A stretch of DNA of 60,395 bases from an uncultured Alphaproteobacteria bacterium (GTDB lineage: Bacteria > Pseudomonadota > Alphaproteobacteria > Rickettsiales > CAIJLX01): positions 1 to 60,395 of the forward strand of contig CAIJLX010000081.1 in NCBI GenBank assembly GCA_903821695.1. The letters run 5' to 3'. Positions 1-60,395 of the stretch are shown here, piece by piece (the stretch's first letter is position 1; every line of letters starts with the position of its first letter). The notes under the pieces were generated by a model. The model worked only from the letters and a program-made list of their open reading frames with translations. It had not been told where the DNA came from and ran no database searches. Made by a program: the position numbers and the translations under genes.

Positions 1-136
1 AAGACGCATTGAAAATATGTTCCAGAAAATCAAGGAAAATAGACGGCTTGCACTGAGGGTCGACAAACTCGATTCCACTTTCATGGCATTCCTTGCCCTT
101 GCCTTTATCAAACTTGAGGTTTGTTAACAGTGCCTA
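1..136 (+). mobile_element. IS5-like insertion sequence, 3' end (left edge)
   Basis: The first ~136 bases are repeated, inverted, at the far right edge of the window with a single base difference. The shared block holds the end of a transposase gene and stops just after its TAA, at the sequence cagtgccta, where the two flanks diverge. This marks the outer end of the element, and the common TA at the junction would fit a TA-type target duplication. The element sits about 20 bases beyond the stop of the acyl-CoA ligase gene. Only the end is present, so its full length cannot be judged. Confidence 0.8.
2..127 (+). CDS. IS5-family transposase, C-terminal fragment (runs off the window)
   Basis: An open frame enters from the left edge and ends at TAA 125-127. 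It encodes RRIENMFQKIKENRRLALR followed by VDKLDSTFMAFLALAF. This resembles the C-terminus of IS5-type DDE transposases, where the glutamate in the R-x-I/V-E-x-x-F motif is the last acidic residue of the DDE triad and is followed by a basic K-x-x-R-R-x-A-x-R stretch. About 41 residues are visible. It is truncated by the window edge, not necessarily in the genome. Confidence 0.75.
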   Translation, partial: RRIENMFQKIKENRRLALRVDKLDSTFMAFLALAFIKLEVC

Positions 137-158
137 ATATACATTTATTAAGAAAAGA

Positions 159-1721
159 TTAACGAGGCAACTTCTTCTTATCCACCTTCCCAATCAATGT
201 CTTCGGCAATGCCTCTAAGAACTCGATTTCCTTAGGCATCGCGAATTTGGCGAGTTTGGGTTTTAGGTAGTCTAGCAATTCTGCGCTGTTGCAGGTTTGG
301 CCGGGTTTGAGGGCGACGAAGGCTTTGGGGACTTGGCCGAAATAATGATCTTCGATGCCGATCACGGCGCATTCGGCAACAGATGCGTGTTGGTAAATCG
401 CTTCCTCGACATGACGTGGATAAATATTATAGCCGCCGCTGATGATCAGTTCTTTGAGGCGGTCGACGACATAAATATAACCTTCTTCATCAATGCGGCC
501 CATATCGCCGGTTTTGAGCCAGCCATCGACCAATACTTTCGCGGTTTCTTCCGGCTTGTTCCAATAACCCTGCATCACTTGTGGGCCACGGATGCACAGT
601 TCGCCGACCCCTTTTTCATCGGGTTGATCGACTTTAAATTCCGTATCCGGAAATGGCAGCCCAATCGAACCCGCTTTATTCACCCCATCAAACGGATTCG
701 CCGCACACACAGGCGACGCTTCCGTCAATCCATAACCTTCAATCAGCGTGCAACCCGTCATTGTCTCAAATTGTTTTTTGATTTCGAGCGGCAATGGCGC
801 ACCACCGGATATGCACGCAATCAACGACCGCATATTATATTTCTGCAAATCCGCCGCATGGCAAATCGCGGTGAACATCGTCGGCACGCCACAAAGAATA
901 GTCGGTTTTTTCTGGTGGATCGCTTTCAATACATTTTTGAGCACAAAGCGCGGATGAATCACCATCTCCACCGCATTGAGCATCGAGAAATTCATCACCG
1001 TCGTCATCGCAAACACATGGAAGAACGGCAACACCGCAATCATTTTATGCTCGCCCGGTTTAATTACCGTAAACCATTCCGCACATTGGTGGGTGTTGAT
1101 CGCCACATTCGCATGCGTCAGCGCCGCCGCTTTCGGAACGCCCGTTGTGCCACCCGTATATTGTAGCACGGCGATATCTTTGAGCGGATCGATTTGCACA
1201 TGCTCTAATGCGTATTCACATTTTTGCAGGTCACAGAAACTGAAATGTTTTTTATCTTGTTTAATCTCTGCACATTCTTTGCGCTTAAACAGATTGAATA
1301 ACACCCGCTTCAGCCACGGCAATTCTTTGGCCAGCGATACTACGATTACGCGATCGAGCGTATCCGTATTTATTTTACCGTAACAAGTTTTTAAATTCAG
1401 CGCGATCAGCGTTTTAAGCCCGGAGTCTTTTATCTGATGCGCAATTTCCTCTTCGGCATAGAGCGGATTAATATTCACCACCACCGCACCAATCCTGAGC
1501 GCCGCATAATAGCCAATAATATAAGCCGGGCAGTTGGGCAGCAATATGCCCACCCGATCGCCTTTTTTTATGCCCAGCTGTTGCAAACTTGCCGCAAAGG
1601 TGATGCTCGCTTTGCCAAGCTCGCGGAAATTCATTTTGCGACCCAGGAAATCAGCGGCCGGTCGGCTGCCGAATTCAGTCATCGCGCGGTCTAGCATATC
1701 GGGGAGGAAGGTGTAGCGCAT
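159..1721 (-). CDS. Long-chain acyl-CoA synthetase (AMP-forming, FadD-like)
   Basis: A 520-residue ANL-superfamily adenylate-forming enzyme that would activate a fatty acid to acyl-AMP and then acyl-CoA, at the inner face of the membrane. Visible motifs are the AMP-binding loop YTGGTTGVPKAA near residue 190, GYGLTEASP near 330, the TGD motif near 405, DRLKELIISGGYNIYP near 420, and the C-terminal GKVDKK carrying the adenylation lysine. Length is normal for the family. It is read away from the ArnT-like gene, so promoters for both must lie in the short gap around 1722-1860. An IS end lies about 20 bases beyond its stop but the frame is intact. Exact chain-length preference cannot be read from sequence. 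Confidence 0.9.
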   Translation of the reverse strand: MRYTFLPDMLDRAMTEFGSRPAADFLGRKMNFRELGKASITFAASLQQLGIKKGDRVGILLPNCPAYIIGYYAALRIGAVVVNINPLYAEEEIAHQIKDSGLKTLIALNLKTCYGKINTDTLDRVIVVSLAKELPWLKRVLFNLFKRKECAEIKQDKKHFSFCDLQKCEYALEHVQIDPLKDIAVLQYTGGTTGVPKAAALTHANVAINTHQCAEWFTVIKPGEHKMIAVLPFFHVFAMTTVMNFSMLNAVEMVIHPRFVLKNVLKAIHQKKPTILCGVPTMFTAICHAADLQKYNMRSLIACISGGAPLPLEIKKQFETMTGCTLIEGYGLTEASPVCAANPFDGVNKAGSIGLPFPDTEFKVDQPDEKGVGELCIRGPQVMQGYWNKPEETAKVLVDGWLKTGDMGRIDEEGYIYVVDRLKELIISGGYNIYPRHVEEAIYQHASVAECAVIGIEDHYFGQVPKAFVALKPGQTCNSAELLDYLKPKLAKFAMPKEIEFLEALPKTLIGKVDKKKLPR

Positions 1722-1861
1722 CCGGCCATTCTAGCAAAAAACGGTGGGTTTTATAACAAACGAATATGCTGCAGTGCGATAGACCGCGGTTTAAGACAAG
1801 TTTTATCCAATTTATGATGGTTGCGCTCCGCCCTATTCCGATTATGCTAGCCCACAACTTT

Positions 1862-3298
1862 ATGACTGCGCGCCAAACACTACTTCTCGCATTCGCATTC
1901 AATATCCTTCTGCTGTTGCTGCGAATTTATGACCTCTCGCTAGAGCGTTACGCCCTCTATGGCGACGAAGCGCAATATTGGACATGGGCCAAAGCGCTCG
2001 ATTGGGGCTATTATTCTAAACCTCCCGTTGTCGCCTGGGCCATCGCCGCCACCACCTGGGCATTCGGCGATTCCGTCTTTGCCATCCGCCTAAGCTCGCC
2101 CATTTTCCATTTCGGTACAGCAATGGTTATTTACGCCATCACCGCCCGCTGGGTAAACTCACGCAGCGCGGTATGGGCCAGCATCACCTATGCCACCCTC
2201 CCCGCCGTCATCCTTTCCGCGACCATCGCCTCCACCGATCCCGCCTTATTATTTTTCTGGGCCGTTTCACTCTATGGCTTACTGCGTGCAGAAGAAAAAA
2301 ATGAAGCATGCTGGTGGGTCTTCACCGGCCTCGCCGCAGGCCTAGGCGGCCTCTCCAAATATTCGATGTTATTTTTCGGCATCTCTGCTGCGCTTCATTT
2401 TTATACCAAAGGCACATTTCAAACCCAGCTCAAAAATAAAAAACTCTGGCTTGGTGTGCTTGCGGCAATTGTCGTCTATTTGCCGAATTTATGGTGGAAC
2501 ACACAGAATCATTTCGTCAGCTACCTCCACACCAGCGATAATGCAGAAGGCAAAGGCTTCGGCTTTCATCCGCTCGAATTAGTAGAATTTGTCACCGCAC
2601 AGTTCGTTGTCTTCGGCCCGATATTATTCGCATTTTTAGTCCTGCTGTTAGTGCGTAATAAAGCACAATGGAAATCATTCATCCTGCCGATGCTGCTCAC
2701 CATCGCCACCATCAGCCTCTTTTCTCGCGCACACGCTAATTGGGCGGCACCGATTTATATCGCCGCGACCATCTGGGTTGTGTCCTGGCTCATCAAAACT
2801 AAACGTGAGCATTGGTTGGTGATTAGTTTGGCATTGCATCTGTTGCTTGCCGTCGGTTTCTATGGTTTTGAGCCCATCATGAAAGCAGCGAATATTGAAC
2901 TGACCAAAAAGACGGATCCGTTCAAACGCCTGAAAGGACAAACAGAATTAGCCGATGCCGCGCGTGATATAAAAAAGAAGTTTCCTAATGCGAAACTCAT
3001 TTCCGAAGAACGCCGCATCGTTGCTTCCCTCATGTATTATCTGCGTGATGGCGCCAAGCCTGCTGCCATTTACAAATGGAATTCCAAGGGCACCCTTCAA
3101 GATCATTATGACCTCATCAGCAATATGAATGCCGCCAAGGGTGCCGATTTTATTATGATTGCCCGCACCGATAACCCGCGCAAGTTCTACCCGTTTTTTA
3201 ATGGGTACCAACGCCTCAAACCCATCGTGATACGGGTGCATAAAGATTATGTACAGACCTATCAGGTTTATTGGTTGCAAGGTTTCAAAGGATATTAA
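1862..3298 (+). CDS. ArnT/PMT-like membrane glycosyltransferase (GT83 type)
   Basis: Polytopic membrane protein of about 478 residues resembling ArnT and the dolichyl-phosphate-mannosyltransferase superfamily, which move a sugar from an undecaprenyl-phosphate donor onto lipid A or other periplasmic acceptors. The N-terminal helix is followed by the family loop YGDEAQYWTWAKALDWGYY with its GDEA acidic site and then SKPP; about a dozen hydrophobic helices follow and the last ~110 residues are soluble. The frame stays open upstream to 1766, but the extra residues are atypical. A start at 1862 matches relatives and leaves room for a promoter facing the divergent ligase gene. Its stop overlaps the next ATG (TAATG), so it is translationally coupled to the PAP2 phosphatase. 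The sugar substrate is unknown. Confidence 0.8.
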   Translation: MTARQTLLLAFAFNILLLLLRIYDLSLERYALYGDEAQYWTWAKALDWGYYSKPPVVAWAIAATTWAFGDSVFAIRLSSPIFHFGTAMVIYAITARWVNSRSAVWASITYATLPAVILSATIASTDPALLFFWAVSLYGLLRAEEKNEACWWVFTGLAAGLGGLSKYSMLFFGISAALHFYTKGTFQTQLKNKKLWLGVLAAIVVYLPNLWWNTQNHFVSYLHTSDNAEGKGFGFHPLELVEFVTAQFVVFGPILFAFLVLLLVRNKAQWKSFILPMLLTIATISLFSRAHANWAAPIYIAATIWVVSWLIKTKREHWLVISLALHLLLAVGFYGFEPIMKAANIELTKKTDPFKRLKGQTELADAARDIKKKFPNAKLISEERRIVASLMYYLRDGAKPAAIYKWNSKGTLQDHYDLISNMNAAKGADFIMIARTDNPRKFYPFFNGYQRLKPIVIRVHKDYVQTYQVYWLQGFKGY

Positions 3299-3957
3299 TG
3301 CGCCGCGACCAACTTCACCCGCTTCTGATGATAATAGGCCTTGGCATTGCCTATGCCGCATTTTTTTTCCTTCGCCCGGAAACCGATCTCACACTCGCTC
3401 GTCATCTCTATGACACCGGATTTTTTCTCAAAGAACAAACATTGATACAACTTTCCTATAAGTGCATTGCCTGGGTAACGCGCGCAATCATCATTGGCGC
3501 AGTCGCCGCTCTTGTCTGGAAGGCTATCAAGTTCCGCAAACTACATCGCCCGGCATTATTCATTTTGATTAGCCTCGCACTCGGGCCGGGTCTATTGGTG
3601 CATACAGTATTCAAAGATAATTGGGGCCGCGCGCGCCCTTCACAGATCGTCGAGTTTGGTGGCAGCAAACAATATTCGCCGCCGTTTGTTATCGCCGGTC
3701 AATGTGAGAAAAATTGCTCCTTCGTTTCCGGTCATGCCGCCATCGGTTTTTTTATTTGCGCCTTCGCGTTATTTTTCAAAGGCTGGCGACGCACTGCAAT
3801 TTATACGGGCGGTGTTCTGTTTGGTTTATGGATAGGCTTCATCCGCATGGCGATGGGCGGTCATTTCTTTAGTGACGTTATTTTCGCAGGCATCTTTGTC
3901 TTGCTAGTTGTTCATCTCGTTTATTATTTCATGTTTAAAAACCATGAAGCCGCTTAA
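3298..3957 (+). CDS. PAP2-family lipid phosphatase (LpxE/PgpB-like)
   Basis: Membrane phosphatase of 219 residues, probably acting at the periplasmic face on lipid A, undecaprenyl pyrophosphate or phosphatidylglycerol phosphate. The three PAP2 motifs are all present: K106 to RP114 in KDNWGRARP, SGH at 144-146 containing the catalytic histidine, and R183-x5-H189 in RMAMGGHFFSD. About six membrane helices are seen. The start is ATG 3298, overlapping the stop of the upstream gene, with AAAGGA ten bases before it; a longer frame from 3271 is unlikely. Position between an ArnT-like and an EptA-like gene favours a lipid A phosphatase (LpxE or LpxF role), which is inference. Confidence 0.85.
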   Translation: MRRDQLHPLLMIIGLGIAYAAFFFLRPETDLTLARHLYDTGFFLKEQTLIQLSYKCIAWVTRAIIIGAVAALVWKAIKFRKLHRPALFILISLALGPGLLVHTVFKDNWGRARPSQIVEFGGSKQYSPPFVIAGQCEKNCSFVSGHAAIGFFICAFALFFKGWRRTAIYTGGVLFGLWIGFIRMAMGGHFFSDVIFAGIFVLLVVHLVYYFMFKNHEAA

Positions 3958-5488
3958 GCGCCCCGTCCTCATCGCCCTCCTCACCCTCATCCACACGCTA
4001 TTATATGGTAGCGTTTTAATCGGCACGACACTCTCACAACAACATCTAACCAATGCCAATTTTGCATTGAGCTTTGCTATCGATTTCCTTTTTTATTTTG
4101 CTTACGCCTGGGCATTGTTTTTCTCCCTACGTTTTTTAGGAAAGCGTGCCTTCCAAATTCTCATTCCCGTTTTATTTCTTACCTCCGCCCTCGCCAGTTA
4201 TTATGTCTATGTTTATAAAATCAATATCGGCACCGACACGCTCGGCGTTGCACTCGAAGTAGAGCCAACACTCCTCTTGCAATTCATTACCGCCCGCTTG
4301 CTCTTATGGCTCGCACTCTCACTTGTGATCGCAATCCCTCTCGCGCGTTTTTGCATCCGCCACGAACAACATGACCCGCGTGATAAAATGGTGTTGCTCG
4401 TTTCCGGCATGTTCGTATTCACCGCATTTTTTATGGATGGCGGCATCAGCCGACAATATTTGCCCTATAATTATTTGCTCGCCGTGAAAGATTTTATTGC
4501 CACCGACACGCACGAAAAAATCGATATCTCTCAACAACCAGCAACTCTCGCAAAAACCACTCCTGAAAATATGGTGGTGGTGATGGTCGTCGGGGAATCT
4601 GTACGCCCAGATCATTGGCAACTGGGAACCTATAAGCGTGCGACCAATCCACTGCTCTCTAAACGCAGCAATCTCACTTTTTATGATGACGTTCCATCCT
4701 GCGGTCCTTTCACGCGTGATGCATTGCCGTGTTTGTTGAGCCGCGCTTCGTATCTTGAACCGGAAAATTATAATAAAGAAACATCGTTCATCAGCATCTT
4801 CCGTAAGCTCGGCTTTTATACCGCGTGGGTCGACATGCAAGGTTCCACCGCATCTGTATTTGATTCGTCTATCACCAGCCTCATCCGCGAAGCGAACCAA
4901 TCAATCGCCTTCAACACAAATCTTCTCACCGCACCACAATATGACGAAGCGTTATTGCCCGTTATGGACACTATCCTCAAAGAACATAAAGGCCGCGTGT
5001 TATTAGTGCTCCATCAATTCGGCAGCCACTGGCCTTATGATTCGCGCTACCCAGAAGCGTTCCGAAAATTCACCCCAACCTGTAGCAAATCATCCGCCAT
5101 CATCGGCGATTTCAAAACGACAGAAGATATGAAAGCTTGCGATCATCAGGAATTGATCAACGCATATGACAACTCGATTTTGTATCTCGATTTTATCTTG
5201 AACCAAATCATCACCCGTATCGAAAACCGCCCGGCGATTTTAGTCTATACATCCGACCACGGCGAATCATTGGGCGAAGATGGTTATTATATGCATGGCC
5301 ATTCCGATGCGCATGGCAATGGCATCACGGTCGAACGCCGTGTGCCGGTGGTCGTGTGGCATTCCGATTCCTATCCACTGACTCTCAATACAGACCGCAT
5401 CACACATAATGCTATCTTCCACAGCATCCTCGATTGCGCTGGCATCACAAGCGGCGTGATCAACAAAGAATTGAGTATTTGTAATTAA
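3944..5488 (+). CDS. Phosphoethanolamine transferase (EptA-like, alkaline phosphatase fold)
   Basis: Inner-membrane enzyme of 514 residues with about five N-terminal helices and a periplasmic sulfatase-like domain that transfers phosphoethanolamine from phosphatidylethanolamine onto lipid A or core sugars. The metal-binding and catalytic elements are visible: VVGESVRPDHWQLGTY with E218, the nucleophile threonine T257 in CGPFTRDALPC, HQFGSHWPYDSRYP, and the C-terminal SDHGESLGEDG with YMHGH. ATG 3944 lies inside the end of the PAP2 gene, so expression is coupled. The stop codon overlaps that of the convergent ABC transporter gene, leaving no intergenic space. Known members confer resistance to cationic peptides; that role here is inference. 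Confidence 0.88.
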   Translation: MKPLKRPVLIALLTLIHTLLYGSVLIGTTLSQQHLTNANFALSFAIDFLFYFAYAWALFFSLRFLGKRAFQILIPVLFLTSALASYYVYVYKINIGTDTLGVALEVEPTLLLQFITARLLLWLALSLVIAIPLARFCIRHEQHDPRDKMVLLVSGMFVFTAFFMDGGISRQYLPYNYLLAVKDFIATDTHEKIDISQQPATLAKTTPENMVVVMVVGESVRPDHWQLGTYKRATNPLLSKRSNLTFYDDVPSCGPFTRDALPCLLSRASYLEPENYNKETSFISIFRKLGFYTAWVDMQGSTASVFDSSITSLIREANQSIAFNTNLLTAPQYDEALLPVMDTILKEHKGRVLLVLHQFGSHWPYDSRYPEAFRKFTPTCSKSSAIIGDFKTTEDMKACDHQELINAYDNSILYLDFILNQIITRIENRPAILVYTSDHGESLGEDGYYMHGHSDAHGNGITVERRVPVVVWHSDSYPLTLNTDRITHNAIFHSILDCAGITSGVINKELSICN

Positions 5489-7227
5489 ACGCCGAACTGC
5501 AGTTCGGCCAGGCGCGCATAAAGGCTTCCCTGTGCAACGAGTTCTCTGTGTGTGCCAATCGCTTCGATCTTACCTTTATCCATCATCACAATCCGATCGG
5601 CTGAAAGCACGGTGGCCAGCCGATGCGCAATCATCAATGTTGTGCGGCCTTGCATTAATGTTTCGAGCGCTTCCTGCACAAGCTTTTCATTTTCCGCATC
5701 AAGCGCGTTCGTCGCTTCATCCAATAGCAAGATGCGCGGATTGCGTAATAACGCGCGTGCAATCGCGATACGCTGGCGTTCGCCGCCTGATATCCGCACA
5801 CCGCGCTCGCCTAATTGTGTATGAAATCCTTCCGGCAAATTCGCCACAAAATCATAAGCCCGTGCGGCGCGCGCTGCATCCATCACTTGTGCATCGGTCA
5901 CGTCACCGGCTCCATAACGGATATTTTCTGCGGCGGTGCCGGAGAAGATAATCGGATCTTGCGGCACATAGGCAAATTGTTGGCGCAATAATTTCACCGG
6001 CAAATTACGAATATCCATTCCACCCAACAATACTGCGCCACGAACCGGATCATAAAAGCGCAATAACAATTGAAACAATGTGGTTTTACCGGCACCGGAT
6101 GCGCCAACCAACGCAATTTTTTCACCAGGATAAATATCCAGATTAATCTCATGCAACGCTGGTTTTTCTAACCGCGTTGGATAAGTGAATGAGACATTAT
6201 CGAAAGTAATGTCGCCTTGGAAACGCGGTGGTAAGGCTTGAGGATTTTCGGCCTCATAAATGGTCGGCTTCGTGTTGAGCAAATCCAAAACACCATCCGC
6301 CGCACCTGCTGCGCGTTGTAGATCGCTTGCCACTTCGCTCAAGGCACCAATCGAGCCCGCAACCATAATCGAATAAAAAATGAAGGAGGAAAGTGCTCCG
6401 GCAGAAAGCCTACCCGCCACCACATCATGCCCACCCTGCCACAACACAAAACCAACGGCACAGAACGCGAGCAATATCACAATGCCGGTCAATATACCGC
6501 GCATCCACAAGCGCTGAATCGCGGCATCCAACCCATGATTTAAACGGCTTTCATATTTCCACAATTCCTGTTGCTCCTGCTGCGAAGATTGCACCGTGCG
6601 AATTCCCATCACCACTTCCTGCGCATGCGCGGCACTATCTGCCACACGCTCCTGCGCGGTGCGCGCTAATATCCGTACACGTTTGCCTATGACAATGATT
6701 GGTAACACCGTTAGCGGCACAACGATCGCCATATAGAGCGCGAGCTTTGCACTGGTGATGATGATCATCACCACACCGCCTACGAGAATAAATGTGTTGC
6801 GCAAGGCCATCGAAAAACTGCCGCCGATCATCGTCTGAATCAGTGTCATATCATTCGTCAAACGTGCGAGGATGGCGCCGCTTTGCTGCATCTCAAAAAA
6901 TGCCGGCGAGAGCGAGAGCAAATGTTTAAAAATCATCCGCCGAATATCCGCCACCACCAACTCGCCCGTTTTCATAATTAGATAAAACCGCGCAAAGGTT
7001 GCTAGAGCTAGTATGGACGATAGGCCGAGTAACACTAACAATGCATGGTTCACAGCAGTAGCGCTGTTATGGCGGAAGCCTTCATCGATAAGATATTTTA
7101 TGCCCCAACCAATGCTCAGCACGGAGGCCGACGTAATGCATAATGCAATCAATCCACCCACCACCATTTTTCGATAAGGCCAGGCAAAGCCGAATAACGT
7201 ATACAGGCTTTTGTAGGAAGATTTCAT
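5485..7227 (-). CDS. ABC exporter, fused permease-ATPase (MsbA/ABCB type)
   Basis: A 580-residue half-transporter: six N-terminal membrane helices (about residues 20-310) and a C-terminal nucleotide-binding domain with Walker A GASGAGKT, Q-loop YVPQDP, signature ISGGERQ, Walker B RILLLDEAT and the H-loop IAHRLATV. Such proteins work as homodimers exporting lipids or hydrophobic compounds. MsbA-like lipid flipping is possible, but alphaproteobacteria carry several paralogues, so the substrate is open. The ATG overlaps the stop of cyaY, so the two are co-translated. The end overlaps the convergent eptA-like gene by three bases. Confidence 0.88.
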   Translation of the reverse strand: MKSSYKSLYTLFGFAWPYRKMVVGGLIALCITSASVLSIGWGIKYLIDEGFRHNSATAVNHALLVLLGLSSILALATFARFYLIMKTGELVVADIRRMIFKHLLSLSPAFFEMQQSGAILARLTNDMTLIQTMIGGSFSMALRNTFILVGGVVMIIITSAKLALYMAIVVPLTVLPIIVIGKRVRILARTAQERVADSAAHAQEVVMGIRTVQSSQQEQQELWKYESRLNHGLDAAIQRLWMRGILTGIVILLAFCAVGFVLWQGGHDVVAGRLSAGALSSFIFYSIMVAGSIGALSEVASDLQRAAGAADGVLDLLNTKPTIYEAENPQALPPRFQGDITFDNVSFTYPTRLEKPALHEINLDIYPGEKIALVGASGAGKTTLFQLLLRFYDPVRGAVLLGGMDIRNLPVKLLRQQFAYVPQDPIIFSGTAAENIRYGAGDVTDAQVMDAARAARAYDFVANLPEGFHTQLGERGVRISGGERQRIAIARALLRNPRILLLDEATNALDAENEKLVQEALETLMQGRTTLMIAHRLATVLSADRIVMMDKGKIEAIGTHRELVAQGSLYARLAELQFGV

Positions 7228-7526
7228 AAAGCGATGTTAAATTCCCGCTGCACTAACTCCAGCAAATCCTGTCCACCACGCGTATTTTTCCAATATCCAT
7301 CCACATAATCATAATGCCCTGCGCCGGAAACCGGCGAGGAAATCCAAATTTGCCGCATTGGCACATGTTGGTTGATCACATATTGTTTTTTGTTGGCCAA
7401 CGTAACCGTCAACACACCGCTTGCATATTCGACATCTAACTCACCTTTTTCATCCGAATTTTCAATGGCTTCTGCCAAATCCAATAATATTTGATTAGAT
7501 GCAGCTTTAAATAAAGTTTCTTCCAT
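7224..7526 (-). CDS. cyaY: Frataxin-like iron donor protein CyaY
   Basis: A 100-residue protein matching bacterial frataxin, which binds iron through an acidic first helix and modulates Fe-S cluster assembly on IscS. The acidic N-terminal helix (LLDLAEAIENSDEKGELDVEY) leads into the beta-sheet core with TVTLANKKQYVINQH, RQIWISSPVSG and the closing GGQDLLELVQREF helix. Length is typical. It shares bases with the start of the ABC exporter downstream. The oxidoreductase locus lies divergently upstream with about 38 bases between them. Confidence 0.88.
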   Translation of the reverse strand: MEETLFKAASNQILLDLAEAIENSDEKGELDVEYASGVLTVTLANKKQYVINQHVPMRQIWISSPVSGAGHYDYVDGYWKNTRGGQDLLELVQREFNIAL

Positions 7527-7564
7527 AAAGAATTTATTAACCTTCTGGCCATAAGATGTAAATC

Positions 7565-9169
7565 ATGAAGAATATTGCCATTATCGGAGCCGGTGGGCTT
7601 GGAACTACAACAGCAGCATTGCTTTCGCGCATGCAGCTCAAAGGGATGTTGCCACAAGATATCCATATCACAATGTTTGATACAAACGGCCATATTTATG
7701 GGGGAGCGATTGATGATGCAAATATCTATCATCGCACCGGCCTTGAATATCTACATCCGAATGACCTATTAACCGGTATTGATTGCATTCATGGTGGCAT
7801 CGCCAAAGATTTTATTTGCGGTGACATTTTTAATACGGGTCTACCAAATCGCTTCTGGCTTTCTAGCGGAACGGATCAGCATTATCAGAATACAGAAGGT
7901 GCACGTGGATGGAATTTGTTTGAAGCAAACGCAAATAACTTGCGCGAAATTATTTATCGCCCACTCTACGAACACATGGTTGCTGCACGTGGCATCGATC
8001 AACTCCCTTTAGTAACGCCAGATCAATTTTCTTATCGCCTGCCAGAAAACGAAATGGCCGGACTACAAGATATCGTTGGCGGTTACGGCACTACCGGTGG
8101 CGGTGTTGTGATTGCCTATGATTATGCCCAGAAAAAATCCATAATCCGCTCCGCAGAAAAGGCAGGCCATCTCGCATTACGCCTCAACACGGAAATTAGT
8201 GGTATCACGAAAATAGGCGAGAAATACCAAATTAATGGCACAGATGTTGCAGCGGATATTGTACTCGTAACTGCCGCACATCAAATACCTAAATTGGCAA
8301 AAGATCTTTCGGGTGTAGTACCGCCAGCAGGAACCTATCATTTAAATGGCATATTATATGCCAAACTTCCACCGACGCAGGATCCAGAACTACTACGCCA
8401 GACGAGCCGCGTGAATTTCGTTGTTCAAGGTGAACGTGGCTGCATGTTTGGGGTTATACTAGCACCAACAGAAAGCCAGTAAGGTTTAGCTGCAATTTAT
8501 CACCCATCAAAAGCTGGAAGCCAGGTAGATCGCCACCCTTTTGAGGCCGGAAAGACAAATTTGGTACCATCTGCCTGGGATAAAGCGATCCATGAGGGGT
8601 TATCTCAAACCCATAAATTTGGCGAAACACCAAGCACACGGGATGAAAGAATCGATACTATTGTAAAACAAGTCTGCCATTTTAACCCGTTCCTCAAAGG
8701 TTACATAGAGCCAACAGAATTACGAATTCGTACCGTGTTCAACCCCGTATCCGAAACAAATCCCGATGGCATGGATCGCCGTGTACGCCGCTTGTTGACC
8801 CCCACTGTACTTAGTGAAGACGGCCAGGTACTTGGGGCAATATCACCCAAATGGACAACTTTGGAATTGGCAGCTCTTAACCTGATCGATTCCACACTTC
8901 AAAAACTGGGCTTGAGTTCACCTTTCCCTACCAATCCTACCGCAGGTCTTGGCCCTAATAGATTGGATGTGGAACAAATCTCTCGTACACTTAACTTACG
9001 AGATGTACCACTCTCTCGCGCAGATGCACTTGAATGTGCACAACGTATGGGACAGCCTGAGCGCATCGTCGATACAAACCCGGCATTATTTTTACATGAA
9101 GCAATTTCACCGAATGCTACCGGTGGCGGCCTTGGCAATACTTCTGCAAAACAACAACGGCAACTTTAA
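7565..9169 (+). pseudogene. FAD/NAD-binding oxidoreductase interrupted by an in-frame TAA
   Basis: The reading frame from ATG 7565 begins with a Rossmann nucleotide-binding motif (IAIIGAGGLGTTTAALL) typical of FAD-dependent oxidoreductases. It stops at TAA 8480-8482 after 305 residues. The very next codon continues in the same frame for 228 more codons without a stop to TAA 9167-9169. The second half starts only with TTG and has no Shine-Dalgarno sequence. Together they would form one protein of about 534 residues. I read this as a single gene inactivated by a nonsense change, or one needing readthrough; a sequencing error is also possible. The exact family is not recognised. Its end overlaps the convergent pccA stop. 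Confidence 0.75.
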
Positions 9170-11151
9170 CCAAAATCCATCACTACTTGGCCGGACATTA
9201 GGCTATCGCCATTTTTGACGTGGATTTTTTTGATGGTGACGTCGTGTTCGGAATAGATCACGTTTTCCATTTTCATCGCTTCGATGATGGCAAGTTCTTC
9301 ACCCGCTTTCACCTTATCGCCCACGTTGCATTTGAGTGCTACCATTTTGCCTGCGATTGGTGATGTGAGATGCATCGGTTTCGCGCGCAATTCCGTCGCT
9401 GGCATAAATTTACCCAACTCTGCCACGCGTGGTGTGCGGACGGTAACGCGGCAGGAAGCGCCGGAATAATCAATTTGGAAACCACCCGGTGTGTAATGAA
9501 TTTTCGCGTTGATGATGCGGTCATCGATCACGCCTTGGAACAAGGTTGAACCAAGCACCCATTCGGTAATCAAATTAATCTGACGGCTATTATGTGTAAT
9601 CACCATACCGAATTTGGTTTCGTGGGTATCGATCGGGAAGAATTCTTCATCCACACCAACCACCCAGCGCGTGCCGATTTGGCGCGGGCGGCCTTTGGCT
9701 TGGCCGCTGATCGAAGCCGCACGACGCGCATCTTTCAAATACGCAAATGCACCAATCGCGAGCATGACTTTTTTGCTCCACTCATCGAGCGTTGCACCGG
9801 AGAATCCACCCGGCCAATGTTGCGCGATAAAGTTGGTGGAAATATCGCCTTCTTTAAATTTCGGATGCGAGATCAGTGCTTCTAAGAACGAAATATTATG
9901 TGAAATTCCGGCGATAACATATTCACCAAGTGCTGCATGCATGCGATCAATCGCTTCAGCGCGCGTTGGGCCATAGGTGATCAGTTTCGAAATCATCGCA
10001 TCATAAAATTGGCTTACTTCACCACCGGCATAAACGCCCGTATCAACCCGCACATTCGGTGAGGTTTTTGGTTCTTGATAGGTTACCAAACGGCCAGACG
10101 ATGGCAGGAACCCGCGTGATGGATCTTCTGCATAAACGCGGCATTCGATGGCGGAGCCTTTGAGCACGATGTCTTCTTGTTTGAACGGTAATTTTTCGCC
10201 GAGTGCGATGCGGATCATCCATTCGACGAGATCGAGACCCGTGATATATTCAGTCACCGGATGTTCCACCTGCAAGCGGGTGTTCATCTCAAGGAAGTAG
10301 AAATTCTTATTTTGATCGACGATATATTCAATCGTGCCTGCGGAATAATAACCAACCTTGCGCACCAGTGCGACCGATTCGGCGTACATTTTTGCACGCG
10401 TAGCTTCATCGATGAATGGGCTTGGTGCTTCTTCGATAACTTTTTGGTTATGGCGCTGAATGGAACATTCGCGCTCACCTAAGCACAACACAGTGCCGTG
10501 CTTATCGGCGAGAATTTGGATCTCTATATGGCGTGGCTTCTCGATAAATTTTTCGATGAATACGCGCGCATCGCCGAAACTATTTTTCGCTTCATTGGAT
10601 GCAGAAGTGAATGCTTGTTCCACCTCTTTCGCCGAACGCACAATGCGCATACCCTTACCGCCACCACCCGCTGCTGCTTTGAGCATTACTGGGAAGCCTA
10701 TTTGTTCGGCAATCTTGGTTGCTTCTTTCGGATCTGCTATGACGCCGAGATAACCAGGCACTGTTGAAACACCCGCCGCTTGCGCGAGTTTTTTCGATTC
10801 GATTTTATCGCCCATGCTTTCGATCGCTTCCACCGAAGGACCGATAAATACAACACCTTCATTACGAAGTGCGCGCGCAAAGCCTGCGTTTTCCGAAAGG
10901 AATCCATAACCCGGATGCACCGCATCAATGCTTTTGCGACGGATGGCTTCCATCACATTTTCCATTTTGAGATAGCTCTGGTTCGCTGGAGATGGCCCGA
11001 TAAACGCCGCATCATCCGCCTGGCTTACATGCAATGCGTTCGTATCTGCTTCGGAATACACCGCAACCGTTTCGATGCCCATACGACGAGCGGTGCGAAT
11101 AACACGGCAGGCAATTTCACCACGATTGGCTATGAGAATTTTTTTGAACAT
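9166..11151 (-). CDS. pccA: Acyl-CoA (propionyl-CoA) carboxylase, biotin-carrying alpha subunit
   Basis: A 661-residue subunit joining biotin carboxylase (residues ~1-450), a BT linker region and a C-terminal biotinyl domain with EAMKMENV, biotin on K627. It carboxylates biotin using ATP and bicarbonate, for transfer to propionyl-CoA by the beta subunit, giving methylmalonyl-CoA. The ATP-grasp loop AAAGGGGKGMRIV and the EMNTRLQVEHPVTE motif are clear. Length and the adjacent pccB fit propionyl-CoA carboxylase better than acetyl-CoA or methylcrotonyl-CoA carboxylase, though substrate choice is inference. It follows pccB with a three-base gap. Confidence 0.9.
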   Translation of the reverse strand: MFKKILIANRGEIACRVIRTARRMGIETVAVYSEADTNALHVSQADDAAFIGPSPANQSYLKMENVMEAIRRKSIDAVHPGYGFLSENAGFARALRNEGVVFIGPSVEAIESMGDKIESKKLAQAAGVSTVPGYLGVIADPKEATKIAEQIGFPVMLKAAAGGGGKGMRIVRSAKEVEQAFTSASNEAKNSFGDARVFIEKFIEKPRHIEIQILADKHGTVLCLGERECSIQRHNQKVIEEAPSPFIDEATRAKMYAESVALVRKVGYYSAGTIEYIVDQNKNFYFLEMNTRLQVEHPVTEYITGLDLVEWMIRIALGEKLPFKQEDIVLKGSAIECRVYAEDPSRGFLPSSGRLVTYQEPKTSPNVRVDTGVYAGGEVSQFYDAMISKLITYGPTRAEAIDRMHAALGEYVIAGISHNISFLEALISHPKFKEGDISTNFIAQHWPGGFSGATLDEWSKKVMLAIGAFAYLKDARRAASISGQAKGRPRQIGTRWVVGVDEEFFPIDTHETKFGMVITHNSRQINLITEWVLGSTLFQGVIDDRIINAKIHYTPGGFQIDYSGASCRVTVRTPRVAELGKFMPATELRAKPMHLTSPIAGKMVALKCNVGDKVKAGEELAIIEAMKMENVIYSEHDVTIKKIHVKNGDSLMSGQVVMDFG

Positions 11152-11154
11152 ATT

Positions 11155-12690
11155 TTATAATGGCAGGTTGTCATGCTTGCGCCATGGGCGCTCAACTTTT
11201 TTGTTTTTGAGTAAGGACAACGCGCGGCTGATGCGCCAGCGTGTGTTTTGTGGGCGAATCACATCATCAATAAATCCGCGGGAAGCGGCAACGAATGGTG
11301 TAGAAAATTTATCGATATATTCCGCGGTTTTCTTTTCGAGGTCACCGTTCGTCGAATTTTTAAACAGAATTTCCGCCGCACCTTTAGCACCCATCACCGC
11401 AATTTCGGCATTCGCCCATGCATAGTTGATGTCGCCTTTTAGGTGTTTAGAATTCATCACAATATATGCGCCGCCGTAAGCCTTACGCGTAATCACCGTA
11501 ATTTTTGGCACCGTCGCTTCCGCATAGGCATAGAGCAATTTTGCACCGTGTTTGATGATACCGTTATGTTCCTGGTCAACGCCTGGCAAGAAACCTGGTA
11601 CATCAACAAAGGTGACAATCGGAATACTAAACGCATCGCAGAAACGAACAAAACGTGCTGCTTTACGACTCGCTTCAATATCAAGGCAACCAGCCAGGAA
11701 CATTGGCTGGTTCGCGATAATGCCGATGCTTGCACCATCAATACGACCGAAACCAATCAATATATTCTTCGCGTAATCTGGCTGAATTTCAAAGAAGTCA
11801 TGCTCATCAACGATGCTCATCACGAGCTCGCGCATGTCATATGGCTTATTCGGATTATCCGGAATCAGCGTGTTCAGCGAAAGGTCAATGCGATCTGAAG
11901 GATCCATCGTAGAACGCGTCGGCACACCTTCACGGTTATTCGCTGGAATAAAGTTAAACAAACGACGCGCCTGCAGCAGCGCATCAATATCATTATCAAA
12001 TGCGAGATCCGCCACACCGGTTCTTTGCGTGTGTGTCGAAGCGCCACCCAATGTTTCCGAATCCACTTCTTCATGCGTCACGGTTTTAACCACATCAGGG
12101 CCCGTCACGAACATATAAGAGGAACCTTTCACCATGAAGGTGAAATCAGTCAGCGCCGGGGAATAGACCGCACCACCAGCGCAGGGGCCCATGATGAGCG
12201 AGATTTGCGGAACCACGCCCGAAGCATGCACGTTACGCCAGAAAATTTCGCCATAACCACCGAGCGAATCTACACCCTCTTGAATACGCGCACCGCCGGA
12301 ATCATTAATCCCGATCAACGGCGCACCAACTTTCATCGCCATATCTTGAATCTGGCAAATTTTCTTCGCGTTGGTTTCCGAAAGTGAACCACCCAATACG
12401 GTAAAATCCTGGCTATATACAAATACCAGACGGCCATTGATCGTACCATGTCCGGTCACCACGCCATCGCCAGGATTACGTTTATTTTCCATCCCAAAAT
12501 CATGGCTACGATGCTCCACGAACATGCCATATTCTTCAAATGAATCTGGATCCAAGAGCACTTCCAGCCGTTCGCGGGCGGTCAATTTGCCCTTGGTATG
12601 CTGTGCATCTATCCGTTCCTGACCACCGCCAAGCCGCGCCTGGCGCCGCTTTTCTTCCAGTTGTTGTACGATCGAAGGTTTAAGTTTCAT
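11155..12690 (-). CDS. pccB: Propionyl-CoA carboxylase beta (carboxyltransferase) subunit
   Basis: Carboxyltransferase of 511 residues with the two crotonase-like halves of the family; it moves CO2 from biotin to propionyl-CoA. Family signatures include [14 protein letters not shown] near the N-terminus, [36 protein letters not shown], and [14 protein letters not shown]. The frame is open to ATG 12738, but relatives start near [17 protein letters not shown], so I place the start at 12690; neither has a convincing ribosome binding site. It forms an operon with pccA and would feed propionate or odd-chain products into central metabolism. Confidence 0.9.
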
Positions 12691-12838
12691 GTAAGTCGTC
12701 TTATGGAGGGAGGCCACTTCTAGCAAAGCCAAACCCATTTTGCAAATGCGAAGGGGCCTCTATAATAAATATTGCTATATATCAGCATGTTAAAGGAAGC
12801 TTGCACTTCTATTTGCAGCACGATAGGCTGCGCGCCCT

Positions 12839-13783
12839 ATGAATCTTTCCCTCGTTGTGCCTGTTTATAATGAAGCTGACAATATCGCCCCGCTGGTTGC
12901 GGCGGTGAAGGCAGCATTGCCCAATCATTCGTATGAGATTGTGTTTGTGGATGATGGCTCGTCGGATAACACCCGCGAAGAGATCCTGAAATTCACCGAT
13001 TCCAATATCGTTTTAGTCCAATTCGCCCGCAATTTCGGCCAAACTTCGGCCATGGCGGGCGGTATTGAAGCGGCTAAAGGCGAATATATCGTCACCCTTG
13101 ATGGCGATTTACAAAATGACCCTGCAGATATCCCATTGATGATCGCGAAACTCGAAGCAGAAGGTCTCGATATCGTCGCTGGACGCCGCCTGAAACGGCA
13201 AGATGGCGCGATTTTGCGCAAAATTCCGAGCAAAATAGCCAATTGGCTAATCCGTAAACTGACCCATACCCATATCCGCGATTTGGGATGCACCCTTAAA
13301 TTATTCCGCAGTTCACTAGCGAAACAGCTGGATTTATATGGTGAATTGCACCGTTTTATCCCGGTATTAGCCTCCTTCTATGGGGCCAAAATCGGCGAAA
13401 TGGATGTCCGCCACCATTCCCGCAAACACGGTGTTTCCAAATACGGCCTTGGCCGCACTTCGCGCGTTGCGAGCGATTTATTATTGATGGTGTTTTTCGT
13501 CAAATATCGCCAACGCCCGATGCATTTGTTCGGCATGATCGGCCTTTCGATGTTCATGGTCGGCGGATTAATTGAGGCCTATCTATTATTGCTCAAAATC
13601 CTCGGCCAAGATATCGGCGGCCGCCCCTTATTCTATGTCGGCATCTTATTATTGCTGATGTCCGTACAATTCATCACCGCCGGCTTCGTCTCCGAATTGC
13701 TCATGCGCACCTATTACGGCAGCCAAAATAAGAAGCCGTATGTGGTTGCCAAAATTTTCCGGGGTGGGAAAGTCGAAGCCTAA
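12839..13783 (+). CDS. Family 2 glycosyltransferase, GtrB/ArnC/DPM1-like
   Basis: A 314-residue membrane-anchored GT2 enzyme of the polyprenyl-phosphate sugar transferase type. The catalytic domain has VPVYNEADNI, the FVDDGSSD nucleotide-binding DxD-like site and LDGDLQNDP. Two C-terminal transmembrane hairpins (about residues 220-295) match GtrB-like proteins that load a sugar onto undecaprenyl phosphate. It could supply the donor lipid for the ArnT-like transferase at 1862-3298, but that is inference. A TTGCAC-17-TAGGCT pair at 12801-12829 would start transcription almost at the ATG. Confidence 0.85.
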   Translation: MNLSLVVPVYNEADNIAPLVAAVKAALPNHSYEIVFVDDGSSDNTREEILKFTDSNIVLVQFARNFGQTSAMAGGIEAAKGEYIVTLDGDLQNDPADIPLMIAKLEAEGLDIVAGRRLKRQDGAILRKIPSKIANWLIRKLTHTHIRDLGCTLKLFRSSLAKQLDLYGELHRFIPVLASFYGAKIGEMDVRHHSRKHGVSKYGLGRTSRVASDLLLMVFFVKYRQRPMHLFGMIGLSMFMVGGLIEAYLLLLKILGQDIGGRPLFYVGILLLLMSVQFITAGFVSELLMRTYYGSQNKKPYVVAKIFRGGKVEA

Positions 13784-14214
13784 ATCATTTCCGCAAGGGC
13801 TTTGAGCGCCAGCGGATAACCACGGCTACCAAGACCACAAATAACGCCTTCCGCAGCGGGTGATACGAACGAAAGATGGCGGAATTCCTCACGTTTGAAG
13901 ATATTGGTGATATGCACCTCGATGATCGGGATTTCGAGGATTAACAACGCATCCATAATAGCGATTGAGGTATGGGTATAAGCCCCACCATTGATAATCA
14001 TCCCACTAAAACCCTGTAATGGAGCCTGCTGAATCCAGGTAATGATCTCGCCTTCGATATTGCTCTGACGGAAATCGACTTTGAGGCCCAAACCTTTGGC
14101 TTCTTCCTGGCACATTTTTTCGATATCGGCCAAGGTGTCATAGCCATAAATCCCCGGCTCACGCGTGCCGAGCATGTTTAAATTAGGGCCATTGATGATT
14201 AGAATTCGACTCAT
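13780..14214 (-). CDS. aroQ: 3-dehydroquinate dehydratase, type II
   Basis: A 144-residue type II dehydroquinase converting 3-dehydroquinate to 3-dehydroshikimate in aromatic amino acid synthesis. Signatures are INGPNLNMLGTREPGIYG with the catalytic tyrosine, the RQSNIEGEIITWIQQA segment, IINGGAYTHTSIAI and IEVHITNIFKREEFRH. The start at 14214 is set by AGGAA about nine bases upstream; the longer frame to 14292 adds residues foreign to the family. It converges with the preceding glycosyltransferase gene with a four-base overlap and is divergent from thiS. Confidence 0.93.
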   Translation of the reverse strand: MSRILIINGPNLNMLGTREPGIYGYDTLADIEKMCQEEAKGLGLKVDFRQSNIEGEIITWIQQAPLQGFSGMIINGGAYTHTSIAIMDALLILEIPIIEVHITNIFKREEFRHLSFVSPAAEGVICGLGSRGYPLALKALAEMI

Positions 14215-14250
14215 ATTGTAATTCCTGTGTTGGCCCTCTATATCAGGGAA

Positions 14251-14454
14251 ATGCTGCAGATTCAACTGAATGGGGAACCCAAAACCCTCCAAAACGCCAC
14301 GACGCTCGCCGAACTCGTCGCCGAATTAGGCCTCGATGCCCGTAAAATCGCCATCGAACAAAACCGCGTCATCATCCCCAAATCCGCCTATGCCAACACA
14401 TCCCTCACCGCTGCAGATGAAATCGAAATCGTCGCGTTTATGGGTGGCGGATAA
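14251..14454 (+). CDS. thiS: Sulfur carrier protein ThiS
   Basis: A 67-residue ubiquitin-like protein ending in the diagnostic Gly-Gly (VAFMGGG). Its C-terminus is adenylated and thiocarboxylated, and delivers sulfur for the thiazole ring of thiamine. The start is ATG 14251, preceded by CAGGGA; an upstream GTG at 14227 is possible but adds an unneeded extension. Its stop overlaps the start of thiG (TAATG), so the carrier and synthase are made together. Confidence 0.92.
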
Positions 14455-15227
14455 TGTCTTCCCCCCTCACTCTCGCCGGTCGCGCCTATACTTCCCGCCT
14501 ATTAGTCGGCACCGGCCGCTATAAAGATTTCGCCGAAACCAAAGCGGCGATTGAGGCCAGCGGTGCCGAAATTGTTACGGTTGCCGTGCGCCGGGTGAAT
14601 CTGGGCGATAAAAATGCGCCGATGTTGCAAGATTATATCGACCCCCAAAAATATACGTATTTACCCAATACCGCCGGTTGCTACACCGCAGATGAAGCCA
14701 TGCGTACCCTACGTTTGGCGCGCGAGGCTGGCGGCTGGAATTTGGTCAAACTGGAAGTGATTGGCGATAAAGAAACACTCTATCCCGATACTGCAGAAAC
14801 CCTAAAGGCTGCCAAAACTCTGGTCGAAGAGGGGTTTGAAGTGATGGCCTACACCACCGATGACCCTCAAACTTGCAAAAAACTAGAAGATCTGGGTTGT
14901 TGTGCCGTTATGCCGCTTGCTTCTCCAATCGGCTCTGGCCTGGGTATTATCAATCCCACCAATCTGGAAACCATACTCAAAAATGCCAACATACCTATTC
15001 TAGTTGATGCTGGGATTGGCACCCCTTCGGATGCGGTTATCGCCATGGAAATGGGTTGTGCGGGCGTGCTGTTAAATACAGCGATTGCGGAAGCAAAAAA
15101 TCCTATCCAAATGGCGCATGCTTTTAAATTAGCGGTAGAATGCGGGCGGGTGGCACATTTAGCAGGGCGGATGCCCAAGCGGGAATTCGCTAAGGCTTCT
15201 TCACCTGAGGCCGGAAAGCTCTTTTGA
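14454..15227 (+). CDS. thiG: Thiazole synthase ThiG
   Basis: A 257-residue TIM-barrel enzyme combining 1-deoxy-xylulose 5-phosphate, dehydroglycine and ThiS-thiocarboxylate into the thiazole phosphate of thiamine. The substrate-binding lysine is K99 in VKLEVIGD; the family motifs [28 protein letters not shown] and [10 protein letters not shown] are present. It is coupled to thiS. No thiamine riboswitch is visible upstream of the pair, and thiO/thiE/thiC are not adjacent; thiD is 40 kb away in this window. Confidence 0.93.
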
Positions 15228-15230
15228 ATT

Positions 15231-15261
15231 AAAAAAGGGCGCACCAGATTATGATGCGCCC
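15231..15261 (-). terminator. Intrinsic terminator for the secreted Lys/Thr-rich protein gene
   Basis: Read on the minus strand, a 7-base GC-rich stem (GGGCGCA with TGCGCCC) is followed by six T residues. It lies about 20 bases past the stop of the gene at 15280-15663 and just beyond the convergent thiG stop. On the plus strand the T tail is absent, so it mainly serves the minus gene. Confidence 0.75.
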
Positions 15262-15279
15262 CAACTTATAACTCAGTGA

Positions 15280-15663
15280 TTAACGAACTTCTTTTTCGCT
15301 ATCTTCAACGGTGTCGCCGTTTACGGTTTTCTTGTGCTTCAGAACGGTTTTGTCTTTTTTGTGTTTGATGCTGTCTTTGGTTTTTGTGGTGTTTTTGTTC
15401 ATCAAACCTTTTGGATCATTGGTCGATTCGGTTTCGACTGATTTATCGACGGTGCCGTCTTTATTTACATCCACTTTGGTTTTGGTTTCCATGCTGGTGC
15501 TGCCGCTTTCGCCAGCGCTTTTTTCAGTGGTGGTTTTTTTGTAGCTACCGTCCTCGTCTTTTTTGACTTCGGTTTCAGCTTTATAGCTGCTGTCTGCAGC
15601 AAGCGCCGGGCCTGCGATAACGAGGCTAAATGCGGTTGCAAGCATTGTAAGTTTCATATTCAT
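15280..15663 (-). CDS. Small secreted Lys/Thr/Glu-rich protein, function unknown
   Basis: A 127-residue protein with a clear signal peptide (MNMKLTMLATAFSLVIAGPA then LAA, cleaved near residue 23). The mature part is highly polar, with runs of lysine, threonine, serine and glutamate, low-complexity and probably disordered. A segment DVNKDGTVD (about residues 65-73) resembles the start of an EF-hand or dockerin calcium loop. The start at 15663 is supported by AAGGG eight bases upstream; the frame to 15699 is open but lacks this. It has its own terminator. Periplasmic location is inferred. Confidence 0.75.
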   Translation of the reverse strand: MNMKLTMLATAFSLVIAGPALAADSSYKAETEVKKDEDGSYKKTTTEKSAGESGSTSMETKTKVDVNKDGTVDKSVETESTNDPKGLMNKNTTKTKDSIKHKKDKTVLKHKKTVNGDTVEDSEKEVR

Positions 15664-15756
15664 GGGTCTACCCTTTTTCGTGTTGTTTCTATCGTCCACT
15701 GTGGAGCGATCTAGAAGGCACCCTATTTTCCTCTACATAAAGAAACTATATGTCCT

Positions 15757-16521
15757 TTAAGGAGAATTTCTAAAATAGGTAACAAGAAGCGGCAAATTCC
15801 ACACGGCGCTGATGAAAAACGGGACAATAAAACAAGCCGCAAACCCTTTCTTTAAGCCCAGAATCCGCCAAAGGCCAATAAACAGCCCTGCCATTACGAA
15901 ATAAACTACAAGCTGCGCTTCATCAAGCCAAATGCCTGTTAACCCTACAAATTGCAGCAGATCATAACGCTGCACTTGGCCGCCGCGTTGCTCGACAATT
16001 CCTTTATAGGCAAAGCAGGCAAGCAGTGAGGCAACCAAGCTATTCACCAGGAAAAAGATTTCGTGATCCTGACGCACACGGTAAGCCACACCTACCACCA
16101 GAATGGTATAAATCACCTGCTTCGGTAACATGCGGTGGTTCCATTCGGTGGAAAGCAAAATGACAAGGCAGACGCTCAACACCATCAGCAAAATATAGGT
16201 TTCGCTGAAGTTAAATTGCCAGAAGAGAAATAACGAAGCAGCAGCGCAGCTTGCCTCGATAAACAAATACTTTAGGCTAATCTTTGTGCCACAGAAATGG
16301 CATTTCCCCCAGGTGAGCAGCCAATTAAACACCGGCACCAAATCACGCGTGCGCAATTGCGCGCTGCAGCTTGGGCATTTCGACTTCGGCCCGACCCAGC
16401 GGCCACCGGAAGGCTCGCCGCGTGGCAAGCGGTGTGCCGGCATCGTCGCATAACTGCCGCAGCCGAGGCCTAAGAATAATGCGAGCAGATAGCCCCAAAA
16501 AAGATGCTGTTCAAAAAACAC
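15757..16521 (-). CDS. Prepilin peptidase-like A24 membrane protein, atypical active site
   Basis: A 254-residue polytopic protein with the layout of type IV prepilin leader peptidases. The N-terminal domain has GSYATMPAHRLPRG in place of the usual GSF-NV-I-RLP, and two cysteine pairs (CPSC at 49-52, CHFC at 74-77) that normally bind zinc. The first catalytic aspartate position is glutamate (TEWNHRMLP, E126). The second site can only be matched loosely to RYDLLQFVG (D187). It may be a weakly active or non-proteolytic relative. No pilus assembly genes are adjacent; a pilin-like protein lies at 48986-49780. Confidence 0.7.
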   Translation of the reverse strand: MFFEQHLFWGYLLALFLGLGCGSYATMPAHRLPRGEPSGGRWVGPKSKCPSCSAQLRTRDLVPVFNWLLTWGKCHFCGTKISLKYLFIEASCAAASLFLFWQFNFSETYILLMVLSVCLVILLSTEWNHRMLPKQVIYTILVVGVAYRVRQDHEIFFLVNSLVASLLACFAYKGIVEQRGGQVQRYDLLQFVGLTGIWLDEAQLVVYFVMAGLFIGLWRILGLKKGFAACFIVPFFISAVWNLPLLVTYFRNSP

Positions 16522-16612
16522 GACCTATTTTATCGCAAGCGCATTCCCTTTACTACGGATAAAATCCTTGCAATTAAGAATGGCTCGCATTAGATCGGCC
16601 TATGGAGATCCT

Positions 16613-17824
16613 ATGAAAATTATATCGTTTATTATCGCGCTTACAGTTTCAACCACCGTTTTTGCCGCAAAACAGCAAGGATATGTGCAGCATAATTTGG
16701 TGGCCAATAACGCAAAATACAAAGCTGATACGCTGGAGCCAAAACTCATCAATGCCTGGGGCATCGCGATTCGTCCGGCAGGCGCTGGCGGGCATTTCTG
16801 GATCACCGCGAAAGATAACAGCTTTGAATATGTGGGTGATGTGCAAAAATCTCCAACGCCTAAGCTTAAAAAATTGCATGCGGATGAGCTGAAAGTCATC
16901 AGCCTACCCGTTGGTGGCGATGAGAGTTTTGCGACCAGCACCGTGTTTAATGACAGCAAAGAACACTTCATCATCACGCAGCAGATTAAAGATGCGGAAC
17001 CTATCACTGCGCCGGCGAAATTCTTATTCGCCAGCGATGGCGGAATTATTTCAGCCTGGACCGAACGCAAAAAAGCCGATGGCACATTCGACAGAGCACC
17101 CGATGCATTAACAGTGATCGATAATTCCGCAACTGGCGCCGCTTATTTCGGCCTCGCGATTAGCAAAAATTATGATCGCCTTTACGCGGCATATTTCGGA
17201 AAACAACCTGGCATCCGCGTGTTTGATGGCTCGTTTAAGCCACTCAACATCACATTCGATCAGCCGTTTGATGAAAATAAAAATGGCAAAGTGGATGCAG
17301 GTGAATATGCGCCCTTCAATATTCAGGCACTCACCACACCAGCAGGCGAGGCACATATTTTCGTCGCCTATGCGAAAAGCCAGGCATGCACCAAAGAAGG
17401 CCTAGAGAAAAAACAATGCGCGGAAGGTGAATTATTTGCAGGTGAAGAAGACACCTCCAAACCCGGCCAAGGTCGCGTTGCAGAATTTACCGAAGATGGC
17501 AAACTGGTTGCCGTCTATAAAGATGCGGGCCACTTAAGCGCGCCATGGGGCCTCGTGTTTGCACCGAAAGAGTTCGGGCCACTCTCCGGCAAATTGCTCG
17601 TCAGCAATTTCGGCAGCGGCACCATCGCCGCCTTCGACCCGGAAACGCATGCGTTTGTGGATACACTGCGTAATCCAAAAGGTAAAACCATCAAGATTGA
17701 TAAAATCTGGGGCTTGCTGTTTGGCAATGGCGAAAGCTTAGGTGATGCAAATGCGCTTTATTTCACCGCCGGTCCGGATGATGAAAAAGACGGTATCTTC
17801 GGTAGCCTACGGGTTGCGAAGTAA
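16613..17824 (+). CDS. Secreted beta-propeller-like protein, TIGR03118 family
   Basis: A 403-residue exported protein of unknown function. A signal peptide (MKIISFIIALTVSTTVFA) precedes a domain with the look of the TIGR03118 family: LVANNAKYKADTLEPKLINA near the N-terminus, then WGIAIRPAGAGGHFWIT, and near the C-terminus APWGLVFAPKEFGPLSG with LLVSNFGSGTIAAFDP. A calcium-loop-like segment DENKNGKVDAGE is at residues 220-231, fitting the EF-hand spacing. The start at 16613 has GGAGA nine bases upstream; the frame open from 16568 is less likely. Two cysteines (QACTKEGLEKKQCAEG) may form a disulfide. Family assignment is from memory of its motifs. Confidence 0.75.
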   Translation: MKIISFIIALTVSTTVFAAKQQGYVQHNLVANNAKYKADTLEPKLINAWGIAIRPAGAGGHFWITAKDNSFEYVGDVQKSPTPKLKKLHADELKVISLPVGGDESFATSTVFNDSKEHFIITQQIKDAEPITAPAKFLFASDGGIISAWTERKKADGTFDRAPDALTVIDNSATGAAYFGLAISKNYDRLYAAYFGKQPGIRVFDGSFKPLNITFDQPFDENKNGKVDAGEYAPFNIQALTTPAGEAHIFVAYAKSQACTKEGLEKKQCAEGELFAGEEDTSKPGQGRVAEFTEDGKLVAVYKDAGHLSAPWGLVFAPKEFGPLSGKLLVSNFGSGTIAAFDPETHAFVDTLRNPKGKTIKIDKIWGLLFGNGESLGDANALYFTAGPDDEKDGIFGSLRVAK

Positions 17825-17827
17825 TCG

Positions 17828-18232
17828 TTACTCTTTCCAGGAAAAATTAACCATTTTAAGTCTGTTAATGCTGACGGTCGCAAACAAGGTTTTTTCTTGT
17901 CCCTGATATTTGCCGTTAATCTGGTATTGCCCAACCGGGAGGTTGGCATAGAAAACCGGGCCTTCTGTTGTGATGTCGAGCAGCACATCACCTCTCGCAT
18001 TCAGAATCTTGAGTGAAAATGCGCCGGTATAGTCTCCGCCCGTAGAAATGCTGCTGACTTTAAGGTTATAATCTTTCTCTGTCGTTTTAAGCGTGTCCCT
18101 TTCGTTCTTCGCAGCACCACCGGATAGATATTGGATGCCATTTTTTTCATGTACATCCGGCAAGGCAAATTCCTGTCCATAAGCCGGGAGAACGATGAAT
18201 AACAAAAGAGGTACTAATAGGATGTTACGCAT
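17828..18232 (-). CDS. Small secreted protein with a beta-sandwich-like domain, unknown function
   Basis: A 134-residue protein with an N-terminal signal peptide (MRNILLVPLLLFIVLPAYGQ, cleavage near residue 19). The mature part contains the pattern FSLKILNARGDVLLDITTEG then PVFYANLPVGQYQINGKYQG, typical of carboxypeptidase-regulatory or bacterial Ig-like folds in which a polypeptide strand pair presents a loop. No catalytic residues are evident. It converges with the TIGR03118 gene with a three-base gap. Confidence 0.7.
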   Translation of the reverse strand: MRNILLVPLLLFIVLPAYGQEFALPDVHEKNGIQYLSGGAAKNERDTLKTTEKDYNLKVSSISTGGDYTGAFSLKILNARGDVLLDITTEGPVFYANLPVGQYQINGKYQGQEKTLFATVSINRLKMVNFSWKE

Positions 18233-18315
18233 ATCTTAATAATACCTTAAAAGGCATAAAAATCCTATAGGATTGAGCAATTTGTATTGTGCAGAGCAAC
18301 AAACGGGACTGCGCC

Positions 18316-18344
18316 TTATGTAGCTTAACTATAAAGCTACATAA
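18316..18344. repeat. Perfect 11-bp inverted repeat between ppk1 and the secreted protein gene
   Basis: TTATGTAGCTT and AAGCTACATAA flank a 7-base loop. It lies about 25 bases past the minus-strand ppk1 stop and upstream of the next minus-strand gene. There is no T tail, so it may be a factor-dependent terminator, an RNA 3' stabilising stem, or an operator for the gene at 17828-18232. A search of both strands by eye found no second copy. Confidence 0.55.
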
Positions 18345-18368
18345 CCAGAAAAGATGACTCAAAATATT

Positions 18369-20573
18369 CTATTGCTTCCCACTCAATTTTTCCTTGAGCA
18401 GCGCTTTGCCGCGACCCGAAAGGCTTGGGTTGGTGATAAAGAAATTATGGGCGGAGAAGCTGGTTTGGTCGTTTGTGTGGCGCATATAGCTTCCATCTGG
18501 CTTCAAATCCCAGCTCTGGCGCTCATCATTCAGGTTCGCGCCCATAATCTGTCCCATGATCTGCTCATGCACGGTAGGGTTTTCAATCGGAACCATGACT
18601 TCCACGCGACCGCTTAAATTGCGCGGCATCCAATCCGCCGAGGCGATATACACTTTCGCCTGAGGTGAGGGCAGCACATGGCCGCCACCAAAACAGAAAA
18701 TGCGCGAATGTTCCAAAAAGCGGCCGACAATGCTTTTCACATGAATGTTTTCAGAAAAACCTTTAATGCCGGGCTTGAGGCAACAGATGCCCCGCACGAT
18801 CAGATCGATGTGTACGCCCGCCTGCCCTGCTTCATACAGCGCATCAATCATTTCAGCATCCACCAGCGAATTCATCTTAAGCCAGATTGCGGAGGGCTTT
18901 CCGGCCTTTGCATATTCCTTTTCTTCTTCAATCAATTTCAGCAAACGCTTACGCATCGAAATCGGTGCGATCGCAATTTTCTCAAATTTTTTCGGCGGGG
19001 CATAACCGGTTAGGTAATTAAATAAATGCGCAGCATCGCGGCACAACGCCGGGTCACAGGTGAAGAACGATAAATCGGTATAAAATTTCGCCGTGACCGG
19101 ATGGTAATTGCCGGTGCCGAAATGCACATAGGATTGCAAACCACTTTCTACCTTACGAACGACAAGGGACACTTTGCAGTGCGTCTTTAAACCGACCAAG
19201 CCATACACCACTTGCGCACCTGCCCGCTCTAAATCGCGTGCCCAGCGGATGTTGGCTTCTTCATCGAAGCGCGCTTTCAGCTCCACCATTGCAGTCACCG
19301 ATTTTCCGGCTTCAGCGGCTTCGATTAATGCCTTCACAATCGGTGAATCATTACTCGTGCGGTAAAGCGTTTGTTTAATAGCAACTACGTTTGGATCAGA
19401 CGCCGCCTGGCGCAAAAACTGCACAACCACATCGAAACTTTCGTATGGGTGATGCACCACAATATCTTTCGCCTGAATCGCCGCAAAGCAATCGCCGTTA
19501 TAATCCTTGATGCGTTCGGGGAAGCGGATATTGAGTGGCGGGAAACGTAATTCTGGCAGCTCAATGGAGAGAAGCTCCGAAATACTTGCCAGACCCAACA
19601 TGCCACTTACTCGCACCACATCTTCAGTCGCCACATGCATTTCTTTGATCAAAAATTCCTGTAAGTTTTCTGGCGTGGTGTCGCTTATCGCAAGGCGGAT
19701 GATTTGACCCATCCGGCGGCGTTTTAGGGCAGATTCGTAATAGCGCACTAAATCCTCTGCGCCATCTTGCGTTTCCAAATCGCTATCGCGGATGATGCGA
19801 ATAATACCGTTGCTGGTTAGATTGTAATTAGGAAATAATTCTTCATAAAATAATTCGATGATTTGCTCGATGCGCACCAAGCGAACTTGCTGGCCTTTTG
19901 CAGGCAGCGCAACAAAGCGTGGCAATTTCGGCGGCAGCGGAATAATCGCACGTAATTTTTTGCCGACCATTTTGAGTGTATGCGATACTTTGTGTTTCTT
20001 GCCCGATTTAACGATTGTTTCCTTGCCACGACGCTCCAGCCCCATCACCACGGCCATACCCAAATTCGGCAAAAACGGGAACGGGTGCGCGCTATCAATC
20101 GCGATCGGTGAGAGTGCCGGGAAAATATGGCTGTAAAAATAGCCGTTCAGCCATTCCATATCCTTCTGCGTCAATTTTTCACGCGAGAGCACATGGACAT
20201 CTTCTTTTTTGAGTAGCAATTTTAAATCCTGCCAACATTGCTGCTGCACCGCGAGTAAGTCGCGCGTCGCATTATAAATCTGTTCCAACTGCTCAGCCGC
20301 GGTCAATCCATCCTGGCTTTCCTGGCGCAGCCCATCTTGCACTTGGTCTTTCAAACCCGCCACCCGCACCATATAAAATTCGTCGAGGTTAGAGGCAGAG
20401 ATCGAGAGGAATTTTACTCGTTCCAACAATGGGTTATTAGTGTTTTGTGCTTCTTCCAGCACGCGCGTGTTAAACGCCAGCCATGAGAGCTCACGGTTGA
20501 AAAATCGCTCCTCCGGACGTTTGAATCCTGCAAACGCAGGGGCCGCATTCGATGGTTTTTTTAGGGTTGCCAC
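18369..20573 (-). CDS. ppk1: Polyphosphate kinase 1
   Basis: A 734-residue PPK1 that polymerises the gamma-phosphate of ATP into polyphosphate at the inner membrane. The N-terminal domain begins with RFFNRELSWLAFNTRVLEEA; the head domain has FYMVRVAGL; the two phospholipase-D-like C-terminal domains carry VGLKTHCKVSLV with the autophosphorylated histidine and LEHSRIFCF with the second histidine. The start is GTG 20571-20573. No exopolyphosphatase gene is adjacent. It is divergent from ratA with a 67-base gap. Confidence 0.93.
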   Translation of the reverse strand: MATLKKPSNAAPAFAGFKRPEERFFNRELSWLAFNTRVLEEAQNTNNPLLERVKFLSISASNLDEFYMVRVAGLKDQVQDGLRQESQDGLTAAEQLEQIYNATRDLLAVQQQCWQDLKLLLKKEDVHVLSREKLTQKDMEWLNGYFYSHIFPALSPIAIDSAHPFPFLPNLGMAVVMGLERRGKETIVKSGKKHKVSHTLKMVGKKLRAIIPLPPKLPRFVALPAKGQQVRLVRIEQIIELFYEELFPNYNLTSNGIIRIIRDSDLETQDGAEDLVRYYESALKRRRMGQIIRLAISDTTPENLQEFLIKEMHVATEDVVRVSGMLGLASISELLSIELPELRFPPLNIRFPERIKDYNGDCFAAIQAKDIVVHHPYESFDVVVQFLRQAASDPNVVAIKQTLYRTSNDSPIVKALIEAAEAGKSVTAMVELKARFDEEANIRWARDLERAGAQVVYGLVGLKTHCKVSLVVRKVESGLQSYVHFGTGNYHPVTAKFYTDLSFFTCDPALCRDAAHLFNYLTGYAPPKKFEKIAIAPISMRKRLLKLIEEEKEYAKAGKPSAIWLKMNSLVDAEMIDALYEAGQAGVHIDLIVRGICCLKPGIKGFSENIHVKSIVGRFLEHSRIFCFGGGHVLPSPQAKVYIASADWMPRNLSGRVEVMVPIENPTVHEQIMGQIMGANLNDERQSWDLKPDGSYMRHTNDQTSFSAHNFFITNPSLSGRGKALLKEKLSGKQ

Positions 20574-20640
20574 TGGAAAACTCTTGTGAAATCAGTATGA
20601 TAAGCTTCTATTCTAGCGTAAATTAGGCCCGAGTGCAATC

Positions 20641-21081
20641 ATGCGTCATCAAGAAACCCGCGTTTTTCCTTATCAACCCATCGATATTTACCGCCTTGTC
20701 ACCGATATCGAGGCTTACCCCGAATTCCTGCCCTGGTGCGCCGCCGTGCGCGTCTTGGCTCGTGGTGAAACCGGCCTTAATGCCGAAATGGTCATTCGCT
20801 ATAAGGCTTTAAGCGAGCGCTTCGTCACACGCGTCACCCAAAAGCCGCCAACAGCCACAACCGCCGGATATGTCGAAGTAAATTTGGTAGAAGGACCATT
20901 TAGCCATCTCCACAACCGCTGGGAATTAAAACCCTGCCCACAAGGCACCGAAATCCATTTCACCATCGAATTCACCTTCCGCTCCGCCGTTTTAGAAAAA
21001 CTAATGGGCTATTTTTTCACCTCCGCTTTCAAGAAAATGGTCGCCGCTTTTGAGGCCCGGGCGAAGGAGAAGTTGGGTTGA
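20641..21081 (+). CDS. RatA/Coq10-like START-domain protein
   Basis: A 146-residue polyketide cyclase/START-like protein of the RatA-Coq10 family. Characteristic pieces are the YRLVTDIEAYPEFLPWCAAVRV motif, FSHLHNRWELKPCPQGTEI and the C-terminal helix ending FFTSAFKKMVAAFEARA. In alphaproteobacteria this family is thought to bind ubiquinone or other lipids and assist respiration; the E. coli name (ribosome association toxin) probably does not describe the role here. It sits upstream of fur on the same strand with about 31 bases between them. Confidence 0.82.
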   Translation: MRHQETRVFPYQPIDIYRLVTDIEAYPEFLPWCAAVRVLARGETGLNAEMVIRYKALSERFVTRVTQKPPTATTAGYVEVNLVEGPFSHLHNRWELKPCPQGTEIHFTIEFTFRSAVLEKLMGYFFTSAFKKMVAAFEARAKEKLG

Positions 21082-21112
21082 TTTTTGTGACTGGCCGTGC
21101 AAAATAGCGGCT

Positions 21113-21526
21113 ATGGCTTCTAGAATCGAAAAATTATGTGTTGAAAAAGGGATGAAGATGACCGGCCAGCGCCGTGTTATCGCGCAGGTCATTTCCGATG
21201 CGCATGATCATCCGGATACGGAAGAAGTCTATCGCCGGGCGGCAAAAATTGATCCGAATATTAGCATCGCGACGGTTTACCGTACCGTGCGTATGTTTGA
21301 AGAAGCAGCTATTGTTGAAAAGCATGATTTTGGTGATGGCCGCGCGCGTTATGAAGAAGTAACTGATACGCATCACGACCATTTAATTGATATTAAAAGC
21401 GGTAAAGTCGTTGAATTTTTTAATGCGGAAATTGAAAAGCTGAAAGAAAAAATTGCTAAGGAGCTTGGGTATAAATTGGTAGATCACCGTTTGGAGCTCT
21501 ATGCTGTCCCTCTTAACGATAAATAA
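21113..21526 (+). CDS. fur: Fur-family metal-dependent repressor (alphaproteobacterial Fur/Mur type)
   Basis: A 137-residue Fur-like regulator. The DNA-binding winged helix includes MTGQRRVIAQVI and PNISIATVYRTVRMFEEAAIV; the dimerisation domain has THHDHLIDIKSGKVVEFFN. The structural CxxC after HHDHLI in E. coli Fur is replaced by DIKSG, as I recall from alphaproteobacterial Fur/Mur, which often respond to manganese or haem-linked iron signals. I place the start at ATG 21113; the frame open to 21050 adds unrelated residues. It overlaps no gene but lies immediately before olsB. Confidence 0.87.
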   Translation: MASRIEKLCVEKGMKMTGQRRVIAQVISDAHDHPDTEEVYRRAAKIDPNISIATVYRTVRMFEEAAIVEKHDFGDGRARYEEVTDTHHDHLIDIKSGKVVEFFNAEIEKLKEKIAKELGYKLVDHRLELYAVPLNDK

Positions 21527-21542
21527 AACAGAGAGGATTCCG

Positions 21543-22319
21543 ATGCAAGAACCCATCACTGCTGGTTCGCTAGAAGTCACACTAGCTAAAACGAAGCGTG
21601 AAATCGAGTGGGCACAGGAATTGCGTTATCGGGTTTTTGTTGAAGAAATGGGCGCGAAGGCTTGCCCCTCCACCCAAAAAACAAAACGCGATTCGGATGA
21701 GTTTGATGCGATCTGTGATCACTTGTTAGTCATCGATCATTCGCTACCGAAAGGCACTAACCCGGTTGTGGGAACCTATCGCCTATTGCGCAAACAAATC
21801 GCGCAGAGTTTCGGTAAATTTTATTCCGAATCCGAATTTGATATTCGCAATTTGGTGGCATTTAACGAAGGCGAAGTGCTCGAACTCGGCCGCTCCTGCG
21901 TCGATATGAATTATCGCAACCGCTCCAGCATGCAATTGCTCTGGCGCGGCATTGGTGCTTACCTCGCTGAACATAATATTCATCTGATGTTTGGCTGCGC
22001 GAGCTTTAACGGCACTAACCCTGCTATGCACCGGCTTGCATTATCCTATCTACATCACTTCCATCAGGCGCCTGAAAATCTGCGCACCTATGCACTGCCA
22101 AGCTGCGCCGGAAAAATTGATTATCTACCGAAGGAAGAAGTCGATCCAAGACAAGCGATCCTCACCATGCCGCCTTTGGTGAAAGGTTATTTGCGTTTGG
22201 GCTGCTATATCGGCGAAGGCGTCGCAGTGGATGAAGAATATAATTGTCTGGATGTGAACATCATCCTGCGCACGGATAAAGTCGGCGAAAAATACGCCAA
22301 TCGTTATAGCACCAATTAA
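21543..22319 (+). CDS. olsB: Ornithine-acyl[ACP] N-acyltransferase (OlsB-like GNAT)
   Basis: A 258-residue acyltransferase matching OlsB, which attaches a 3-hydroxyacyl chain from ACP to ornithine, giving lyso-ornithine lipid. Seen are the ELRYRVFVEEMGAKACP start of the GNAT domain, VVGTYRLL, the ELGRSCVDMNYRNRSSMQLL acyl-carrier/CoA site and FGCASFNGTNPAMHRLALSY. The start at 21543 has GAGAGGA about eight bases before it. It is followed three bases later by the OlsA-like acyltransferase, completing the two-step pathway. Confidence 0.87.
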   Translation: MQEPITAGSLEVTLAKTKREIEWAQELRYRVFVEEMGAKACPSTQKTKRDSDEFDAICDHLLVIDHSLPKGTNPVVGTYRLLRKQIAQSFGKFYSESEFDIRNLVAFNEGEVLELGRSCVDMNYRNRSSMQLLWRGIGAYLAEHNIHLMFGCASFNGTNPAMHRLALSYLHHFHQAPENLRTYALPSCAGKIDYLPKEEVDPRQAILTMPPLVKGYLRLGCYIGEGVAVDEEYNCLDVNIILRTDKVGEKYANRYSTN

Positions 22320-22322
22320 GCC

Positions 22323-23144
22323 ATGTCGTTCGGTCCATTAAAAAGCATGGTGCGGTTATGGGTGAGGTTATTACTCCTCGTATTATGGACTGGTGTTTGC
22401 GCACCCTTCCTCTATCTCGGCCAACGGTTTGAGCTCTCCTGCCATAATTGGATTTTGCGCTTTTATAGCCGTGGCATCATCTGGGTGATGGGGGTCAAAC
22501 TCAAAATTCATGGAACGATCGAACGCAATCGCCCAACCCTGTTTGTCTGCAATCACTCTTCTTATTACGACATCCACACTATCGCCTCTGTTGTGCCCGG
22601 TGTGTTTCTCGCGAAAGATGATATTCTCAATTGGCCGGTGATTGGTCCGCTTTGCAGCATTTCCGGCTCCGTATTTATTTCGCGTGACCCGCAAAAAACA
22701 CTCGAGAACATGGCGAAAATTAAAAACAATAAAAGCAAATCCTTCATCCTCTTCCCTGAAGGCACCACGACGGACGGCAATCGCGTGAAAAAATTTAACA
22801 GCGCATTTTTTGGTCTCGTCACACAATTAGATACGTATCACCCCATGGTCGTACAGCCACTCTCGATTGCCTATACGCGCCTCGCTGGCATCCCTATGGG
22901 CAATCATTACCGCCCGTATTTTAGCTGGTTTGGCGACATGGATTTAGTTTCGCATGTCAAAAATGCATTGGCGTTTTCCTCGGTCACTATCGAGATCACC
23001 GCCCATCCCACCATTGAAGGCGAAACACTCAAAGACCGCAAAAAAGTCGCCACGCTTTGCGAGCAATTAATCACCACGTCACTCACCGAAAACCTCACCC
23101 GCCCAAAACCCAAAAACAAAGCACCTGCGATGGTAGCCGCATGA
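22323..23144 (+). CDS. olsA: Lyso-ornithine lipid O-acyltransferase (OlsA, PlsC family)
   Basis: A 273-residue PlsC-type acyltransferase with an N-terminal membrane helix. The catalytic NHSSYYD (H-x4-D) motif, the FISRDPQ region and FPEGTTTDG are the conserved blocks I, II and III. Placed directly after olsB, it would O-acylate lyso-ornithine lipid to the mature membrane lipid; without that context it could be read as a 1-acylglycerol-3-phosphate acyltransferase. Its TGA overlaps the ATG of miaB (ATGA). Confidence 0.85.
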   Translation: MSFGPLKSMVRLWVRLLLLVLWTGVCAPFLYLGQRFELSCHNWILRFYSRGIIWVMGVKLKIHGTIERNRPTLFVCNHSSYYDIHTIASVVPGVFLAKDDILNWPVIGPLCSISGSVFISRDPQKTLENMAKIKNNKSKSFILFPEGTTTDGNRVKKFNSAFFGLVTQLDTYHPMVVQPLSIAYTRLAGIPMGNHYRPYFSWFGDMDLVSHVKNALAFSSVTIEITAHPTIEGETLKDRKKVATLCEQLITTSLTENLTRPKPKNKAPAMVAA

Positions 23145-24463
23145 AAAAACTTCACATCAAATCGTATGGCTGCCAGATGAATTTCTACGACGCCGGTAAA
23201 ATGGCCGATGTGTTGCGTCCGTTAGGTTATGAAACATCGGAGACGATGGATGGCGCGGATTTGGTGATTTTAAACACCTGCCATATCCGCGAAAAAGCGA
23301 CCGATAAAGTTTATTCCGAACTCGGCAAAGTAAAAATGCAGCGCCAGAAACAAGAGAACCCAATGCTAATCGCAGTCGCGGGTTGCGTTGGCCAAGCAGA
23401 AGGCGAAGAAATTTTCAAACGTGCGCCTTATGTCGATATGGTCGTCGGCCCACAATCCTATCACACACTGCCAGAGATCGTGAGCAAAGCCGCCCGCAAA
23501 ACTGGCCATGTGATTGAGCTCGATTTCCCCGCGAATGAAAAATTTGATGGATTACCGCAAGCTGAAAAAACATCTGCTTCTGCATTTCTCGCGGTGCAAG
23601 AAGGCTGCGATAAATTTTGTACGTTCTGTGTGGTGCCATACACACGTGGCGCCGAATATTCTCGGCCTGTCGCCGATATCGTGCGCGAAGCAACATCGCT
23701 TGTTTCCAAAGGCGCAAAAGAACTCACGCTGCTTGGCCAAAACGTAAATGCCTATCATGGCGATGGTTGGACATTTGGGCAATTGATTCGCCATCTCGCC
23801 ACCATCGATGGTTTGGAACGTATTCGCTATACCACCTCGCACCCACGCGATATGGAAGAAAGCTTGATCACCGCACATGCAGAAGTGCCGAAGCTGATGC
23901 CGTATTTACATCTGCCGGTGCAGTCCGGTTCCGATCGCGTATTAAAAATGATGAACCGTAAACATACGATTGCGGAATATATGAAAACGATGGAGCGTGT
24001 ACGCAACGCACGTCCCGATATCGCATTTTCTTCCGATTTCATCGTCGGCTTCCCCGGCGAAACCGAGGCGGATTTTGAAGGCACAATGAATGTCGTGCGC
24101 GAAATTGGTTATGCGTATGCTTATTCATTTGCCTATAGCCCACGCCCGGGAACGCCGGCCGCAACATTCGATAATCAAGTGCCGGAAGAAGTAAAAAGCG
24201 AACGCTTGCAGCGCTTACAGGCGCTCATTTTAGAAAAACAGCAAGCGTTTAACGAAGCGAAGTTGGGCCAAGAAATGGATATCTTAATTGAGCGCAAAGG
24301 CAAATTCGCCGGGCAGATGATCGGCAAAAGCCCATGGATGCAATCCGTTTACCTCGAAAATGCCACGCATTTGAAGGGCCAAATCGTGCGTGTAAAAATT
24401 ACGGGAGCCTATACGAACAGTCTTTCTGCAATAATAGTAGATTCCTTCGCCCGAGTCGCGTAA
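23141..24463 (+). CDS. miaB: tRNA-2-methylthio-N6-dimethylallyladenosine synthase MiaB
   Basis: A 440-residue radical-SAM methylthiotransferase that modifies A37 of tRNAs reading UNN codons. The N-terminal domain binds one Fe-S cluster through C11 in YGCQMNFYD, NTCHIREKA and VAGCVGQ; the radical SAM cluster motif is CDKFCTFC followed by VVPYTRG; a C-terminal TRAM domain ends the protein. The start is ATG 23141, four bases overlapping the olsA stop; the ORF opened at 23057 lies inside olsA and is not used. It heads the conserved miaB-phoH-ybeY series. Confidence 0.93.
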   Translation: MKKLHIKSYGCQMNFYDAGKMADVLRPLGYETSETMDGADLVILNTCHIREKATDKVYSELGKVKMQRQKQENPMLIAVAGCVGQAEGEEIFKRAPYVDMVVGPQSYHTLPEIVSKAARKTGHVIELDFPANEKFDGLPQAEKTSASAFLAVQEGCDKFCTFCVVPYTRGAEYSRPVADIVREATSLVSKGAKELTLLGQNVNAYHGDGWTFGQLIRHLATIDGLERIRYTTSHPRDMEESLITAHAEVPKLMPYLHLPVQSGSDRVLKMMNRKHTIAEYMKTMERVRNARPDIAFSSDFIVGFPGETEADFEGTMNVVREIGYAYAYSFAYSPRPGTPAATFDNQVPEEVKSERLQRLQALILEKQQAFNEAKLGQEMDILIERKGKFAGQMIGKSPWMQSVYLENATHLKGQIVRVKITGAYTNSLSAIIVDSFARVA

Positions 24464-24489
24464 ACTGAAATTAACAAGAGGAAAAAAAA

Positions 24490-25521
24490 TTGTCGCAGAA
24501 ATCATCTCCGGTTTTTCACCAAGCGTTTACATTCAACAATAATAAACTCCTGCCGCTGTTATTTGGCGAGGCAGATCAGAACCTCCAAAAAATCGAAGAA
24601 CGCATGCATGTGACCATCGTGTCGCGTGGCAGTAATGTTGCGGTGAAGGGCGATCGACAATCGGTTGAACAAACCGGCCAAATTTTGGGTCAGCTGTTTG
24701 GTAAACTAGAACGCGGCCACGAAATCAGCAACGGCGATGTCGATGCTGCGATTCGCATGATCGCCGATGTTGCACCGGCCACCCAGCCTGTCATCAAAGG
24801 CCTCGAAGGCAAGGTCGAAGAAATTGTCGTCCGCACCCAGAAAAAACTGATCGTTCCCTATACCGCCAACCAAGCAAAATACATCCAAATTCTGCGCGAC
24901 CGCGAACTTACTTTTGCGGCTGGCCCTGCGGGAACTGGCAAAACTTATATCGCCGTTGCGCAAGCGGTTTCGATGTTTGTAAGCAATAAAGTCGATCGCC
25001 TCATTCTTTCGCGCCCTGCGGTTGAAGCCGGTGAAAAACTCGGCTTTTTGCCGGGTGATATGAAAGAAAAAATCGATCCGTATCTCCGCCCGCTTTATGA
25101 TGCGCTCTATGACATGATGCCGCCGGAGCGTGTCGCGAAAAGTTTGGAAACCGGCGAAATCGAAATTGCACCGCTAGCATTTATGCGTGGCCGCACCTTG
25201 CGCCATTCGTTTATTATTTTGGATGAAGCGCAAAACACCACACCAGCGCAAATGAAAATGTTCCTGACTCGCCTCGGCGAAGGTTCGCGCATGGCGATCA
25301 CCGGTGATATGTCGCAGACCGATTTACCAAAAGGCACCGATTCGGGCCTTAAAGATGCGATGCGAAAATTAAAAGATATTCCCGAAGTAGGCATGCTGAC
25401 ATTCGATCAGAAAGATACCGTGCGTCACTCGCTGACCAGCCGGATTCTCGATGCCTATGACAAGCATGAAGTCCCAGAACCAACACACCATGAGCATCAA
25501 ACCGAAGACTGGTTCAATTGA
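24490..25521 (+). CDS. phoH: PhoH-like ATPase
   Basis: A 343-residue PhoH-family P-loop ATPase, conserved next to ybeY and thought to act in RNA processing or ribosome quality control. Walker A is GPAGTGKTYIAV near residue 148, Walker B FIILDEAQNTTPAQM. The start is TTG 24490, well supported by AGAGGA eight bases upstream; no ATG is placed suitably for the conserved N-terminal domain. About 26 bases separate it from miaB. Confidence 0.9.
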   Translation: MSQKSSPVFHQAFTFNNNKLLPLLFGEADQNLQKIEERMHVTIVSRGSNVAVKGDRQSVEQTGQILGQLFGKLERGHEISNGDVDAAIRMIADVAPATQPVIKGLEGKVEEIVVRTQKKLIVPYTANQAKYIQILRDRELTFAAGPAGTGKTYIAVAQAVSMFVSNKVDRLILSRPAVEAGEKLGFLPGDMKEKIDPYLRPLYDALYDMMPPERVAKSLETGEIEIAPLAFMRGRTLRHSFIILDEAQNTTPAQMKMFLTRLGEGSRMAITGDMSQTDLPKGTDSGLKDAMRKLKDIPEVGMLTFDQKDTVRHSLTSRILDAYDKHEVPEPTHHEHQTEDWFN

Positions 25522-25933
25522 TATCCACATCCAGGCGAACCGCCAATGGCTCACCACCCTCCCCGGCCTAAAAAAAGCCGTGAAGGAAGTAGCGATTGCC
25601 GCCGGCGCCTGCAATGTGACCATCCGTTTTGCCGAAGATATCGAAGTCGCGAAACTAAACCATGATTTCCGTGGAAAAAATAAACCCACCAACGTGCTCT
25701 CCTTCCCCGGCGATGGCGAATATCAAGGCGACATCATCCTCGCCCGCGAAACCGTGTTTCAGGAAGCAACGGCCCAGAAAAAGCCACCACTGCACCACGC
25801 TCTACATCTGGTTGCACATGGCGTGCTCCATCTGCTAGGTTATGACCATATGAACAGCAAGGACGCCACGAAGATGGAATCCCGTGAGATTGCCATTTTG
25901 AAAAAATTTGAGATTGATAATCCGTATGAGTGA
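25490..25933 (+). CDS. ybeY: Endoribonuclease YbeY (16S rRNA 3' maturation)
   Basis: A 147-residue single-strand-specific endoribonuclease. The zinc-binding signature HGVLHLLGYDH is present, as is TNVLSFPGDGEYQGDI. I place the start at ATG 25490, which falls inside the end of phoH; the frame extends to 25451 with several other possible ATGs and no clear ribosome site. The stop overlaps the start of the next gene by eight bases, indicating one continuous operon. Confidence 0.9.
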   Translation: MSIKPKTGSIDIHIQANRQWLTTLPGLKKAVKEVAIAAGACNVTIRFAEDIEVAKLNHDFRGKNKPTNVLSFPGDGEYQGDIILARETVFQEATAQKKPPLHHALHLVAHGVLHLLGYDHMNSKDATKMESREIAILKKFEIDNPYE

Positions 25934-26891
25934 AGCTCAAAAAGATTTCACAAAAGAACCTATAAAGGTTTTTTGTGATAGCTTACGTGAATTGCTCATT
26001 TTAATCCGCTCCAGCGACATTAAACTTGGTAAAAATGACGACCGACTTTCGAGACGCATTAGCCCTTTAGAAAATGCCGCTGTCGTTGAGCGCGAATTAA
26101 AATTCGCCAAAGTGTGTGGTGGGTTATCCACGATACTTATCGAAAATATCGATGAGCCTACATTCGCTATAACAGTGCATTTGCGTAAATTGAAAACGCT
26201 AATTTCAAATGACAACGAAAAATCGGGTCTTGTTGAATTCTCGGTTTTAAATGGTTTGATTGAAGCAAATGAAATGCGTTGCAGCGACCTTGAATTAGGA
26301 TTTCTTGATGAATATGAGAAAGTTTGTCTCAAGGATTCCAAAAAATGGAACATTTTTTGGGATAGGATAAAAGCGTATGATGAGGCACCCCGTAAACACG
26401 AGTCTCAATTTCGGCCTTTAAAAGCGGCGACCGAAATTATCAAAGAAACACTGAGTAGAAATAATAGAGGTGGCATTGATCAACTTGCTGCGCATTTGCA
26501 AAAAGAAATGGACAAAGAAAATGGCACTCCTGGCATAGAAACTAACGGCAAAAACGACAGGATGAGAAGACAACGAAAAGACCCCGCAGTATTAAAGGAG
26601 CTGCTCGGGCAAGCCTATGATTTTTGGTCAAGCTGTACAATCTCGACTCAAAATGAAACAAAAAAACAGCGAATTGCGGACATTTTTAAAAACACTGCAG
26701 AGGCCTTGAATTCTGGCAACAGTGTACAAATGGCAGAAATGTGTGCTAGGCTTCTTAACATGCGCAAATGGCAAGCCCAAGGTTCCGTTATTGTCCCGGC
26801 TGACAAACAGGTACAAGTTGGCCTAGATATTTTAGATGATATTAGAAACGTACTCACCCCCTCTCGGCAAAGCAGCGTCGCACTTACATGA
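25926..26891 (+). CDS. Unknown protein inserted in the phoH-ybeY-corC series
   Basis: A 321-residue protein I do not recognise. It is soluble, rich in charged residues and predicted helix, with no signal peptide or membrane segment. Its DNA is visibly richer in A and T than its neighbours. It begins at ATG 25926 within the ybeY tail and ends overlapping corC by four bases (ATGA), so it is translationally embedded in an operon that elsewhere runs straight from ybeY to corC. The C-terminal ~110 residues (RMRRQRKDPAVLKELL onward) might form a separate helical domain. Lineage-specific insertion is inference. Confidence 0.75.
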   Translation: MSEAQKDFTKEPIKVFCDSLRELLILIRSSDIKLGKNDDRLSRRISPLENAAVVERELKFAKVCGGLSTILIENIDEPTFAITVHLRKLKTLISNDNEKSGLVEFSVLNGLIEANEMRCSDLELGFLDEYEKVCLKDSKKWNIFWDRIKAYDEAPRKHESQFRPLKAATEIIKETLSRNNRGGIDQLAAHLQKEMDKENGTPGIETNGKNDRMRRQRKDPAVLKELLGQAYDFWSSCTISTQNETKKQRIADIFKNTAEALNSGNSVQMAEMCARLLNMRKWQAQGSVIVPADKQVQVGLDILDDIRNVLTPSRQSSVALT

Positions 26892-27718
26892 AAATACTGA
26901 TAGAAAAAACAATTCATGCATTAAAACCGCTTCTGCGTTTGCGCCATACCGGTGGTCTCAAACAATCGCTGGAAGATTTGATTGAAGAGCATCAGGAAGA
27001 AGGCGATTTAAAGCCGGAAGAGAAAGATATTCTGCGTAACCTCGCCGAGTTTGGGGAGCAGCGGGTGAGTGATGTGATGACGCCCCGGGCGGATATTGTT
27101 GGTGTGCCAGTTGATATTTCATTTGAGGATTTCAAGAAGCTGGTACTTGAGCAAGAGCACACACGTTATCCCGTCTATCGCAAAACATTGGATGATGTGG
27201 TTGGATTTATCCATATTAAAGATCTCGTCGCGCAATATTATGAGGGTAAACCGTTTAACCTCCGTCAATTGGTGCATCAGGTATTGTTCTTACCGCCTTC
27301 CATGCCGGTGATGGATTTGTTGGTAAGAATGCGTGGCATGAAGGCGCATATTGCCTTGGTCGTCGATGAATTTGGCGGCACGATGGGGCTGGTGACACTT
27401 GAAGATATCGTCGAAGAAATTGTCGGCGAAATTGAAGATGAACATGATGAAGAAGAAAGCCTGCTGATGCGCAACATCAATGGCGTGATTGATGCGAGCG
27501 CACGGGTGAATGTTGAAGATATCGAAAAAGAGCTCAATATAAGTTTAAGCAAGCCGGACCGCGAATATGACACGTTGGCTGGATTTATTTTTGAACATCT
27601 GGGCCGTGTACCGCCCATTGGCGAAGTATTTGCACATGAAAGCGGTTATACGTTTGAAGTGAAAGACAGCGATATGCGCAGCATCAAACGTGTATTGATT
27701 CGCCCGACCCAATCATGA
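26888..27718 (+). CDS. corC: CorC/TlyC-like CBS-domain protein (magnesium/cobalt efflux associated)
   Basis: A 276-residue soluble protein with two CBS domains (about residues 55-115 and 120-175) and a C-terminal CorC_HlyC transporter-associated domain. Motifs include RVSDVMTPRADIVGVP, HTRYPVYRKTLDDVVGFIHIKDL and VVDEFGGTMGLVTLEDIVEEIVGEIEDEHD. Relatives regulate Mg2+/Co2+ homeostasis, and some are called haemolysins without good evidence. The ATG overlaps the upstream TGA, and its end overlaps the start of lnt. Confidence 0.88.
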   Translation: MKILIEKTIHALKPLLRLRHTGGLKQSLEDLIEEHQEEGDLKPEEKDILRNLAEFGEQRVSDVMTPRADIVGVPVDISFEDFKKLVLEQEHTRYPVYRKTLDDVVGFIHIKDLVAQYYEGKPFNLRQLVHQVLFLPPSMPVMDLLVRMRGMKAHIALVVDEFGGTMGLVTLEDIVEEIVGEIEDEHDEEESLLMRNINGVIDASARVNVEDIEKELNISLSKPDREYDTLAGFIFEHLGRVPPIGEVFAHESGYTFEVKDSDMRSIKRVLIRPTQS

Positions 27719-29205
27719 GAAAAAATATTCTGTTGGCCATGCTATGTGGGGTTTGTGCTGCGCTCGCACTTCCACCTTTCTTTTATTTGCCGCTCGCAAT
27801 CATTGCATTTAGCGGGCTCTATTTACTGCTCACCAAAGCAGAAAACCTAAAACAAAGTTTTTGGATAGGCTGGAGTTTTGGCTTCGCCCATCACGTCGTC
27901 GGGCTTTACTGGATTTCAAACGCACTACTCACCGACCCCGCACGTTTTGGCTGGATGATACCCTTTGCGATTTCACTGATTCCTGCCGCGCTTGCGATTT
28001 ATATTGGCCTAGTTGCCGTCGCATTTAAGCGCTTCTTTAAGCCGCAAATCGGCATCGTATTGTTTGCTACGTTATGGGTAATCGGCGAATGGCTACGCGC
28101 GCATTTATTTACAGGCTTTCCTTGGAATTTGATCGGTTATGCGTGGAATATTACCGATAGCACGATGCAGATCGCGAGTGTAATTGGCATTTATGGTTTG
28201 AGTTATCTGCTGATATTAGCCGCAACTGCACCTGTGCTTTTATTGCAGAAAAAATGGGCATTACCGGCAATTTGTTCACTCCTCATTCCACTGTGTATGC
28301 TGTGGTTCGGCGCAGACCGATTGCAACATGCTAACCAGAAAAATACGACTTTGCCGATTCATATTGTGCAAGCCAACATCTCACAAAATCATAAATGGGA
28401 TGAAGCGCGGATGGCGGATGGGCTGATGCTCTATCTCAAACTTTCGCGGCGTGCGCCTAGTGGCAGTGTCATTGTGTGGCCCGAAACGGCCGTGCCTTAT
28501 TTTTTACATGAAGATGAACGCATACAAAAAATGATTGCGCAGATGATCGGCAGCAAAACATTGATCACCGGCTCGCTGCGCATTCAGCGCTTGGGCGAGG
28601 ATGATTTTAATTTATGGAATTCGCTTGAAGTGATGCAAAAAGGTGAGATCGCCGGGTTTTACAATAAAAGCCGGTTGGTGCCGTTTGGCGAATATGTGCC
28701 GCTGCGAGCATTACTACCGTTCGTTGAAAAAATTACACATGGCAGCAAAGATTTTTCGCGCGGCGAAGGAGCAACCGTTACAACCGTGCCAGAAGTGCCC
28801 TCTTTTGAGCCACTTATTTGCTATGAAGTGATCTATCCCGACTATAGTCCCAAAACCGGGCAGGCCCGATGGTTAATAAATGTGACTAATGACGCCTGGT
28901 TTGGTTTAAGCAGCGGCCCGCACCAACATTTTGAAATGGCACGAATGCGTGCCGTGGAACAAGGCTTACCTATTGTAAGAGCAGCAAATACTGGCATTTC
29001 AGGGATTGTGGATGCTTATGGGCGGGTACAACTCTCGCTTACGCTTGGTGAACAGGGCGTTATTGACGGTTTTCTGCCGCCCCCGTCCTTGAAAACAACA
29101 ACTTACAGCCTATATGGTGATTTAGTAATTGGGTTATTAATGTTTGTTGGAATTATCCTAACAATATCTTTCCAAAAAATTAATAAACTTACAAAATTAG
29201 ATTGA
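27715..29205 (+). CDS. lnt: Apolipoprotein N-acyltransferase Lnt
   Basis: A 496-residue inner-membrane enzyme that adds the third acyl chain to lipoproteins after Lgt and LspA. About seven N-terminal helices precede a nitrilase-like periplasmic domain. The catalytic triad is visible: glutamate in WPETAVP, lysine in YNKSRLVPFGEYVP and cysteine in ICYEVIYP. It ends with one more membrane helix. It shares four bases with the corC end. The partner enzyme lgt is in this window at 35867-36655. Confidence 0.92.
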   Translation: MRKNILLAMLCGVCAALALPPFFYLPLAIIAFSGLYLLLTKAENLKQSFWIGWSFGFAHHVVGLYWISNALLTDPARFGWMIPFAISLIPAALAIYIGLVAVAFKRFFKPQIGIVLFATLWVIGEWLRAHLFTGFPWNLIGYAWNITDSTMQIASVIGIYGLSYLLILAATAPVLLLQKKWALPAICSLLIPLCMLWFGADRLQHANQKNTTLPIHIVQANISQNHKWDEARMADGLMLYLKLSRRAPSGSVIVWPETAVPYFLHEDERIQKMIAQMIGSKTLITGSLRIQRLGEDDFNLWNSLEVMQKGEIAGFYNKSRLVPFGEYVPLRALLPFVEKITHGSKDFSRGEGATVTTVPEVPSFEPLICYEVIYPDYSPKTGQARWLINVTNDAWFGLSSGPHQHFEMARMRAVEQGLPIVRAANTGISGIVDAYGRVQLSLTLGEQGVIDGFLPPPSLKTTTYSLYGDLVIGLLMFVGIILTISFQKINKLTKLD

Positions 29206-29212
29206 AACTTTG

Positions 29213-29254
29213 TTGTAAAACACTACAGACTATTTATACCATTCTTAGTATAAA
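29213..29254 (+). promoter_or_regulatory. Promoter with overlapping dyad upstream of the XRE regulator
   Basis: A TTGTAA box (29213-29218) is 16 bases from TATACC (29235-29240). Over it lies a perfect 7-base inverted repeat TTTATAC-N8-GTATAAA (29233-29239 and 29248-29254), of a size that a helix-turn-helix dimer could bind. The gene starts at 29282. Autoregulation by the adjacent XRE protein is inference. Confidence 0.45.
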
Positions 29255-29281
29255 ATAAGCACCATTTAAAGGAACAAAATC

Positions 29282-29674
29282 ATGCCACATTCAGTGGATA
29301 TTTACGTTGGCCAGAGATTACGTTTACGCCGCAGTATGCTGGGGATGAGCCAGGAGCAACTGGGAAGTGCAACCGGCATTACATTCCAGCAAGTGCAGAA
29401 ATATGAACGCGGGATTAATCGTATGGGTGCGAGCCGTCTTTATGATTTCTCGAAAATTCTGTCGACGCCGATTTCGTATTTCTTCGAAGGCTTTACCGAT
29501 AGCAACAAAACCGCCGTTGCCGAATCCGGTGCGCCTGCTTACGAAGTGGAAGCAATGACAGGCAAAGACACAATGGCGCTGGTGCGTGCATTCAGTGAAA
29601 TTAAAAACCCAAAAGTCCGCCGCCAAGTGTTGCAGCTCGCGCGTTCGCTCGCTGGAAAAGAACTTCAGGATTAG
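29282..29674 (+). CDS. XRE-family transcriptional regulator (alphaproteobacterial type)
   Basis: A 130-residue DNA-binding protein with an N-terminal helix-turn-helix (about residues 9-65: GQRLRLRRSMLGMSQEQLG then TGITFQQVQKYERG) and a short C-terminal segment. It belongs to a common alphaproteobacterial group often placed after lnt. AAAGGA stands eight bases before the ATG. The dyad over its promoter may be its own operator. Its stop overlaps that of convergent mrp by two bases. Confidence 0.88.
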   Translation: MPHSVDIYVGQRLRLRRSMLGMSQEQLGSATGITFQQVQKYERGINRMGASRLYDFSKILSTPISYFFEGFTDSNKTAVAESGAPAYEVEAMTGKDTMALVRAFSEIKNPKVRRQVLQLARSLAGKELQD

Positions 29675-30705
29675 ACGATTTTTGCAGCGATTTGCTGCAT
29701 GATGCCGTTTTTAAGCGCGAACGGTTCACCACTATCTCCGCCTTGCGAAATTGCGGCATCAATTGGTAATTGACCTAGGAATGGAAGTCCTAATTTCTTG
29801 CTTAAATTTTGTGCGCCTTCTTTGCCGAAGGGGTAATGGCGTGTGCCAGAGGTTTCGAAATAACTCATATTTTCGATCATGCCGAGAATCGGGATATGCA
29901 GTTTCTCAAACATTCCAATCGCTTTTTTAACATCGAGCAATGCCACCTCCTGCGGAGTAGAAACAATTACCACGCCATTCACTTCAAAATTCTGCGCGAT
30001 ACTTAAATGAATATCGCCCGTGCCAGGTGGCATATCGATTACTAATATATCCAGCTCTCCCCAAGCCGCCCCACGGAATAATTGCGTAAGTGCTTTCGAC
30101 ACCATCGGCCCACGCCAGACCGTTGGCGTATTTTCATCCAGCAATAATCCCATCGACATGAGTTTGACGCCATGGCGCATAGGCGGAATCATTTGGTTAT
30201 CGACAATCTCCGGCTTTTCTTTCAGCCCCAACATTTTCGCGAGCGACGGACCATATATATCTGCATCCACCAACCCCACACGTAATCCTTGCTGCGCAAA
30301 CGCAACCGCAAGATTCGCCGCGACCGTTGATTTGCCCACGCCACCTTTACCAGATGCAACCGCAATAATCCGTTTCACACCCGCCAGCGGTTTAGGTGTT
30401 GGCGGCGGCGGAACATTTTTTGGTTCACGCGCGCCGATACGAATCGGGCTGATATGACCAGTGAGTGCCACTAATACTTCCGTACCAAATGTATTTTTAA
30501 TATTTGTCTCCGCCTGCATCCGCAAACTTTCCGCCTGCGTCGCATCCAAATTCGCAGCTTTCGGAATCTCGAGTGCGAAACCAATTTTTCCTTCGCGGAT
30601 GACGAACGAGGAAACCATTCCGGCGGAGACGATATCTTCGCCTGTCGGGGTTTTAATATTTTGGAGAATTGCCTCAATCTCGGTTTTCTGCGGTAATCGT
30701 GTCAT
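29671..30705 (-). CDS. mrp: Mrp/ApbC-type Fe-S cluster carrier ATPase
   Basis: A 344-residue Mrp/Nbp35-type P-loop NTPase that carries and inserts iron-sulfur clusters. The N-terminal MIP18-like domain (residues 1-90) is joined by a proline-rich linker (PPPPTPKPL) to the ATPase domain with the deviant Walker A SGKGGVGKST and DMPPGTGDIHL. The C-terminal CxxC that bridges a cluster in many homologues is absent: MSYFETSGTRHYPFG stands where MSYF-CPHCG is usual. The start is ATG 30703-30705, divergent from hflK. Confidence 0.88.
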   Translation of the reverse strand: MTRLPQKTEIEAILQNIKTPTGEDIVSAGMVSSFVIREGKIGFALEIPKAANLDATQAESLRMQAETNIKNTFGTEVLVALTGHISPIRIGAREPKNVPPPPTPKPLAGVKRIIAVASGKGGVGKSTVAANLAVAFAQQGLRVGLVDADIYGPSLAKMLGLKEKPEIVDNQMIPPMRHGVKLMSMGLLLDENTPTVWRGPMVSKALTQLFRGAAWGELDILVIDMPPGTGDIHLSIAQNFEVNGVVIVSTPQEVALLDVKKAIGMFEKLHIPILGMIENMSYFETSGTRHYPFGKEGAQNLSKKLGLPFLGQLPIDAAISQGGDSGEPFALKNGIMQQIAAKIV

Positions 30706-30733
30706 TGCAATACGCCTCGGATGTGGCTATAAC
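30705..30733 (+). promoter_or_regulatory. Probable sigma-70 promoter for hflK-hflC-degP
   Basis: TTGCAA (30705-30710), a 17-base spacer and TATAAC (30728-30733) give a near-consensus promoter about 30 bases before the hflK ATG. AAGGA follows for translation. The upstream box overlaps the mrp start codon. Confidence 0.5.
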
Positions 30734-30762
30734 CCGAAGCAACACTTTGTTCAAGGAATGCG

Positions 30763-31860
30763 ATGAGTTGGGGCAAAAACGATCAGACACCGAATCCTTG
30801 GGGAAATTTACCCTCTGGCGGTAGCGGCAATAATAATCAACCTCCTGATTTTGAGGAAATGCTACGCCGTGGGCAGGATCAATTTAAACGCATGTTCGAT
30901 GGCGGCGGTAGCGGTGACTCCGCTCGCTTGATCGGCATTGCGGTTGTTGTGTTGATCACCATGTGGTTTTTCACCGGCATTTATAAAATCGAACCGGAAG
31001 AGCAAGGCGTCATCTTACATTTCGGCGCCTTCCACCGTATCGCCGAGCCAGGTTTGAATTATCATTTGCCAATGCCAATCGAAAAAGTGATCAAAATTCC
31101 CGTCACCCGAGTTGAGCGCGTTGAAGTCGGCACCCGTACCTCTGTTGGCCGCACAACCAATGCTACCACCCGCAAAGTGCCCGAAGAAAGCTTGATGCTC
31201 ACTGGCGATGAAAACATCGTCGATATCGATTTCGAGGTACAATGGAAAGTACGTGAACCTGGCAAATTCATCTTTAACGTCCGCGACCCGGAACTCACCG
31301 TAAAAAGCGTTTCCGAAAGCGCGATGCGCGAAGTCGTCGGCCGCACACCGATTGCATCCGCCCTTACGGAAGGCCGTGGTTCGATTGAGTTAGAAGCTAA
31401 AAACATCATCCAGCATGTGCTCGATAAATATAATATGGGCATTGATATCGTCCGCCTGCAAATGCGCGAAGTGCAGCCGCCAGATGCTGTGATTGACGCT
31501 TTCCGCGACGTGCAAACCGCCCGCGCCGACCGCGAACGTGCCCGCAACGAAGCCGAAACCTATCGTAATGATATTATTCCCCGCGCGCGTGGTGATGCTG
31601 AAAAAATCATTCAAGATGCCGAAGCCTATCAGCAACAAGTCGTCGCCAAAGCCCAAGGTGAGGCCGGCCGCTTTATCTCGGTCTATGATAAATATAAGCT
31701 CGCGAAAGATATCACTCGCCGCCGCCTCTATTTGGAAACGATGGAAGATTTGCTGAAAGGCATGAGCAAAGTCATCGTCGACCGCAAAGCAACCAGCGGT
31801 GGCGTGGTGCCTTACATGCCGCTCAATGAGCTCAAACCAAAGCCGGTACCTGCGCAATGA
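30763..31860 (+). CDS. hflK: HflK, membrane protease modulator (SPFH/prohibitin family)
   Basis: A 365-residue inner-membrane SPFH protein that with HflC forms a ring regulating the FtsH protease. The N-terminus is glycine and asparagine rich (MSWGKNDQTPNPWGNLPSGG); one membrane helix (about residues 55-72) is followed by the SPFH domain with EEQGVILHFGAFHRIAEPGL and a long C-terminal coiled coil. AAGGA precedes the ATG. The TGA overlaps hflC (ATGA). Confidence 0.93.
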   Translation: MSWGKNDQTPNPWGNLPSGGSGNNNQPPDFEEMLRRGQDQFKRMFDGGGSGDSARLIGIAVVVLITMWFFTGIYKIEPEEQGVILHFGAFHRIAEPGLNYHLPMPIEKVIKIPVTRVERVEVGTRTSVGRTTNATTRKVPEESLMLTGDENIVDIDFEVQWKVREPGKFIFNVRDPELTVKSVSESAMREVVGRTPIASALTEGRGSIELEAKNIIQHVLDKYNMGIDIVRLQMREVQPPDAVIDAFRDVQTARADRERARNEAETYRNDIIPRARGDAEKIIQDAEAYQQQVVAKAQGEAGRFISVYDKYKLAKDITRRRLYLETMEDLLKGMSKVIVDRKATSGGVVPYMPLNELKPKPVPAQ

Positions 31861-32714
31861 AACCCATCTATTTGATTTTAGCCTTCATCTGCTTTTTGCT
31901 CCTGAACGGCTCGATGTTCATCCTCGACCAACGCGAACAAGCGTTAGTCGTGCAGTTTGGTCAGCCGATGCGTGTCGTGCGTGAACCAGGACTCCATTTT
32001 AAAATTCCTTTCGCGCAGGATTTGATCGTATTTGATAAACGCGTATTGGATTTAAATGCCGATCCGAAAGAGCTGATCGCGGCAGATCAAAAACGTTTGA
32101 TCGTCGATTCCTTCGCCAAATACCGCATCGTCGACCCGCTCAAATTCTACCAAACCGTGCGCAACGAAGCCGGCATGCGTGTTCGTTTGAATGCAATTCT
32201 GGATTCCCGTTTGCGTGAAGTATTAGGTAGCGTTCCACTGCAAGCCTTGCTCACCGGCGAACGTGAAAAAATCATGCAGGACATCAAACAAAAAGTGAAC
32301 CAGGAAGCCAAGAGCTTCGGCATTGATGTGGTCGATGTGCGCATCATGCGCGCCGATTTGCCACCGACCAACAGCGAAGCGATTTTCCTGCGCATGCAGA
32401 CCGAGCGCCAGCGTGAAGCGAAAGAGTTCCGTGCGCAAGGGGCGGAAGAAAGCCAGCGTATTCGCTCACGTGCGGATAAAGAACGCACCATCATTTTAGC
32501 AGAAGCCCAGAAGCAATCGAGCCTGCTGCGCGGTGCGGGCGAAGGAAAATCGACCGAAATTTATACCGAAGCCTATAGCCGCGATCCGGAATTCTACCGT
32601 TTCTATCGCACGCTGCAGGCTTACCGCGAAACCTTGAAAAACACCGATACCACGCTTATTTTGAGCCAAGATTCGGAATTCTTAAAATTCTTCAATGATC
32701 TGACAGGAAAATAA
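31857..32714 (+). CDS. hflC: HflC, membrane protease modulator (SPFH/prohibitin family)
   Basis: A 285-residue partner of HflK. One N-terminal membrane helix (residues 4-22) is followed by the SPFH domain with REQALVVQFGQPMRVV and a charged coiled coil (RQREAKEFRAQGAEESQRI). The ending SQDSEFLKFFNDLTGK is typical. Its start overlaps hflK and its stop overlaps degP by one base, so the three genes form one transcription unit. Confidence 0.94.
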   Translation: MKPIYLILAFICFLLLNGSMFILDQREQALVVQFGQPMRVVREPGLHFKIPFAQDLIVFDKRVLDLNADPKELIAADQKRLIVDSFAKYRIVDPLKFYQTVRNEAGMRVRLNAILDSRLREVLGSVPLQALLTGEREKIMQDIKQKVNQEAKSFGIDVVDVRIMRADLPPTNSEAIFLRMQTERQREAKEFRAQGAEESQRIRSRADKERTIILAEAQKQSSLLRGAGEGKSTEIYTEAYSRDPEFYRFYRTLQAYRETLKNTDTTLILSQDSEFLKFFNDLTGK

Positions 32715-34144
32715 TGATGCGCGCTTTTGGTTTGTTTCTGGTTGGACTTTTTTTCAGCTCCGCTGCTCTCGCCCAACCAACGCCAGATGGATTCGCTGAT
32801 CTTTCGGCGAAATTGATCCCTGCCGTCGTCAATATTTCGACCATGCAAAAAATCGTGAAAGACGATGAAAATGCGAAAGAGGGCCCGATGCAGCCCCTGC
32901 CGCCTGGGCATCCGATGCAAGATTTCAACGAATTCTTCAAAAATTTCATGCAGCCGCCAGAAGACCGCGACGTCACCTCGCTCGGCTCCGGCTTTATCGT
33001 TGATCCTTCGGGCATCATCGTGACTAACAACCACGTCATCGCCGATGCCGAAGAAATCACCGTCTCGCTCGATGACAACTCGCAATACAAAGCAACCGTC
33101 ATTGGCAAAGACAGCAAAACCGATCTCGCCGTACTCAAAATCAACGCCGGCAAACCACTGCCTTATGTCAGCTTCGGCGAATCGGACGGCATCCGCGTCG
33201 GTGATTGGGTGATTGCAATTGGTAACCCATACGGCCTCGGCGGCACCGTAACCGCTGGCATCATTTCCGCCCGTGCGCGTGATATTAACGCCGGTCCGTT
33301 CGATGATTTCTTACAGACCGATGCCGCGATCAACCGCGGAAATTCCGGTGGCCCAATGTTTAATATGAAGGGCGAAGTCGTCGGCATCAACACTGCGATT
33401 TTCTCGCCAACCGGCGGCAGCGTAGGCATTGGCTTTGCCGTTCCTTCCTCACTCGCGGAACCCATCATCAAACAACTGCGCGAAGGCAAAAAAATTACGC
33501 GTGGGTGGTTGGGCGTCAAAATACAAGCTGTCTCGCCTGAGATTGCGGAAAGCCTCGGCATGAAAGAGCCGAAAGGCGCATTGGTTGTCGGCATGACGCC
33601 AAACAGCCCAGCTAAAAAAGCGAAAATCGAGAGCGGTGACGTGATCGTGCGCTTTAACGGCAAAGAAATCGACACCATGCGCAAACTGCCACGTGTTGTC
33701 GCGGAAACGCCAATCGGCAAAGAAGTCGATATCGAAGTGGTGCGTAACGGCAAGGTGAAAAAGCTCGAAGTGACCGTCGGCAAAATGGATGAATCGGAAG
33801 AGAAGAAACCGGCTGAAGAAAAGCCATCTGAAGCGCCAGCTCGTAAAGGCGAAACCGTGCTTGATATGCAGCTGACACCTATCACCGATGAAATCCGCAG
33901 TGAATATGGCCTAGCTGCCAGCGCTCGCGGCATCCTCGTCATGGAAATGAAAGAAGGCTCGGTCGCGCAGAAAAAAGGCATCGAAGCCGGGGATGTGATC
34001 GTCGAGGCAGGCCAAAAGCCAATGCGCACCGTCGCTGATTTCAAAGACGCGATCACTTACGTCAAAGACATGAAACGTAAATCGATCCTGCTTTATCTGC
34101 TACGCGACGGCGAAACGCTGTTTATGGCCTTGCCAATCGAATAG
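32714..34144 (+). CDS. degP: DegP/DegQ-like periplasmic serine endoprotease (Do family)
   Basis: A 476-residue periplasmic protease-chaperone degrading misfolded envelope proteins. A signal peptide (MMRAFGLFLVGLFFSSAALA) is followed by the trypsin-like domain with the triad histidine in NNHVIADAEE, aspartate in SKTDLAVLKI and serine in GNSGGPMFNM, then two PDZ domains (about residues 270-355 and 385-470) joined by a Lys/Glu/Pro-rich linker (EEKKPAEEKPSEAPARKGE). It is coupled to hflC by TAATG, a typical alphaproteobacterial order. Its end overlaps pgeF on the other strand by 23 bases. Confidence 0.93.
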   Translation: MMRAFGLFLVGLFFSSAALAQPTPDGFADLSAKLIPAVVNISTMQKIVKDDENAKEGPMQPLPPGHPMQDFNEFFKNFMQPPEDRDVTSLGSGFIVDPSGIIVTNNHVIADAEEITVSLDDNSQYKATVIGKDSKTDLAVLKINAGKPLPYVSFGESDGIRVGDWVIAIGNPYGLGGTVTAGIISARARDINAGPFDDFLQTDAAINRGNSGGPMFNMKGEVVGINTAIFSPTGGSVGIGFAVPSSLAEPIIKQLREGKKITRGWLGVKIQAVSPEIAESLGMKEPKGALVVGMTPNSPAKKAKIESGDVIVRFNGKEIDTMRKLPRVVAETPIGKEVDIEVVRNGKVKKLEVTVGKMDESEEKKPAEEKPSEAPARKGETVLDMQLTPITDEIRSEYGLAASARGILVMEMKEGSVAQKKGIEAGDVIVEAGQKPMRTVADFKDAITYVKDMKRKSILLYLLRDGETLFMALPIE

Positions 34145-34892
34145 CCGAAAGGCCGTTACCAAATCCGGTTTCACCTTGCAGAAATGCGCGCCGGCAGCTG
34201 AAAAACTGGTGGGGGTTACTGCACGTATCGATTTCAATATCCGCGATATTACCAACACCTGCTTTGAGCAACCGCGTTTTGACATAGCCGGGTAGATCGA
34301 ACATGAAATGAGTGTGTTTTGAAGTCGGCATGAAAAATGATTTGCTGGAAGCATCTTCGGTTATAAACCGCTCAACATATTCCGTGCCCACTTCATAGGA
34401 AGCCTGGCGGATGCAAGCGCCGATGCAGGTATCGATATGCTTGCGGTTGGCACCTAGTTTTTCCATTGCGGCAATCGTGTTTTCGACAACGCCATAGAGC
34501 GCACCCTTCCAGCCTGCATGCGCAGCGCCGATGATGTTTGCTTGTGCATCATGGAATAAAATGGGCACGCAATCAGCAGTTAATACACCAATGACCATAT
34601 CAGGATTTTTGGTGACTAGCGCATCGCCTTCTAAGCTACGTGGCAACACCGCATCCTCCACTACATGCACGATATTACTGTGAATTTGTTTGAGAATGGT
34701 GAGTGCGCCGAAAGAACTGCCAAGTGCTTCCATCGCCCGCTTTTGGTTCTCGCGGATATTTTCAACCACATCAAAACTGCTGCCACAATTGAGGCCGCCG
34801 AGATGGCCTTCGGTGACGCCGCCATTACGGGTAAAAAAACCGTGCGTGGTGGAAAGTGCACCAGTTAAAAACTCAACATTATTCGAAGCCAT
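34122..34892 (-). CDS. pgeF: PgeF-like multicopper-fold purine nucleoside phosphorylase (laccase domain, YfiH)
   Basis: A 256-residue DUF152 protein. Relatives were first called polyphenol oxidases and later shown to act on adenosine and other purine nucleosides, and in peptidoglycan fidelity. Zinc-binding residues are visible in LKQIHSN, LTADCVPIL and AAHAGWKGALYG; the motif CIGACIRQASYEVG and the ending DTCSNPHQFFSCRR are conserved. Its start overlaps midA by 14 bases; its end overlaps the convergent degP. Confidence 0.88.
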   Translation of the reverse strand: MASNNVEFLTGALSTTHGFFTRNGGVTEGHLGGLNCGSSFDVVENIRENQKRAMEALGSSFGALTILKQIHSNIVHVVEDAVLPRSLEGDALVTKNPDMVIGVLTADCVPILFHDAQANIIGAAHAGWKGALYGVVENTIAAMEKLGANRKHIDTCIGACIRQASYEVGTEYVERFITEDASSKSFFMPTSKHTHFMFDLPGYVKTRLLKAGVGNIADIEIDTCSNPHQFFSCRRAFLQGETGFGNGLSAIRLARP

Positions 34893-35886
34893 GTGGAAAT
34901 ATTCCTCTGGGATGGGTGGCGCAAAATACTTTGAACAACGTGCCCATTTGGGTGGGGGAAATCAAGCGTTCTAGCGCTGAATCGAGTTCGGCTTTTTGGG
35001 CGGCGGTTGCACGTTCGGCGAGTCTTTTATGGCGGGCGAGCACTTGCATTCGCTCTAAAAACAAACCTTGAGTAAGTAATGAAGAAGGCAGCAAACCAGC
35101 GGCTTTGAATTCTGCAGCGAGTGTTGCGAAATCGACTAGAGCGGTAAGATCAGCTTCACCGATATTATCGAATAATGGATGGTATTTATGGCTTTTTACG
35201 GCTTGAAGGGTGCCTTCAGGTGGGCAGGTTTCGGCGTAGCCGTAATCGATGAATAAACAGACACCGCCACCGCCCAGGATGAGTCTCGCACATTCGCGGG
35301 CGATTAATGAAGCGCCGGGGCATTCTTCGCGGATGGTGCCTTTGCCGATGAAGCAGAGTTCGTCGCCATGCAGGCCGATGCGGCGTTCCACATCGCCGAT
35401 CATTTGGTGGATCGGTAGCGCATCAAGGAATTCATTGCCGATGATGACGTTGAAGCGATCGGCTGGAATGGCGGAGAGATCGGGCTGCCAGGTGATGAAC
35501 TTATATTCCGCTAATGCTTTCTGCTGTAATTCAATCAGGCGGGGGCTGATTTCGACTAGCACCACTTCCATCTTCGCATGCATCTCTGGCACGTTACTGG
35601 TGGCACGCAGAATGTCTTGCATCAACGTGCCACGACCGGGGCCGCATTCGATTAAGCGTAATTTGTGGGCGCCGGAGCGGACCCAGTAATCGGCAATCCA
35701 GAGGCCGATCATTTCGCCGAAGACTTGCGAGATTTCGGGGGCAGTGGTGAAATCGCCGCCACGGCCGAACGGCTCGCGGGTGGTGTAATAACCGTATTTC
35801 GGGTCGTAGAGCGCGAGCTGCATGAATTGGGCGACGGAGATCGGCCCCGATTCGCGGATGAGGGTTTTAACGAGCTCGTCTAGCAT
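34879..35886 (-). CDS. MidA/NDUFAF7-like SAM-dependent methyltransferase
   Basis: A 335-residue class I methyltransferase of the DUF185/MidA family, whose mitochondrial member (NDUFAF7) dimethylates an arginine of complex I subunit NDUFS2. Motifs include the N-terminal FMQLALYDPKYGYYTTREPFG, FTTAPEISQVFGEMIG, the SAM-binding LRLIECGPGRGTLMQDIL and IIGNEFLDALPIHQ. It sits between lgt and pgeF with overlaps on both sides (20 and 14 bases). Complex I assembly is the likely role by homology. Confidence 0.88.
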   Translation of the reverse strand: MLDELVKTLIRESGPISVAQFMQLALYDPKYGYYTTREPFGRGGDFTTAPEISQVFGEMIGLWIADYWVRSGAHKLRLIECGPGRGTLMQDILRATSNVPEMHAKMEVVLVEISPRLIELQQKALAEYKFITWQPDLSAIPADRFNVIIGNEFLDALPIHQMIGDVERRIGLHGDELCFIGKGTIREECPGASLIARECARLILGGGGVCLFIDYGYAETCPPEGTLQAVKSHKYHPLFDNIGEADLTALVDFATLAAEFKAAGLLPSSLLTQGLFLERMQVLARHKRLAERATAAQKAELDSALERLISPTQMGTLFKVFCATHPRGIFPHGFE

Positions 35887-36655
35887 AGATAATCAGCGCG
35901 ATGCCGAAGAGGGCCATCGGGATGCATAAAATCTGGCCCATGGTCACTTGGCCAAAAATAAACCCAAGCTGCACATCCGGCTCGCGGTAGATTTCGGCAA
36001 TACTGCGGAAAACACCATAGCCGAATAAAAACAGGCCGCAGGTTGCACCACGATAATTGCGAATTTTAGTAAAGTGGAACAACAGGTTTAGGATAACAAA
36101 CAGCGAAAGCCCTTCGAGTGCGGCTTGATAAAGCTGGCTAGGGTGGCGTGGAATACCAAGTTCATCGCGTGGGAAAATCATCGCCCAGGGTACATCGCTT
36201 GCCCGACCATAAAGCTCACTATTGATGAAGTTAGCGATGCGGCCGAGGCAAAGCCCAATCGGCGCAACGCATGCAACACGATCCATCAATTGCCAATAAC
36301 TCACATGCGCTCTGCGGCACATCACATAAAACGCCGTGATCAAGCCCACCATACCGCCATGGAAACTCATGCCGCCTTGCCAAACTTTGAAGGCATCGAG
36401 TGGGTTTTCAATGTAATACGGCAAATTATAAAACAGCACATAGCCAAGCCGCCCGCCGAGTACGATGCCGAGGATCGCCCATAACATAATATCATCCCGC
36501 ATTTTTTGGTTCATCAGCGGCGGAATGCCGTTATCGAGCTTGAGCAGATACCACCAACCGAGCATGACACCAGCCAGATAGCTCAACGAATACCAGCGAA
36601 TGGCGATGGGGCCAAGTTCCACTAAAACAGGATCAATATGCGGATAAGGAATCAT
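35867..36655 (-). CDS. lgt: Prolipoprotein diacylglyceryl transferase Lgt
   Basis: A 262-residue polytopic enzyme that transfers diacylglyceryl from phosphatidylglycerol to the lipobox cysteine of prolipoproteins, the first step before LspA and Lnt. About seven helices are seen, with the signature GRIANFINSELYGRASDVPW, and FHGGMVG and RHPSQLYQAALEG. The start at 36655 gives the usual N-terminus MIPYPHIDPVLVELGPIAIR; a longer frame to 36685 is improbable. It heads the lgt-midA-pgeF operon. Confidence 0.93.
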   Translation of the reverse strand: MIPYPHIDPVLVELGPIAIRWYSLSYLAGVMLGWWYLLKLDNGIPPLMNQKMRDDIMLWAILGIVLGGRLGYVLFYNLPYYIENPLDAFKVWQGGMSFHGGMVGLITAFYVMCRRAHVSYWQLMDRVACVAPIGLCLGRIANFINSELYGRASDVPWAMIFPRDELGIPRHPSQLYQAALEGLSLFVILNLLFHFTKIRNYRGATCGLFLFGYGVFRSIAEIYREPDVQLGFIFGQVTMGQILCIPMALFGIALIIYARRAR

Positions 36656-36711
36656 ATGCCCCGCGAACGTAGCGAAGCAATCCACTTACTGCAACGATTG
36701 ATCAACCATTC

Positions 36712-36785
36712 GTCATCCCGACAAAGGCCGGGATCCACGGCAGGCCACATAAAGAAAGATGGATACCGGCCTACGCCGGTATGAC
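36712..36785. repeat. Palindromic intergenic repeat (REP/MITE-like)
   Basis: Two 26-base arms (36712-36737 and 36760-36785) are imperfect inverted copies of each other, of the type GTCATCCCG-GGCCGGGATCCA, with internal smaller palindromes CCCGACAAAGGCCGGG and ACCGGCCTACGCCGGT. Such GTCAT-CCGG palindromes are scattered through many alphaproteobacterial genomes. It fills the gap between hldD and lgt and could act as a transcription terminator or mRNA-stabilising stem. No other copy was seen in this window. Confidence 0.7.
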
Positions 36786-36795
36786 AGAGTGAAAA

Positions 36796-37785
36796 TTAAC
36801 GATACGGATCTTTCGCGTTCAGATATTTCACGTAATCCGCGACGCCATCTTCGAGACTCGTGAATTGTTTGTTGTAGCCCACCTTTTGCAATTTCTCGAG
36901 TGAGGCTTCAGTGAAATATTGGTATTTATCGCGGATGGTGAGCGGCATGTCGTTATAATCAATTTTCGGTGCATGGCCGACATGTTTGAATAGATTGAGC
37001 GCGAGATCTTTAAACGTGCGGGCTTTGCCGGTTCCGACGTTGAAAATACCAGTCGCGGTTGGGTTGTCATAAAACCACAGCATCACATCGCAGCAATCTT
37101 TAATATAGACGAAATCGCGCACTTGCTCGCCGTCTTTATATTTCGGATTGTCGGATTTAAACAATTTTACTGCGAGGCCACGGGACGCCACCGGGTGCAT
37201 CTGGCACAGCACGCTTTTCTGCGAACCTTTGTGATATTCATTCGGACCATAGACATGGAACAATTTCAGCGCCACCCATTGCGGAGGCATAATACCCTGC
37301 TCGACCAGGCGCATCACCTGTAAATCAAACAGGTTTTTGCTCCAGCCATAAGGGTTCAGCGGTTTGAGCGTGCGCAGATAGTCGATCGATTGATCATCTT
37401 TAAACCCTTGATCGCCACCACCATAAGTAGCAACGGACGAGGCATAGATAAATCGCACCTGATTCTTCGAACACCAGCGCCAGAGTTTGAGGCCATAGGT
37501 CAGGTTGTTTTCGACAATGAGGTTCACATCCGCCTCTGTCGTGCTCGCGATGCCGCCCATATGGAATACGGCCTCTATTTTTTGACCAGTGCCGAGATAA
37601 GCATCCATCCATTCGATCAGTCGTTCAGGGGCGATAATTTCAGCCACTTCATAATTACGTAAATTATGCCAGCGTTCGTCGGAGCCGAGGCGATCTGCAA
37701 CCACGATATGGTGCAATCCTTTCTCATGTAAAGCCGCGACTAGATTCGAACCGATAAAGCCTGCACCACCCGTTACAATAATCAT
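36796..37785 (-). CDS. hldD: ADP-L-glycero-D-manno-heptose 6-epimerase
   Basis: A 329-residue short-chain dehydrogenase-type epimerase making the heptose of LPS inner core. The NAD(P)-binding TGGAGFIGSNLVAALHEKG is at the N-terminus; YGWSKNLFD contains the Y-x3-K pair, preceded by ASSVATYGGG; VYGPNEYHKGSQKSV and DGEQVRDFVYIKDCCDVM are characteristic of HldD. AAGGAGAG precedes the ATG by about nine bases. Other heptose genes are not in the window. It is divergent from the ubiK-like gene. Confidence 0.92.
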   Translation of the reverse strand: MIIVTGGAGFIGSNLVAALHEKGLHHIVVADRLGSDERWHNLRNYEVAEIIAPERLIEWMDAYLGTGQKIEAVFHMGGIASTTEADVNLIVENNLTYGLKLWRWCSKNQVRFIYASSVATYGGGDQGFKDDQSIDYLRTLKPLNPYGWSKNLFDLQVMRLVEQGIMPPQWVALKLFHVYGPNEYHKGSQKSVLCQMHPVASRGLAVKLFKSDNPKYKDGEQVRDFVYIKDCCDVMLWFYDNPTATGIFNVGTGKARTFKDLALNLFKHVGHAPKIDYNDMPLTIRDKYQYFTEASLEKLQKVGYNKQFTSLEDGVADYVKYLNAKDPYR

Positions 37786-37845
37786 GGAACTCTCCTTTTT
37801 CTGTCTATATAGTATCGGTTATTGCATTGAAGTGGGAGAAAATTC

Positions 37846-38109
37846 ATGGCTGCGCCGCACAAATCAGAGAATAAAATTTTAGAAGATCTTATGCGAGTTG
37901 CAGAAGGTGCATTTGGCACGGTTGCGGGTTTCCGTAACGAATTGCAACAAGGTTGCAAAAAACAAGCCGAACGCTTCAAAAATACGCTCGATTTAACGAC
38001 AAATGCCGAGTTAGAGGTGGTAAAAGCGATGCAAGTCAAAATCCTCGAACAGCAAGATGCGATCCTAAAAAGCCTCGCTGCATTAGAAGATAAAAAGCCT
38101 AAAAAATAA
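37846..38109 (+). CDS. UbiK-like BMFP accessory protein (ubiquinone biosynthesis)
   Basis: An 87-residue helical, coiled-coil protein of the BMFP (membrane fusogenic) family; the E. coli member UbiK helps the aerobic Ubi complex. The pattern NKILEDLMRVAEGAFGTVAGFRNELQQ and the C-terminal EVVKAMQVKILEQQDAILKSLAALE coiled coil fit. GGGAG stands about nine bases before the ATG. Its stop overlaps proC (TAATG). The assignment rests on size and pattern. Confidence 0.78.
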   Translation: MAAPHKSENKILEDLMRVAEGAFGTVAGFRNELQQGCKKQAERFKNTLDLTTNAELEVVKAMQVKILEQQDAILKSLAALEDKKPKK

Positions 38110-38951
38110 TGTTAAAAATTGGGACAATTATTGTCGTGGGCGGTGGTCGGATGGGCCAAGCCATGTTGCGTGGCTGGAGCAAAGATTCGGCCCTCAAAAA
38201 AACCCTCGCCGTGATCGAACCGAGCGAAGAAAACGCCGCAATTATTTTGAAAGAATGCGACCTAAAAGCGGTGCCCGCAATCCCCGATATTACGATCCTC
38301 CAATCGCTGCCAAAACCGGTGCTTTTAGTGCTCGCCGTAAAACCCCAAATGTTGGATGCGGTGCTGTTGGAATATGGAAAATTAAAACCCTATTTTGATG
38401 CCGTGATTTCGATCGCCGCTGGAAAAGATATTTCCTTCTACGAAAAATACTTCGGCGCCGAGATGCCAATTTACCGCACGATGCCAAATTTACCTGCGGT
38501 TGTGGGCCAAGCCTATACCTATATCGTCGAAAATGATGCCGCGAAAACATTGCGCGAAAAAACAGGTGCTGAATATGCGGATGTGTTATTTAAACAAGTC
38601 GGCGATATTTTCTCCGGTCACGGAAATGAAGATAAAATCAATGCGGTGACCGCAATCACCGGCAGTGGCCCGGCTTATCTCTATAGCTTCATGGAAGCGT
38701 GGATCAAAGCTGCCGAGCAATTAGGGTTCACTCGCCAAGATGCAGAGAAAATGGTGCGCCAAACCACACAAGGCGCCCTACAATTGCTGCAACAAGCGAA
38801 TCAATCCGAAGTTGAACTTGCCCGGCAAGTGACCAGCCCCGGCGGCACGACCGAAGCCGCCCTAAAAGTGTTTGCCAAGGATGATCGGCTTAACTCCTTG
38901 ATGACGGAAGCTTTGGCAGCGGCGATAGCAAGAGCGGAAGAGCTCAAATAG
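38109..38951 (+). CDS. proC: Pyrroline-5-carboxylate reductase
   Basis: A 280-residue enzyme for the last step of proline synthesis. The N-terminal dinucleotide-binding motif is IVVGGGRMGQAMLRGW; MPNLPAVVGQ and the C-terminal signature with ITGSGPAYLYSFMEAW and VTSPGGTTEAALKVF are conserved. The upstream proline gene proB lies at 54709-55812 in this window, so the pathway is split. It is coupled to the preceding ubiK-like gene. Confidence 0.93.
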   Translation: MLKIGTIIVVGGGRMGQAMLRGWSKDSALKKTLAVIEPSEENAAIILKECDLKAVPAIPDITILQSLPKPVLLVLAVKPQMLDAVLLEYGKLKPYFDAVISIAAGKDISFYEKYFGAEMPIYRTMPNLPAVVGQAYTYIVENDAAKTLREKTGAEYADVLFKQVGDIFSGHGNEDKINAVTAITGSGPAYLYSFMEAWIKAAEQLGFTRQDAEKMVRQTTQGALQLLQQANQSEVELARQVTSPGGTTEAALKVFAKDDRLNSLMTEALAAAIARAEELK

Positions 38952-38982
38952 TCGCATTATTGTGGGCCGCACAAAAAGATGC

Positions 38983-39010
38983 TTGACAACCCCCGATTGC
39001 CCTGTATTAT
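38983..39010 (+). promoter_or_regulatory. Strong sigma-70 type promoter for the phasin gene
   Basis: TTGACA (38983-38988), a 16-base spacer and TATTAT (39005-39010) form the best promoter match in the window. It would give a leader of about 44 bases before the phasin ATG at 39061. Confidence 0.75.
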
Positions 39011-39060
39011 CGACCCCGAGCTCTACAGCCAAATACCAACACATACAGGAGAATATTATC

Positions 39061-39501
39061 ATGGCTCAATCTAACGCATTCGCTGAAGCATTCAAAGGCT
39101 TCCAAGATTTCAAAATGCCTAACGTCGATTTCAACGGCGTTTTCTCATTAACACGTCGCAACGCTGAAGCTTTCTCTGCTGCTAACCAAGCAGTTGCCGA
39201 AGGCTTGCAAAAAGCTGTGAAGCGCCAGACCGAAATTGCTCAAAGCAATATCGAAGCTGCTCTTTCATTCGTTAAAGAAGTTACCGGTGCTAAATCACCT
39301 GAAGCTTCTGCACAAAAACAAGCTCAATTCGCTCAAAAAGCAGCTGAAGAACTCGTAAGCAACGCTCGCGAAATCATGGAAATCGTTTCCAAAAGCAGCA
39401 CACAAGCTAGCGAAGTTCTCTCTAAGCGCTTCAACCAAGTGATCTCGGAAATCTCCGACATCGCTGGTAACCCAGCAGCTCCAAAGAAAAGCAGCAAATA
39501 G
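39061..39501 (+). CDS. Phasin-family protein (polyhydroxyalkanoate granule-associated type)
   Basis: A 146-residue amphipathic helical protein of the phasin family, which coat PHA granules and may also act as stress chaperones. The helical core runs from FSLTRRNAEAFSAANQAVAE through VKRQTEIAQSNIEAALSFVKE to a Lys/Ser-rich tail (PAAPKKSSK). AGGAGA lies eight bases before ATG 39061. The very strong promoter, clean terminator and codon use rich in preferred codons suggest high expression. No PHA synthase is in the window, so the granule role is inferred. Confidence 0.87.
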   Translation: MAQSNAFAEAFKGFQDFKMPNVDFNGVFSLTRRNAEAFSAANQAVAEGLQKAVKRQTEIAQSNIEAALSFVKEVTGAKSPEASAQKQAQFAQKAAEELVSNAREIMEIVSKSSTQASEVLSKRFNQVISEISDIAGNPAAPKKSSK

Positions 39502-39524
39502 TTTTTGTTGTTTGACTGAATACG

Positions 39525-39553
39525 AAAAGGGCCACTTCGGTGGCCCTTTTTTT
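39525..39553. terminator. Intrinsic terminator between phasin and the convergent kinase gene
   Basis: An 11-base stem (AAAAGGGCCAC with GTGGCCCTTTT) closed by a TTCG tetraloop and followed by further T residues. It terminates the phasin mRNA; the matching A tract lets it also act on the minus-strand kinase, whose stop lies within its tail. Confidence 0.88.
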
Positions 39554-40901
39554 ATACCGGAATCTTAATCACCACTTTAAGTCCGCCAAGCTCGCTCTCT
39601 TCGAGCAGAATATCGCCGCCATGCCCTAGCACGATATCACGTGAGATGGTAAGCCCCAGCCCATTGCCACCGCTATCCAGATTGCGTCCAGGTGCTAAGC
39701 GTACAAACGGACGGAATACTTCCTCACGCTTTTCCAGCGGTATGCCAGGGCCGTCATCTTCGATAATCACCGTCGCGAAATTTGCTTGATAATTAGTAGT
39801 AATGCGGATGGTTTCCGCTTCACGGAGGGCATTATTCACCACATTGGTAAATGCACGCTTCAGAGAATTATAACGCAGGCTAATATAACCTTCGTTCTCA
39901 ATAATGAGCGAAATCTTCTTGCCGTGCAAATCATAGCCCTGCACCCATTTCTCGATCATCGCTGACCATTGCACGTTGATCGGCTTTTCGCTGCCCTCGC
40001 CTTTGGCAAACAGCAAATAGCTCTCCACCATTTTTTCCATTTCGGTAATATCGCCCTGCAGCCGTTCCAGCGCCTCAATCGGCATATCTTTTTTCTTGAG
40101 CAATTCGATCTGCAATTTCATCCGCGTGAGCGGCGTACGCAAATCATGCGAGATCCCAGCCAGCATCTCCGTACGCTGAGCAACCTGACGAGCAATCCGC
40201 TCCTTCATCTGAATGAGCGCTGTGCCTGCCCGCCGCACTTCGGTCGCGCCATGTGGGCGGAAGGTTTTTAAATCCTGACCTTTACCAAATTTATCGGCCG
40301 CAATAGCCAAGCGCTGAATCGCCCGGATTTGGTTTTTGAGGAATATAATCGCGACAGCCAGCAATATAATTGCGCTGCCAGCCATCCACAAAATAAAAAT
40401 ATACGTTGTCGGGTTTTCGAGGCGTTTGGAGACCACTAGAATCTCAATATTATTATCCGGCAGCCCTATCACCACCCGTACATCCGAAAACAGCCATTTG
40501 GTATAATGAATGGAAAACGGATAGAAAAAATGCCCTTTGAGAGTAGTGGCCAATTGCGCCAGAGCACCAGAAGCATACATCGTATTCATTTCAATCGGAG
40601 CCTTGGGCACCACATGCACATCCAGCCCCATATACCGATACGTCAGCGCAAATAACGGGCGAACCTGGTCAGGCGGCGTGGTTTCATAAATTTTGACGAT
40701 CGCGGCGATTTCGCCACCTAATGCGGCGGTCAAATTGCGGCTAACGCTCTCCCAATGGCGCGCATAAAACTGATAGGTAACTATGAGCTGTAGGAGTATA
40801 GTTGGGGCGATAATAATGGTCAAAAAACGACCGAATAACGATTTGGGCAAAAACCGCTTCTTGGCCGAAATAATGAGGGATTGAGCTTGATTGAGGCGCA
40901 T
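39552..40901 (-). CDS. EnvZ-like membrane sensor histidine kinase
   Basis: A 449-residue two-component kinase. Two transmembrane helices (about residues 22-45 and 170-190) enclose a periplasmic sensor of ~120 residues; a HAMP domain, the H-box SHDLRTPLTRMKLQIELL, the N-box NVVNNALREA, G1 DDGPGIP and G2 GGNGLGLTI follow. The layout matches EnvZ/OmpB-type kinases. No response regulator is beside it, so its partner is elsewhere. It is divergent from leuA, 23 bases away. Confidence 0.88.
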   Translation of the reverse strand: MRLNQAQSLIISAKKRFLPKSLFGRFLTIIIAPTILLQLIVTYQFYARHWESVSRNLTAALGGEIAAIVKIYETTPPDQVRPLFALTYRYMGLDVHVVPKAPIEMNTMYASGALAQLATTLKGHFFYPFSIHYTKWLFSDVRVVIGLPDNNIEILVVSKRLENPTTYIFILWMAGSAIILLAVAIIFLKNQIRAIQRLAIAADKFGKGQDLKTFRPHGATEVRRAGTALIQMKERIARQVAQRTEMLAGISHDLRTPLTRMKLQIELLKKKDMPIEALERLQGDITEMEKMVESYLLFAKGEGSEKPINVQWSAMIEKWVQGYDLHGKKISLIIENEGYISLRYNSLKRAFTNVVNNALREAETIRITTNYQANFATVIIEDDGPGIPLEKREEVFRPFVRLAPGRNLDSGGNGLGLTISRDIVLGHGGDILLEESELGGLKVVIKIPV

Positions 40902-40924
40902 TCTGCTATTACATAAAGGTTCTT

Positions 40925-42487
40925 ATGGCGAAAAAACAGAAAAATGACCGTATCATCATTTTTGATACCACATTGAGGGATGGCGAACAGTCTCCGGGTG
41001 CAACTATGACGATTGAGGAAAAAATCCTCATCGCGGAGGTGCTCGATAGCATGGGCGTTGATATCATCGAAGCTGGCTTTGCCATTGCTTCTGAAGGAGA
41101 TTTTGCCGCCGTCAACGCCATCGCCAAGCGCACGAAAGAGGCCAGCGTCTGCAGCTTAGCCCGCGCCAAATCCGCCGATATCGAGCGAGCCGCCGAAGCT
41201 GTCAAACCCGCGAAAAAACCACGGGTACACACCTTCATTTCGACAAGCGACATCCACATCCAATACCAGCTCAACTCCACCCGCAACGTTGTGCTCGAGC
41301 AAATCGCGGACAGCGTGAAACTCGCCCGCAAACTCTGCGACGACGTCGAATGGAGCGGTATGGATGCCAGCCGTTCAGACCCCGATTTCTTGATGAAAGC
41401 CATCGAAATCGCCATCAAAAACGGTGCTACGACGGTCAATATCCCAGATACCGTAGGCTACACCCTGCCCCATCAATTTTACGACCTGATCACCCGCATC
41501 AAAAATACGGTGCCAAATATCGATAAAGCCATCATTTCCGTGCATTGCCATAATGATTTGGGCCTGGCGACCGCCAACTCCCTCGCCGCCATCCAAGCCG
41601 GTGCCCGCCAGATCGAATGCACCATCAACGGCCTCGGCGAACGCGCAGGCAACACCTCGCTCGAAGAAGTCGTCATGGCCATCAAAACCCGCTCCGATGC
41701 GCTGAAATTCAACACCGATATCGACACCACCCAAATCATGCGTGCCTCTCGCTTGGTCTCGAGCGTTACCGGTTTCGCCGTCCAAAACAACAAAGCCATC
41801 GTCGGCGCCAATGCTTTCGCCCATGAATCCGGCATCCACCAAGATGGCATGCTGAAAAACGCTAATACTTATGAAATCATGAGCCCCGAATCCGTCGGCT
41901 GGACCCGCTCTAAGCTCGTCATGGGTAAACATTCCGGCCGCCATGCGTTCAAGGACAAATTGAAAGAATTAGGCTTTAATCTGGGTGATAACAGCTTCGA
42001 AGACGCGTTTAACCGCTTCAAAACCCTCGCTGATAAAAAGAAGCATGTCTTCGACGACGATATTCTCGCTTTGATCGACGACCGCGTTATGCAAGGCGGC
42101 ACCATCCCATATCAATTCATCGCGCTCGAAGTTTCGTGCGGTTCTAAAACCAAAGCGAAAGCAGCACTTGAATTAAAAGTGAATGGCAAGAAGCAGCAAG
42201 TCATCTCTAGCGGCGACGGCCCCGTTGACGCCACCTTCAACGCCATCAAAAAACTAATCCCCTTCCAGCCGCAATTGGAGCTCTACCAAGTCCATGCCGT
42301 CACCGGCGGCACAGACGCCCAAGCCGAAGTCACCGTCCGCCTCTCATTGGATGGCCGTATCGTAAACGGCAATGCTGCGGATACGGATACGTTAGTTGCT
42401 TCTGCACGCGCTTATTTGAACGCAGTGAATCGCATTGCGACGATTGAAGCCAAAGTAAAACCAGAAAAAGCAGCGCTGAATAGCTAG
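40925..42487 (+). CDS. leuA: 2-isopropylmalate synthase
   Basis: A 520-residue enzyme condensing acetyl-CoA with 2-ketoisovalerate, the first committed step of leucine synthesis. The N-terminal TIM barrel has DTTLRDGEQSPGATM and HCHNDLGLATANSLAA with metal-binding histidines, and GERAGNTSLEEV; the C-terminal ~130 residues form the LeuA regulatory domain that binds leucine. AAAGG stands close before the ATG. No other leu genes adjoin it. Its stop is one base from that of the convergent YfiR-family gene. Confidence 0.93.
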   Translation: MAKKQKNDRIIIFDTTLRDGEQSPGATMTIEEKILIAEVLDSMGVDIIEAGFAIASEGDFAAVNAIAKRTKEASVCSLARAKSADIERAAEAVKPAKKPRVHTFISTSDIHIQYQLNSTRNVVLEQIADSVKLARKLCDDVEWSGMDASRSDPDFLMKAIEIAIKNGATTVNIPDTVGYTLPHQFYDLITRIKNTVPNIDKAIISVHCHNDLGLATANSLAAIQAGARQIECTINGLGERAGNTSLEEVVMAIKTRSDALKFNTDIDTTQIMRASRLVSSVTGFAVQNNKAIVGANAFAHESGIHQDGMLKNANTYEIMSPESVGWTRSKLVMGKHSGRHAFKDKLKELGFNLGDNSFEDAFNRFKTLADKKKHVFDDDILALIDDRVMQGGTIPYQFIALEVSCGSKTKAKAALELKVNGKKQQVISSGDGPVDATFNAIKKLIPFQPQLELYQVHAVTGGTDAQAEVTVRLSLDGRIVNGNAADTDTLVASARAYLNAVNRIATIEAKVKPEKAALNS

Positions 42488-42488
42488 A

Positions 42489-43031
42489 CTATTTAATCAC
42501 TTCCTGCATCAGCTCTAACACCGTCGCGCTGACCATGACATTCGTTTTGCGAATATTCTTAAGGTTCGCTTCCATTTTCACACGGCTATCGCCATCCAAC
42601 ACAAAGCCGAGCATGCCTTCTTTATAAATAAACCGCCGCGCATCGCTCATGGTTAATATATCGTGGTCTGAAACTTTGGTGAGAATGTTTGGAAGCGAAC
42701 TCTCTTCCGTATCCGAGATAAACAACATGTTACAATTGCGCATCTCGTCAATATTGCGTAGTTCCCTGACGCTCCATTCTGCCCCTGCATTTTTTGCATG
42801 CACCAAACGGGCCAAACTTCGGCCAACACTCGCATCCTCTTCCTGGCTGGAAGATTCAATATAACAAAAATTAATATGGTTTAGATGCTGCCCGCTCCAG
42901 GTGACGAACTTGGCCAATTTCATAATATAAGCTGCCTTAATTTCGACATCGCTAAAATTCTGCGCACGCGCGGGACTTGTCACCACCGCCAGGCACATTA
43001 AGGTCAGCAATGTAAAAATGTGCTTTTTCAA
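42489..43031 (-). CDS. YfiR/DUF4154-family periplasmic protein
   Basis: An exported protein of about 180 residues. The signal peptide (KKHIFTLLTLMCLAVVTSPA) is followed by VEIKAAYIMKLAKFVTW, the hallmark of the YfiR family, and by RNCNMLFIS, NILTKVSDHDILTMSDARRF and MEANLKNIRKTNVMVSATVL. In Pseudomonas YfiR inhibits the membrane diguanylate cyclase YfiN. I place the start at TTG 43031 with GGAA upstream, because the ATG at 43130 would overlap the preceding gene by 53 bases and add a non-signal N-terminus. It ends the operon after a TonB receptor and an acyltransferase; no diguanylate cyclase is nearby. Confidence 0.78.
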   Translation of the reverse strand: MKKHIFTLLTLMCLAVVTSPARAQNFSDVEIKAAYIMKLAKFVTWSGQHLNHINFCYIESSSQEEDASVGRSLARLVHAKNAGAEWSVRELRNIDEMRNCNMLFISDTEESSLPNILTKVSDHDILTMSDARRFIYKEGMLGFVLDGDSRVKMEANLKNIRKTNVMVSATVLELMQEVIK

Positions 43032-43077
43032 AGTGATTCCAAAATTGTGATAAATTGCAACAGAAACATTTGTTTTT

Positions 43078-43806
43078 TCAATCCAAAGCTGTGTTTTTTT
43101 CGGTCGTTTTTTTCGTGAGAGCGGCCACATGTGTATTTTGTATGTCCCACACCATAATCTGCATTTTTACTCCTTCAAAATCAGGGCGTTCCGGTAACAC
43201 AATATGATCCAGTATAGTTGCAAGAGTGCCTGTATATAAAGAGGCGATTTTACGATACATTCGACAACGCAATTTATCTGTCATGGCGAAGAAATATTGT
43301 GCCTGCATGTCACGTGCATGGTGATAAAAATTAGCAAACATTCGGCCGATATATTCACTGTCATTTCGATAATCAGGATGAACAAGCATGCGGCTTGCTT
43401 CTACATAACCAATATCCTGCAATGCAAGCTCGGGAAGCAGTGTTTTAAGCCTGTAGGCCGGGTTATCCAGATCCAACTCTAAAGGCAATAATCGCGTTTC
43501 GCCTTTTGCACAGAATGTCAACATGCCACCGCCGATGCAACGTTCGCCATCTAATAATACCTGGGTGACATTATGATCGCCCCAATAATCCCTCACATCA
43601 TTCTGTTGAAAATCTCTAAACCCTATAAATTTTGGATCCTTATCGTAAAGCTCGGTCCGCAGATCAATAAATTTTTGGATTAGCTTCGGATTATGCGTGT
43701 ATATGAAGGAAGCGTTTTTATACGCGCTAATGAACTGTGAGCCTGGATATTTCCGCAAGGCCGAGGCAGAAGGATGGCTATCTGGCAACTCAAGGTTGAA
43801 TTTCAT
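43078..43806 (-). CDS. GNAT-superfamily acyltransferase, FeeM/N-acyl amino acid synthase-like
   Basis: A 242-residue protein with GNAT features: the core strand pattern CIGGGMLTFC, then GYVEASRMLVHPDYRNDSEY and a C-terminal region with FFAMTDKLRCRMYRKIA. This resembles long-chain N-acyl amino acid synthases and exosortase-associated acyltransferases, which use acyl-ACP to acylate an amino acid or similar amine. The substrate cannot be read. It lies 42 bases after the TonB receptor gene and before the YfiR-family gene on the same strand. Confidence 0.65.
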   Translation of the reverse strand: MKFNLELPDSHPSASALRKYPGSQFISAYKNASFIYTHNPKLIQKFIDLRTELYDKDPKFIGFRDFQQNDVRDYWGDHNVTQVLLDGERCIGGGMLTFCAKGETRLLPLELDLDNPAYRLKTLLPELALQDIGYVEASRMLVHPDYRNDSEYIGRMFANFYHHARDMQAQYFFAMTDKLRCRMYRKIASLYTGTLATILDHIVLPERPDFEGVKMQIMVWDIQNTHVAALTKKTTEKNTALD

Positions 43807-43848
43807 GTTGCGATTTTAGCATAAAATTAAAAAGGAGTAAAAAGCTTA

Positions 43849-45825
43849 TTAATATTTAAATGTCACTTTTGCGTAGAATTCCCTGCCAATTTTATTCGCA
43901 ACACCTTGTAATGGTGCACCAAATTCCTGGTGTGAGTTTTCCAGTAGGTTTTGCCCAACCAGCGCCAAATCGATGCCATTATCGATTTTCCAGCCCAAAC
44001 GCGTATCTAAGCGCACATAATCATTCACATTATAGAGCGGCAATTTATCAACATAATAGACTGTATTGGTCCACTCAATATTATCTGTCAGCTGCATATT
44101 GGAGCGAATATTGAATTGGTTTTTCGGAATTTTTCCTTCTTCCTGTGCAAGGACTATATCCGTACTGCCTGGCTTGTTCTTCAGATCCAGCTCCGTGTAG
44201 GTATAGGCTCCTTTTAAGCTCCAACGGCTAGTAACATCCCATGTGGTTGCAAGCTCGAACCCCTGCGTATTGCCTTTGCCTAAGTTTTTAACTTCTGCGG
44301 GCAAAACGACACCACCTGAAGTGACTTCGGGGGCACCGAATTCGAAAGTGCGGAGGTTATTATAATCGTTATAGAAAACCGAAGCATCTGTTATCAGTTT
44401 TGGTGTAATCCGCCAACGATAGCCAAGTTCATATGCTATTAACTCTTCTGATTTCATAGCATCAATGCCGCGTTGCTGAACCATAACTGCATTGGTCGGA
44501 TCATAGGCGATATTGAGCCTGATATCTTCTTCTGCGCGGCTAGGTGTACGAACCGATCGCGAAACGGAAGTCCACACTGTCTGATTGTTGGTTGGATACC
44601 ATGCCAACTTTGCACTTGGCTGTACTTCAAAGCCGCTATAATCATTATGCTCGAATTTAGAACCCAAGGTTAAATCAAGCGCTTTTGGCACAAGCGTGAT
44701 GGTGTCTTGCAAGAATGCACTATAAAGCGACGTATCACGGCTAGTCGGATTAAGCGTAAGGGTCGGTGTACCTCTAAAATCATCCGAAACTAGGCGATAC
44801 CCAGCACCCCATACAAATTGGTTGCGGTCATTATAGGCCCAGGAAGTTTGATAATCGAAATCGATCGTATTAATGTCTTGGTGCAACACTCCATAGCTTG
44901 GGCTTTGGTAATCGTAATAGGCTTGGAATGTAGACTCCATGCCATCACCGTGTTTTTGTGTAAGCCTTGCTAAGACGTTGGCACCCCGAGAATTGATTTT
45001 ATCTGGCTCAACAGTAGTAAAGGGAGCAGTTGAAGTTGGGATGTAATTGTTTAAATGGATACCCGCGTCATAAAAATCACCTTGCACCGTTAATTTGCGA
45101 CCCGGCGATGCATCAATATCTGCACGGAAGCCTGCTTTACCTGAATCCCAATGGTTATTACCATTTTGGTGATCTAGCGTTTCTGTTGCCATTCGATCAG
45201 CAAATTTGCCGTAAACACGATACGCTGTATTGCCTGCTGTGCCGCCATAACGGGCTTCGGTAATGCTTCTATCTTGTGTACCTACCAGCTGGCTCACATA
45301 AACACCCTGTGTTTGTTCGGCCTTCTTAGTGATGATGTTAATCATGCCATTTACCGCATTTGCGCCCCAGAGAGCAGCACCAGGCCCACGAATCACTTCA
45401 ATGCGATCAATATCTTCTAAAACAACATCCTGAATGTCCCAATAGACCCCGGAAAAAAGAGGCGTGTAAACAGTCCGGCCATCAACCATCACTAATAGCT
45501 TATTGGCGAATACATCATTAAACCCACGTGAAGTGATCGCCCAATTGCTGGAATCAACGCGCGCCACTTCAAGCCCTGGCACTCCGCGTAAGACTTCCGC
45601 AATATGAGTGGCACCGGAAAGCCTTATGTCTTCTTGGGTAATAACGGTAATAGCGGCAGCGGATTTAAATGAATCTTCTGGGCGCTTTGAAACGGAAGTA
45701 ATAATGTTTCCAAGGTTTTCGAAGGAGAGATTATCTAACATTTCGAGGTTTGTATTTGCTGCAAAACCAGTGCCACTTGCAGCCAATATTGCCGTTGAAA
45801 TTACTGCCTTATACCAAAAACGCAT
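43849..45825 (-). CDS. TonB-dependent outer-membrane receptor
   Basis: A 658-residue receptor. A signal peptide (cleavage after GFAAN region, residue ~22) precedes the plug domain with ITVITQEDIRLSGATHIAEV, RGFNDVFANKLLVMVDGRTV and VIRGPGAALWGANAVNGMINII, then a 22-strand beta barrel ending in the C-terminal aromatic FYAKVTFKY. The N-terminus NLSFENLGNIITSVSKRPED resembles the TonB box region of receptors paired with YfiR proteins. A good GGAGG site precedes ATG. The ligand is unknown; neither siderophore genes nor an ExbB/D set adjoin it. Confidence 0.87.
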   Translation of the reverse strand: MRFWYKAVISTAILAASGTGFAANTNLEMLDNLSFENLGNIITSVSKRPEDSFKSAAAITVITQEDIRLSGATHIAEVLRGVPGLEVARVDSSNWAITSRGFNDVFANKLLVMVDGRTVYTPLFSGVYWDIQDVVLEDIDRIEVIRGPGAALWGANAVNGMINIITKKAEQTQGVYVSQLVGTQDRSITEARYGGTAGNTAYRVYGKFADRMATETLDHQNGNNHWDSGKAGFRADIDASPGRKLTVQGDFYDAGIHLNNYIPTSTAPFTTVEPDKINSRGANVLARLTQKHGDGMESTFQAYYDYQSPSYGVLHQDINTIDFDYQTSWAYNDRNQFVWGAGYRLVSDDFRGTPTLTLNPTSRDTSLYSAFLQDTITLVPKALDLTLGSKFEHNDYSGFEVQPSAKLAWYPTNNQTVWTSVSRSVRTPSRAEEDIRLNIAYDPTNAVMVQQRGIDAMKSEELIAYELGYRWRITPKLITDASVFYNDYNNLRTFEFGAPEVTSGGVVLPAEVKNLGKGNTQGFELATTWDVTSRWSLKGAYTYTELDLKNKPGSTDIVLAQEEGKIPKNQFNIRSNMQLTDNIEWTNTVYYVDKLPLYNVNDYVRLDTRLGWKIDNGIDLALVGQNLLENSHQEFGAPLQGVANKIGREFYAKVTFKY

Positions 45826-45920
45826 TACACCTCCGCTAATGAATTACTAACGAAGGATAACGCAAAATTAAAAGATATTCCAGAAAAACAATAGGTTGTG
45901 CTTTTTTCGCTTTTCTATTC

Positions 45921-46754
45921 TTAGGTTTCTATTGCCACCAGGAAGTAATTTTCATCTTCTTCAGGAGTCTTTGGATCGGTGCTTTTTTGTAGCGCTTTAT
46001 ATTTCCATTGCTCACGTAATACCAATCCCGATTTGGCAAGGAATTCTGGCATTTGCGCACTCGGACATACCCAATAAATCACTTCACCGACTGTATTCAC
46101 CAACCACGGAAGCACACGCTGCAAAAAACTGCACTCACTATCATGCTGAGCCATCGCACCAAACAACACCAATGTATCTTTATGCAACGTCGCTATCTGC
46201 CTAAATGTTTCTGCAACAGCTGCTTCTGGCACATACATGAGCACGCCCTCAAAAATGAATAAGACGGGCTGTTGGTTGGAAAGACTAGGAATCTTTTTGA
46301 GTTCTTCGAGAAAATTGCTGCGGCTTAAATCGCAGGGGTGAAATATCACGTTTTTTTGCTGCGTTATTCCAGCTAGCTGTAATGCTTTTTGTTTTTGCTG
46401 CTGGGTGCTTGGTAAATCCATTTCGATAAATCGGCAGTCGGGATAATACGCAGAGAGCGTCAGCGCTAATGTATCAAACCCAGCGCCAACAACGACCACT
46501 TGCTCTATTCCGCCAGCAATTGCTTTCTCTGCTTGTTCTCGAACTAATTTTTTGCGGGCGACGAAATGAGCAGACATGCCGGGCACGAAAAACATCGCCA
46601 TTATTTTTAGCTGCCAGGAGGCGGGCAACCAACGGATGATTTTTTTGCCAATATTATCGGCACCAAAGCGGGCGAATGCGTTAAGATAGGGCGAAGTTTC
46701 GCCCTGGTTCTGCAGTGTAATAACAATGTTATAGGCAGTTAAACTGGCTGTCAT
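45921..46754 (-). CDS. Class I SAM-dependent methyltransferase, PPM/leucine carboxyl methyltransferase family
   Basis: A 277-residue protein of the Ppm1/Tcmp-type methyltransferase family, members of which O-methylate carboxyl or hydroxyl groups in secondary metabolism. The SAM-binding stretch is VVVVGAGFDTLALTLSAYYP followed by FIEMDLPSTQQQKQ; later motifs are IFHPCDLS, LFIFEGVLMYVPE and an N-terminal membrane-proximal helix. It is the first gene of a minus-strand group with the TonB receptor, 95 bases downstream. Its substrate is not evident; it may act on the product of the acyltransferase. Confidence 0.75.
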   Translation of the reverse strand: MTASLTAYNIVITLQNQGETSPYLNAFARFGADNIGKKIIRWLPASWQLKIMAMFFVPGMSAHFVARKKLVREQAEKAIAGGIEQVVVVGAGFDTLALTLSAYYPDCRFIEMDLPSTQQQKQKALQLAGITQQKNVIFHPCDLSRSNFLEELKKIPSLSNQQPVLFIFEGVLMYVPEAAVAETFRQIATLHKDTLVLFGAMAQHDSECSFLQRVLPWLVNTVGEVIYWVCPSAQMPEFLAKSGLVLREQWKYKALQKSTDPKTPEEDENYFLVAIET

Positions 46755-46801
46755 AATGACTGGGCCTTATACCCGATTCATCGCCCGTTGGATAGATTTA
46801 G

Positions 46802-47206
46802 CTAAATATGCTTTGGTGAAACAACCTGTCCGCCCATTAAATTGGAGAGGGGTTGGGCGATGGGTTCGAAGGTCATGATGACCATGAAATCTTTGTGCCA
46901 GGTTTTGCGGATGTGAGAGAGGTTGGGCTGTAAAGGTTGGCTGAAGGCATCCCATGCAGCAGAAAGTGGCGGCTCACCTTTTTTGGTGTTGGGGTTAAAT
47001 AAAATAGCATAGCGCAACCGCGACCCGTCGACTTCGTTCATCTGAACTAAAAAATCTTCGACCAATTCGGCAGGAACGGGCATTTTCTGGCCTTTAGGAT
47101 TGGGGATGATTTCCGTCACGTAAAAAGGCATCAAATTCGGATCCTCAGGCATGGTATATTGCTGTTCGTGGACTAAAAATCTGGGCGTGGATGAAATATC
47201 GAGCAT
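46802..47206 (-). CDS. Hypothetical protein beside the orphan terminase
   Basis: A 134-residue soluble protein that I do not recognise. It has no signal peptide or membrane segment and reads as a compact domain (VTEIIPNPKGQKMPVPAELV, LRYAILFNPNTKKGEPPL). It follows the terminase large subunit gene on the same strand after about 50 bases and precedes the methyltransferase gene, 47 bases on. The frame is open from ATG 47206 but no strong ribosome site is seen. It may be part of the phage-derived island, which is inference. Confidence 0.6.
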   Translation of the reverse strand: MLDISSTPRFLVHEQQYTMPEDPNLMPFYVTEIIPNPKGQKMPVPAELVEDFLVQMNEVDGSRLRYAILFNPNTKKGEPPLSAAWDAFSQPLQPNLSHIRKTWHKDFMVIMTFEPIAQPLSNLMGGQVVSPKHI

Positions 47207-47257
47207 GTCTTATTATCCAACAAATAGATTAAGGAACCATTAAGAATAGAGAATATC

Positions 47258-48661
47258 TCATAATACCCTGATTTTCCAGCCATTTTCCTGCATTTCGCGC
47301 ATCTGTATCCAATTGAGAAATTGGGTGGTGGCATCGACGATATCGTCATGTGGCATTTCGGGAAAACCCAGCCATTCGCGCTCAACCTCCGCCAACCACA
47401 AAGCGCCTTGCAACAACTGCACTTTCCCCGCCTCGAACAACCCCAATACGCGCAACAAACGTTGGAGTTTATCCCCCTTGGGCTGAATGGCAATAATGGG
47501 TAAATGCGTGCTGCTTTTGAGCTCTTGGATCAGCGATTGGCCGCTGGCTTTATCCTCAATCAAAATCACTTCCGGTTGGTATTTCTCGGCGGCCGTGATG
47601 ATTGCTTTTTTGAGCGTAGGATATTCCATCGCCGCATGTACCATATCTTCCAGCACATAATGCTCCTTCGTAATCCGCCAGGTTTGGCCCACGGAAAGAT
47701 CATGCTGCGCCCCCGCCTTCAACGCCGTATCCCAACTTTGCACACGGACGCCCTCTTGTGGTAAAGCAGTATAATGCAGCCATTCCGGATGAATAATGCG
47801 GCCCTCCGCTAGTGCTGGCTGCTGTTGATATTGCGCCGCGAATTGATGGCTGCCGATATCACGCTTCAGTCTATCAAACGCCTCCGCCGAATCCCGCTTC
47901 GGATTCAACAATTCACCACACGTACGTACGTACATAAAATTACCGAAATGATAGGTGCGTGGCGTTGTTTCAATCGCCGGGATCACCAAATGTTCCCAAC
48001 CCTCTCCCGCCCTCAGTTTACTGGTTAAATCTTCCGCATGTAGGCGCTGCATCACCACGACATAACAGCCTTTTTTCAAATCATCTTGCCGTGTCATAAA
48101 CGTATTCTGAAACCAATCCACCGCGCGTTTACGATAGGCGGCACTGCCCACCTGAATCGCGTTATGCGGATCATCGACAATCATGAATTCTCCGCCCTCG
48201 CCGGTGAGCGTGCCGCCAACGGATGTCGCCATTCGGAAACCGCGTTTATTCGTCATGAATTTTGCTTTTTGGTTTTGGTCTTTCGCGAGCTTCATCTCTG
48301 GAAACAAATCGCGATACCAATTGGATTGCACCAACGCCCGCGCATCGATCGAATGTTTCAAACTAATCGCGCTACTATAACTCGCCGCAATAATTTGCCG
48401 CGAGGGTTGATGGCCCAATAACCACGCCGGCCACGCTACACTCACCGCATGGCTTTTCATATAACGTGGCGGCATATTGATGATAAGGCGCGAAAGTTCA
48501 CCCCTAGCACAGGCATTCAAATATTCCGCCATCAGGCCGAGATGCCAATTAGGAATCAATTGCGCGTTGGGGTGGGTGATTTCGACGCTGCGGCCGATGA
48601 AACTGGCTAAATCTTGCCTATAAAGAGCTTGGTATAATTCCGGCGTTTCGCTGTTGGACAT
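47258..48661 (-). CDS. Phage-type terminase large subunit
   Basis: A 467-residue packaging motor-nuclease of the Terminase_6 type. The N-terminal ATPase has LIINMPPRYMKSHAVS (a Walker A variant) and FMIVDDPHNA (Walker B); the C-terminal nuclease domain retains SWDTALKAGAQHDLS, ILIEDKASGQSLIQEL and MPHDDIVDATTQF with its acidic metal ligands. All key residues appear intact. No portal, capsid or tail genes lie near, so this is an orphan copy, either prophage or gene-transfer-agent debris or a domesticated motor. It overlaps the small upstream gene by 44 bases. Confidence 0.85.
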   Translation of the reverse strand: MSNSETPELYQALYRQDLASFIGRSVEITHPNAQLIPNWHLGLMAEYLNACARGELSRLIINMPPRYMKSHAVSVAWPAWLLGHQPSRQIIAASYSSAISLKHSIDARALVQSNWYRDLFPEMKLAKDQNQKAKFMTNKRGFRMATSVGGTLTGEGGEFMIVDDPHNAIQVGSAAYRKRAVDWFQNTFMTRQDDLKKGCYVVVMQRLHAEDLTSKLRAGEGWEHLVIPAIETTPRTYHFGNFMYVRTCGELLNPKRDSAEAFDRLKRDIGSHQFAAQYQQQPALAEGRIIHPEWLHYTALPQEGVRVQSWDTALKAGAQHDLSVGQTWRITKEHYVLEDMVHAAMEYPTLKKAIITAAEKYQPEVILIEDKASGQSLIQELKSSTHLPIIAIQPKGDKLQRLLRVLGLFEAGKVQLLQGALWLAEVEREWLGFPEMPHDDIVDATTQFLNWIQMREMQENGWKIRVL

Positions 48662-48902
48662 AAAGTTCGAGCAATGCCTTATCGGTTGGTGTGGGGGTGA
48701 AGTTTTTAGCCTCGGCAGGGGTGATCTTCGCCATTTCCTCCGCCGCTTTCATGAGCAGAACGATCATTTCCTTCTGCTCTTTTGGGCTAAGCGATGCTTC
48801 CTCGGCCAACGCCCGTAAAGCCGATTCCATCACCCTTTCCATCGCCGCCCGAATTTTAGTAGCTGTTTTATCGGGCTTTTTGTTTTTGGGCTGGCGGGGC
48901 AT
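48618..48902 (-). CDS. Small helical protein, possible terminase small subunit
   Basis: A 94-residue basic, helix-rich protein (MPRQPKNKKPDKTATKIRAA, then AMERVMESALRALAEEASLS and KEQKEMIVLLMKAAEEMAKI). Position directly before a terminase large subunit, with a 44-base overlap, and its size suggest a small-subunit (DNA-recognition) role, but no helix-turn-helix is obvious. This is inferred from context. Confidence 0.55.
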   Translation of the reverse strand: MPRQPKNKKPDKTATKIRAAMERVMESALRALAEEASLSPKEQKEMIVLLMKAAEEMAKITPAEAKNFTPTPTDKALLELYVQQRNAGIIPSSL

Positions 48903-48985
48903 AGCGCAAAAGATATCGATAAACCCCTCAACCGGAAGTGCTTTTTTATTGGAAGAAGGCGCAAAACAGCATAAGATAGAGGCTC

Positions 48986-49780
48986 ATGAAACATTCCTCC
49001 CGCGCGGGCTTTACCATTTTAGAACTCTCGGTCGTTTTGGCCGTGATTTCGCTTATTGTTGGTTCCGCATTGGCCATCGGCGCCACCCGGATTCAAGCCG
49101 CAAAAATTCAAGATACCGAAACCAAAATGAAGGCGATCGTTGATATGCTCGATTCCTTCGTGCAAACTTATGGCTATGTCCCCTGCCCAGCTGATCCACA
49201 AGCCCTTACTACAGATAGTACGTTTGGTGATGGTAGTCTTGACCCTGCAACCAATAACACATGCCGCACCGATAGACATTTACTCCCTTCGGGCCTTACT
49301 CGTATTGGTGTTGTACCGACTGCAACGCTGGGTCTTGCCCCTTCGGTAATGATGGATGGCTGGAATCGCCGTATTACTTATGCCGTAGATACAAGGTTTA
49401 TTTTCGCAGGAACGCCAGGCACCCCAGGCGGCTATGTTGAGCCAACACCCAATGCCACAACAGATGATTTTCTGGTGATATTATCTGCTTCGCCTAGAGT
49501 AGTGCCTCAGCAAACCACCACGGTGACGAATAAAGCAGTTTTTGTATTAATCAGCTATGGCGCGGATGGTCACGGCGCATGGAGAGCCAAAGGTGGCGCC
49601 ACAACCATAGCAGCAGATCCCGTACCTACTGATGTGAATCAGTTACAGAATACCAATAACGATAACGTATTCGTCCAAAGATTCCGTACCGAAACCTTTG
49701 ATGATGTCGTTTATTATCGTATGCAGTGGCAATTCCCTTGTATCCGAACCCCAGATGCGAATCCTTTCAAATGTCCATAA
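48986..49780 (+). CDS. Type IV pilin-like / pseudopilin protein
   Basis: A 264-residue protein with a class III leader: short basic N-terminus MKHSSRAG, cleavage before F9, then FTILELSVVLAVISLIVGSA as the hydrophobic helix with glutamate at mature position 5. The remainder is a polar domain with proline and threonine rich segments and a few cysteines (CPADPQALTTDST, NNTCRTDRH, FPCIRT, ending NPFKCP). It would need a prepilin peptidase; the atypical one at 15757-16521 is the only candidate in this window. AGAGG precedes the ATG. Its stop overlaps rpiB. Assembly machinery is not adjacent. Confidence 0.8.
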   Translation: MKHSSRAGFTILELSVVLAVISLIVGSALAIGATRIQAAKIQDTETKMKAIVDMLDSFVQTYGYVPCPADPQALTTDSTFGDGSLDPATNNTCRTDRHLLPSGLTRIGVVPTATLGLAPSVMMDGWNRRITYAVDTRFIFAGTPGTPGGYVEPTPNATTDDFLVILSASPRVVPQQTTTVTNKAVFVLISYGADGHGAWRAKGGATTIAADPVPTDVNQLQNTNNDNVFVQRFRTETFDDVVYYRMQWQFPCIRTPDANPFKCP

Positions 49781-50202
49781 TCGCCCTCGCTAGTGACCAT
49801 GCCGGTTACGCCCTCAAAGAAGCCCTCAAGCAACACCTAGTCACCCTGGGCCACACTCCGCTCGACCTTGGCACTAATAGCGAAGACTCCGTCGATTACC
49901 CAGATTTTGGCAATGCAATGGCCGCCGCCCTCAAAGCAAACAAAGCCGAGCAAGGCATACTAGTCTGCGGCTCCGGCATCGGCATTTCGATCGCCGCCAA
50001 CCGTCATCCCCACATCCGCGCAGCCCTCTGCCACAACGAAGAAACCGCCAAACTCAGCCGCGAACATAATGATGCGAATGTATTGGTGATGGGCGCCCGC
50101 ATCGTCAGCGAAGATTTAGCCAAAACCATGCTAAAAACCTTCCTCACCACCCAATTCGCCGGCGGCCGGCATGCAGGGCGGGTGGCTAAACTATCTTGTT
50201 AG
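49771..50202 (+). CDS. rpiB: Ribose-5-phosphate isomerase B
   Basis: A 143-residue enzyme interconverting ribose 5-phosphate and ribulose 5-phosphate. The N-terminal IALASDHAGYALKEALKQHL, the GTNSEDSVDYPDFG stretch and GILVCGSGIGISIAANRHPHIRA motif are diagnostic. The start is ATG 49771 inside the tail of the pilin-like gene; the frame open to 49726 is an overlap artefact. In alphaproteobacteria rpiB is often followed by glyA, as here except for an unknown gene between them. Confidence 0.92.
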   Translation: MSIIALASDHAGYALKEALKQHLVTLGHTPLDLGTNSEDSVDYPDFGNAMAAALKANKAEQGILVCGSGIGISIAANRHPHIRAALCHNEETAKLSREHNDANVLVMGARIVSEDLAKTMLKTFLTTQFAGGRHAGRVAKLSC

Positions 50203-50235
50203 GTTAACGTAAATTTAACTGTTTGCAGCCAAAAT

Positions 50236-51402
50236 ATGCCTATTATGGCGGAACTTGAACCCAATAATTGGCAGCAACACCTCCTGAGGCACATTCACGT
50301 CATTGATAAACCTGGCCAATGGGGAACCTGTGTGCATGTTGATAATTCTGGCAGAGCATATCCCCACCCCACAAAAGAAATATATTATGTACCCCACTTT
50401 CCGATCACGGATTTTGACAAAAAAAATATCAAGCCGCCCGAAAATTTAACACAGGATGCGGTAGATAGCATCCGGCAGCAACTCATTGACAATCGTGGTG
50501 AAGAATTTGCGTTTAAACCCACTTTAAACGAACAGCTCAAAATCGACCGGATTTTTGTTGAACTCGCTAAGCATCCGGAAATTTCCTATTTTTCTTTTTT
50601 TGATCCAGCCTTCCATCTCATCGCCGGCAAAGACAATTTTATGCCTTTCGACTACGACCCAAAATCTCTGCCTTTAGGGATGCACCAAGAGGGCAGAGTT
50701 ATCTTAAATGACATTTGCTTTGAACATTCTCAAGTACTGGGACCAACGATTAGAGAGGAAATGCTACATAGGCTGATTTCCCAACCGTTTAACACAAGAC
50801 TTAATCTTCGTGGCCCTAATCTTACGTCCGTAAAAAAGATGCAAACGATTATTGAACAATCAAACGCGTTAAATCTTTTGGATATAAAAAATGCATGTCA
50901 CACACTTCCCCTTGAGATTCAGGGTCGGTATGACTTTACGTTAACTGCCCAAGAAATGACAACGCTTGCCGAAATACGCAAGGTGCATACAACCTACATA
51001 GAGGAGAATCCAGATTCTCTACTCAACCCTGACCCAGGCCTTCTACTACTTTTTCTGAACATGTCTTTGAAAGAGATACAAAGCGTATACACCGACCCAA
51101 CATACACCGGTCAAAGTGATTATGCCCGATCTGGAGAGCTCTATGCAAAATGCATGCACCATTATATGGGCTATCGCTATCGCAGTGAGGCCTATGCCGA
51201 ACTTTTTCTAAAAAGCCTTAATATGCCGGAAGTAGCGGCAGGATTAAAGAGAGACCACGATATACTACTAACCAATTACCGCACCCATATACCCGAATCC
51301 GAACGTCTCAAAGGCGCACTTTACGCGGAATCGGTTGCCAAAAGATTGGAGGTAGTTCTACCAGGCTCTACTCTATACAAATTTGGCCGTAGTAGAGACT
51401 AA
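50236..51402 (+). CDS. Unknown 388-residue protein between rpiB and glyA
   Basis: A soluble-looking protein of 388 residues that I do not recognise, with no signal peptide or membrane helix. It is polar and rich in histidine, proline and tyrosine near the N-terminus (VHVDNSGRAYPHPTKEIYYV) and helical beyond residue 160. A segment TIREEMLHRLISQPF and CMHHYMGYRYRSEAYAELFL are notable but not a known active site. It starts at ATG 50236 with no clear ribosome site. Its base composition appears more AT-rich than rpiB. Function unknown. Confidence 0.7.
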   Translation: MPIMAELEPNNWQQHLLRHIHVIDKPGQWGTCVHVDNSGRAYPHPTKEIYYVPHFPITDFDKKNIKPPENLTQDAVDSIRQQLIDNRGEEFAFKPTLNEQLKIDRIFVELAKHPEISYFSFFDPAFHLIAGKDNFMPFDYDPKSLPLGMHQEGRVILNDICFEHSQVLGPTIREEMLHRLISQPFNTRLNLRGPNLTSVKKMQTIIEQSNALNLLDIKNACHTLPLEIQGRYDFTLTAQEMTTLAEIRKVHTTYIEENPDSLLNPDPGLLLLFLNMSLKEIQSVYTDPTYTGQSDYARSGELYAKCMHHYMGYRYRSEAYAELFLKSLNMPEVAAGLKRDHDILLTNYRTHIPESERLKGALYAESVAKRLEVVLPGSTLYKFGRSRD

Positions 51403-51468
51403 ACCCCAAACTTTCTTGCTAAACCTAGAAAAACTTAGTAGGAATCTCACTAAATCTGGAGATATCTC

Positions 51469-52821
51469 ATGAATTCTGCTGCCGCTAAAAAGGAAAATAC
51501 GATGACTGCTAGCCCATTTTTTACTGCCCCATTGGCACAAGCCGATAAAGAAATTTTTGGTTCCATTGAGCGGGAACTTGGCCGTCAGCGCCACCAAATC
51601 GAGTTGATTGCATCCGAAAATATCGCGAGCCTCGCCGTTATTCAGGCGCAAGGCACCGTGTTTACCAACAAATATGCTGAGGGCTACCCTGGCAAACGTT
51701 ATTATGGTGGCTGCGAGTTTGCTGATGAAATCGAGCAACTGGCGATTGACCGCGCCAAAAAACTGTTCAACTGCTCTTATGTGAACGTGCAGCCTAACTC
51801 CGGCTCACAAGCCAACCAAGGCGTGTTCAACGCCCTGCTGCAACCTGGCGATACGATTCTCGGCCAATCTTTAGCAGCGGGTGGGCATTTGACCCATGGT
51901 GCGGCGCCAAACCAATCCGGCAAATGGTTCAAAGCGGTGCAATATGGTGTGAAGCAGAGCGACCAAACGCTGGATCTCGATGAAGTTGAAAAGCTCGCCA
52001 AAGAACACAAACCAAAACTGATCATCGCCGGTTTCTCGGCTTACCCACGGGTTGTCGATTGGGCGCGTTTTAAGCAAATCGCGGATTCGGTTGGGGCATT
52101 CTTTATGGTCGATATGGCGCATGTGGCGGGTCTCGTTGCTGCCGGCACATACCCATCACCACTACCACATGCACACGTGGTGACAACGACAACACACAAA
52201 ACCTTGCGTGGTCCACGTGGTGGTTTGATCCTTTCCAATAACCCAGATTTGGTTGTTCGCAAGACACCATCGGGTGCGGATGTGACCCTTTCCAACGCCA
52301 TCAACTCGGCAATCTTCCCTGGCATCCAGGGCGGGCCATTGATGCATGTGATCGCTGCGAAAGCTGTTTCGTTTGGCGAGGCATTGCAGCCAGGTTTCAA
52401 ACAATATGGCCAAGCCGTTATCGATAACGCACGCGCCCTCGCCAAAGTTCTGGTGGATCGTGGTCTCGCGATCACTACCGGCGGCACCGATAACCACCTA
52501 ATGGTGGTTGATCTGCGCCCGAAAAAACTGACCGGAAAACATGCGGAAGAAAGCTTGGAGCGCGCGGGCCTCACGTGTAACAAAAACGCGATTCCGTTTG
52601 ATCCAGAAAAGCCATTTATCACCTCAGGCATTCGCTTGGGCACCCCAGCAGGAACCACCCGTGGTTTCGGCGTGAAGGAATTCGAGCAAATCGGCAATTT
52701 GATTGGCGATGTGTTGGATGGCCTCACCCAAAACCCAGAAGATAACAGCGCCGCTGAGCAAAAAGCGAAAGCCGGCGTCAAAAAACTCTGCGACGCCTTC
52801 CCCATTTATCAAACTTTATAG
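51469..52821 (+). CDS. glyA: Serine hydroxymethyltransferase
   Basis: A 450-residue PLP-dependent enzyme converting serine and tetrahydrofolate to glycine and methylene-THF. Motifs include [34 protein letters not shown], the PLP-lysine sequence [16 protein letters not shown], and [20 protein letters not shown] stands nine bases before ATG 51469; ATG 51502 is a second possibility with AAGGA. It leads the glyA-nrdR-ribD order common in alphaproteobacteria. Confidence 0.95.
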
Positions 52822-52827
52822 GTTGCC

Positions 52828-53274
52828 ATGCGCTGTCCCTTTTGTGCGAATGAAGATACTCAGGTAAAAGATTCGCGGCCAACGGAAGATGGCAGCTCAA
52901 TCCGTCGCCGCCGTTTCTGCCCGAAATGTGACTCCCGCTTCACCACCTTCGAACGTGTGCATTTGCGCGAATTGGTCGTGATCAAAAAAGATGGCGAACG
53001 CAAACCGTTTGACCGCGACAAACTCACCCGCTCGATCGGCCTTGCCGTGCGCAAACGGAATGTAACCTCGGAACAAGTCGATATCGTGGTGAATAACATC
53101 GTGAAAGAATTGGAAGGCCTCGGCGAAACCGAAATCCCATCAGGCGTCGTTGGTGAAAAAGTCATGGGTGCGCTGCGTAAGCTAGATCCGGTCGCGTATG
53201 TCCGCTTCGCCTCCGTCTATAAAGATTTCCGAGAAGCTAAGGATTTCGAGGAATTCGTCGAAACACTGGGTTAA
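52828..53274 (+). CDS. nrdR: Transcriptional repressor NrdR
   Basis: A 148-residue regulator of ribonucleotide reductase genes. A zinc ribbon ([20 protein letters not shown] and [17 protein letters not shown]) is followed by an ATP-cone domain ([20 protein letters not shown] to the C-terminus), which senses ATP/dATP. It lies six bases after glyA and three before ribD, on the same strand. Confidence 0.94.
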
Positions 53275-53277
53275 GCC

Positions 53278-54345
53278 ATGCGCTTTATGCAGATGGCCAT
53301 TAGCCTTGGGCTTCGCAACCTAGGGCATACTGGCGCCAACCCCTCTGTTGGCTGCATTATCGTCAAAAACAATCACATCATCGGCCGCGGAGTTACTGCC
53401 CCTGGTGGCCGCCCACATGCCGAAACCATTGCGCTCGCGATGGCCGGTAAAGAAGCCAAAGGTGCCACGGTGTATATCACCCTCGAACCCTGCGCTCACC
53501 ATGGCCAAACGCCACCTTGCACCGAAGCACTCATCAAAGCCGGTGTCACGAAAGTCATCATTGCGCTGCGTGACCCGGACCCACGCGTAAATGGCAATGG
53601 CGAGGCCCAACTCAAAAACGCTGGCATTATCGTTGAATGCTGGTTTCTTTCCGAACAGGCCAAAGAACTGCATGCGGGTTTTATTTCGCGTATTACGCTT
53701 AATCGCCCGACTATTACGCTCAAACTCGCCACCTCGCTTGATGGCCGTATAGCTCTCGCAAACGGCAAGAGCAGATGGATTACGAATGAACGTTCGCGGG
53801 CTTACGCGCATCGCCTGCGCGCAAACCATGATGCGATCATCGTCGGCAGCAATACGGTGATCCTAGATAACCCGCAATTAACCTGTCGTTTGCCGGGGTT
53901 GGAGGATCGCTCACCGGTGCGGATTATTTTGGACGGAAAAGGCAAAATACCAAGCGATTCGAAGGTTTTTTCGGGGTCTACACCCACCTGGTTATTCACC
54001 ACCAAAACCACAAAAATCACGCAACCTACTGATAATACACAAATTTTCTATACGGACGCCACCAAAGATGGTATGTTGCCTTTGCGGGATGTGTGCCGGA
54101 CCTTAAGTGAGAAGGGCATTAACCGGCTTCTAGTTGAGGGAGGAAGTTTGCTTGCCGCCTCCTTCCTCAACGAACAGCTTGTTGATGAAATACACTGGCT
54201 ACAATCGCCTAAAATCATAGGCGGAGATGGCCTTCCGGCGATTGCCAATCTCTCTATCCAAACGTTGGAGGACAACCATGTTTTTCGTACTCGATCTACT
54301 GCAAATCTTGAAGGTGATCGTCTCTTAATCTTGAAGAAAGCCTGA
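53278..54345 (+). CDS. ribD: Riboflavin biosynthesis bifunctional deaminase/reductase RibD
   Basis: A 355-residue two-domain enzyme for early riboflavin synthesis. The N-terminal deaminase has the zinc-binding PHAETIAL and EPCAHHGQTPPC; the C-terminal reductase (from about residue 145) has LKLATSLDGRIALANG and LVEGGSLLAASFL. Other rib genes that normally follow are absent here; an RNase P RNA gene comes next, and its promoter lies partly in the ribD 3' end. Confidence 0.93.
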   Translation: MRFMQMAISLGLRNLGHTGANPSVGCIIVKNNHIIGRGVTAPGGRPHAETIALAMAGKEAKGATVYITLEPCAHHGQTPPCTEALIKAGVTKVIIALRDPDPRVNGNGEAQLKNAGIIVECWFLSEQAKELHAGFISRITLNRPTITLKLATSLDGRIALANGKSRWITNERSRAYAHRLRANHDAIIVGSNTVILDNPQLTCRLPGLEDRSPVRIILDGKGKIPSDSKVFSGSTPTWLFTTKTTKITQPTDNTQIFYTDATKDGMLPLRDVCRTLSEKGINRLLVEGGSLLAASFLNEQLVDEIHWLQSPKIIGGDGLPAIANLSIQTLEDNHVFRTRSTANLEGDRLLILKKA

Positions 54346-54359
54346 AACTCTGCTATAAA
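54331..54359 (+). promoter_or_regulatory. Promoter for the RNase P RNA gene
   Basis: TTGAAG (54331-54336), a 17-base spacer and TATAAA (54354-54359) would start transcription near 54366, right at the first base of the RNA. The upstream half sits within the end of ribD. Confidence 0.7.
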
Positions 54360-54368
54360 CTTGGCTAC

Positions 54369-54708
54369 TTCAGGTAGCTAGACAGCTGCTCTTTTAGCAA
54401 TAAAAGGGAGGAAAGTCCGGGCTCCAGGAAACACGGTGCTGGGTAACGCCCAGCGGGGGAAACCTCAGAGAAAGTGCCACAGAAAATACCGCCTGTTAAA
54501 GGGTAAGGGTGAAAAGGTGCGGTAAGAGCGCACCGCGGGGCTGGCGACAGCAACGGCATAGGTAAACCTCACCGGGAGCAAAACCAAATAGGCACAGTGC
54601 ATCGTTTCCGGCGATACTGTGCGGGTAGGTTGCACGAGCGGATTGGTAACAATACGCCCAGATGAATAGCTGTCCTTCGACAAAACCCGGCTTATAGGCT
54701 ACCTGAAG
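54369..54708 (+). ncRNA. rnpB: RNase P RNA (M1 RNA, bacterial type A)
   Basis: About 340 bases with the conserved parts of bacterial RNase P RNA: the 5' core GGGAGGAAAGTCCGGGCTCC, the internal ACAGAAA, and the 3' core AGATGAATAGCTGTCC with GACAAAACCCGGCTTAT. The P1 helix pairs TTCAGGTAG at the 5' end with CTACCTGAA at the 3' end, fixing the boundaries. It processes tRNA 5' ends with RnpA. Its 3' end lies one base from the proB stop and no terminator stem is visible. Confidence 0.95.
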
Positions 54709-55812
54709 TTAAATAACCAAATCGTCGCGGTGGATCACTTCCTCGCGGCCTTTGAAGCCTAATACTTCTTCAAGTTTATCGGATTTTAAACCTAGAATTT
54801 TCTGAATATCCGAAGAGGCATACGCGCTTAAACCGCGCCCGACTTCTTTACCATCTAATGTTTTAACTAGTATCGCATCACCCCGCGCGAAATCACCTTT
54901 CACGCGTTTAACGCCGGCAGGCAGCAGGCTTTTGCCCTTTTTCAGCGCTTCCACTGCACCGGCATCAATCACCACTTCACCGAGTGGCGCGAGTGTGTCG
55001 GCGATCCAGCGTTTACGCGCTTTCTTTGGCGACTCACTGGCTTTGAATACGGTGTGTAGCCCGCCTTTTTTCAAAATCGAAATCGGATGATCTTTGGTGC
55101 CTTTGGTGATGATTGTGTGGCAACCCGAACCCACCGCTATTTTCGCTGCGGCGATTTTGGTGACCATTCCGCCGGAGCTAATCGCGGAAATCGAACCGCC
55201 CGCCATTTGCTCAATCTTCTCCGTAATTTCTTCAACGACTGGTACATGCTTCGCATCTTTTTTTACCTGTGGATTGCCAGTATAAAGCCCATCGATATCC
55301 GATAGCAGCACCAGCAAATCCGCGCCCATCATCTGCGCGACCCGTGCGGCGAGCCGGTCATTATCACCAAACCGCAATTCGGCAGTCGCAACCGTATCAT
55401 TTTCATTAATAATCGGCAGCGCACCCATCTCGAGCAGCATTTCCATTGTATTGCGCGCATTCAAATAACGCCGGCGATTTTCGGAATCTTCAATCGATAA
55501 CAGAATCTGCGCCGCCGTAATCCCATGTGGTTGCAGATGCCGCTGATAGGTACGGATCAATTCCACCTGCCCACACGCGGCCGCCGCTTGTTTTTCCTCA
55601 AGCTTCAATTTTTTTTTGCCAAACTGCAATGCCTGTCGCCCCAGCGCCACCGCACCAGAAGAAACCAGCAGAATTTCTTTCCCCTCTTCTTTGAGCTTCG
55701 CGATATCTTCCACCAGCGACGCCAGCCACATATCACGCACCACTCCGTTTTCCCCAGCGATTAGGCTGGAGCCAGTTTTGATGACGATGCGTTTGGCTTT
55801 GTTAATGTTCAT
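54709..55812 (-). CDS. proB: Glutamate 5-kinase ProB
   Basis: A 367-residue amino acid kinase starting proline synthesis by phosphorylating glutamate. The kinase domain has RIVIKTGSSLIAGENG, VSSGAVALGRQAL, INENDTVATAEL and SGGMVTKIAAAKIAVGSG; a C-terminal PUA domain follows (about residues 275-365). It comes after thiD by 14 bases on the same strand. Its stop abuts the 3' end of rnpB on the opposite strand. ProA is not in the window; proC is at 38109-38951. Confidence 0.94.
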   Translation of the reverse strand: MNINKAKRIVIKTGSSLIAGENGVVRDMWLASLVEDIAKLKEEGKEILLVSSGAVALGRQALQFGKKKLKLEEKQAAAACGQVELIRTYQRHLQPHGITAAQILLSIEDSENRRRYLNARNTMEMLLEMGALPIINENDTVATAELRFGDNDRLAARVAQMMGADLLVLLSDIDGLYTGNPQVKKDAKHVPVVEEITEKIEQMAGGSISAISSGGMVTKIAAAKIAVGSGCHTIITKGTKDHPISILKKGGLHTVFKASESPKKARKRWIADTLAPLGEVVIDAGAVEALKKGKSLLPAGVKRVKGDFARGDAILVKTLDGKEVGRGLSAYASSDIQKILGLKSDKLEEVLGFKGREEVIHRDDLVI

Positions 55813-55826
55813 AGGCGGAATGTAGC

Positions 55827-56612
55827 TTAGGATTTAAAAAACGGCCAGAAATGATTGAGCGGGCCGTGGCCTTTGCCTATATTGAGTGCCATTTTAATTG
55901 CCTGATGGACATATTCACGGGCGGCAAATACGGCTTCATTCATCGGCATTTTCTTGGCGATGTTAGTGGCGATAGCGGAAGCCAACGTGCAGCCAGTGCC
56001 GTGTGTGTTGCGCGTGTGGATGCGGGGGCTTTCGAAAATCATTTCGATGCCTTGCGCGAGCCATACGTCCTGCACGATCTCGCCATCGCGGTGGCCGCCT
56101 TTGATTAATACAGCGGACGTTTTCATTTGTTTCGCGGCTTGTTGCATATCGGCTAGCGTTTTAATTTTCATGCCACAGAGCAATTCCGCCTCTGGAATAT
56201 TGGGTGTGACGATAGTGGCGAGTGGGAATAATTTGGTTTTCAATACCTGCACCGCATCTGGCTCGAGCAATGGATGCCCACCTTTGGCGACCATGACAGG
56301 ATCAAGTATAATGGGGATATTCGGATAGGGTTTGAGTGCCTCAACCACACACATAATTATTTCTGCGCTGTGGAGCATACCAATTTTAATCGCATCTGCG
56401 CCGATATCGGAAAGCACCAATTCAATTTGCTGTTTAAGGATTGGAATAGGAACTGGATGGACGCCAAACACACCTTGCGTATTTTGCGCTGTAACAGCCG
56501 TAATCGCTGTCGCGGCATAGCCACCATTGGCGGAGACGGATTTAATATCCGCCTGAATACCAGCGCCACCGCCAGAATCCGAACCTGCTATAATAAAAAC
56601 TTTTGCAACCAT
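55827..56612 (-). CDS. thiD: Hydroxymethylpyrimidine/phosphomethylpyrimidine kinase ThiD
   Basis: A 261-residue ribokinase-fold enzyme phosphorylating the pyrimidine moiety of thiamine. Signatures are VFIIAGSDSGGGAGIQADIKS, IILDPVMVAKGGHPLL, TPNIPEAELL and the C-terminal RNTHGTGCTLASAIATNIA with the catalytic aspartate replaced context GTGCT loop. It would work with thiSG (14251-15227). It runs into proB after 14 bases, forming an unusual thiamine-proline pair. Confidence 0.92.
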   Translation of the reverse strand: MVAKVFIIAGSDSGGGAGIQADIKSVSANGGYAATAITAVTAQNTQGVFGVHPVPIPILKQQIELVLSDIGADAIKIGMLHSAEIIMCVVEALKPYPNIPIILDPVMVAKGGHPLLEPDAVQVLKTKLFPLATIVTPNIPEAELLCGMKIKTLADMQQAAKQMKTSAVLIKGGHRDGEIVQDVWLAQGIEMIFESPRIHTRNTHGTGCTLASAIATNIAKKMPMNEAVFAAREYVHQAIKMALNIGKGHGPLNHFWPFFKS

Positions 56613-56655
56613 GGCCAGAGTATGACGCGATTGCTCGGCGGAGTCACCGGGCTTT

Positions 56656-56781
56656 TTATTTACCGTGAATCATTCGCGCTACTTCGCGATAGATTTCTTT
56701 CTCTTCGGCAGTAGGCTCTCTTGGCACGAATTTATATTCAGACTGTTGCTGGGTTTGCTTTTGAATATCATTCTCAGACAT
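56656..56781 (-). CDS. Small 41-residue protein, unknown (below usual ORF cutoffs)
   Basis: A short frame on the minus strand from ATG 56781 to TAA 56656 encodes MSENDIQKQTQQQSEYKFVP followed by REPTAEEKEIYREVARMIHG and K. It is preceded by GGAG eight bases upstream. The sequence is hydrophilic with a predicted helix at the C-terminal half, as in small regulatory or accessory proteins. It is the only gene-like content in the 230-base gap between kamA and thiD. Real translation is inferred from the ribosome site and the amino acid usage. Confidence 0.5.
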   Translation of the reverse strand: MSENDIQKQTQQQSEYKFVPREPTAEEKEIYREVARMIHGK

Positions 56782-56842
56782 AGGCACTCCGTTAGTAGAT
56801 TTTCATCCACTATAACTCGGAGAAGTTAAAGGATCGTTAATG

Positions 56843-58177
56843 CTAGCGGTCGGCGCCTAAATTGCCTTCTGGGTCTGGGTAACGATAAATGCCACCCTCG
56901 AAATTCCGCAGCAATAAATCATCACCATCACGGCCAGCAATATAATCCGGCAATAGTGGAATTTTGCCGCCGCCACCTGGTGCATCGACCACGAATTGTG
57001 GGTTTGCATAACCAGTCGTGTGGCCGCGGAGGCCTTCGATGATGTCGATGCCTTTTTGCACGGGGGTGCGGAAATGGCTGGAACCTGAGACCGGATCGCA
57101 CTGATATATATAATAAGGCTTCACGCGGACTTTTAGCAGGCCTTGCATGAGAGGCTTCATGACGTTGATGTCGTCGTTGATGCCTTTGAGCAGCACGGTT
57201 TGGCTGCCTAAAGGAATGCCGGCATCGGCCAAACGGTTGCAGGCTTCGGTGGTTTCCTTAGTGAGTTCGTTCGGATGGGTGAAGTGGATGCTCATCCAGA
57301 GTGGGTGCACTTTTTTCAGCATGCGAGTGAGTTTTGGGGTGATGCGTTGTGGCATCACGACCGGGATTTTGGTGCCGATGCGGATGAATTCCAAATGTTT
57401 GATGCTGCGTAAACGATTTAGCAGCCATTCGAGTTTGTCATCGCCAATCGAAAGCGGATCGCCGCCACTTAGTAAGCAATCGCGGATTTCGGGGTGCGCT
57501 TCGATATATTGTGCCGCTTTTTCCCAGTTGGAAATGTTGAAGCTATATTCGCCGTTCGTTTCGCCGACCATGCGCGAGCGGGTGCAATAGCGGCAATAGG
57601 TGGAGCAGAAACCGGTTGTTAAAAACAATACGCGATCTGGGTAACGATGTACTAAGCCTGGCGTTGAAGTATCGCCATCTTCGCTTAATGGATCATCTTC
57701 CTCGCCAGCGGTTTTTAGATATTCGCCCATTACTGGAATATGTGTGCGGCGCAGTGGTTCGGTTGGGTCATCATGCGAAAACAAACTCGCGTAATAGGGG
57801 GTGATGCCTACTGGCAGAGAGCCAGAATGTTGTTGAATTGCTTGTGCTTCATCATCGGAAAGTACGAACATACGCGAAAGATCGCCGAAGGTGCGGATGC
57901 GGTTGCGCACTTGCCATTTCCAGTCATTCCAATCGCGGCTGGTGGTTCCGGGATAATAGGTTTTGTAGAATAATTTCGTGCGCTCATTCGCGGGGAAGCG
58001 GTGCGCAGGTTCTATTTTCTTGGCGACTAAGACAGGGTCGCGCTTAACAAGGGGCGTGTTGATGAAATCATAATTGCCGATAGTGCTGCAGCCACCGCCA
58101 CTTGCGGCTTCCGGTGAAGCGGCCTGGATGGACCCCCTGCTGGGAGGCTCTGCATCATATGTCATTGTGTCTTTCAT
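56843..58177 (-). CDS. KamA-family radical SAM aminomutase (lysine 2,3-aminomutase-like)
   Basis: A 444-residue radical SAM, PLP-dependent protein related to KamA, which converts lysine to beta-lysine; the shorter EpmB relative acts on elongation factor P. The [4Fe-4S] motif is CSTYCRYCTRSRMVGE, followed by LLSGGDPL, and the PLP lysine region is near VVDAPGGGGKIPLLPDY. AAGGAG lies eight bases before ATG 58177. Length points to the KamA rather than the EpmB group. No lysine fermentation genes and no efp adjoin it, so the role is open. Confidence 0.85.
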   Translation of the reverse strand: MKDTMTYDAEPPSRGSIQAASPEAASGGGCSTIGNYDFINTPLVKRDPVLVAKKIEPAHRFPANERTKLFYKTYYPGTTSRDWNDWKWQVRNRIRTFGDLSRMFVLSDDEAQAIQQHSGSLPVGITPYYASLFSHDDPTEPLRRTHIPVMGEYLKTAGEEDDPLSEDGDTSTPGLVHRYPDRVLFLTTGFCSTYCRYCTRSRMVGETNGEYSFNISNWEKAAQYIEAHPEIRDCLLSGGDPLSIGDDKLEWLLNRLRSIKHLEFIRIGTKIPVVMPQRITPKLTRMLKKVHPLWMSIHFTHPNELTKETTEACNRLADAGIPLGSQTVLLKGINDDINVMKPLMQGLLKVRVKPYYIYQCDPVSGSSHFRTPVQKGIDIIEGLRGHTTGYANPQFVVDAPGGGGKIPLLPDYIAGRDGDDLLLRNFEGGIYRYPDPEGNLGADR

Positions 58178-58203
58178 CGAAGGCTCCTTACCTTAATAGC
58201 TAC

Positions 58204-58238
58204 AAAAAACCCCTGACCGGAAGAGACGATGCAGGGGT
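58204..58238 (-). terminator. Intrinsic terminator before kamA
   Basis: On the minus strand a 7-base stem (ACCCCTG and CAGGGGT) encloses a 16-base loop and is followed by six T residues. It closes the transcript of the secreted protein gene at 58257-58577, so kamA should have its own promoter. Confidence 0.65.
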
Positions 58239-58256
58239 GATGTGTGGTGTGTGTTT

Positions 58257-58577
58257 TCATTGTGCGTCCAGTTTGGCTGGAGGGCCCGCTGGTGTATCTT
58301 CACCCACCGTGCCATCGCCGACAGGTTCTTCCGGCATGCCCTTTTCAGTCATGCAGGCTTTATACGCTTCATCGAATTTAGCATCATATTCGGGCGATTC
58401 TTCGCTCGGGATGATGCCTTTTTCTTCGAGAGTCTGTTCGGTTTTGGTGATGCATTGCTCAGCGGTGCGCTGATATTTTTGCTGGATTGTTTCTTTATTA
58501 TCTTCCGCTGCAACGGCCGTTTGCACGAGCACAAAAAGAGGCAACCCGCAGAAAAGCGAAGAAACAATTTTGTGCAT
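58257..58577 (-). CDS. Small secreted protein with two conserved-looking cysteines, unknown
   Basis: A 106-residue protein with a signal peptide (MHKIVSSLFCGLPLFVLVQT then AVAA, cleavage near residue 24). The mature part is acidic and helical, with two cysteines (AEQCITKTEQ and AYKACMTEKG) spaced about 34 residues apart that may close a helical hairpin, and a Pro/Gly-rich tail (PVGDGTVGEDTPAGPPAK). The start could also be 58595. An intrinsic terminator follows the stop. I do not recognise the family. Confidence 0.65.
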   Translation of the reverse strand: MHKIVSSLFCGLPLFVLVQTAVAAEDNKETIQQKYQRTAEQCITKTEQTLEEKGIIPSEESPEYDAKFDEAYKACMTEKGMPEEPVGDGTVGEDTPAGPPAKLDAQ

Positions 58578-58647
58578 CGATAGTTCTTTATGCATTCATT
58601 TCTGATGATGCGCCTTAACTATCAGAAAAGCAAATAGAAATTTGTAG

Positions 58648-58956
58648 TTATGCCTTAGAGATCTCAAACACGATTTCATCTTCCGCGAAGGAGAATTTCA
58701 TGCGCATAAATTCGCGGATTTCCGGGCTTGGTTCGCCAGTCGAACGGGCAAGCACGATGGCTTTGTAATCTTTCGGATTAAATTCTTTGCCCTTTTGAAT
58801 GTCGTCCGCCATCTTTTCAACGGTGTCTAAGAAGATGCCGAAGTAACAATAGACCGGTGTGCCTTCGTCGTTTTTGCCTTTTACTAACACGCAGCAATAC
58901 ACGTTCTTCAAATTCATTTTCTCTGAGATCGAGAGTTCGCCTTGTAAACCTAACAT
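58648..58956 (-). CDS. Hypothetical 102-residue protein, second of a coupled pair
   Basis: A soluble protein of 102 residues with mixed alpha/beta character (NLKNVYCCVLVKGKNDEGTP, VYCYFGIFLDTVEKMADDI, DYKAIVLARSTGEPSPEIRE). It starts at ATG 58956 two bases after the stop of the upstream gene, with GAGGAG inside that gene's last codons, so both are co-translated. I do not recognise it, and no membrane segment or signal peptide is present. Confidence 0.7.
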   Translation of the reverse strand: MLGLQGELSISEKMNLKNVYCCVLVKGKNDEGTPVYCYFGIFLDTVEKMADDIQKGKEFNPKDYKAIVLARSTGEPSPEIREFMRMKFSFAEDEIVFEISKA

Positions 58957-58958
58957 GC

Positions 58959-59204
58959 TTATTTCTCCTCGACCGTGATGACGTTATGTTCTGCAGATTG
59001 GCCGAAAGAAAGGTTGATCGCATCGGAATATTTCTGCAACAGCGCGACCAATGCATCGCGGTCACTGCCGCGCTCTACGGCATGCGCGGAACCAATGCGC
59101 ATATATTCCGGATTCGCGATGGGGAAATCATTTTCCTCCTCCACCACCTTAATATTGCTGCTTCCGCCGCCACCGGGCTTGCCGGCCTTCTCTGTCCATG
59201 ACAT
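58959..59204 (-). CDS. Hypothetical 81-residue protein, first of a coupled pair
   Basis: An 81-residue soluble protein (MSWTEKAGKPGGGGSSNIKV at the start, then a helix ERGSDRDALVALLQKYSDAI). A good AGGAGA lies about nine bases before ATG. It has a glycine-rich N-terminus and no signal peptide. It leads directly to the 102-residue gene. Function is unknown. About 50 bases separate its start from gshB on the other strand, so a divergent promoter is expected there. Confidence 0.7.
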   Translation of the reverse strand: MSWTEKAGKPGGGGSSNIKVVEEENDFPIANPEYMRIGSAHAVERGSDRDALVALLQKYSDAINLSFGQSAEHNVITVEEK

Positions 59205-59254
59205 AATTAAATCTCCTATGCTTCTGTTATAACTTACTCAAGTAAAACAACAAT

Positions 59255-60160
59255 ATGAAAATTGCATTTCAAATGGAGCCGTTAACCGGCATTAACCCAA
59301 AAACCAATAGCAGTGCCCATTTGTTGTTAGAGGCGTTGCGGCGTAAACATAAAGTTTTCCATTATCAGCCACAAAATTTAAGCCTAAAAAACGGCAAAGT
59401 ATTGGCATTAGCGGCAGAAGTAAAAGCATGGGACAAAATCAGCGAATATAATTGGATCGATTTAAGCACGATGGATGTCGTGCTCGTCCGCCAAGACCCA
59501 CCCTTTAATATTAACTATATTACCGCGACTTATTTTCTGGAGCAGTTGCCCAAGAAAGTCCGCGTATTAAATAACCCGCATTGGATTCGCAACACGCCAG
59601 AAAAACTCGCGCCATTATTATTCCCCGATTATGTTCCGCCAACTTTATTCACCCGCGACGCAGCCCAACTCACCGCGTTTTACAAAGAGCACAAAGACAT
59701 CATCATCAAACCACTCTATGGCCACCACGGCAATGGCGTGTTCCACCTTAAACCTAAAGATGACAACGTCGCTGCGCTCATCGAATACACCCTCGCCACC
59801 AGCACCGAACCCTGGATCGCGCAGCCTTATATCCCCGAAGTGCGTAAAGGCAATCTCCGCGTATTATTTATTGATGGAGCCATCGTCGGCGCCTTTAAAG
59901 TGGTGCCCGAAGCCGGCGAATTCCGCCTCTACCGCGGCAGCATGAACATCAAACATACCCTCACCAAATACGAAACCACCATGTGCGAAGAAATCGGCAC
60001 TGTTCTTAAAGAACGCGGATTATTCTATGTCGGCATCGACATCATCGGCAAGTTCCTGATCGAGATCAATGTAACCTCTACCGGCAGTATTGATAAGTAT
60101 AATGCGCTTTATGGCGCGAAGCTGGAAAAACTATTTTGGGATCGGTTAACGATTTATTAA
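59255..60160 (+). CDS. gshB: Glutathione synthetase GshB
   Basis: A 301-residue ATP-grasp ligase joining gamma-glutamylcysteine and glycine into glutathione. The N-terminal MKIAFQMEPLTGINPKTNSS, the VLVRQDPPFNINYITATYFL stretch, IIIKPLYGHHGNGVFHL and the C-terminal IDIIGKFLIEINVTSTGSID are the GshB blocks. It is slightly shorter than the E. coli enzyme. Downstream is a ~105-base gap with no gene, then the right-hand IS end. Confidence 0.9.
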   Translation: MKIAFQMEPLTGINPKTNSSAHLLLEALRRKHKVFHYQPQNLSLKNGKVLALAAEVKAWDKISEYNWIDLSTMDVVLVRQDPPFNINYITATYFLEQLPKKVRVLNNPHWIRNTPEKLAPLLFPDYVPPTLFTRDAAQLTAFYKEHKDIIIKPLYGHHGNGVFHLKPKDDNVAALIEYTLATSTEPWIAQPYIPEVRKGNLRVLFIDGAIVGAFKVVPEAGEFRLYRGSMNIKHTLTKYETTMCEEIGTVLKERGLFYVGIDIIGKFLIEINVTSTGSIDKYNALYGAKLEKLFWDRLTIY

Positions 60161-60266
60161 CCACAACGATATACGCTGGGTTGATGCCCCTTAAAAATTA
60201 CAGAGATGTATGGATTTTCCACAGCATTTAACCGAAAAATATAGCTTCGAGCACCTATCAGGCGAA

Positions 60267-60395
60267 TAGGCACTGTTAACAAACCTCAAGTTTGATAAAG
60301 GCAAGGGCAAGGAATGCCATGAAAGTGGAATCGAGTTTGTCGACCCTCAGTGCAAGCCGTCTATTTTCGTTGATTTTCTGGAACATATTTTCAAT
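60267..60395 (-). mobile_element. IS5-like insertion sequence, 3' end (right edge, inverted)
   Basis: The last ~129 bases are the inverted counterpart of the left edge, matching with one substitution (AAC where the left copy has AAG, giving Asn for Lys in the transposase). The junction AGGCACTGTTAACAAAC is shared, then the flank differs. Two such ends facing inward would give a compound-transposon layout, or simply mark where assembly stopped at a repeated element. Confidence 0.8.
60276..60395 (-). CDS. IS5-family transposase, C-terminal fragment (runs off the window)
   Basis: The frame enters from the right edge and ends at TAA 60276-60278 after 39 residues: IENMFQKINENRRLALR then VDKLDSTFMAFLALAF and IKLEVC. 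It carries the same DDE transposase C-terminal pattern as the left edge, with N in place of K in KIKENRR. It is cut by the window edge. Confidence 0.75.
   Translation of the reverse strand: MENMFQKINENRRLALRVDKLDSTFMAFLALAFIKLEVC

Follow-up and report, generated by a model that had tools for sequence, protein, structure and literature searches.

In the genome of a member of the Rickettsiales, we describe a group of four genes that places a candidate N-acyl synthase beside an outer-membrane receptor set. We are almost certain that these genes, which encode a methyltransferase, a TonB receptor, a GNAT acyltransferase, and a YfiR protein, form a real module and not a chance grouping. By analogy with known systems, they could well constitute a full system that both makes and senses a small molecule carrying a fatty acyl group, a reading that we hold with slightly less than even confidence.

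Four genes on one strand of a Rickettsiales contig

The window (the whole 60,395-nucleotide stretch of DNA analyzed here) carries the following open reading frames, all on the minus strand and listed in reading order.

45921..46754, minus strand: LCM-family (leucine carboxyl methyltransferase-like) SAM-dependent O-methyltransferase (MTase), 277 aa; identified from PF04072, TIGR00027, and predicted fold
43849..45825, minus strand: TonB-dependent outer-membrane receptor, TOL_0244 family, 658 aa; identified from NF053590, with Plug and barrel domains
43078..43806, minus strand: GNAT acyltransferase, FeeM/LuxI-like, candidate N-acyl amino acid synthase, 242 aa; identified from fold and from relatives' PF21926 matches
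42489..43031, minus strand: YfiR-like periplasmic protein (DUF4154) with signal peptide; identified from PF13689; TTG start preferred

The one-strand group of methyltransferase, TonB receptor, FeeM-like acyltransferase, and YfiR protein claimed in an initial annotation of this DNA was found at these coordinates. The YfiR open reading frame as called runs from 43130 to 42489, and its 5' end overlaps the GNAT gene. We prefer the TTG at 43031 as the start because it yields a clean signal peptide (MKKHIFTLLTLMCLAVVTSPARAQ, read by eye) and no GNAT overlap, leaving a gap of 46 nt; the other two gaps measure 95 nt (MTase to receptor) and 42 nt (receptor to GNAT). A terminator scan found no terminator-like site in any of the three gaps, so a single transcript through the four genes is plausible. 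Across the locus region, matches in the promoter and terminator scans were at chance level; one of the promoter-like matches, of the extended -10 type, lies at 43813 to 43841, just ahead of the GNAT start. Just upstream of the methyltransferase gene and on the same strand, positions 46802 to 48902 hold a lone phage-type terminase large subunit gene (Terminase_6C, 47258 to 48661) and two small open reading frames; the terminase could be a remnant of a gene transfer agent or of a prophage.

The window genome (G000; 2.1 Mb, rated 100% complete) belongs to the Rickettsiales, where it forms a family of its own within our sample. ExbD, which TonB receptors need for energy, is present in four copies. 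The assignment to the order rests on UBA6187, a relative from the same order (G047). The study "The evolutionary origin of host association in the Rickettsiales" (PMC9352585) places UBA6187 in the Athabascaceae and describes this family and the Mitibacteraceae as probably free-living, biofilm-capable bacteria.

Linkage of acyltransferase, receptor, and YfiR genes across the order

We surveyed 217 Rickettsiales genomes, scoring the receptor as present where the TOL_0244 profile matched at E <= 1e-60. By this threshold 58 genomes carry the receptor, and 51 match the GNAT profile. Both were found in 45 genomes, the GNAT only in 6, the receptor only in 13, and neither in 153 (Fisher test, 4e-28, uncorrected for phylogeny). 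A receptor lies within 3.2 kb of the GNAT in 37 of 52 GNAT loci, where chance, given genome size and the number of receptor copies, would yield ~0.3; YfiR is also present in 30 of these linked loci. GNAT loci were retrieved from 15 families, and every one of these families has at least one linked locus. Because several loci end at contig edges, these linkage counts are lower bounds. Common one-strand runs are GNAT-TonB-YfiR-HK, TonB-GNAT-YfiR, and MTase-TonB-GNAT-YfiR, some with overlapping genes, and the last order is common to the window and G020.

Co-occurrence of the neighbors in relatives had been named as the test that could refute the initial annotation, and the annotation withstood it: GNAT, TOL_0244-type receptor, and YfiR occur together through 15 families. 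Its statement that the receptor-YfiR pair encloses the acyltransferase describes the window layout but not the usual one, in which the GNAT is the outermost gene (GNAT-TonB-YfiR-kinase); enclosure is one of several layouts. The probability that the genes are chance neighbors is negligible, since order-wide synteny and co-occurrence rule this out.

Outside the Rickettsiales, the same receptor is widespread, mostly with YfiR and a kinase, and none of 28 receptor loci elsewhere in the phylum had the GNAT. Because the set occurs without the GNAT in other orders, we conclude that the GNAT is an addition to it in the Rickettsiales. The attached GNAT thus distinguishes the module from the TOL_0243/TOL_0244 YfiR-TonB sets, which it otherwise resembles in having a receptor that passes the TOL_0244 cutoff and a set that includes YfiR and a kinase.

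The receptor tree joins the window receptor at 100% support to those of G020, G036, and G483, all GNAT linked, whereas a second receptor of the window genome (contig C28) falls in a clade of six GNAT-free receptors. In the GNAT tree, the window sequence groups with G047, G020, G069, G483, and a Methylococcales metagenome-assembled genome (98%). The Methylococcales contig carries its window-clade GNAT (L081, 7983 to 8618) with no receptor nearby and may reflect either horizontal transfer or a binning error. Distances in the GNAT and receptor trees correlate with a Mantel r of 0.59 (best of 2000 permutations, 0.28; uncorrected for species history). Two GNATs are present in G483, one of its own family's type and one of the window type beside a window-type receptor; because the other GNAT is of the family's own type, this genome apparently acquired its window-type GNAT and receptor together. 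A small multidrug resistance (SMR) pump adjoins the set in both G483 and G020. Partners can also be swapped at times, since in G036 the receptor is of the window type but its GNAT is not.

The acyltransferase is nearest FeeM in predicted fold

The window GNAT reached none of the curated profile cutoffs. Against the FeeM profile (PF21926) it scored 13.1 bits (E, 0.084), below the curated cutoff of 27, and its identity to FeeM is ~10%. Among 22 GNAT relatives, 14 match PF21926 with E values no higher than 0.1 (the lowest being 1.7e-10), and 13 match the PEP-CTERM/exosortase-associated acyltransferase model TIGR03694 (exosort_acyl). The predicted structure had been suggested for comparison with FeeM, and in an AlphaFold2 model of the GNAT (pLDDT 83.9) the best structural match, first of 999, was indeed FeeM 2g0b (Z 17.2, rmsd 2.9, 175 residues). 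The next structure scored Z 15.7, a margin of 1.5 Z, and LasI scored Z 14.5; the top Foldseek matches were BjaI and FeeM. We call the GNAT FeeM-like because of the relatives' PF21926 matches and the predicted fold, and these are the features that it shares with FeeM and other long-chain N-acyl amino acid synthases. We consider it probable that the enzyme is an N-acyl synthase, joining a fatty acid to an amino acid.

The GNAT also resembles the AHL synthases of the LuxI type. BjaI, LasI, and MesI are among its top fold matches, and most relatives carry a LuxI-like R, D, GGxR, ExxR pattern (R, 40/46; D, 42/46; GGxR, 36/47; E, 45/48; R, 33/48) of the kind that we take to be conserved in LuxI (R24/E43/D45/D48/R68/E97/R100-type positions). 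This pattern is incomplete in the window GNAT, which retains R50, E136, and R139 but has M95 in place of the Arg of GGxR and G76 in place of the conserved Asp. Because these two residues are conserved in most relatives, the window enzyme may differ in substrate or have changed activity. Unlike in LuxI-type systems, no LuxR regulator was recognized among the labeled GNAT neighbors, and sensing would take place at the outer membrane. Since it fails both the FeeM cutoff and the full LuxI residue pattern, the window GNAT is filed as a member of neither family.

Nor does the window GNAT share the genomic context of FeeM, being linked to a receptor set and not to a fee cluster or an exosortase. Exosortase is present in 4 of 26 GNAT genomes but absent from the window genome, and a PEP-CTERM link was ruled out on this ground. 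Families f23, f20, and f5 include nine loci (L034, L035, L038, L039, L043, L111, L123, L125, and L126) with a glmS-like gene no more than 0.5 kb from the GNAT, which is apparently an old chromosomal site. An amino-sugar-specific GNAT, considered in light of this neighbor, was set aside, as glmS is not close to the window locus and the fold points to FeeM.

The fold also bears on whether the enzyme is a conventional GNAT that acylates protein, with part of the sensor set as its target. Many protein acetylases have a GNAT fold, but FeeM ranks first by the 1.5-Z margin, the relatives match the FeeM and exosort_acyl models, and YfiR and the receptor lie outside the cytoplasm; such a role is therefore highly improbable.

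Locus variants and alternative roles

The GNAT lies apart from the receptor in about one-third of loci, mostly in family f23. In one f23 locus (L034), LPG_synthase_TM and glycosyltransferase genes follow the GNAT downstream, which suggests lipid work; three further f23 loci have genes alike in length, and one GNAT is weakly similar to OlsB (0.0077). These observations would suit a membrane aminolipid pathway, in which the GNAT makes a lyso-aminolipid (compare OlsB and ornithine lipids), the receptor set regulates envelope state, and their linkage reflects co-regulation. However, the f23 loci concerned are ones in which the receptor is not adjacent, no recurring O-acyltransferase partner was seen, and the methyltransferase does not fit, making this pathway quite unlikely.

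In other loci, further enzymes are encoded between the GNAT and the receptor: a heme-oxygenase-like iron enzyme (PF14518) in three f29 loci (L051, L122, and L129) and a P450, FAD-binding oxidoreductase, or ThiF protein in some others. Because the intervening enzymes differ, they may carry out lineage-specific tailoring of the product. EamA and SMR transporters are encoded in the loci of three relatives and are candidate exporters. Transporters adjoining some loci are also in keeping with cargo processing, in which the receptor would import a foreign amine (a siderophore or the signal of others) that the GNAT and MTase would then modify in the cell by acylation and methylation, so that it is trapped, inactivated, or used. 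Import of cargo is the usual role of TonB receptors, and GNATs and methyltransferases are common detoxifying enzymes. We nevertheless regard this scheme as very unlikely: the GNAT fold is nearest a synthase that uses long acyl chains, and the scheme requires passage of the cargo through the inner membrane, for which no recurring importer was seen.

A rare methyltransferase adjoins the module

The methyltransferase passed the cutoffs of both PF04072 (LCM; E, 2.7e-29; 102.8 bits; cutoff, 22.3) and TIGR00027 (94.7 bits; cutoff, 93.55). Its model (pLDDT 82.3) is nearest ML2640, PPM1, LCMT1, and TYW4 (Z 20 to 23 over almost the whole length), after which scores drop to Z 17. PPM1/LCMT1 and TYW4 methylate amino-acid-type carboxylates. 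By natural extension from LCMT1 and TYW4, the target of the window enzyme would be the carboxylate of an N-acyl amino acid.

The family is rare, occurring in 12 of the 217 genomes of the order. An LCM gene is present in 10 GNAT genomes, and 8 of these 10 fit the module linkage: the gene adjoins the GNAT in 7 (G000, G006, G020, G042, G047, G084, and G475) and the receptor in G510, where the GNAT is on a different contig. This distribution, rare in the order yet mostly beside the GNAT or receptor, supports the inclusion of the upstream methyltransferase in the module by the initial annotation. The predicted product, an N-acyl amino acid methyl ester, resembles the N-acyl alanine methyl esters (NAMEs) of Roseovarius, which likewise come from an alphaproteobacterial host; the synthase genes for NAMEs are unknown (PMC11580390).

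Receptor, YfiR, and a CHASE8 kinase

The receptor passed the equivalog cutoff of NF053590, the TOL_0244 family (655.6 bits; cutoff, 645). The YfiR protein passed PF13689 (YfiR/HmsC; 1.7e-27; 96.7 bits; cutoff, 24.9), has a signal peptide, and matches solved YfiR structures at 4.7e-4; it is below the equivalog cutoff of NF053591, the TOL_0243 YfiR (69.2 bits; cutoff, 125). TOL_0244 of Thalassolituus oleivorans shows sevenfold induction on n-C28, and its similarity to OmpS, an alkane sensor of Alcanivorax dieselolei, is 40.3% (PMC6304351). Because the receptor family handles long alkyl chains, an N-acyl ligand would fit a TOL_0244-type receptor.

The alkane link is accounted for equally well by the main rival explanation, surfactant production with lipid uptake. 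Here the GNAT, with the MTase or oxidases, would make an N-acyl amino acid biosurfactant, and the receptor-YfiR-kinase set would sense and import a hydrophobic nutrient and not the acyl amino acid. Both TOL_0244 and OmpS are tied to growth on alkanes (PMC6304351), PMC4897644 deals with biosurfactants and N-acyl amino acid synthases of metagenomic origin, and some loci contain the heme-oxygenase-like, P450, and FAD oxidizing enzymes described above. We still consider this explanation unlikely. Carboxyl methylation would weaken a surfactant, no recurring alkane or lipid catabolic genes were found among the scanned locus neighbors, and the receptor set occurs without the GNAT elsewhere.

A histidine kinase often adjoins the set as well, and in a domain scan of neighbors such kinases carried CHASE8, the sensor domain of YfiN, which is under YfiR control in YfiBNR. 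The module thus shares YfiR and a CHASE8 sensor domain with YfiBNR of Pseudomonas and E. coli but has a TonB receptor for YfiB and a histidine kinase for the diguanylate cyclase YfiN. The initial annotation had noted that TonB-YfiR pairs usually come with a diguanylate cyclase or kinase; a kinase does belong to the set here and is just unlinked in the window genome. Contig C20 of this genome (L056, G000:C20, 8793 to 11360) encodes a CHASE8 kinase and a response regulator with receiver and RsbW-like ATPase domains. Since this pair is most similar to those of G009 and G474, which adjoin GNAT-TonB-YfiR, we infer that it serves the window module from a distance. An EnvZ-like kinase in the window (39552 to 40901) was rejected as the partner, being without CHASE8 and beyond leuA; the C20 kinase fits better. 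The window genome also has a second set, without a GNAT (L053, G000:C28, 3412 to 7711), in which YfiR and a TOL_0244-like receptor are accompanied by a hybrid kinase that has CHASE8 and a receiver.

Several further features of the kinase loci were observed. The RsbW-like ATPase end of the C20 regulator hints at a partner-switching output, and a serine recombinase gene and other mobile-looking genes follow the C20 pair. In family f14 (L113, L115, L127, L132, L134, and L135), a divergent kinase of 865 to 970 aa adjoins the GNAT; the one scanned, in L113, is of the hybrid type and gave no match to CHASE8, and a small Hpt protein follows YfiR there. L115 has a tandem pair of receptor-YfiR pairs.

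A possible acyl-signaling pathway

FeeM transfers a long acyl chain onto an amino acid. By analogy, the GNAT would use acyl-ACP or acyl-CoA as the donor of a long acyl chain, with an amino acid or a comparable amine as the acceptor. In the lineages that have the methyltransferase, including that of the window, the LCM-type enzyme would then methylate the free carboxylate to give an N-acyl amino acid methyl ester. The product would diffuse out of the cell or be carried out by small drug/metabolite exporters, for example of the SMR and EamA kinds, and would be bound at the outer membrane by the TOL_0244-type receptor. The state of the receptor would pass to periplasmic YfiR and from there, as in YfiBNR, to the CHASE8 sensor domain of the histidine kinase.

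We tentatively propose that this pathway represents an undescribed class of cell-cell signaling in free-living Rickettsiales, in which the N-acyl amino acid of a FeeM-like enzyme (a methyl ester in some lineages) would be perceived by a TonB receptor, outside the cytoplasm, and relayed via YfiR to a CHASE8 histidine kinase; we regard this as possible, if somewhat doubtful. The open-access literature on YfiR with TonB and kinase, on DUF4154 with TonB receptors, and on Rickettsiales with AHL synthase described no such system, in agreement with the initial annotation, which knew of none with this combination. If the proposal is true, the Rickettsiales, known for their obligate intracellular parasites, would include free-living lineages with an acyl-signal system of their own, in which perception at the outer membrane replaces LuxR. 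The YfiR-TonB-kinase sets, so far mainly database families, would likewise gain a candidate class of ligand.
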